Positions 1 to 25,624 of a stretch of DNA of 25,624 nucleotides are shown here, in pieces. The notes below the pieces were generated by a model. That model did not search any database, had not been told where the DNA came from, and saw only the letters and a list, made by a program, of their open reading frames with translations. The DNA is from a virus, in the IMG/VR virus record IMGVR_UViG_3300024261_000142, positions 1 through 25,624 of that record; one strand, written 5' to 3'. Both the position numbers and the translations under genes were made by a program. Position 1 is the stretch's first letter. The number at the start of each line of letters is the position of its first letter.

Positions 1-5
1 AAGAA

Positions 6-1262
6 ATGTATTTATCAGAAAACATTCAGGAGAAATGGGCCCCAGTAATGGAGCACACTGATCTTCCTGAGATTAAAGATTCATATCGAAGGGACGTAAC
101 ATTGCGTCTTTTGGAAAACCAAGAGAATTTCTTGAAAGAAGCAGCACCTACTAACCAAACTGGTGCACAGATTGATAACTGGGATCCGATTTTGATTTCC
201 CTAGTTCGTCGTGCAATGCCTCAGATGATTGCATATGATGTTACTGGTGTTCAACCAATGACTGGCCCAACGGGGTTGATCTTTGCAATGAAATCACAGT
301 ATGTACGAAGTGATGGAACAAGAACAACAGAAGCATTGTTTAATGAAGCTGAGACAGATCACAGTAATCAGGCAGCAAAAGCTGCAACTGGTCAAACGGG
401 TTTGACGGGTGCTGTTAATCCATTCACTGATCCTGCTCATAATGTTGGTGAAGGTATGGCTACTGGAACAGCTGAAGCACTCGGCGATGCTACTGGTAAT
501 TCATTTGCAGAGATGGCATTCAGTATCGACAAAATTGCGGTAACTGCAAAATCTCGAGCACTGAAAGCTGAATACTCTACGGAGTTGGCACAGGACTTGA
601 AAGCAGTTCACGGTTTGGATGCTGAAACAGAATTGGCAAATATTCTTTCTACGGAAATCTTGCAAGAGATTAACCGTGAAGTTATTCGTACAATTTACTT
701 AATTGCCAAAGATGGTGCACAGCTCAATACAGCAGTGCCTGGTACATTTAATCTTGATACTGATTCAAACGGCCGATGGTCTGTTGAGAAGTTCAAAGGT
801 TTGATGTTCCAAATCGAGCGTGACCGAAATGAAATCGGACACGAAACACGACGCGGTAAAGGTAACTTTATGATCTGTTCTGCTGACGTTGCATCTGCAA
901 TGTCTATGGCAGGTATGTTGGAGTCAGGTCATGCTCTTTCTACAGATGATACAATGTCAACCTATGCTGGTACAATGAACGGCATGAAGGTTTATGTTGA
1001 TCCTTATTATACTTCTGGTGTTGGACAGTTCTATACACTGGGATATAAAGGTACATCTCCTTACGATGCTGGCATGTTCTATTGTCCTTATGTTCCGTTG
1101 CAGATGGTTCGTGCAATGGGAGAGAACACCTTCCAACCAAAAATCGGATTTAAAACCCGATATGGTATGGTTGCTAATCCGTTTGTTGGAAATGGCAGTG
1201 GTGCACTTACTGCTGACGGTAATCAGTATTACAGAAAAGTTAATGTAACAAACTTGATGTAA
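6..1262 (+). CDS. 23: Major capsid protein (T4 gp23-like)
   Basis: Forms the hexameric lattice of the phage head. The 418-residue product aligns with T4 gp23 nearly end to end: an N-terminal LPEI segment, the FLKE-A junction at residues 42-46 matching the T4 FLTE-A site cut by the prohead protease gp21, the central run around AKSRALKAEYSTELAQDL, the following AVHGLDAE, EINREVIR, and the C-terminal GFKTRYGM. It is about 100 residues shorter than T4 gp23; the missing part lies mostly after the cleavage site, where T4 has its insertion domain. The first ATG fits the T4 N-terminus, but its ribosome binding site lies off the window. A strong terminator follows, so it is probably the last gene of a late capsid operon. 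Confidence 0.96.
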   Translation: MYLSENIQEKWAPVMEHTDLPEIKDSYRRDVTLRLLENQENFLKEAAPTNQTGAQIDNWDPILISLVRRAMPQMIAYDVTGVQPMTGPTGLIFAMKSQYVRSDGTRTTEALFNEAETDHSNQAAKAATGQTGLTGAVNPFTDPAHNVGEGMATGTAEALGDATGNSFAEMAFSIDKIAVTAKSRALKAEYSTELAQDLKAVHGLDAETELANILSTEILQEINREVIRTIYLIAKDGAQLNTAVPGTFNLDTDSNGRWSVEKFKGLMFQIERDRNEIGHETRRGKGNFMICSADVASAMSMAGMLESGHALSTDDTMSTYAGTMNGMKVYVDPYYTSGVGQFYTLGYKGTSPYDAGMFYCPYVPLQMVRAMGENTFQPKIGFKTRYGMVANPFVGNGSGALTADGNQYYRKVNVTNLM

Positions 1263-1283
1263 TTTCTGTTTTGTTTAAATTTA

Positions 1284-1321
1284 GGGGGATGGGGATTTTT
1301 TCCCTGTCCCTCTTTTTTTTT
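1284..1321 (+). terminator. Rho-independent terminator after gene 23
   Basis: A 12-bp stem (1284-1295 with 1301-1312, including G-U pairs) closes a five-T loop and is followed directly by a run of nine T (1313-1321). This is a classical intrinsic terminator 22 bases after the capsid gene stop. The ribosome binding site of the next gene (GGAG, 1322-1325) abuts the T-run, so that gene must be read through to or transcribed from elsewhere. Confidence 0.93.
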
Positions 1322-1332
1322 GGAGTTAAATT

Positions 1333-1749
1333 ATGCATGAATATAAAGCAAAGGTAACAAAGGTTGTAGACGGTGACACAATTAAATGCGATATTGATTT
1401 AGGATTCGACATAGTAATGGCTAATCAGACGATACGCTTATACGGCATCGACACACCAGAGTCAAGAACAAGAGATAAAGAAGAAAAGTTTTACGGAAAT
1501 ATATCTAAGGATTTTATAAATGGCCATTGTCCCAAAGGGTCATACATAGTCCTTAGAACACACTTAGATGAAAAGGGTAAATTTGGAAGGATACTAGGAG
1601 AGCTCATAGTCAATGATACAAACCTAAATCAACAAATGATTGAGGAAAATCTAGCTGTAGAGTACTTTGGACAATCTAAGATAGATATAGAGAAAGAGCA
1701 TCTAATGAACAGAGTAAAGCTTAATAACAAGGGTTATAAATATTCTTAA
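1333..1749 (+). CDS. Thermonuclease-like (SNase-fold) nuclease
   Basis: Predicted Ca2+-dependent phosphodiesterase of the staphylococcal nuclease family, 138 residues and essentially one SNc domain. Visible motifs are VVDGDT (11-16), RLYGIDTPE (35-43) and KFGRILGE (83-90). R35, D40, T41, E43 and R86 correspond to the active-site residues R35, D40, T41, E43 and R87 of the staphylococcal enzyme, so it should be catalytically competent. No signal peptide is seen, so it acts in the cell unless released at lysis. The start has GGAG at 1322-1325. It follows the gene 23 terminator with no promoter of its own that I can see. Host DNA breakdown is a plausible role but is inference. Confidence 0.88.
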   Translation: MHEYKAKVTKVVDGDTIKCDIDLGFDIVMANQTIRLYGIDTPESRTRDKEEKFYGNISKDFINGHCPKGSYIVLRTHLDEKGKFGRILGELIVNDTNLNQQMIEENLAVEYFGQSKIDIEKEHLMNRVKLNNKGYKYS

Positions 1750-1754
1750 TGTTT

Positions 1755-1787
1755 TTCCTTGTATTGCTGTTTTTAATGTGTTATTAT
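1755..1787 (+). promoter_or_regulatory. TTCC-TTGTAT promoter, reads antisense to the 2OG gene
   Basis: TTCC directly precedes TTGTAT (1759-1764); 17 bp later comes TATTAT (1782-1787). The architecture matches the other TTCC-type promoters in this window. There is no convincing sense gene on the plus strand until 2462, so transcripts would run antisense through the oxygenase gene. Confidence 0.6.
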
Positions 1788-1845
1788 TCTTATGTAGGTT
1801 GGTTCAACTAATAACTTGTTTATATATTTACTTATTGTATATAGC

Positions 1846-2391
1846 TTATATGTAATGTAAATAACTTCCTATTATGTATTTAGCTGTATTGATTGGTTTG
1901 ATACCAGTATGTAGATATGGCCATAAAGGTGGAAACATTAATAAGCTTCCTTTAACACATTTAGTGTTTATACCCATTTCACTAAACAATGTTTCTCCAG
2001 CATCATTATCGCTGCAGTATAAAAAGAATACGAGAAAACGTCTAGCAGAAGCATAATCTTGTACGTCAACATGAGCTTTAAATTGGTCTTTACCATTGGG
2101 TAAATATCTTTTCATTCTGTATTGTTCAAAGCCATATTGTTCTGGCCAATGGTATTCAGTAATACCGCAGTCTTCTTTATATACTTTTAAATATTTTTGG
2201 AATGTTATCTGGAGAGTGGTTGAAAATTTTGACCATTCTTGGTGCTTATGGAGATTTATTTGCTGGAAAGTTGGTCGTTCTTGATTGTCAATAATCTCCA
2301 TCTGGGAAGGATTTTTCTCAAATTTAGCTACAATTTTGTCACAGAAATCATCTGAAACTACATTCTTATATGACCTAATATATTTTTCCAT
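1846..2391 (-). CDS. 2OG-Fe(II) dioxygenase (prolyl-hydroxylase-like)
   Basis: The 181-residue product has the HxD...H iron triad of 2-oxoglutarate/Fe(II) oxygenases: H107-x-D109 (in KAHVDVQDY) and H161 (in YLHTGIKP), with K171 where the 2-oxoglutarate carboxylate anchor is expected. The LVFFLYCSDNDAGETLF strand pair before the distal His is typical of the double-stranded beta-helix. Such enzymes are common in T4-like phages of aquatic bacteria and hydroxylate proteins or nucleobases; the substrate here is unknown. It is the only minus-strand gene in the window. The ATG has GAGG five bases upstream. Its likely promoter is the minus-strand TATAAATA at 2435-2428, suggesting late expression. Confidence 0.85.
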   Translation of the reverse strand: MEKYIRSYKNVVSDDFCDKIVAKFEKNPSQMEIIDNQERPTFQQINLHKHQEWSKFSTTLQITFQKYLKVYKEDCGITEYHWPEQYGFEQYRMKRYLPNGKDQFKAHVDVQDYASARRFLVFFLYCSDNDAGETLFSEMGINTKCVKGSLLMFPPLWPYLHTGIKPINTAKYIIGSYLHYI

Positions 2392-2416
2392 TGTGGCCTC
2401 ATATTAGTTATAAAGT

Positions 2417-2437
2417 GTTATAAATAGTATTTATAAC
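2417..2437. promoter_or_regulatory. Symmetric divergent late promoter (TATAAATA on both strands)
   Basis: A perfect 10-nt palindrome around a single central base (G2427) places the T4 late -10 element TATAAATA at 2419-2426 on the plus strand and at 2435-2428 on the minus strand. The plus copy should start RNA near 2432, ahead of the gene at 2462; the minus copy should start near 2421, ahead of the oxygenase ATG at 2391. T4 late promoters need only this octamer plus gp55, which is encoded in this window. Confidence 0.72.
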
Positions 2438-2461
2438 GGTAGGAATAGATAGAGGTGATAT

Positions 2462-2563
2462 ATGACTGCTCAACAGACTCATACTAAATCCATTATTTTT
2501 TGCTTATTAGTATTTATTATAATTATGATTAACCTTATCGCAGAGATATTACAGTGGCATTAA
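2462..2563 (+). CDS. 33-residue membrane peptide
   Basis: A small ORF of 33 codons behind a strong AGAGGTG site six to nine bases upstream of the ATG. The product has a polar N-terminus (MTAQQTHTK), one hydrophobic segment (about residues 11-28, SIIFCLLVFIIIMINLIA) and a short C-terminal tail ending in QWH. It is therefore a single-pass membrane peptide. It lies 36 bases after a late promoter element and overlaps the next gene by 10 bases, so it is probably translationally coupled to the tail-tube-like gene. Function unknown; small late membrane peptides can act in lysis or envelope alteration, but nothing here decides that. Confidence 0.65.
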   Translation: MTAQQTHTKSIIFCLLVFIIIMINLIAEILQWH

Positions 2564-3075
2564 CCCCAAGAGAAATAAATCAATTAAATGTTGTATCCTT
2601 TCAGACAAACTTTACAAGATTGCCTAATGTAGATTTTTTCTGTCAAAGAGTAAATATACCTGCAGTCAATTTGGGATTACTTACGCAAGTGACGCCTCTT
2701 TCTGATATGCCAACCGAAGGCGACACACTTGTTTTTGAACAAATGACTATGAATTTTATTGTAAACGAAGATTTATCCAATTATTTAGAAGTGTATGATT
2801 GGCTTATTTCTTTAGGATTTCCCGATAAACATAATCAATTTAACTTAAAAGATAGTCCTTTTAATTCAAATATTAATGAAACATTTAAGTCTGATATGAA
2901 TCTTATATTACAGACCAACAAATCCAATCCAAATTTTAGCATTACATTTAAAGACGCATTTCCTATATCGCTAGGAAGTATTGAGCTTGATGTAGCTGCT
3001 ACCTCATTGGAGCCTATTGTAGTAGATGCTACGTTTGCTTATGTAGGCTCATTCAAAATAGAAAAAACAACCTAA
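2554..3075 (+). CDS. Tail tube-like structural protein (gp19 family)
   Basis: A 173-residue protein with features of the contractile-tail tube fold: an N-terminal FFCQRVNIPAVNLG that parallels the F-x-CK-x-x-x-LPAG region of T4 gp19, then GDTLVFEQMTMNFIVNED, parallel to gp19 GDRTFDDWTVTVMNDE, then YDWL and a C-terminal VDATFAYVGSF like the terminal strand of gp19. The start is GTG (2554), overlapping the stop of the upstream peptide gene, and a late promoter lies 120-135 bases upstream. It could be the major tube protein or a baseplate/tube-initiator homologue (gp48/gp54 type); the family is more certain than the exact role. Confidence 0.65.
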   Translation: MALTPREINQLNVVSFQTNFTRLPNVDFFCQRVNIPAVNLGLLTQVTPLSDMPTEGDTLVFEQMTMNFIVNEDLSNYLEVYDWLISLGFPDKHNQFNLKDSPFNSNINETFKSDMNLILQTNKSNPNFSITFKDAFPISLGSIELDVAATSLEPIVVDATFAYVGSFKIEKTT

Positions 3076-3079
3076 CTTC

Positions 3080-3112
3080 TTCCTTGTATTATCACTAAAT
3101 CTTTGTTATAAT
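3080..3112 (+). promoter_or_regulatory. TTCC-TTGTAT promoter of uvsY (leaderless)
   Basis: TTCC, then TTGTAT (3084-3089), 17 bp, then TATAAT (3107-3112). The uvsY ATG begins at 3119, only six bases after the -10 element, which is where transcription would normally start. No ribosome binding site can fit on the mRNA. Confidence 0.85.
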
Positions 3113-3118
3113 TAGTTT

Positions 3119-3556
3119 ATGAAAATTAATGATATTAACGAAATGATTGACAAGGACTCTGCTTTCTTGAAAGAGGAATGTAATATTGATATTGCATCCC
3201 TTCGCGTGCCAGAGTTATGCGGAAAATACCATCAGCTAATTTACCAAGAAAAACTTTCTTTAGAGTATTTCAAAGTTGAATTTAAAGTTCTCAAAAGAGA
3301 TAGATGGTTATATTACACAGGAAAAGCTGATCCCGAAGTATACGAAAAAGAACCATTCAATTTAAATATACTAAAAGCAGATATAGATAAATTCTTAGAT
3401 GCCGATGGTGCTTTGAATGTTTGTTTGTTGAAAGTAAAAGTACAGGAAGAAAAACTAAACCTCTTAACAGAACAAGTTAAGTCTATTATGAGTTTATCGT
3501 TTAATATTGGTAATGCTATTAAATGGAAGAAATTTCTTAACGGTGAGCTTGGATGA
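3119..3556 (+). CDS. uvsY: UvsY recombination mediator
   Basis: Loads the UvsX recombinase onto gp32-coated single-stranded DNA during phage recombination-dependent replication. The 145-residue product matches T4 UvsY (137 residues) in size and pattern: a charged N-terminal helix, K-x-LKRDRWLYYTGKADPEVY (about residues 57-74) corresponding to the T4 KARLDYYSGRGD segment, then a C-terminal helical region ending ...NIGNAIKWKKFLNGE, comparable to the T4 C-terminal AIKSRGFAIKHIQDM. The start is set directly by the promoter (probably leaderless). The stop overlaps the uvsW start by four bases (ATGA). T4 also has the two genes as neighbours, but with uvsW upstream. Confidence 0.85.
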   Translation: MKINDINEMIDKDSAFLKEECNIDIASLRVPELCGKYHQLIYQEKLSLEYFKVEFKVLKRDRWLYYTGKADPEVYEKEPFNLNILKADIDKFLDADGALNVCLLKVKVQEEKLNLLTEQVKSIMSLSFNIGNAIKWKKFLNGELG

Positions 3557-5040
3557 TTGCAGTAGGTAAACTAAATGAATCATACTTGCAGGTTTCCTGC
3601 GAGAGACATATTGCTTATGAACTGAATGAATATTTTTCATTTAAAGTTCCGAACTTTCAGTTTCATCCGAAGTTTAAAGCAAAGATGTGGGATGGAAAAA
3701 TACGCCTGTTTAATATTCAAACAGGGCAGATGTATCTTGGACTCTATCCATATTTAAAAGATTGGGCAGAGAAACATTCTTACAAATTACAATCTGACAT
3801 AGTTGAGGCCAGAAAACTTTCTGGCATGGGTGTTAATGAGATTAAAGAGTTCTTTGATTCTCTTAAATTGCATTGTAAGAATAAACCAATTATTCCTAGA
3901 GAATATCAGATTGCATCATTTATTCAGTGTGTAAAACAAGAGAGAGCTCTACTGTTATCGCCAACTTCATCGGGTAAGAGTTTAGTTATTTATTCGTTGA
4001 TTAGATGGCATCAACAGTTTATAGAGAATGATAAGATATTAATATTGGTTCCTACTACAAATCTAGTAACACAGATGTATAATGATTTTAAAGATTATTC
4101 GTCTGAACTACCGGATTGGAATGCTGAAGATCAATGCCACATGATATATTCTGGTAAAGAAAAAGAAGCTGAGAAGCAGATATATATTAGTACATGGCAG
4201 TCATTGTTTAGACTTGGTGCTCCATACTTCAAGAAATTTGGTATGGTTATTGGTGATGAAGCTCATCTATGTAATGCACAGAGTCTTAAAGGTATACTAG
4301 AGAAAATGACTACCTGTAAGTATAGGTTCGGCACTACTGGAACCATAACAGATTCTAAGACAAATAAACTGGTATTAGAAGGACTATTCGGTAAGACATA
4401 TCAAGCAATAACATCAAAAGAATTGATGGATGATAAGCATATATCTGATTTGAAGATTGAATGCTTGATGTTAAAATATAATGATACTGAAAAGAAACAA
4501 TTAAAAACAGCAACATATCCAGAAGAGATTGACTTTATAGTTTCAAGTAAAAAGAGAAATGAGTTTATATGTGAGTTAGCATTAGCTAGGAAAGGTAATG
4601 TTTTAATTCTATTTAATTATGTAGAGAAACATGGCAAGGTATTAGAGAGAATATTAAGGTCTAAATTAAAAACAGATAGAAATATTTTCTTTATAGCTGG
4701 TGAAACATCGGTGGAAGATAGAGAGAAAATTCGGCAGGTAACAGAAGTTGAAAACTCTATCATCGTAGCATCGTCTGGTGTTTTATCAACTGGTGTTAAT
4801 ATTAAGAATCTTCAAACCTTGATATTTTCACACCCCTACAAAGGGAAGATAAGAAATCTTCAATCCATTGGCAGGGTTTTGAGGTTGGATGATAAAAGTA
4901 ACAAGGCTATATTATTTGATATAGTTGATGATTTATCATGGAAGAAGCACCAGAATTACGGTATTAAACATTGGAAGGAAAGAGTTAAAACCTATACTGG
5001 TGAAAAGTTTGATTATAACATTAGAGAAATAACTTTATAA
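3553..5040 (+). CDS. uvsW: UvsW ATP-dependent DNA helicase
   Basis: An SF2 helicase that unwinds branched DNA and R-loops, and in T4 switches replication from origin to recombination mode. The 495-residue product has the UvsW N-terminal domain (NFQFHPKFKAKMWDGKIRLF, about 34-53), a Q-like motif (PREYQ, 115-119), Walker A SPTSSGKS (136-143), DEAH (235-238), the motif III-type GTTGT, and the C-terminal RecA-like lobe with SSGVLSTGVNIKNL and QSIGRVLR (motif VI). Length is close to T4 UvsW (about 500). It is translationally coupled to uvsY through an ATGA overlap and shares its promoter. Confidence 0.95.
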   Translation: MIAVGKLNESYLQVSCERHIAYELNEYFSFKVPNFQFHPKFKAKMWDGKIRLFNIQTGQMYLGLYPYLKDWAEKHSYKLQSDIVEARKLSGMGVNEIKEFFDSLKLHCKNKPIIPREYQIASFIQCVKQERALLLSPTSSGKSLVIYSLIRWHQQFIENDKILILVPTTNLVTQMYNDFKDYSSELPDWNAEDQCHMIYSGKEKEAEKQIYISTWQSLFRLGAPYFKKFGMVIGDEAHLCNAQSLKGILEKMTTCKYRFGTTGTITDSKTNKLVLEGLFGKTYQAITSKELMDDKHISDLKIECLMLKYNDTEKKQLKTATYPEEIDFIVSSKKRNEFICELALARKGNVLILFNYVEKHGKVLERILRSKLKTDRNIFFIAGETSVEDREKIRQVTEVENSIIVASSGVLSTGVNIKNLQTLIFSHPYKGKIRNLQSIGRVLRLDDKSNKAILFDIVDDLSWKKHQNYGIKHWKERVKTYTGEKFDYNIREITL

Positions 5041-5051
5041 AGGAACTAAAG

Positions 5052-5216
5052 ATGGGTAAGACTTATAAGAAGATCGTTAAAAATAAGTTTGAAAAGAAAA
5101 AGCTTCATATTCTTAAACAGAAAAAACTTTTTATAGAGGACGAAGAAGACGATGACCGATACCAAGACGGCGAAGAAGAAGTGCGAGAGGTGCAAGAAAG
5201 TAACAGCACAAGTTAA
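5052..5216 (+). CDS. Small bipolar-charge protein (54 residues)
   Basis: A 54-codon ORF starting 12 bases after uvsW, with AGGAAC (5041-5046) as ribosome binding site. The N-terminal half is lysine-rich (MGKTYKKIVKNKFEKKKLH), the C-terminal half strongly acidic (FIEDEEDDDRYQDGEEE) and ends NSTS. No known family is recognised. Its last 65 bases overlap the next ORF in another frame. The good start signal and tight spacing support it as a real gene; conservation would decide. Confidence 0.5.
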   Translation: MGKTYKKIVKNKFEKKKLHILKQKKLFIEDEEDDDRYQDGEEEVREVQESNSTS

Positions 5217-5352
5217 TACGTCAGAAGGATTTGGTGGTTTTGAATACTATCAAGATTATACTTGTACCGTTTGTAATAAAGTGAATTGTTTTGAAACAAA
5301 TAAAAGACCCCAGCCATTTACAACCTATACTATTTCAACTGGTGGTTATTAA
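5152..5352 (+). CDS. Small zinc-ribbon protein (66 residues)
   Basis: The product has two CxxC knuckles (C11-x-x-C14 and C38-x-x-C41) 24 residues apart, with a glycine/aromatic loop between (EGFGGFEYY), consistent with a single Zn-binding ribbon. The start ATG lies inside the preceding 54-codon gene in a different frame, with a purine-rich GAAGAAG just upstream. It ends 21 bases before the dUTPase start. Function unknown; zinc ribbons of this size often bind nucleic acid or a polymerase. Confidence 0.6.
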   Translation: MTDTKTAKKKCERCKKVTAQVNTSEGFGGFEYYQDYTCTVCNKVNCFETNKRPQPFTTYTISTGGY

Positions 5353-5373
5353 TTATTAATCTTTGAGGATATT

Positions 5374-5799
5374 ATGAATATTAACGTGGTAAATAGAAGT
5401 GAAAACCCATTACCAAAGTATGCAAAACATGGTGATGCTGGGATGGATATATGTGCAGCTGTCGATGATTTTATTGCACCGTTTAATTGGAAAGCAATTC
5501 ATACTGGATTGTTTGTAGAAATTCCAGAAGGATATGAAATACAAATAAGGTCTAGGTCTGGACTTGCGTTTAAATATGGTATTTCAGTATTGAACAGCCC
5601 AGGCACTATTGATTCTGGTTATCGTGGTGAAATACAAGTTATTCTGAAAAATAGTGACCATCGAAGATATGAAATTAAAAAAGGTGATCGTATAGCACAA
5701 ATGGTAGTTTCAGAATTTACTAAAGCTTCTCTTACAGAAGTCGCAGAACTTTCTGATACTGAACGCGGCGAAGGTGGATTAGGGAGTACGGGAAAATGA
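5374..5799 (+). CDS. dut: dUTPase (trimeric)
   Basis: Hydrolyses dUTP to dUMP and PPi, keeping uracil out of phage DNA and feeding thymidylate synthesis. All five trimeric dUTPase motifs are present in order: AGMDI (22-26), RSRSGLA (59-65), GTIDSGYRGEI (77-87, with catalytic D80), GDRIAQMV (104-111) and the P-loop-like RGEGGLGSTG (131-140). The 141-residue length is typical of a single-domain enzyme. The ribosome binding site is GAGGA before the ATG. The stop overlaps the gp55 start (ATGA), so nucleotide metabolism is co-expressed with the late sigma factor. Confidence 0.97.
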   Translation: MNINVVNRSENPLPKYAKHGDAGMDICAAVDDFIAPFNWKAIHTGLFVEIPEGYEIQIRSRSGLAFKYGISVLNSPGTIDSGYRGEIQVILKNSDHRRYEIKKGDRIAQMVVSEFTKASLTEVAELSDTERGEGGLGSTGK

Positions 5800-6317
5800 C
5801 TGATAAAAGAAAACACTATGTAGACAATGATATGTTTTTCGAAGCGATGAAAAAATGGAAGCAGAAGGTTTTGGATAATCGTGAAGTTGATGAAAATGAT
5901 CCCCCTACTACAGAATATATGGGTGAATGTTTTTTGAAGATTTGTGAACATCTAGCTATGCGTCCTAATTTTATTAATTACACATTCCGCGATGACTTGA
6001 TTTCTGATGGCATTGAGAATTGTTTGTTGTATGCTCACAATTTCAATCCAGAGAAATCTAAGAATCCTTTTTCATATTTTACACAGATTATTCATCATGC
6101 GTATGTAAGGAGAATTGTCAAAGAAAGAAAGTTGATGCATATTAAATACCTTCTAGTTGAACGCGAAGGTATATTAAATGAAATTCATACAGCTGGAGAG
6201 GATAATAAGAAAATTACTAAAGAGTGGGTAGATTACCTTAGAACCCATGAGAAATATGCAGTAAATCCAACTAAGAAGAAGAAGCCTAAACCCAATTTAG
6301 AGCTCTATTTTAGGTAG
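5796..6317 (+). CDS. 55: Late-transcription sigma factor gp55
   Basis: A divergent sigma-70-family factor that directs host RNA polymerase to late promoters with the -10 element TATAAATA. The 173-residue product (T4: 185) has the gp55 core: NFINYTFRDDLISDGIENC followed by AHNFNPEKSKNPFSYFTQI and HHAYVRRIVKE, the region-2-like core-binding and promoter-melting segment. The final residues NLELYFR resemble the hydrophobic-acidic sliding-clamp-binding tail that lets T4 gp55 be activated by gp45, which is also encoded here. The start overlaps the dut stop. Candidate target octamers occur at 2419, 2435 (minus strand), 21736 and 22976. Confidence 0.93.
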   Translation: MTDKRKHYVDNDMFFEAMKKWKQKVLDNREVDENDPPTTEYMGECFLKICEHLAMRPNFINYTFRDDLISDGIENCLLYAHNFNPEKSKNPFSYFTQIIHHAYVRRIVKERKLMHIKYLLVEREGILNEIHTAGEDNKKITKEWVDYLRTHEKYAVNPTKKKKPKPNLELYFR

Positions 6318-6326
6318 TTTACGTTT

Positions 6327-6359
6327 TTCCTTGTATTGTTAAGATGTATATGATAAACT
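6327..6359 (+). promoter_or_regulatory. TTCC-TTGTAT promoter of the 47/46 operon
   Basis: TTCC, TTGTAT (6331-6336), 17 bp, then a weak -10 TAAACT (6354-6359). A leader of roughly 20 bases with AAGGA precedes the ATG at 6385. Confidence 0.7.
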
Positions 6360-6384
6360 GTATTTAATCAAATAAGGAATTTCG

Positions 6385-6612
6385 ATGGAATATGATGTAT
6401 TAGGTTTCGAGGAGTGTTCCAGATGTAGGCAGTTTGAACCAGATCATTTTTTTAAGAATTGTGGATTTACAGTATCAAGATTAGATGATGGCACAGTACT
6501 ACAAGAATTTGAATGTAGTAGATGTAATTTTAAATGGGATAAAAGGTATGAAAATAGCGTTGATAACCGATCAGCATTTTGGGGGAAAACAGGACAGTCA
6601 GAACTTTTCTAA
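6385..6612 (+). CDS. Small zinc-ribbon protein (75 residues)
   Basis: The 75-residue product carries C11-x-x-C14 and a second CxxC in EFECSRCNFKW, the pattern of a rubredoxin/TFIIS-type zinc ribbon that could bind DNA or RNA polymerase. It is the first gene behind its own promoter, with AAGGA 8-12 bases before the ATG. Its last 65 bases overlap gene 47 in another frame. Family not recognised. Confidence 0.7.
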   Translation: MEYDVLGFEECSRCRQFEPDHFFKNCGFTVSRLDDGTVLQEFECSRCNFKWDKRYENSVDNRSAFWGKTGQSELF

Positions 6613-7615
6613 TTATATTGAGACATTTTATCGGGAACAGTTTTTTCCTTATTTGTCTGAAAATAAAATAGATACTGTTATTGACTTAGGCGATACGTTT
6701 GATAGACGGAAGTTTGTAAACTTTAATACACTCAATCAAGTGCGTCAGTTTTATTTTGATGTATTCTTAGAGCATAATATTACATTGCATTCTATTGTCG
6801 GTAATCATTCTACCTATTACAGAAATACCAATAGTGTTAATAGCTCTGATTTACTTTACGGACATTATGAAAACGTCAGCACATACCCATCACCTCAAAC
6901 TATTCATGTTGGCGATACTGATATTGATTTGATTCCTTGGATTAATGTAGAGAACTATGATGAGACTATGAGTTTCATTAAAGATTCCAAATCACAAATA
7001 GCACTCGGCCATTTAGAAATTAATGGGTTTGCAATGCATAAAGGATATAATAATGAAGAGGGTTTAGATGTTAAAACCTTTGGTGGATATGAAGTAGTAT
7101 GCTCTGGTCATTATCATCATAAGTCCAGCAAAGGAAATATTCATTATCTTGGTGCTCCTTATGAAATCACTTGGAATGATTATGATGACCCTAGAGGTTT
7201 TCATATATTGGATACAGAAACCAGAGAGCTAGAATATATTCGTAACAGATTCAGGTTGTTTGAGAAAATATATTATGATGACAGCAATACAGATTATTCA
7301 AAGATAGATACTGGTTATTACAAGAGTAAGATTGTCAAGCTGATTGTAGAGAATAAAGAAAATCTTCCACAGTTTGAAGATTTTGTTGATAGACTATACA
7401 AGTCAGATTTAACTGATTTGACTATACTTGAAGATTTATCAGAATACACTATGAGATATAATGAAGACGATGAAGCTGATGTAGAGGTTGGTAATACATC
7501 AGCATTTCTTGAAGAGTATGTTGACGGTATGAAAGTAGAAGAAGAGAAGCCAAAGATTAAAAAGTTGCTACAAGTTATTTATGATGAAGCCCTTAATGTG
7601 GATACTACTGAATGA
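6548..7615 (+). CDS. 47: Recombination nuclease subunit gp47 (SbcD/Mre11-like)
   Basis: The metallophosphoesterase subunit of the gp46/gp47 complex, which resects DNA ends for recombination and degrades host DNA. In the 355-residue product the Mre11 motifs are D8-x-H10 (ITDQHFGG), GDTFD (48-52), GNHS (85-88), GHLE (154-157) and GHYH (187-190). I place the start at 6548 because the protein then begins MKIALITDQH, as the family does; the frame is open 21 codons further upstream. The start lies inside the preceding zinc-ribbon gene, so translational coupling is likely. The stop overlaps the gene 46 start (ATGA). Confidence 0.93.
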   Translation: MKIALITDQHFGGKQDSQNFSNYIETFYREQFFPYLSENKIDTVIDLGDTFDRRKFVNFNTLNQVRQFYFDVFLEHNITLHSIVGNHSTYYRNTNSVNSSDLLYGHYENVSTYPSPQTIHVGDTDIDLIPWINVENYDETMSFIKDSKSQIALGHLEINGFAMHKGYNNEEGLDVKTFGGYEVVCSGHYHHKSSKGNIHYLGAPYEITWNDYDDPRGFHILDTETRELEYIRNRFRLFEKIYYDDSNTDYSKIDTGYYKSKIVKLIVENKENLPQFEDFVDRLYKSDLTDLTILEDLSEYTMRYNEDDEADVEVGNTSAFLEEYVDGMKVEEEKPKIKKLLQVIYDEALNVDTTE

Positions 7616-9312
7616 TAAAGTTAAAAACTGTTAGATGGAAAAACTTTCTTGCAACTGGTAATACATTTTTAGAAGTACAACTTGATAAAGAACCAATGAC
7701 ATTGATTGTTGGTAAGAACGGTGCTGGTAAGTCAACATTGATTGATGCCATCACCTTTTCTTTATTCGGGAAACCTTTTAAGAAAATCAATAAAGGCCAG
7801 TTGATGAATACTGTTAATGAGAAAGAACTTGTTACAGAGATTGAGTTTTCTATAGGTCAGATAGAATGGAAAATACGCAGAGGTATTAAACCAGCTCTAT
7901 TTGAAATATATAGTAATGGTAATATCATTAATCAGGATGCTAAGAGTACTGATTACCAGAAGTATCTTGAAGATAAAGTTTTGAAACTAAACTTCAAATC
8001 CTTTACACAGATTGTTGTATTGGGTTCAGCATCGTTTGTTCCATTCATGCAGTTGTCAGCTAATGACCGAAGAGTTATTATTGAGGATATTCTTGATATT
8101 GGTATTTTCTCTGTTATGAAGAATTTGCTCAAAGACCGTTCAGCTTCATTGAAAGAAGAAATGACTGAACTAGAATATTCTATTAAATTAATTCAAGAGA
8201 AAATCAATTTGCATCAAAAACATCTTGAAGAGATGCAAGCAAAAACTGATACTAAACGAAAATCAGATTTAGATAAGATTGAAGAAACCCAAAAAGAAAT
8301 TATAAAACTCAATGAAGAAGTAGAGAAACACCAAGACCTTGTAATGTCATTAATGAGTTCTATTGCAGATGAAAAAACTAGCTATACTAAGAGTAGGGAA
8401 ATGGATAAGTACCGTTCTCAAATAAATAAGAACCTGAAGAAACTCCATAAGGACAAAAGATTCTTTGAGAATAATGAAAACTGTCCTACTTGTGAACAGG
8501 ATATTAATGAGGAGTTTAAAAAGAATAAGCTCGGAGATTTATCAGACGATTTAGATGAAATGGATGATGGCCTGGTTAAACTTGAGAGTGAGATTAATAA
8601 GGTATGCTTGAGACTTGAAGAGATTTCAGCTTGTAATAAAAAGATACAAGCTGAAGAAATTGAAATCAGATCAAAAAACACTTATATCAAATCACATAAT
8701 AAATTTATTACACATTTGAATGAAGAGTTAAACAAAAAGGATCAAGAGGTTGATGTTGTCAAACATGATTTTCTAACAAAGGAATTAGTGGAAACGAAAG
8801 CTACTAGGATGCAGTATGTAGAGCAGAAAAAATATTATGATATTCTTGGGACTATATTAAATGATAAGGGTATTAAGACACGAATTGTACGCAAGTATTT
8901 ACCTGTCATAAATAATCATGTAAATATGTATCTAAAGGATATGGATTTCTTTGTGAACTTTCAGCTGGATGAGAACTTCCAAGAAACCATTAAGAGTAGG
9001 CACAGAGATGATTTCTCTTACTACTCATTTTCAGAGGGTGAGAAAAAGAGAATTGATATTGCATTGTTGTTGACATGGAGATACATTGCAGCCATGCGTA
9101 ATTCTGTAAACGTCAACCTGTTAATACTTGATGAAGTATTCGATGCAAGTTTAGATCAAGCAGGTGTTGATGATTTGATGAAATTGTTTCACCTGTTAGA
9201 TAAGACAAACTTGTTTATCATTTCACATAAACTTGATGTGCTTGACGATAAGTTTCCAGCTAAAATTACAGTAGAGAAAGTTAAAAACTTTACAACTATG
9301 GAATCCAGATGA
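7612..9312 (+). CDS. 46: Recombination nuclease subunit gp46 (SbcC/Rad50-like)
   Basis: The SMC-like ATPase partner of gp47. The 566-residue product has Walker A GKNGAGKS (34-41), a long charged coiled coil with a central zinc-hook C291-P-T-C294, a second coil, the ABC signature SEGEKKR (474-480) and Walker B LLILDE (D507, E508) followed by the D-loop. Length is close to T4 gp46 (560). It is coupled to gene 47 by a four-base overlap and its own stop overlaps the next gene by four bases. Confidence 0.96.
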   Translation: MIKLKTVRWKNFLATGNTFLEVQLDKEPMTLIVGKNGAGKSTLIDAITFSLFGKPFKKINKGQLMNTVNEKELVTEIEFSIGQIEWKIRRGIKPALFEIYSNGNIINQDAKSTDYQKYLEDKVLKLNFKSFTQIVVLGSASFVPFMQLSANDRRVIIEDILDIGIFSVMKNLLKDRSASLKEEMTELEYSIKLIQEKINLHQKHLEEMQAKTDTKRKSDLDKIEETQKEIIKLNEEVEKHQDLVMSLMSSIADEKTSYTKSREMDKYRSQINKNLKKLHKDKRFFENNENCPTCEQDINEEFKKNKLGDLSDDLDEMDDGLVKLESEINKVCLRLEEISACNKKIQAEEIEIRSKNTYIKSHNKFITHLNEELNKKDQEVDVVKHDFLTKELVETKATRMQYVEQKKYYDILGTILNDKGIKTRIVRKYLPVINNHVNMYLKDMDFFVNFQLDENFQETIKSRHRDDFSYYSFSEGEKKRIDIALLLTWRYIAAMRNSVNVNLLILDEVFDASLDQAGVDDLMKLFHLLDKTNLFIISHKLDVLDDKFPAKITVEKVKNFTTMESR

Positions 9313-9494
9313 AGCTCTTAGTTATTATGTGGATATTAACCTTATCCGATTTATCAGCTGAGAAACGTGTATATGAGGGTTCAATAGACGAATGTTTATT
9401 AAACTCTATACTATTTAATCAACAATATAAAGGAATAAAATATGCTGGTTGTTATACAGAGGTTAGACAATACAATTTTGTTCCGAGGGATTAA
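9309..9494 (+). CDS. Small exported protein with two cysteines
   Basis: A 61-residue protein with a short signal peptide (hydrophobic residues 2-16, small-residue cleavage site near SA-EKR at 16-17). The mature part has two cysteines (C29, C48) that could form a periplasmic disulfide, and aromatic residues toward the C-terminus. The start overlaps the gene 46 stop (ATGA), so it is translated with the nuclease operon although it acts outside the cytoplasm. No known family recognised. Confidence 0.65.
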   Translation: MKLLVIMWILTLSDLSAEKRVYEGSIDECLLNSILFNQQYKGIKYAGCYTEVRQYNFVPRD

Positions 9495-9496
9495 AA

Positions 9497-9709
9497 ATGC
9501 CATTATATAGTTATCATTGTGTGAAATGTAATGAGGTTTATGAAAATATAAGAAGTATAGAACAAAGAGATATCAAGCTAGTTTGTCCTATTTGTAATGA
9601 TAAGTGTGAACGCATTATAGATTTATCATCCTTTCAATTGAAAGGTGATGGCTGGTACAAAGATGGATATAGTAGTAAGAAACCTAAACCTAAAGAGGAA
9701 GAAAAATGA
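9497..9709 (+). CDS. FmdB-type zinc-ribbon protein
   Basis: The protein begins MPLYSYHCVKC, the hallmark of the FmdB/CxxC_CxxC_SSSS family, with C8-x-x-C11 and C30-x-x-C33 forming one zinc ribbon, then a glycine/tryptophan patch (KGDGWYKDGY) and a lysine/glutamate-rich tail. The 70-residue length is usual. Members are annotated as putative regulatory proteins without a defined mechanism. Its stop overlaps the proline dehydrogenase start by four bases (ATGA), so the two are co-translated. Confidence 0.85.
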   Translation: MPLYSYHCVKCNEVYENIRSIEQRDIKLVCPICNDKCERIIDLSSFQLKGDGWYKDGYSSKKPKPKEEEK

Positions 9710-10611
9710 AATTGTTCTATCCGTTAGCTAAACGATTTATAGCTGGATACGATTTTGATTCTGCAAAACCAGTTGTAGCACAACTTTTAAGTGAGGGTTA
9801 TAAAGTATCAATAGACTACTTGGGTGAACTTAGTACGGAACGTGATGATTGTCTAAATGCCTTTATACAATATTGTGATATTATTGATTACTATACAAGT
9901 ACGCCATGGAAACAGGATGGTATAGAATTGTCAATTAAACCTTCACAGTTGGGTTTAAGATTTGACAAAGAATACTGTTATGACCTTATGAGTAAACTTG
10001 CATATAAAGCAAATGTCTTTTGTATGAATATTCGTTTGGATATGGAAGACAGCTCTTTGATACAAGATACAATTGATTTGTGTTTATATTTGAATAAGAA
10101 ATATAAAAATGTAGGTGTAGCAATTCAGACAAATATGTTTAGGACAAAAAGTGATATAGCTAAACTGATGGTTGAAAATATATCAATCAGATTAGTTAAA
10201 GGTGCTTATAAAGAGGATATACTTAAGGCATATCAAAACCAAGAACAAATAAGAAAACTATTCATACAATATGCATTTACGATTTTGTCTGATAGGTGTA
10301 GAACCTATTATCACATGGGAGATAAAAACAAAGTTATTTCAGCTATAGGAACACATGATGAGGATATACTAAACGAAATTACTAAAAATATGGGTGCTTT
10401 CAAAATAAAAAAAGAGGATTGTGACTTTGAATTCCTTTATGGCATCCGAAGAGATTTAAGTAAAAAAATGAAAGATGAGGATTATAGGGTTAGACTATAT
10501 GTTCCGTTTGGAACTAAATGGCTTCCATATACTCTAAGACGATTGAGAGAATATAAAAATTTAATGTTTGTAGCAAAGAATATTTTTAAGGAATGGAAGG
10601 GTAATAAATGA
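9706..10611 (+). CDS. Proline dehydrogenase (phage-encoded)
   Basis: An FAD-dependent enzyme oxidising L-proline to pyrroline-5-carboxylate and passing electrons to quinone. The 301-residue product matches monofunctional bacterial PRODH in length and in the barrel motifs: RFIAGYD (10-16), GYKVSIDYLGE (31-41), LSIKPSQLG (75-83, with K78), IRLDMED (109-115), VAIQTNMF (138-145), IRLVKGAYKE (161-170), IGTHDED (214-220), FEFLYGIR (241-248), LYVPFG (264-269) and YTLRRLRE (275-282), whose paired arginines bind the substrate carboxylate. It looks intact. No P5C dehydrogenase gene is nearby, so the product would be handled by the host. Role in infection (energy, osmolyte use or redox signalling) is inference. 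Confidence 0.88.
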   Translation: MKLFYPLAKRFIAGYDFDSAKPVVAQLLSEGYKVSIDYLGELSTERDDCLNAFIQYCDIIDYYTSTPWKQDGIELSIKPSQLGLRFDKEYCYDLMSKLAYKANVFCMNIRLDMEDSSLIQDTIDLCLYLNKKYKNVGVAIQTNMFRTKSDIAKLMVENISIRLVKGAYKEDILKAYQNQEQIRKLFIQYAFTILSDRCRTYYHMGDKNKVISAIGTHDEDILNEITKNMGAFKIKKEDCDFEFLYGIRRDLSKKMKDEDYRVRLYVPFGTKWLPYTLRRLREYKNLMFVAKNIFKEWKGNK

Positions 10612-10781
10612 AATGGACTTTGAGAAAGATGCTTTGGATTACTCTAGCATTTAGTTGTGCTATAATGTTTATAGCTGACCCTTATGGTTGGCTTCCAGAA
10701 CCAGATATGTCTCCCTGTAAAAAAGAAGATACAAGAGCTAGATGTACAGGAAGGATAACTTTTTTTTGGCAAACACCTTGA
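10608..10781 (+). CDS. Small membrane or exported protein (57 residues)
   Basis: Starts inside the proline dehydrogenase stop (ATGA overlap). The 57-residue product has a basic N-terminus, a hydrophobic segment (about residues 9-23, WITLAFSCAIMFIA), then a Pro/Cys-containing external part with two cysteines (C37, C46) and a C-terminal TFFWQTP. It may be a signal-anchored or secreted peptide. Its TGA stop lies within the -35 hexamer of the downstream Hsp20 promoter. Function unknown; being next to a membrane-associated dehydrogenase is suggestive only. Confidence 0.6.
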   Translation: MKWTLRKMLWITLAFSCAIMFIADPYGWLPEPDMSPCKKEDTRARCTGRITFFWQTP

Positions 10782-10805
10782 CATTTCAATTTTAGATGTT
10801 ATTAT
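10778..10805 (+). promoter_or_regulatory. Sigma-70-type promoter of hsp20
   Basis: A consensus -35 TTGACA (10778-10783, again preceded by CC) and TATTAT (10800-10805) 16 bp downstream, with alternative TATA-rich -10s just after it. The hsp20 ATG at 10845 has AAGGAG (10833-10838) upstream. Confidence 0.7.
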
Positions 10806-10844
10806 ATAGTATAACAATAATAATTTCTAACAAAGGAGTACAAA

Positions 10845-11279
10845 ATGACTTATTCACCACTTTTTACACAATCAGACTTTCCAATAGGAAACCCACTTCC
10901 ATCATGGATGGACTTTGACGCATTTAACAAGTATATATATAGTAATGAACCCGTAACAAAAACAAGGGTTAGCCGATCTGGTAATGCTTACCGATGGGAT
11001 GAAGATAATAATGAATATAAACTTGATATTGTAATGCCCGGCTTGAAAAAGGAAGATATCGAACTTACATTTAAGAAGGATATTTTGACCATCAAATGCA
11101 ACAAAGAAATTCCTAAAAAGGATCAAGGATTCTATGGTGTAGAATCTGAACAATCTTTTAAGAATTTTCCTCAAGCAGTTGATGCTGATAAAATCACAGC
11201 TGAAATGGAAGATGGTATTCTGTCTATCGTTCTGCCAAAACGTGAAGCCGATAAACCTAAGCAGATCAATATCACATAA
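10845..11279 (+). CDS. hsp20: Small heat shock protein Hsp20
   Basis: An ATP-independent holdase chaperone of the alpha-crystallin family. The 144-residue product has a variable N-terminal arm, an alpha-crystallin domain (about 49-131) starting YRWDEDNNEYKLDIVMPG, the conserved A-x-x-x-x-G-I-L motif at AEMEDGIL (119-126), and the C-terminal IxI oligomerisation motif INI (141-143). Small Hsp20 genes are common in T4-like phages of marine bacteria and may assist folding of phage proteins. It has its own strong promoter. Confidence 0.95.
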   Translation: MTYSPLFTQSDFPIGNPLPSWMDFDAFNKYIYSNEPVTKTRVSRSGNAYRWDEDNNEYKLDIVMPGLKKEDIELTFKKDILTIKCNKEIPKKDQGFYGVESEQSFKNFPQAVDADKITAEMEDGILSIVLPKREADKPKQINIT

Positions 11280-11292
11280 CCGAAAGGGTCTT

Positions 11293-11481
11293 ATGGACTA
11301 TGAAGAAGTAACTTATGAAGATGGTGACGATTGGGTTGAAAAGGTATATATGGAAGATGGTGTTAAGATTACCAGATTTAAGCCCGTTTGGTATAAAGAG
11401 CCTGATAAGTTTAATGCAACCTTTAGAAGTAAATCCAGAAAACCCTCATTTGGGCCCAAAATACCTATAGATTCTTGGTAA
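11293..11481 (+). CDS. Small hypothetical protein (62 residues)
   Basis: Starts at an ATG with AAAGGG (11283-11288) at good spacing, 13 bases after hsp20, and is probably co-transcribed with it. The N-terminal half is acidic (MDYEEVTYEDGDDWVEKVY), the C-terminal half basic (FRSKSRKPSFG), ending in DSW. The frame is open upstream through hsp20, but the ribosome binding site decides for this start. No family recognised. Confidence 0.65.
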   Translation: MDYEEVTYEDGDDWVEKVYMEDGVKITRFKPVWYKEPDKFNATFRSKSRKPSFGPKIPIDSW

Positions 11482-11491
11482 ATCCCCTAAA

Positions 11492-11547
11492 CCCTTGTAT
11501 TATAAGGAGTTATGGAGAAATCCCTCTAACTCCTTTATTTACAAGGG
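11492..11547 (+). repeat. Large imperfect stem-loop upstream of the VWA gene
   Basis: Arms 11492-11512 and 11527-11547 pair 8 bp, a 4-nt internal loop, then 9 bp; the apex contains GGA-GAAA-TCC, a GNRA-capped mini-stem. There is no T-run, so it is not a standard terminator. It lies 44 bases before a promoter, and the word ATAAGGAGTTA in its left arm recurs in the equivalent region before the AAA+ gene. Confidence 0.75.
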
Positions 11548-11586
11548 CTTACGACATAGTAGATTTATTGAAAAAAGATGCACTTT

Positions 11587-11639
11587 TTCCTTGACTTAAT
11601 GCCTGAAATATGAGATAATATACTTAACAATTGAGAAAC
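11587..11639 (+). promoter_or_regulatory. TTCC-TTGACT promoter of the VWA gene (copy 1)
   Basis: TTCC, TTGACT (11591-11596), 17 bp, GATAAT (11614-11619). From 11606 to 11639, 34 bases are identical to the promoter copy at 14125-14158, covering the -10 and the initially transcribed region. The ATG is at 11654, with GGAG upstream. Confidence 0.85.
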
Positions 11640-11653
11640 GGAGATTATATATT

Positions 11654-13933
11654 ATGGTAAAAATTGAGTCAAAAACTAAGTTAGCAAAACTCCTCGCAAT
11701 GGAAGATATTGACGTTGAGCATAGGGAAGTTAAAACTGCTATGTTCGATGTTAAAAATAGATGTCTTGTATTGCCCACATGGAAAGAAATGCCCAATCAC
11801 CTTTATGACCTTTTGGTAGGCCATGAAGTTGGTCATGCTCTTTACACTCCACATAAAGACGATATCCTGTCTAATATTATCCAAAAAACTTCAAAGGATT
11901 GTGTAAACGTAGTTGAAGATGCTCGAATTGAATCTTTGATGAAAAGACGTTATCCCGGCCTTGTAAAACAGTTTTATGCTGGATACAAGCATTTAATAGA
12001 AAAAGACTTTTTCGGTCTTTCAAGGATGGATGTTACAAGGGTTAATTTTCTTGATAAAATCAATCTTCATTTCAAAGTGCCAAGTGCTGTTTCTGGTATG
12101 TTTGAGTTCAATGATATTGAGCAATCTTTTGTTGATAGGATTGAAGCTATCACGAAGTTTTCCGAAGTTGAAGAAATCTGTGTTGAGATTTGTGAGTATA
12201 TTAAAGAAAACCGTGAAGAAGAAGATTCTTTAGATTTCTTTCCTGAAGATTCTTTTACGATGGAAGATTCAGGCGAAGGTGAAGCTGATGGAACTGAAAA
12301 TCCTTCTAATGATTCAGAAACAAGTGAAGAGGAAGATTCTGAAAAAACTTCTGGAAAATATGAAGATTCTGATGAAGAAGAGGAAGAAGAAGATAATGAT
12401 GTTATGGACGATGAAACTGAAAAAGTTCGAAGCACCTCATCTAATGGTTCACCTGATTATGAAGACGAAGATAGAGATGAATTCTTAAATGATGATCTTA
12501 AATCAAAAACTTATGATAACTTTGAAAATAATGTAAGTGAACTAGCTGATGTTGATGTTGTTAACGAATATTACACCATACCTGAAAAGGTTCGTTATGA
12601 TAACTTGATTGACTATAAAGTTGTCTATAAGAATATTGATAATTTTTATAGTGTTGATGCGTATGAGAAAAATAAAGCAGCAGGGCAAGCAACTGCTCAT
12701 TATGGTTGGTATCATTCAGTTGCTGACTTTGATCTTATGACTAAGACTATCGTTGAAAATTCTAAAAAGACTTTAGCTGCAATCAAAAAAGGTTCTATTA
12801 AGAATGTCAATCACATGGCAATGGAGTTTGAAAGAAAGAAGTCTGCTGATGTTTATAAGAGAACTTCTTTTGCTAAAACGGGTGTTCTTGATACTAACAA
12901 AATGTTTTCTGCAAAATATAATGAAGACGTTTTCAAGAAAAATACCAGAATGCCTGAAGGTAAGAATCATGGTCTGGTTATGTTTATTGATTGGTCTGGT
13001 TCAATGTCAACTCAATTACAGGGTTGCGTAAAACAACTTATTGAGTTTGTTTTGTTTTGCAGAAAAGTTAATATTCCTTTTGAGGTTTATAGTTTCACTG
13101 ATGTTTATTCAAGCAGTGAAGGAAGTAAACAAAAAACATTCATCTATAAGCATGGTGATATTGTTTGTGATTCTGGTATTACTTTGAGAAACTATTTTTC
13201 AAGTAGAATGAATGCTCGTGAATTGAATGATGCAATGTTGAAGATTTGTGTTATTACAGATGCATTTCAGGGTGGTTATCAGCATTACCCAATTCCAGAA
13301 GAAGATAGGTTGGGCTATACTCCTCTGAATGGTTCAATCCTTTTTGCTGAACACGTTATTCGTGATTTTCAGAAAAAGAATAATCTTCAAGAGGTTCATG
13401 CTGTTTGGATAACGGACGGTGACGGCAATAATCAATTTCACAGAAATCATGTCGGTGACGATTCTACAAGACCTAATATTGATTATAATAAAACTAGAAA
13501 TGTTGTTATTCAAGATAAGAAAATGAAAAAAAACTATCCTGTTAGCAAATATCGTAGGAATAATATTACTCCTATTTTCTTTGAGATTTTAAAAGATAGA
13601 CTTGGTTGTAATGTAATTGGATTTTTCCTCGATATTAATTATGGTAAAAAATATCAAATGATGAACCATATATATCGAGGTAACTTGCAAGTGGAAAATA
13701 CAGCTGAATGGTTGAAGAAATCTAAAAAGGATGGTTATTTCGTCAAAAAAGAAATGGGTTACGATGAGTATTATGTTATTTCAAATGCTCCTAAAAATAT
13801 CAAACCTGTAGAAATGGATGATAAAATGACTAACCGAAAATTGGCCACTGTTTTTAGTTCTAAAAATAATGAGTTCAAAAATAGTCGGGTTATCCTTTCC
13901 AAGTTTATTGACCTGATTACAGCAGGGATGTAA
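11654..13933 (+). CDS. VWA-domain protein with N-terminal HExxH (CobT/NorD-like)
   Basis: The 759-residue product has an HEVGH zinc-binding helix (57-61, in LLVGHEVGHALYT) followed by NVVEDARIE (85-93), whose E88 or E93 could be the third ligand and which resembles the EDARxE/EQARVE segment of NorD- and CobT-type proteins. A long acidic low-complexity linker follows (about 195-275), then a C-terminal VWA domain with an intact metal-ion site DWSGS (D446, S448, S450) and TDGD (587-590). VWA proteins of this class work with MoxR/CobS AAA+ ATPases, and exactly such a gene follows. Metal chelation into a tetrapyrrole and ATPase-driven protein remodelling are both possible; the protease-like motif favours remodelling or processing. 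Cytoplasmic (no signal peptide). Confidence 0.82.
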   Translation: MVKIESKTKLAKLLAMEDIDVEHREVKTAMFDVKNRCLVLPTWKEMPNHLYDLLVGHEVGHALYTPHKDDILSNIIQKTSKDCVNVVEDARIESLMKRRYPGLVKQFYAGYKHLIEKDFFGLSRMDVTRVNFLDKINLHFKVPSAVSGMFEFNDIEQSFVDRIEAITKFSEVEEICVEICEYIKENREEEDSLDFFPEDSFTMEDSGEGEADGTENPSNDSETSEEEDSEKTSGKYEDSDEEEEEEDNDVMDDETEKVRSTSSNGSPDYEDEDRDEFLNDDLKSKTYDNFENNVSELADVDVVNEYYTIPEKVRYDNLIDYKVVYKNIDNFYSVDAYEKNKAAGQATAHYGWYHSVADFDLMTKTIVENSKKTLAAIKKGSIKNVNHMAMEFERKKSADVYKRTSFAKTGVLDTNKMFSAKYNEDVFKKNTRMPEGKNHGLVMFIDWSGSMSTQLQGCVKQLIEFVLFCRKVNIPFEVYSFTDVYSSSEGSKQKTFIYKHGDIVCDSGITLRNYFSSRMNARELNDAMLKICVITDAFQGGYQHYPIPEEDRLGYTPLNGSILFAEHVIRDFQKKNNLQEVHAVWITDGDGNNQFHRNHVGDDSTRPNIDYNKTRNVVIQDKKMKKNYPVSKYRRNNITPIFFEILKDRLGCNVIGFFLDINYGKKYQMMNHIYRGNLQVENTAEWLKKSKKDGYFVKKEMGYDEYYVISNAPKNIKPVEMDDKMTNRKLATVFSSKNNEFKNSRVILSKFIDLITAGM

Positions 13934-13935
13934 GA

Positions 13936-14004
13936 CGATTTAAGGGGGTTTTACCGATTGGGGTATACTTTGGTATGTCTTTCTAATAAAACCCTCTTAA
14001 ATCG
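13936..14004 (+). repeat. 18-bp stem with nested hairpin after the VWA gene
   Basis: Arms 13936-13953 and 13987-14004 pair over 18 bp with one G-U. Inside, 13960-13968 pairs with 13973-13981 (9 bp with several G-U) around a TTTG loop. It begins two bases after the stop codon. There is no downstream T-run; it may stabilise the mRNA 3' end or act as a weak terminator. Confidence 0.8.
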
Positions 14005-14017
14005 AATCCTATGCCCT

Positions 14018-14087
14018 TCTGTAAGTTATTGTAAAATAAGGAGTTACAAACTAAATTATAAACCCTTTAGAATCAATGGCTTACAGA
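14018..14087 (+). repeat. 14-bp stem upstream of the AAA+ gene
   Basis: Arms 14018-14031 and 14074-14087 pair over 14 bp (two G-U). The 42-nt loop contains ATAAGGAGTTA (14036-14046), also present at 11502-11512 in the hairpin before the VWA gene. The right arm carries GGCTTACAGAC, matched by GGCTTACGAC after the other hairpin. Confidence 0.72.
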
Positions 14088-14105
14088 CCATCTTTTAGGC
14101 ACTTT

Positions 14106-14158
14106 TTCCTTGACTTATCCAGTTAAATATGAGATAATATACTTAACAATTGAGAAAC
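14106..14158 (+). promoter_or_regulatory. TTCC-TTGACT promoter of the AAA+ gene (copy 2)
   Basis: TTCC, TTGACT (14110-14115), 17 bp, GATAAT (14133-14138). It shares GCACTTTTTCCTTGACTTA and a 34-base identical block with the VWA promoter. GGAG (14170-14173) lies upstream of the ATG at 14182. Confidence 0.85.
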
Positions 14159-14181
14159 AATAATTTAATGGAGTTTATATT

Positions 14182-15522
14182 ATGAAAAAAGTAGATATGA
14201 CAATCAGTGATTTAAGAAGTACTTTTAAAGCAGAAATTGATAAACTTTTTGGTGATGATACCTTTACTAAAGAACAAGCTAAAGATGCTGTTGTTTCTTC
14301 TGGATTAGATAAAGGAAAATGGCAGGGATTAAGTCAGCTTCTCAAAAAATACTGTTCTACTGATGAAAAAGATGTTTATACTTTCAAAGATAGATGCGGA
14401 AGTCAATCAGAAGTTAAAGTAAAAAAAGAAGTTGCAAAAAAAGAAGTTAAGAAAACAATCAAAAAAGATTGGGATATCATTTCCGAAAAAAAAGAAGTTT
14501 TAGTAAATGAATTTGATAATTCAAGTACTTCATCTTTGCGTTCTCCAAGCGATTGGGTGCGTGAAGAAAAAGAAAAAGAAGTATCTACTGTAGAATTTAA
14601 AGTTAAGACTGCTACCAATACGGTTGTAAATCTTATACCTAAAAAAGACCCACAATATGTAGCATGGGGTCATTTCAAAGATATTAAAACGATTCTGGAA
14701 AGCAAAGTTTTCTATCCGATTTTTGTAACTGGATTATCAGGAAACGGAAAAACTTCTATGATTCGTGAAGTTTGTGCTAAATTGAAGCGTGACATGGTAA
14801 GGGTTAATATTACCGTTGAAACTGATGAAGATGATTTGTTGGGTGGCTTTCGTTTAGTAAATGGTGAAACCGTTTGGCAGGATGGCCCACTGGTTGTCGC
14901 AATGAAAACTGGTGCGATTGCATTGATTGATGAAGTTGACTTAGCTTCTCATAAAATCATGTGTCTTCAACCTATAATGGAAGGACAACCAATTTATCTG
15001 AAAAAGATTAATGAGGTTGTTTATCCTGCTGCCGGTTTCAATATTGTTGCAACTGCTAACACTAAGGGAAAAGGTTCTTCTGATGGACGTTTCATGGGAA
15101 CTAATATTTTGAATGAAGCATTTCTTGATAGGTTCTCAGCAACCTTTTATCAAGAATATCCTTCAACCTCTTTTGAGGAAAAGATTCTCAAAAAGCAGTT
15201 TGCAAAGTATGAGATCAGCGAAGATGACTTTGTTTCTAAATTAGTCAAGTGGGCAGACGTTATCCGCCGTTCCTTCAAAGAAGGTGCTGTTGACGATATC
15301 GTTACAACCAGACGATTAATTGATATCACGAAAACTTTTTCAATCTTTAATAATAAGATGAAAGCCATCTCATTATGTTTGGAAAGGTTTGACGATGAAA
15401 CAAGGGATTCTTTTGCTGACCTTTATACTAAGGTTGATGCTGGAGCATCCTTTGAGGATATTTCTGCGGAAGCAGGAGTTACTATTGAAGAAGAAACTAA
15501 CGAAGATGAAAATGTATACTAA
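14182..15522 (+). CDS. AAA+ ATPase, MoxR/CobS-like
   Basis: The 446-residue product has an N-terminal helical domain (1-60), a lysine-rich linker containing RSPSDWVREEK (120-130), and an AAA+ module with Walker A GLSGNGKT (184-191), Walker B ALIDEVD (D250, E251), an ATANT sensor-1 segment and LDRFSAT as in MoxR/CobS proteins. Genes of this type in T4-like cyanophages are usually annotated cobS, but no other cobalamin gene is seen here. It follows the VWA gene, its expected partner, and has an almost identical promoter. A hexameric ATPase loading or driving the VWA-metalloprotease is the simplest reading (inference). The stop overlaps the next start by one base (TAATG). Confidence 0.88.
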   Translation: MKKVDMTISDLRSTFKAEIDKLFGDDTFTKEQAKDAVVSSGLDKGKWQGLSQLLKKYCSTDEKDVYTFKDRCGSQSEVKVKKEVAKKEVKKTIKKDWDIISEKKEVLVNEFDNSSTSSLRSPSDWVREEKEKEVSTVEFKVKTATNTVVNLIPKKDPQYVAWGHFKDIKTILESKVFYPIFVTGLSGNGKTSMIREVCAKLKRDMVRVNITVETDEDDLLGGFRLVNGETVWQDGPLVVAMKTGAIALIDEVDLASHKIMCLQPIMEGQPIYLKKINEVVYPAAGFNIVATANTKGKGSSDGRFMGTNILNEAFLDRFSATFYQEYPSTSFEEKILKKQFAKYEISEDDFVSKLVKWADVIRRSFKEGAVDDIVTTRRLIDITKTFSIFNNKMKAISLCLERFDDETRDSFADLYTKVDAGASFEDISAEAGVTIEEETNEDENVY

Positions 15523-15902
15523 TGAAAAAGATAATATACATATTAATATTCTTATGTCACAATCCTGTATATGCAGATGAAAAACAGGATTGTGACATTA
15601 TGAAATATGAAACTGATAGTATTACTCTAGGTTTTAAGGCAGGTGGCCTCTTTTGGGGTGTTGGCCCAGAGGTCACATTCGGCAGTCAATCGGGTGTTGT
15701 TTGGAGAGATAATCTTCAATACATGGTTGCTGAATATCAAGAATTATGTTCCCGATATAATACGGGCAGGGTTTCTAAAGTAGAATATGATAAAGAGATT
15801 CAGCTCATTATTCAAAGAAGTAGAAATTTTACTTTTAAAATGAATGAAGCATTTAGAAGAAAAAAACAATTAATGTTTGATGAAATGGAGATTTTACAAT
15901 GA
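15522..15902 (+). CDS. Exported hypothetical protein (126 residues)
   Basis: Begins with a clear signal peptide (MKKIIYILIFL..., cleavage likely at YA-DEK, 18-19) and is translationally coupled to the AAA+ gene (TAATG). The mature protein has two cysteines (C24, C76), a glycine-rich GFKAGGLFWGVGPEVTFG segment (37-54) that may form beta strands, and a C-terminal charged helix. No family recognised; it is the first of three envelope genes. A perfect 15-bp inverted repeat spans codons 11-26, so translation or RNA stability here is probably structured. Confidence 0.75.
   Translation: MKKIIYILIFLCHNPVYADEKQDCDIMKYETDSITLGFKAGGLFWGVGPEVTFGSQSGVVWRDNLQYMVAEYQELCSRYNTGRVSKVEYDKEIQLIIQRSRNFTFKMNEAFRRKKQLMFDEMEILQ
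15554..15598 (+). repeat. Perfect 15-bp inverted repeat inside the envelope gene start
   Basis: Arms 15554-15568 and 15584-15598 are exact reverse complements around a 15-nt spacer, beginning 32 bases after the ATG. This would form a very stable RNA hairpin in the signal-peptide coding region, or could be a DNA dyad bound by a dimeric protein. Confidence 0.92.
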
Positions 15903-16510
15903 AAAATTATATTATGATTACTATGTTGTTTTTGAGTACTGCTTGTTCAAGTATACCTACTATTCCAGATGCACCTAAAGCACTTGCAGAATATAAAGCA
16001 CCTGATTGGGTATTGAGAGGTGGCGGTGCATTTACTGATGCAAGAGGTAAAGCATTCTATGGTGTTGGATCTGCAACTGGTATTAAAAACTATTCACTAC
16101 AAAGAACGGTTGCAGATGACCGTGCTCGTGGTGATTTGGCAAAAGTGTTTGAGTTCTATATCAGTTCTTTGACTAAGGATTATCAAGCACATACTACTGC
16201 TGGAAGTTTTGCAAATTCAACCGAAGAGCAGAATGCAGAAGCTGCATTGAAAGTGGTTGTATCACAAACCCTGCGAGGAGTTGTGATTGTTGACCATTTT
16301 GAAATTCCAGAACGCCGTGAATTTCTATCTCTTGCACGATTGGATTATGATGCATTTCAGGGAAACGTAGAAGCCAATGAGTCTTTTCAAGAGTTGCCTG
16401 AAAAGTTGCAAGTGGATATTAAAGAACGTGCAGAAAAACTCCATGATGAAATGGAAGAGGAAGCACGAAAATTGGCAAATGGTGATTGTTTTGGTTCATC
16501 AGACTGTTAA
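15899..16510 (+). CDS. LPP20-like lipoprotein
   Basis: The 203-residue product has a lipoprotein signal ending STAC (C16), followed by Ser-Ser rather than Asp, which favours outer-membrane sorting. The mature part resembles the LPP20/FlgP-type domain: PDWVLRGGGAF..., FYGVGSA..., then an alanine/arginine-rich helix (VADDRARGDLAKVFEFY) and a final strand (REFLSLARLDYDAF). An amphipathic C-terminal helix ends CFGSSDC. The start overlaps the preceding stop (ATGA). Bacterial relatives are flagellar or outer-membrane-associated; in a phage it may modify the host surface (inference). Paralogous to the next gene. Confidence 0.75.
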   Translation: MKNYIMITMLFLSTACSSIPTIPDAPKALAEYKAPDWVLRGGGAFTDARGKAFYGVGSATGIKNYSLQRTVADDRARGDLAKVFEFYISSLTKDYQAHTTAGSFANSTEEQNAEAALKVVVSQTLRGVVIVDHFEIPERREFLSLARLDYDAFQGNVEANESFQELPEKLQVDIKERAEKLHDEMEEEARKLANGDCFGSSDC

Positions 16511-16529
16511 TCTATAATAGGAATTGATT

Positions 16530-17738
16530 ATGCGATATTTACTTACATTTATGGTGTTTTTTGTTGTCTCAATTGTTGAAGCATCCCCAACGCCGGATTG
16601 GGTGTTGGGAAGGGGTCATTCATTATACGATCCTTCTCAATACCTAATGGGTGTTGGATACTCTAAGAATAATACTGTTTCTGCAAGTGAATCTGCTAGA
16701 GCAGAATTGATTAAGAGTATAAGAGTAAAAGTTAATTCCACTATTAAAGATTATCATAGCACTGATAAATCATTCTCCGAGGCTTCTATTAGTTCGGAGA
16801 GTGATTTTCTCTTAGAAGGTTCGCAGATTAAAGATGGGTGGTATGATGAAGATAAAGAAATCTTTTATTCTTTAGTGGTTATTAAACGCCAGTTCGTCTT
16901 AGATACTTTATCTGAAATGATTAACAATATTGTTGCAAAGAATAATTTGACTCTAAGACAAGCAGATACATTTTATAACAATGGTAAAATTATTAAAGCA
17001 CTGGTATATTACTATGATGGGTATGTTGAAAGTTCTAAACTTCTTCCTTACATTCAGACCTATAAAAGTGTTATAATAGAACCTAATAGTAAAGATATAG
17101 AAACTAACTACAATCTTTTATTTAAGGAGAAAATCCAAAACATTGTTGAGCATATCCAATTGGAAAAAGTAAGCAGTTCGGTTGATGATAAAAACATTTC
17201 TTTAAATGTTAGAGCTACCTTTCAGGGTAGAGGGATTGATAATTTTCCAGTTAAATTTTATAGTGTTTATAAGCATCATGTTGATAGGGTTATCTGTAAG
17301 AGTAATGGTTGCGAAACTAAAGCTTCTATAGAAAAAGTTTTAAATGATAATAACAATATATTCATTAAAGCTATTCCTGATATTAAAACATTTGAAAAAT
17401 ATTTTACTTACAATCTAGGGAATAAACTTTTTAGTAATTTTGATTTAATAAATGTATCCTTTAAAGATACTATACAAAATCAACAAAAGGTAGAGCGTGA
17501 AAAGCGTTATAAATACTTAAATGAGGAGTTAGATAATAGACAGCAGAGGGAATCTGATAGAATGGCAGACCTTATGGAAAGGGAAATTAATTCTATGAGA
17601 GCAAGTGGCTGTGAAGTTGGTTGTCGTGTTCCGCATATTCCTGCTTATAGGAATAGAAGAAATGGAAGTATAGATTTTAATATAGGCTTTGGTAAAGGTA
17701 GAAATCGAGGAAATATAAACATTAATAAAGGATGGTGA
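16530..17738 (+). CDS. Exported protein with LPP20-like domain
   Basis: I choose the ATG at 16530 (402 residues), eight bases after AGGA, over the in-frame TTG two codons earlier. The product has a signal peptide (MRYLLTFMVFFVVSIVEA-SP), then an LPP20-like domain whose PDWVLGRGHSLYD, YLMGVGYS, ESARAELIKSI and FYSLVVIKR match the same positions in the preceding lipoprotein. A long middle region of alpha/beta character follows, then a charged helix (about 320-360) and a Gly/Arg/Asn-rich C-terminus. It is periplasmic or outer-membrane associated. Function unknown. Confidence 0.72.
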   Translation: MRYLLTFMVFFVVSIVEASPTPDWVLGRGHSLYDPSQYLMGVGYSKNNTVSASESARAELIKSIRVKVNSTIKDYHSTDKSFSEASISSESDFLLEGSQIKDGWYDEDKEIFYSLVVIKRQFVLDTLSEMINNIVAKNNLTLRQADTFYNNGKIIKALVYYYDGYVESSKLLPYIQTYKSVIIEPNSKDIETNYNLLFKEKIQNIVEHIQLEKVSSSVDDKNISLNVRATFQGRGIDNFPVKFYSVYKHHVDRVICKSNGCETKASIEKVLNDNNNIFIKAIPDIKTFEKYFTYNLGNKLFSNFDLINVSFKDTIQNQQKVEREKRYKYLNEELDNRQQRESDRMADLMEREINSMRASGCEVGCRVPHIPAYRNRRNGSIDFNIGFGKGRNRGNININKGW

Positions 17739-17740
17739 TT

Positions 17741-18535
17741 ATGGCTAGAGAGATGTTGAAGTTGAGAAAGGGTGATTCTGCTCTTATGATTAAGTCTAAT
17801 GGCTCGATTGAAATGGCAGGTGTGAATGATAAGCCCTTGATGGATGATAAGGGAATGATTTCTCCTATTATTTTGTTTGCAGCAGTATGGGCAAAGAAAG
17901 ATCAGGAAGTATTGAATCATTTGGTTCATAATTTTAAAAATTGTGTAAGGGAAGGGTTTTTCGGCCCAGATGCACAGTCTGATTTGAAAACGATGGAAGT
18001 TGAAGCTGAGAAAAATAGATTGATAGCAGAACGTGATTCAGCGTCTGGTGCAGTAACTATGGAATCTGCGTCTGGTGCAGTAACTATGAAGTCACCAGTA
18101 TTTAAGCCGAATGTTACGAAAGAAGAGCATGATAAACAAAAAAGAGAGGAAGCACAATTAGAAAAATATGCAGCTGTAGTTCAAGACCCTAAAGTATTAA
18201 AGCAACGGGAAAAGATGATGGCTGGAGCAAAGGTAGTATCAACTAAACAGTTTTCAGCTCATAGAGAACCTGATTTACCAGTTGAACAAACAATGGCATA
18301 TCAGGATGCAACACCAGAAGAACAAGAAAATATGAAAAAAAATGAGTCTGAAAAAATAACATTAGACCCTAAAAATCCTAATGATGCTGCTAAGATTTTA
18401 ACTAATGCTAAAGCAACACCAGAACAAGCACCAGAAATATTAAATAATGCTATAGAAAAACAAATGCTCGATGTTCGTGATGGTCAAATTGTTGGTAATG
18501 TAACTATTGAAGAGGGAGTACCTAATGAAAATTAG
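17741..18535 (+). CDS. DSAL-domain protein upstream of gp45 (264 residues)
   Basis: I choose the ATG at 17741, with GGATGGTG as ribosome binding site, over the in-frame ATG at 17732. An N-terminal domain of about 75 residues (GDSALMIKSNGSIEMAG..., then a helix ending LVHNFKNCV) is related to the domain at residues 50-130 of the protein at 21767. A tandem 9-residue repeat SASGAVTM(E/K) and a long, charged, probably disordered tail follow. The gene ends inside the start of gene 45 (11-base overlap), so it is co-translated with the sliding clamp. Family name not known to me. Confidence 0.7.
   Translation: MAREMLKLRKGDSALMIKSNGSIEMAGVNDKPLMDDKGMISPIILFAAVWAKKDQEVLNHLVHNFKNCVREGFFGPDAQSDLKTMEVEAEKNRLIAERDSASGAVTMESASGAVTMKSPVFKPNVTKEEHDKQKREEAQLEKYAAVVQDPKVLKQREKMMAGAKVVSTKQFSAHREPDLPVEQTMAYQDATPEEQENMKKNESEKITLDPKNPNDAAKILTNAKATPEQAPEILNNAIEKQMLDVRDGQIVGNVTIEEGVPNEN
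18038..18091 (+). repeat. 27-nt in-frame tandem repeat
   Basis: Two adjacent 27-base units (18038-18064, 18065-18091) encode SASGAVTME and SASGAVTMK and differ at very few bases, which suggests recent duplication in the linker of the DSAL-domain protein. Confidence 0.95.
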
Positions 18536-19202
18536 TAAAAGCACTATGGAAGTATTGAAAAACTATTCTGAGATTAATCAGTCTATCGTTATTAAAGAAG
18601 GAAATGAACTTAAAACTATTTCCGCATTGAAGAATATTCTTTCAAGAGCAGTAGTGAAAGAAAACTTTCCAAAGGATTTTGCAATCTATGATTTGCCTAC
18701 ATTCATTGGATTTCATTCTACTATGTCTGAGCCTGATTTTGAGTTTAATGATGCATCTATGACATTAAAGGATAATGATGGTAAGGGTAATTACTTTTAT
18801 GCAGAACCATCATTGGTAGTAACTCCCCCAGAAAAGGGTGTTACTATGCCTGAGAGTGATATCAAGTTTGAGTTGAAAAACTCTGTGCTTGAGGATATTA
18901 TGAAAAAGGCTAATGTTCTTAAACTTGTAGATATTGGATTGAAGAGTTGTCCTAAGTCACAGGGGCTTTATTTGTATGCAACAAATAAGAATAATGATAC
19001 TTCAAATGATTATTCTGTTAAGGTCGGCGATGGTGCAACGAAGAAATTCAATATTGTTTTCAAGAAAGATAATTTGAAAATTATTCCAGCTGATTATGAT
19101 GTTACTATTGCGAATGGTATTTCTCATTTCAAGAATAAAGATAGTAATATGGATTTGGAATATTGGATTGCCTTGGAAGCAAATAGCGACTACGGCGAGT
19201 AG
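18525..19202 (+). CDS. 45: Sliding clamp gp45
   Basis: The trimeric processivity ring for gp43 polymerase and, in T4, the mobile activator of late transcription through gp55. The 225-residue product (T4: 228) begins MKISKSTMEVLKNYSEIN, parallel to T4 MKLSKDTTALLKNFATIN, has AIYDLPTFIGF matching the T4 AIYDLNGFLGI, a central KKFNIVFKKDNLKIIPADYDV, and ends YWIALEANSDYG, parallel to VVALEADSTHD. I place the start at 18525 because of this match and the GAGGGAG ribosome binding site at 18511-18517; the frame is open six codons upstream. It overlaps the preceding gene by 11 bases. Confidence 0.93.
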   Translation: MKISKSTMEVLKNYSEINQSIVIKEGNELKTISALKNILSRAVVKENFPKDFAIYDLPTFIGFHSTMSEPDFEFNDASMTLKDNDGKGNYFYAEPSLVVTPPEKGVTMPESDIKFELKNSVLEDIMKKANVLKLVDIGLKSCPKSQGLYLYATNKNNDTSNDYSVKVGDGATKKFNIVFKKDNLKIIPADYDVTIANGISHFKNKDSNMDLEYWIALEANSDYGE

Positions 19203-19204
19203 GA

Positions 19205-19822
19205 ATGTCGTTTCATAGGTTTTATATATTTCCTCAAGCAATACCGAAAAAGGAATGTAAAAGACTTTTAGAGTATTGTTTGAGGAATTCAAATTTTGAA
19301 GATGCATCTGTTGTGAAATCAGGGTTTGCTTCTACATTTAATGATGTTGATAATGATGAAAGGATGAGGATAGATCATAAAACTAGAAAGACCGCTGTTA
19401 GTTGGATAACAGATAAAGATAAGGAGATGAATGAGTTAATATGGGGTTTTATCAGACAAGCCAATGCTGAACATTTCAAATACAACTTAGGTTATTTTCA
19501 GCCTATTCAGTTTGCACGTTATCAGGACGGTGGGCATTATGATTGGCATCAAGATGCATCAGCACAGGATTTATCTCAAGAGAATAGAAAGTTGTCTTTA
19601 ACTTTTTCTTTAACAGATGATACAACATATGATGGTGGATTGTTACAATTCTTTAATGGTAATAAACCTTATGAAGATGAAGACCATGATGCAGAACAAG
19701 TTATAAAGTCAGTCGGAACTGTTATTGTTTTTGATAGCAGAGATTGGCATAGAGTAACCCCTGTTACAAGGGGTGTTCGTTATTCGATAGTATGCTGGAC
19801 AGTGGGGCCTAACTTTATTTAA
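19205..19822 (+). CDS. 2OG-Fe(II) dioxygenase (PKHD type)
   Basis: The 205-residue product has H115-x-D117 (HYDWHQDAS), distal H182 (SRDWHRVTPVTRG) and R192 for 2-oxoglutarate binding, in the arrangement of PKHD-type/PiuC-like prolyl hydroxylases, with GGLLQFF before the distal His. It is not closely similar to the minus-strand oxygenase at 1846-2391, so the window encodes two independent enzymes of the superfamily. It begins three bases after the gp45 stop and ends 12 bases before gp44, in the replisome operon. Substrate unknown; a replisome or ribosomal protein is possible. Confidence 0.9.
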   Translation: MSFHRFYIFPQAIPKKECKRLLEYCLRNSNFEDASVVKSGFASTFNDVDNDERMRIDHKTRKTAVSWITDKDKEMNELIWGFIRQANAEHFKYNLGYFQPIQFARYQDGGHYDWHQDASAQDLSQENRKLSLTFSLTDDTTYDGGLLQFFNGNKPYEDEDHDAEQVIKSVGTVIVFDSRDWHRVTPVTRGVRYSIVCWTVGPNFI

Positions 19823-19834
19823 GAAAGGGTTGTG

Positions 19835-20776
19835 ATGAAAGATAATATATTATGGGTTGAGAAGTATAGGCCAGATGTAATTGATGATTGTATTTTACCT
19901 AAATCGACAAAAGATATTTTTCAGTCTATTGTTGATTCGGGGGAGTTGCCGAATCTCTTATTATTCGGTACATCGGGCGTCGGAAAGACTACGGTTGCTA
20001 AAGCATTATGCAGCCAGCTCAAATGTGATTGGTTGATGATAAACGGAAGTGACGAGGGGCGTATGATAGACACCCTTAGAACTACTATAAGTAGTTATGC
20101 TTCAACCGTAAGTCTTTCCGGCGGCAATAAGGTTGTTATAATTGATGAAGCAGATTATATGAATAAGGACTCTGTACAACCTGCAATGAGAGGTTTGATA
20201 GAACAGTTTTCAAATAATTGTCGTTTCATTTTTACTTGTAATTACAAAAATAGAATTATACCAGCACTCCATTCACGATGTTCTGTTGTGGATTTCCAGA
20301 TTCCAAAAGAAGAGAAGCCTGAACTTGCTCAGAAGTTCTCGGCTGCAGTACTAGGTATATTGGACGGTGAAGGGGTCAAGTATAAACCAGATGTTGTTGC
20401 ACAGCTGGTTGTAAAGTTCTTTCCTGATTTTCGTAGGGTGTTGAATGAATTACAAAAGCATTCCATAGGTGGCACTATTGATGCTAGTGTTTTAACATCT
20501 TCATCAAATGAAAACTTTAATGAGTTGATGAATTTTTTAAAGCATAAAGATTTTACTAAGATGCGTAAGTGGGTTGCACAAAATATTGATAATGACCATG
20601 TGAGGCTGTACCGTCAAGTATATGACTCCTTGTTTGTAAAAATAAATAAAGGTAGTATTCCACAAGCTGTATTAACTATAGCTGATTATTCTTACAAGTC
20701 TGCTTTTGTTGCAGATCAAGAAATTAATATGGTTGCTTGTTTAACTGAACTTATGATGAATAGTGATTTTCTATAG
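19835..20776 (+). CDS. 44: Clamp loader ATPase subunit gp44
   Basis: The AAA+ subunit of the gp44/gp62 clamp loader, which opens gp45 rings onto primer-template DNA. The 313-residue product (T4: 319) has WVEKYRP (7-13), Walker A GTSGVGKT (45-52), Walker B IIDEAD (102-107), the trans-acting SRC motif (147-149) and a C-terminal collar domain. The ATG at 19835 is five bases from AAAGGG; the GTG one codon earlier is less likely. It lies in the T4 order 45-44-62, with extra genes inserted. Confidence 0.95.
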   Translation: MKDNILWVEKYRPDVIDDCILPKSTKDIFQSIVDSGELPNLLLFGTSGVGKTTVAKALCSQLKCDWLMINGSDEGRMIDTLRTTISSYASTVSLSGGNKVVIIDEADYMNKDSVQPAMRGLIEQFSNNCRFIFTCNYKNRIIPALHSRCSVVDFQIPKEEKPELAQKFSAAVLGILDGEGVKYKPDVVAQLVVKFFPDFRRVLNELQKHSIGGTIDASVLTSSSNENFNELMNFLKHKDFTKMRKWVAQNIDNDHVRLYRQVYDSLFVKINKGSIPQAVLTIADYSYKSAFVADQEINMVACLTELMMNSDFL

Positions 20777-20784
20777 GAGATATT

Positions 20785-21243
20785 ATGGAAGGTAAATTAA
20801 AAAGAAATAAGACGGGGCAGAGAGGTATTAAGAATGTAGATAAAGTGCAAGATAATGAATTGTTCATTGATGAATTTGAAGAAAAAGGTAAAAGTGTTAG
20901 ACTTGGCAAGTATAGGATGTCGCATCAAATCGTTAAGAGGTTGGCTTCAATAGCTCTTGAATTGAAAACTTCACGGTCTGGGCTTATCAGGAGCATATTG
21001 GTAGATTTTATAAAGTACTATGATGAAGCTAAGCTGATTGGCGGAAAGAGATTTTTTGAACCAGAAACCCCGATAAATGAATGGGTTAAAGAGAGAGCTG
21101 ATTTTTCACATCTATTAACAAGTATGATTTCTAAAGATCATATAATGGATTTGGAGTCAAAATCACCAGAAGTTAAAATGTTATCACAGCAGTTGGTTGT
21201 TTTGGCAAAGATGTTAAACCTTACAAACAAGAATGTTTTATGA
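20785..21243 (+). CDS. Ribbon-helix-helix-like protein
   Basis: The 152-residue product has a basic N-terminus and a segment at about 37-80 (VRLGKYRMSHQIVKRLASIA then TSRSGLIRSILVDFI) with the beta-helix-helix pattern of RHH/CopG-type DNA-binding domains. The C-terminal part is helical without a recognised fold. GGAG lies just before the ATG, eight bases after gene 44. It could be a transcriptional or replication accessory DNA-binding protein. T4 has no gene at this position between 44 and 62. Confidence 0.65.
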   Translation: MEGKLKRNKTGQRGIKNVDKVQDNELFIDEFEEKGKSVRLGKYRMSHQIVKRLASIALELKTSRSGLIRSILVDFIKYYDEAKLIGGKRFFEPETPINEWVKERADFSHLLTSMISKDHIMDLESKSPEVKMLSQQLVVLAKMLNLTNKNVL

Positions 21244-21707
21244 ATATACATAAATATTACTATGATGAATACTACGATGATGTATCGGACTTTGTAGATA
21301 ATTATAGACTAGTCAAGAACCCCCATGTTGTAGGGGTGTATAGTGATGGTTTACCTGCAGCGGTTCATATCAGTAATGCTTTGAAGTGTCCTTTGAGTAT
21401 TGTTACGGCAGAAGATAATGATGCTAACTGGTTGATAAATCTTACAAACGATACGAGCATAAGACCAGCTAATTGTCCTTTATTTCCTAGACTAATTGTA
21501 GTTGATACGGTGTATGCTTCTGGTAATCAATTTAGTGCTATTAAACAGTTGCCAGAGTTTATTAATAATCCTGATTATACATTTTTTTCATTCTTTGGTT
21601 GTAAGAATGAAAATGAAGTATTTTATAAATACGAACAAGTATACAAAAATATTTTATTTCCTTGGCATGATACTAGCAGGTTTTCAGAACTCAAGATGAG
21701 GATGTGA
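21240..21707 (+). CDS. Phosphoribosyltransferase-like protein
   Basis: The 155-residue product has the outline of a type I PRTase fold: a tyrosine-rich N-terminal hood, VVGVYSDGLPAAVHISNAL (30-48) like the strand-loop-helix of purine and orotate PRTases, and LIVVDTVYASGNQ (85-97) at the position of the PRPP-binding loop. The usual two acidic residues and TGxT are replaced by VDTVYASGNQ, so catalysis is uncertain. It overlaps the previous stop (ATGA). It may salvage bases or bind a nucleotide signal; family-level assignment only. Confidence 0.6.
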   Translation: MNIHKYYYDEYYDDVSDFVDNYRLVKNPHVVGVYSDGLPAAVHISNALKCPLSIVTAEDNDANWLINLTNDTSIRPANCPLFPRLIVVDTVYASGNQFSAIKQLPEFINNPDYTFFSFFGCKNENEVFYKYEQVYKNILFPWHDTSRFSELKMRM

Positions 21708-21735
21708 ATATTTTTATGAGACACCTTTTGAGAGT

Positions 21736-21743
21736 TATAAATA
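21736..21743 (+). promoter_or_regulatory. Candidate late promoter TATAAATA
   Basis: An exact T4 late -10 octamer in the short intergenic gap after the PRTase-like gene. RNA would start near 21749, just ahead of the AAAGGGGG ribosome binding site (21752-21759) of the next gene. Octamers also occur by chance in this AT-rich DNA. Confidence 0.5.
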
Positions 21744-21766
21744 AATTATGTAAAGGGGGTAAATCA

Positions 21767-22591
21767 ATGGAAGACCAAGATAAACCAGATAAACCGAGGA
21801 AACCTCGCAGTCCTAGTGAATGGGCTAGAGAGGAAAAGAAATCAGAACTAATAGGAAAACCAAAACCATTAAATCAGTTAGGCGATGCTAAGTTTGACAA
21901 GGATGGAAATCTTAGCATCAAGCTTACTGTTGATGATAGTGCTTTGGTAGTTCGTGCTGATGGTACAGTGGATTTAGTGAGCCATGACTTGGAAAATGCT
22001 GACGATGGATATGTAGGTGATATAGAAGATTTAAATAAAACCTTTTCATTGGTATTAGCATTAGCATCTGCTTTGGAAAATCAAGATTTATATAATCGTA
22101 TATTTCATAATCTTAATATGACGTTGATGAGGAAGTGGGATAATATGCCCGATTCAATCAAACAACAAATCGTTGAAAAGCGAAACGTGATTGATGAAAA
22201 CCGCGATGAGAAAGAAGATGAAGCGAAGCATAATAGAGTTGAAGAGTTTCGTAAACGAATGAGTAAGTATAAGGATTCATTCCTAGACAGTGCTGAAGAA
22301 GAAAAGAGAAAGTTAAGGAAGGATATGAAAGATGAAGAAGATTTTCATAAGAAGTATGGTAGAGATTTTGGTGCCAGTGATGCTAAATGGGAAGCTATGA
22401 TGGAAGATCAGGAAAATAGTTTAGATGAATTAAATAAGATGGAAACACGACCATCAGGAAAGATGAAAAAGAAAAAGAAGCAACCTGCTTTGAATTATCT
22501 TAAAGGTATTGATTGGAGCCCGTATGATAAAACATTGAAGGCACATTGGAAACCTTGGCATGTTGATGAGCCACCACCAGAAGAGGAATGA
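21767..22591 (+). CDS. DSAL-domain protein upstream of gp62 (274 residues)
   Basis: The ATG at 21767 has an excellent AAAGGGGG site seven bases upstream; the frame is open 21 codons earlier, but that part is intergenic in character. Residues 14-24 (RSPSEWAREEK) match the RSPSDWVREEK of the AAA+ protein. Residues about 50-130 (VDDSALVVRADGTVDLVS..., ending NRIFHNLNMTLMRKW) are related to the N-terminal domain of the protein at 17741. A long charged helix (KRMSKYKDSFLDSAEEEKRK) and a Lys/Pro-rich C-terminus follow. A late promoter octamer lies upstream. Function unknown; the position next to 62 may imply a replisome or DNA link. Confidence 0.72.
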   Translation: MEDQDKPDKPRKPRSPSEWAREEKKSELIGKPKPLNQLGDAKFDKDGNLSIKLTVDDSALVVRADGTVDLVSHDLENADDGYVGDIEDLNKTFSLVLALASALENQDLYNRIFHNLNMTLMRKWDNMPDSIKQQIVEKRNVIDENRDEKEDEAKHNRVEEFRKRMSKYKDSFLDSAEEEKRKLRKDMKDEEDFHKKYGRDFGASDAKWEAMMEDQENSLDELNKMETRPSGKMKKKKKQPALNYLKGIDWSPYDKTLKAHWKPWHVDEPPPEEE

Positions 22592-22594
22592 TAA

Positions 22595-22972
22595 ATGAAT
22601 CCATTTGAGTATGCGCACGATTTGATTACTAAGGATAAATATGATTCTGATATACCTGAGAGAAAGGATTACAAGCAGTTTTTACTTAACCGCACGTTGT
22701 CCTATCACAATGACCTGATTCATTATATCAATGAACTTAACCGTTACCCTGATATAAGTGATAAGGGTCATTATGATTTTATCAATTCAGCAGTTCCGAA
22801 GAAAAAAAGATCAAAGAAGTATTGGGTCAAAGGTAAGAAGTATGAAAATATGGAAGTTGTAAAGGAATATTATAAGTACAGTACTAGTAAAAGTATTACT
22901 GCTTTGTCAGTTTTATCTGACAAAGATATTATAAATATCAAAGCTAAACTGTTTAAAGGTGGTGTTTCATAA
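22595..22972 (+). CDS. 62: Clamp loader small subunit gp62
   Basis: The non-ATPase subunit of the gp44/gp62 clamp loader. The 125-residue product is shorter than T4 gp62 (187), but its YDFINSAVPKKKRSKKYW segment (59-77) parallels T4 FNYLMAAVPRGKRYGKW, followed by VVKEYYKYSTSKSITALSVLS like the T4 helical continuation. Short gp62 versions of this kind occur in marine T4-like phages. It starts three bases after the preceding stop, with GAGGAATG as ribosome binding site. Position in 45-44-62-regA-43 supports the call. Confidence 0.78.
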   Translation: MNPFEYAHDLITKDKYDSDIPERKDYKQFLLNRTLSYHNDLIHYINELNRYPDISDKGHYDFINSAVPKKKRSKKYWVKGKKYENMEVVKEYYKYSTSKSITALSVLSDKDIINIKAKLFKGGVS

Positions 22973-22975
22973 TAT

Positions 22976-23004
22976 TATAAATAACTATATTAACGTATAG
23001 TTAT
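22976..23004 (+). promoter_or_regulatory. Late-type octamer overlapping a 9-bp dyad before regA
   Basis: TATAAATA (22976-22983) overlaps an inverted repeat with arms 22981-22989 and 22996-23004 and a 6-nt loop. It lies in the 76-base gap between 62 and regA. It could be a late promoter, or a structured leader relevant to RegA autoregulation. Confidence 0.45.
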
Positions 23005-23048
23005 AAAAATGACTATATAATGCTTATTTGAATTGAAAGGGGTATGAG

Positions 23049-23519
23049 ATGAATGTTGAAAATGTAAAATGGTCTATTGAAGATATGATTGAAGTTCGTC
23101 TGAAAGAAGACGATGATTTTTTAAAAGTTAAAGAAACCCTCACACGAATTGGTATAGCTTCACGAAGAGAAAAGAAGTTATTTCAATCTTGCCATATACT
23201 CCACAAGCAGGGAAAATATTATATTGTTCACTTTAAAGAGTTATTTGCTCTTGACGGTAAATCTACTAATATTTCAGAGAACGATTTAGAAAGAAGAAAT
23301 ACAGTTGTAAATCTTTTACACGAATGGGATTTAGTTGAGATTGTCACTCCAGAAAAAGCACAGCCAACTACTTCAATCCGACAGATGAAAATTCTACCGT
23401 TCAGTGAAAAATCTGAATGGGATTTGCAAGCTAAATATACAATTGGTAATGTTGGTATAAGAACATCCAAAGAACCTAAAGATAAATCATTTGAAATAGA
23501 TGACGATTTTGCATTATGA
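23049..23519 (+). CDS. regA: RegA translational repressor
   Basis: Binds AU-rich initiation regions of phage early mRNAs and blocks translation. From residue 13 on it tracks T4 RegA closely: DFLKVKETLTRIGIA, QSCHILHKQGKYYIVHFKE and the C-terminal WDLQAKYTIGN. It has 12 extra N-terminal residues (the GAAAGGGG site at 23035-23042 supports this start) and a C-terminal extension of about 22 residues rich in charge, giving 156 residues against 122. The order 62-regA-43 is as in T4, though two small genes lie between regA and 43 here. Its stop overlaps the next start (ATGA). Confidence 0.96.
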   Translation: MNVENVKWSIEDMIEVRLKEDDDFLKVKETLTRIGIASRREKKLFQSCHILHKQGKYYIVHFKELFALDGKSTNISENDLERRNTVVNLLHEWDLVEIVTPEKAQPTTSIRQMKILPFSEKSEWDLQAKYTIGNVGIRTSKEPKDKSFEIDDDFAL

Positions 23520-23698
23520 AGACATTGTTTTTTTTCATAGTGTTTTTACAAGTAGGTTGTGCCTCTATCGGTGAGCTTGCTGCTAATGCAGCTGCAGGTG
23601 TTATCGGTAATATGTTAGATAGACGTATAGAAAATAAAATTGATAATGATAAGGAGAAAGATAATGGATGTAAAGATTGTGAAGTTGACAAGCGGTGA
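23516..23698 (+). CDS. Small probable lipoprotein (60 residues)
   Basis: A signal-like N-terminus (MKTLFFFIVFLQVGC, C15) with a near-lipobox: G at -1 and V at -2 fit, but Q at -3 is unusual. Next comes an alanine/glycine-zipper-like segment (LAANAAAGVIGNML), then a charged tail with CKDC (51-54... near the end). Coupled to regA by ATGA, and its 3' end overlaps the next gene by 35 bases. Function unknown. Confidence 0.62.
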   Translation: MKTLFFFIVFLQVGCASIGELAANAAAGVIGNMLDRRIENKIDNDKEKDNGCKDCEVDKR

Positions 23699-23945
23699 AG
23701 AACTCATAGGAGAGTTTGATGCAGAAACAGGTGTAATAAAAAATCCAGTTGTAATGATTCCCGTGAGCAAAGAACAGATAGCATTCCAACCATGGCTACC
23801 ATATTCTGAAGATAAGGAATTCACGCTGAAAGAATCCGTAATAAATATTGTAGCTAATCCTAGCACTACTATTGTTAATGAATATAATCGTATATATGGA
23901 TCTGGCCTTGTTATGCCTACTGATACAGGGGGTTTAATCTCATAA
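23664..23945 (+). CDS. Small Sm-like (Lsm/Hfq-fold) candidate
   Basis: The ATG at 23664 has AAGGAG (23651-23656) seven bases upstream and gives 93 residues; the longer reading lacks a good site. VKIVKLTSGEELIGEF (3-18), then a strand VIKNPVVMIPV and a conserved-looking LPYSEDKEFTLKESVINIVANP segment resemble the strand order and the L-x-x-G-x-x-x-x-G of Sm1 domains. Phage proteins like this are sometimes annotated Hfq/Lsm-like. It would bind RNA, fitting its place next to regA. Assignment by pattern only. Confidence 0.6.
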   Translation: MDVKIVKLTSGEELIGEFDAETGVIKNPVVMIPVSKEQIAFQPWLPYSEDKEFTLKESVINIVANPSTTIVNEYNRIYGSGLVMPTDTGGLIS

Positions 23946-23949
23946 ATTC

Positions 23950-23982
23950 TTCCTTGTATTATGAACCCTCTTTTGATATAAT
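23950..23982 (+). promoter_or_regulatory. TTCC-TTGTAT promoter of gene 43 (near-leaderless)
   Basis: TTCC, TTGTAT (23954-23959), 17 bp, TATAAT (23977-23982). The gene 43 ATG is at 23992, nine bases after the -10 element, leaving a leader of about 0-4 bases and no ribosome binding site. Confidence 0.85.
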
Positions 23983-23991
23983 ATATATACT

Positions 23992-25624
23992 ATGAAATTC
24001 TATACTTATGTTAGCCAAGTCTTTAATAAGATTTATGTTCGTGAAATAGATAATAAAGGTGAGGAATATTCTGAGACTATAAACTTCAAGCCAACCTTAT
24101 ATGTTCCAGCACCAAAAGAAAAAGCCACATTCAAAAGCTTAGATAATAAACCATTGGGCGATGTTACGTTCGGCTCAATAAAGGAATGCAGAGAATTTGT
24201 TGACCGATACGGTAATGTAAGTAATTTTCGTATTTACGGTAATAAAAGCTATGTGTTTCAATATCTATCTAAAGAATATGCTGACGATGTTCAGTGGGAT
24301 GCTTCTAAAATATCAATTTATACCATTGATATAGAAGTTGCATCCGATGACGGTTTTCCTGATATTAGGTTAGCCAACTCAGCTATAACATCATTGACCG
24401 TTCATAACAGTATCAATGATGTTTATTATGTTTTTGGAACTGGTGAATACACGCCAAACGATCCCGAAAAAACAATTAAATATTTTCGTTCAGACAATGA
24501 AGAAGAAATGATGGAGCTCTTCTTAGGTTGGTGGAGAGATAATCCGCCTCATATTGTTACTGGCTGGAATTGTAAGTTTTTTGATATTCCCTATATTGTA
24601 AATAGGTTAAAATATCTTGAATTGGATTACAAGCTACTTTCCCCGATAAAGAAGGTTGACGATAGAAATGTAGTTATTGCTGGCAGGGATAATATGTATT
24701 ATACTATCGTTGGCGTATCTACATTAGATTATATTGAACTCTATAAAAAATATACTTATAAAGTTCGGGAATCGTATCGCTTGGATTATATTGGTCAGGT
24801 TGAGCTTGGTATGGGTAAGGTTACAGATGAGCAGATGCAAGGTTATGATTTATATAAAACTGATTATCAAAAGTTTATCGAATACAATATTAAGGACGTT
24901 GAGATTGTAAAGAAACTTGATGATAAGATGAAGCTATTGGATTTAATCATAACTATAGCTTATGAGTCTAAAATTAATTTTGAAGATGTTTTTTCTCCGG
25001 TGAAGACTTGGGAAACTATTATCTACAATTTCTTGAAAGACCAGAATATTGCTGTACCACAAAACCGCCATAGGGGTGATTCAACGGGTATTGAAGGTGG
25101 ATATGTCAAAGACCCTCATATTGGACTGCATAAGTGGGTTGTATCGTTTGACTTGAATTCGCTTTATCCTCATTTGATTCAGCAGTACAACATCAGCCCT
25201 GAAACTATATCGCATGATGAAGTGCTTAAAATAAAATATCAGGATGGAGTTAATGGCTTATTAGCGAAAAAGTTTGATACGAGTTACTTGAAAAAAATAC
25301 AAATGACCTTGACTCCGAATGGTCAGCATTTCACTACTAAGTTTCAGGGATTTCTTCCTAAGCTTATGAAGACAATGTATGATGATAGGGTGACATATAA
25401 AAAGAAGATGCTTTCTGAGGAGCAGAGGTTAGAGGATGGGAATTATAAAAATAAACAGGATGTTGTAAATAACATTTCCAAGTACAATAATGCTCAGATG
25501 GCAAAGAAGATTCTCTTGAATAGTGCTTATGGTGCGTTGGCAAACCAATATTTCTTGTATTATTCTCCAGAACAGGCCGAGGCGGTTACTATGTCGGGCC
25601 AGTTATCAATTCGATGGATTGAAA
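23992..25624 (+). CDS. 43: DNA polymerase gp43 (family B), 5' part
   Basis: The replicative polymerase with 3'-5' proofreading; 544 codons are inside the window and the rest lies beyond it. The N-terminus MKFYTYVSQVFNKIYVREID parallels T4 gp43. Exonuclease motifs are DIE (D113), GWNCKFFD (191-198) and YNIKD (298-302). Polymerase motif A is FDLNSLYP (catalytic D387) and motif B is KKILLNSAYG (505-514). Motif C (the DTD-type site) would follow after the window end. It has its own promoter and appears nearly leaderless, unlike T4, where 43 follows regA in a longer transcript with a translational operator. Confidence 0.97.
   Translation, partial: MKFYTYVSQVFNKIYVREIDNKGEEYSETINFKPTLYVPAPKEKATFKSLDNKPLGDVTFGSIKECREFVDRYGNVSNFRIYGNKSYVFQYLSKEYADDVQWDASKISIYTIDIEVASDDGFPDIRLANSAITSLTVHNSINDVYYVFGTGEYTPNDPEKTIKYFRSDNEEEMMELFLGWWRDNPPHIVTGWNCKFFDIPYIVNRLKYLELDYKLLSPIKKVDDRNVVIAGRDNMYYTIVGVSTLDYIELYKKYTYKVRESYRLDYIGQVELGMGKVTDEQMQGYDLYKTDYQKFIEYNIKDVEIVKKLDDKMKLLDLIITIAYESKINFEDVFSPVKTWETIIYNFLKDQNIAVPQNRHRGDSTGIEGGYVKDPHIGLHKWVVSFDLNSLYPHLIQQYNISPETISHDEVLKIKYQDGVNGLLAKKFDTSYLKKIQMTLTPNGQHFTTKFQGFLPKLMKTMYDDRVTYKKKMLSEEQRLEDGNYKNKQDVVNNISKYNNAQMAKKILLNSAYGALANQYFLYYSPEQAEAVTMSGQLSIRWIE

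Follow-up and report, generated by a model that had tools for sequence, protein, structure and literature searches.

A proline dehydrogenase of a phage-specific clade in the nuclease operon of a T4-like virus

We found that the window, that is, the whole stretch of 25,624 nucleotides analysed here (a 25.6-kb virus record), carries a gene for proline dehydrogenase (PRODH) among the core genes of a T4-like phage. Its product is probably a working monofunctional L-proline dehydrogenase that depends on FAD and belongs to a phage-specific clade; it would feed electrons to host quinones and sustain respiration and ATP supply. As a metabolic gene lying among phage core genes and kept by selection, it is best read as an auxiliary metabolic gene (AMG). 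The kind of enzyme is known; what appears to be new is that phages have a clade of their own, that it is retained across a lineage and that two phage lineages share it. A group of uncultured T4-like viruses thus probably draws on host proline to power infection, a strategy for which the open literature searched gave no phage precedent.

The PRODH gene starts with ATG downstream of a purine-rich AGAGGA and encodes 301 amino acids with no internal stops. Pro_dh (PF01619) was its sole Pfam match (E 3.9e-26; 92.7 bits, with the cut-off at 27) and covered positions 5-269 of the 278 in the profile, and the pocket residues were kept in 22 of 22 phage copies, in agreement with the preliminary description of a full-length gene with all PRODH barrel motifs. 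The top NCBIfam model was ProDh_Thermus (NF045947) at 162 bits, below its equivalog cut-off of 500 bits, which places it in that superfamily but not in this equivalog. The top PDB sequence match was Thermus thermophilus PRODH (2ekg, E 3.6e-33); the T. thermophilus and Deinococcus radiodurans PRODHs came first and PutA after them, and the search of PHROGs gave no convincing family. Every strong sequence and structure match was to PRODH rather than to another TIM-barrel family. These results strongly support the identification of the gene as a bona fide monofunctional PRODH.

The AlphaFold2 (AF2) model, built from an input of 53 sequences, had a pLDDT of 89.7 and a pTM of 0.88, with less confidence in the last ~20 residues; an earlier run on three sequences was poorer (pLDDT 75.5). 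The model is a PRODH-type barrel with the C-terminal helix alpha8, and VIA-align matched it to 4h6r (Z 36.9), 2g37 (Z 36.1) and 2ekg (Z 35.9), followed by PutA domains (Z about 29-32). The residues of the FAD and proline pocket are in place in this predicted structure. Neither of the two outcomes that the preliminary description had named as refuting, a model without such a pocket or best matches to a different TIM-barrel family, was therefore observed. An active-site alignment of 53 sequences, 22 from phages and 31 cellular, showed that K78, D112, Q141, R162, K165, A167, Y168, T216, H217, D218, L244, Y265, Y275, R278, R279, E282 and the gate residue E41 were invariant in all 22 phage PRODHs, and the same pocket and gate positions were near-invariant in the 31 cellular sequences. 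The flavin-binding residues among them are T216, H217, K165, D218, Q141 and R162, the last two corresponding to Gln404 and Arg431 in Ec numbering. In T. thermophilus PRODH (TtPRODH), the flavin is bound by Thr226, His227, Lys187 and Asp228 (PMC5335563). The substrate residues are R278, R279, K78, Y265, Y275, L244 and the gate E41, and those of SmPutA are Arg488, Arg489, Lys265, Tyr473, Tyr485, Leu449 and the gate Glu225 (PMC12398946). The arginines at 278-279, proposed earlier as the carboxylate-binding pair, do align with that pair in TtPRODH (R288/R289) and SmPutA (Arg488/Arg489), and both were invariant in 53 of 53 sequences. Tyr265 is the equivalent of EcPutA Y540, a tyrosine that favours proline over hydroxyproline according to a 2009 study as cited in PMC5786444. 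Of the consistent differences near the pocket, Asn143 was the clearest: it was present in 22 of 22 phage PRODHs and is Tyr in most cellular ones, suggesting that kinetics or substrate might differ.

The phage enzyme is also short at its N terminus, starting about where helix alphaC of TtPRODH starts (model residue 1 aligns with Tt 25). TtPRODH lacking helices A and B (deltaAB) is highly active and the deltaABC form barely active, which is accounted for by a hydrophobic patch between alphaC and alpha8 (PMC6017737). This patch is kept in the window PRODH (A8, F11 and I12, corresponding to Tt V32, Y35 and V36), and the phage PRODHs have hydrophobic residues at all three positions. By analogy, the phage PRODHs may be natural counterparts of the active short form of TtPRODH.

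Features of the window and of related records
Feature	Record	Position	Strand	Evidence
T4-like major head protein (gp23), lineage marker	Window	6..1262	+	phrog_138
UvsW helicase, lineage marker	Window	3553..5040	+	Pfam UvsW_N, phrog_16
gp55-like late sigma factor	Window	5796..6317	+	phrog_234 E 3e-53
gp47 / SbcD-like nuclease subunit	Window	6485..7615	+	phrog_100 E 1e-107
gp46 / SbcC-like nuclease subunit	Window	7612..9312	+	phrog_77 E 1e-165
61-aa ORF between gp46 and FmdB	Window	9309..9494	+	Conserved in relatives (cluster 26)
FmdB-type zinc-ribbon protein, 70 aa	Window	9497..9709	+	Pfam Zn_ribbon_8, phrog_1076
PRODH, 301 aa, phage-clade, short N-terminal form	Window	9706..10611	+	Pfam/NCBIfam/PDB matches, AF2 model, active-site residues, dN/dS
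Membrane-type peptide, 57 aa	Window	10608..10781	+	ORF; no family match
Sigma-70-like promoter match, 11 of 12, after PRODH unit, before Hsp20	Window	10778..10805	+	Pattern match only
Hsp20 small heat-shock protein, right flank of PRODH site	Window	10845..11279	+	Pfam HSP20 E 4e-17
Three consecutive ORFs (126, 203, 404 aa)	Window	15522-17738		Signal-peptide or lipoprotein-like starts
Membrane protein, 321-328 aa	L003	7531-8517		Sub-threshold PHO4 phosphate-transporter match
Membrane protein, 321-328 aa	L006	11617-12603
Membrane protein, 321-328 aa	L010	14504-15469
Membrane protein, 321-328 aa	L132	4140-5108		No family
Periplasmic binding protein, urea/amino-acid type, 428 aa	L160	10041-11327		Peripla_BP_5 E 5e-168
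Three-histidine-box protein, 265-278 aa	L035	1101-1937	-	No Pfam match
Three-histidine-box protein, 265-278 aa	L010	5407-6243	-	No Pfam match
Three-histidine-box protein, 265-278 aa	L030	5370-6167	-	No Pfam match
MotA/TolQ/ExbB-like membrane protein	L004	5285-6432		Best NCBIfam ZorA/MotP, weak
MotA/TolQ/ExbB-like membrane protein	L015	11006-12616		Best NCBIfam ZorA/MotP, weak

The source genome is that of a T4-like phage, as had been proposed, since it carries the structural and replication core genes of one: the phrog_138 head protein, UvsW, the late sigma factor, a tail tube protein, a clamp loader and a RegA-type translation repressor. Its gp23 is 64% identical to that of Methylophilales phage Melnitz and 63% identical to that of Pelagibacter phage HTVC008M. 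The PRODH gene does sit in the nuclease operon, with the gp47 and gp46 (SbcD/SbcC-like) genes, and both overlaps in the preliminary description are real: the stop of the FmdB-type gene overlaps the PRODH start by 4 nt (ATGA), and the small membrane peptide downstream begins inside the PRODH stop, again by 4 nt (ATGA). This peptide was considered as a membrane anchor or partner of PRODH and rejected, because L155 and L160, two relatives without PRODH, have a homologue of it directly behind FmdB. The position of PRODH in the gp47-gp46-FmdB transcription unit suggests that it is expressed with the replication and recombination genes. The T4 late promoter TATAAATA occurs eight times in the window, not clearly above chance and never near PRODH, and the search for promoters of the PRODH unit found nothing beyond the sigma-70-like match downstream of it, before Hsp20. 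Elsewhere in the window, the first two of the three consecutive ORFs with signal-peptide or lipoprotein-like starts are conserved in L006, L010 and L030.

The distribution of PRODH in the parent T4-like lineage was examined with gp47 as the lineage marker, counting those loci that reach from gp55 to Hsp20 or to the peptidase and whose gp47 is at least 67% identical. PRODH was present in 18 of the 22 fully spanning loci, at the gp55-gp47 site in 12 and at the FmdB-Hsp20 site in six, and never at both at once. Among 26 gp47 relatives at no more than 50% identity, many of them with short loci, none had PRODH. In the loci that lack PRODH the flanks are unchanged, and FmdB is followed by a homologue of the 57-aa peptide or other genes stand there instead. 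Absence from some members indicates that the gene is not essential, and the two alternative sites together with retention in 18 of 22 loci mark PRODH as cargo of this lineage that is mobile and yet strongly retained. One gene at the FmdB-Hsp20 site of the PRODH-less L160 encodes a periplasmic binding protein, a nutrient-uptake gene within a T4-like phage, and a multi-pass, transporter-like membrane protein (321-328 aa) stands beside PRODH or replaces it; its L003 copy gave no more than the sub-threshold PHO4 match and its L132 copy matched no family.

Viral contigs at first yielded three relatives of the window PRODH, in L002 (100% identical), L003 (83%) and L004 (51-53%); the L002 protein is identical to that of the window, yet the two genomes are not. 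An alignment-based scan found 33 PRODH loci. In an IQ-TREE tree of 31 phage PRODHs and about 50 cellular ones, all 31 phage enzymes formed one clade (support 100/100) on a long stem branch of 0.72. Cellular genomes were scanned with two peptide patterns, and the closest cellular PRODHs among the matches listed were 33-39% identical to the phage clade. In eight pairs of phage PRODHs, dN/dS was 0.07-0.31, well below 1, which indicates purifying selection on the gene. Purifying selection and lineage-wide retention argue against a relic, consistent with the earlier impression that the gene looks functional. One phage-type contig with a clade PRODH (L035) sits in a Marinimicrobia metagenome-assembled genome (MAG); the PRODH of the MAG itself is unrelated and a binning error is possible, and no host was assigned on this basis. 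Several PRODH-bearing T4-like contigs (L035, L010 and L030) also encode a protein with three histidine boxes that resembles a fatty-acid desaturase by eye.

The clade extends beyond T4-like phages. A second lineage comprised about 15 records of up to 178 kb (L004, L015, L017-L026, L029, L033 and L034), whose full-length PRODHs fall in the same phage clade as that of the window. We found no match to the T4 head protein in these records, and the terminase that they encode shows no more than a distant relationship to those of SPbeta-like phages and Microcystis phage MaeS. Judged from these comparisons, this is a second, large-phage lineage unrelated to the T4-like one, yet it carries the same PRODH clade. 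The window PRODH thus belongs to a whole phage clade common to two unrelated phage lineages, which goes beyond the preliminary description. Two second-lineage records (L004 and L015) also encode a MotA/TolQ/ExbB-like protein; close by lies a second protein with a membrane helix at its N terminus, and the pair looks like an ion-channel unit of two genes.

Nine second-lineage records contain a gene of the ornithine cyclodeaminase/mu-crystallin (OCD) family, which overlaps PRODH in four different phages, lying upstream in L017 and L021 and downstream in L022 and L019 (identical to L033). The OCD-family gene occurred in 9 of 15 PRODH-bearing records against 3 of 18 PRODH-less relatives (Fisher p 0.014, and 0.027 after a duplicate was removed), and as the samples are not random the association with PRODH is suggestive only. 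Eight PRODH-bearing second-lineage records encode a full-length aldehyde dehydrogenase. This conserved enzyme (L205-L212) is widespread in the second lineage, about 75-80% identical among relatives and 48.5% identical to one in the 595-kb uncultured phage record LR756511. An Arg just before its catalytic Cys, also present in the GSAL dehydrogenase of BjPutA (PMC5786444), hints at an acidic semialdehyde substrate. This enzyme was considered as a partner P5C dehydrogenase and rejected, as its scores single out no substrate. Nor is it tied to PRODH, being present in 18 related PRODH-less records; these were chosen from outside the PRODH set and prove only that it occurs alone. Neither the OCD-family gene nor the aldehyde dehydrogenase was found in the T4-like lineage of the window, which is represented by fragments only.

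PRODH oxidizes L-proline with FAD to delta-1-pyrroline-5-carboxylate (P5C) and FADH2, which is reoxidized by quinone, and a single PRODH gene is enough to bring electrons from proline to the quinone pool without a phage P5C dehydrogenase. We propose that the phage PRODH would be made together with the gp47/gp46 recombination nuclease genes and would convert host proline to P5C, with two electrons passing to the membrane quinones of the host. Respiration and ATP supply would thereby continue during phage replication, and P5C would be left to the host, to be turned into glutamate by P5C dehydrogenase or back into proline by P5C reductase (ProC). We infer quinone as the acceptor by analogy with the PRODH family, and proline is presumably the true substrate; the timing of expression and the benefit to the phage are likewise presumed.

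It is possible, if doubtful, that PRODH serves carbon and nitrogen supply or redox balance instead of energy. P5C-derived glutamate would serve nucleotide and amino-acid synthesis, or a proline-P5C cycle of PRODH with host ProC, as known from eukaryotic cells, would move NADPH electrons to quinone. The other nutrient-type genes at the FmdB-Hsp20 site, namely the periplasmic binding protein of L160 and the transporter-like protein of L003, L006, L010 and L132, fit a nutrient-acquisition locus. Neither a P5C dehydrogenase nor another member of its aldehyde dehydrogenase superfamily turned up in the window or among the records of its T4-like relatives, all of them fragments; this speaks against the reading and is also a point against the energy role proposed above. 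The NADPH drain of the cycle would moreover compete with nucleotide reduction.

It is improbable that the phage PRODHs now act on a different but related cyclic amino acid, perhaps one made by the OCD-family enzyme encoded next to PRODH in the second lineage. The clade-specific Asn143, the long stem branch and the OCD-PRODH gene overlaps point that way, and the OCD family spans pyrroline-2-carboxylate reductases, lysine cyclodeaminases, alanine dehydrogenases and ornithine cyclodeaminase; but every mapped substrate-contact residue is of the proline-enzyme type, and ornithine cyclodeaminase already yields proline, so that no shift is needed. There is a negligible chance that the gene is explained by contamination with bacterial DNA, as a relic or by an error of annotation: such errors do occur in deposited phage records, but many contigs from different samples have this PRODH flanked by T4-like core genes, and it shares 4-nt overlaps with its neighbours, has a dN/dS well below 1 and belongs to a monophyletic phage clade.

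We tentatively suggest that a proline-to-respiration module could have evolved within phages themselves, its PRODH clade distant from the cellular enzymes among the matches listed and circulating between unrelated tailed-phage lineages, in one of which coupling to the OCD-family enzyme would lead from ornithine through proline to P5C and reduced quinone. If so, phages would encode a way to feed electrons into host respiration without NADH. A phage-owned amino-acid-to-quinone dehydrogenase would give a phage that infects a heterotrophic bacterium a simple means of sustaining respiration, and retention in most of one T4-like lineage together with recurrence in an unrelated lineage makes the idea directly testable.

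Among annotated phage records, seven matched PRODH, none of them T4-like by name, in line with the earlier remark that PRODH is not a standard AMG of T4-like phages. Two were rejected as precedents. The PRODH of Microcystis phage MaAM05 (MW495066.1, L126) has bioD, murJ, pcnB and acdA as neighbours, and that of Staphylococcus phage UPMK_1 (MG543995.1, L128) has riboflavin genes nearby and groups with Bacillaceae proteins. Both records contain stretches of bacterial-type genes, likely contamination; this bacterial look concerns these two of the seven records, and another, MT836077, carries no annotation. Real phage PRODHs, which match no PHROG family, have been overlooked, while certain deposited phage records bear a PRODH label that misleads. 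A search of the open-access literature found no report of a phage PRODH.

Most well-known phage metabolic genes belong to photosynthesis, nucleotide or phosphate metabolism, and the AMGs of marine T4-like phages are host-type metabolic genes that lie between core genes, occur in some lineages only and are under selection. The phage PRODH shares all three features with these AMGs, and differs in not having been reported as a phage gene in the open-access literature. Virus-encoded PRODHs or PRODH-like folds are found in giant viruses: haptophyte giant viruses are reported to encode PRODH (PMC11953307), and the only strong structural matches in BFVD were a Mimiviridae ChoanoV1 protein (A0A5B8HWA9) and one shorter protein. 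These are viruses of eukaryotes, however, and the ChoanoV1 protein is only 18% identical to the window PRODH; giant-virus PRODHs were not among the sequences placed in the tree. The bifunctional PutA (PRODH and P5C dehydrogenase) has the same PRODH-domain fold and pocket (Z about 29-32), whereas the phage enzyme is without the P5C dehydrogenase and DNA-binding domains and its sequence similarity to PutA is much weaker. The Thermus/Deinococcus PRODHs (TtPRODH 2g37/2ekg and DrPRODH 4h6r) have the same barrel, which superposes with an rmsd of 1.4 A over about 270 residues (Z 36-37), and likewise the alphaC/alpha8 patch and the pocket for FAD and proline. Unlike them, the phage PRODH, about 28-32% identical, is without the alphaA/alphaB arm and has Asn143, and some phage members have an extra loop near residues 199-210.
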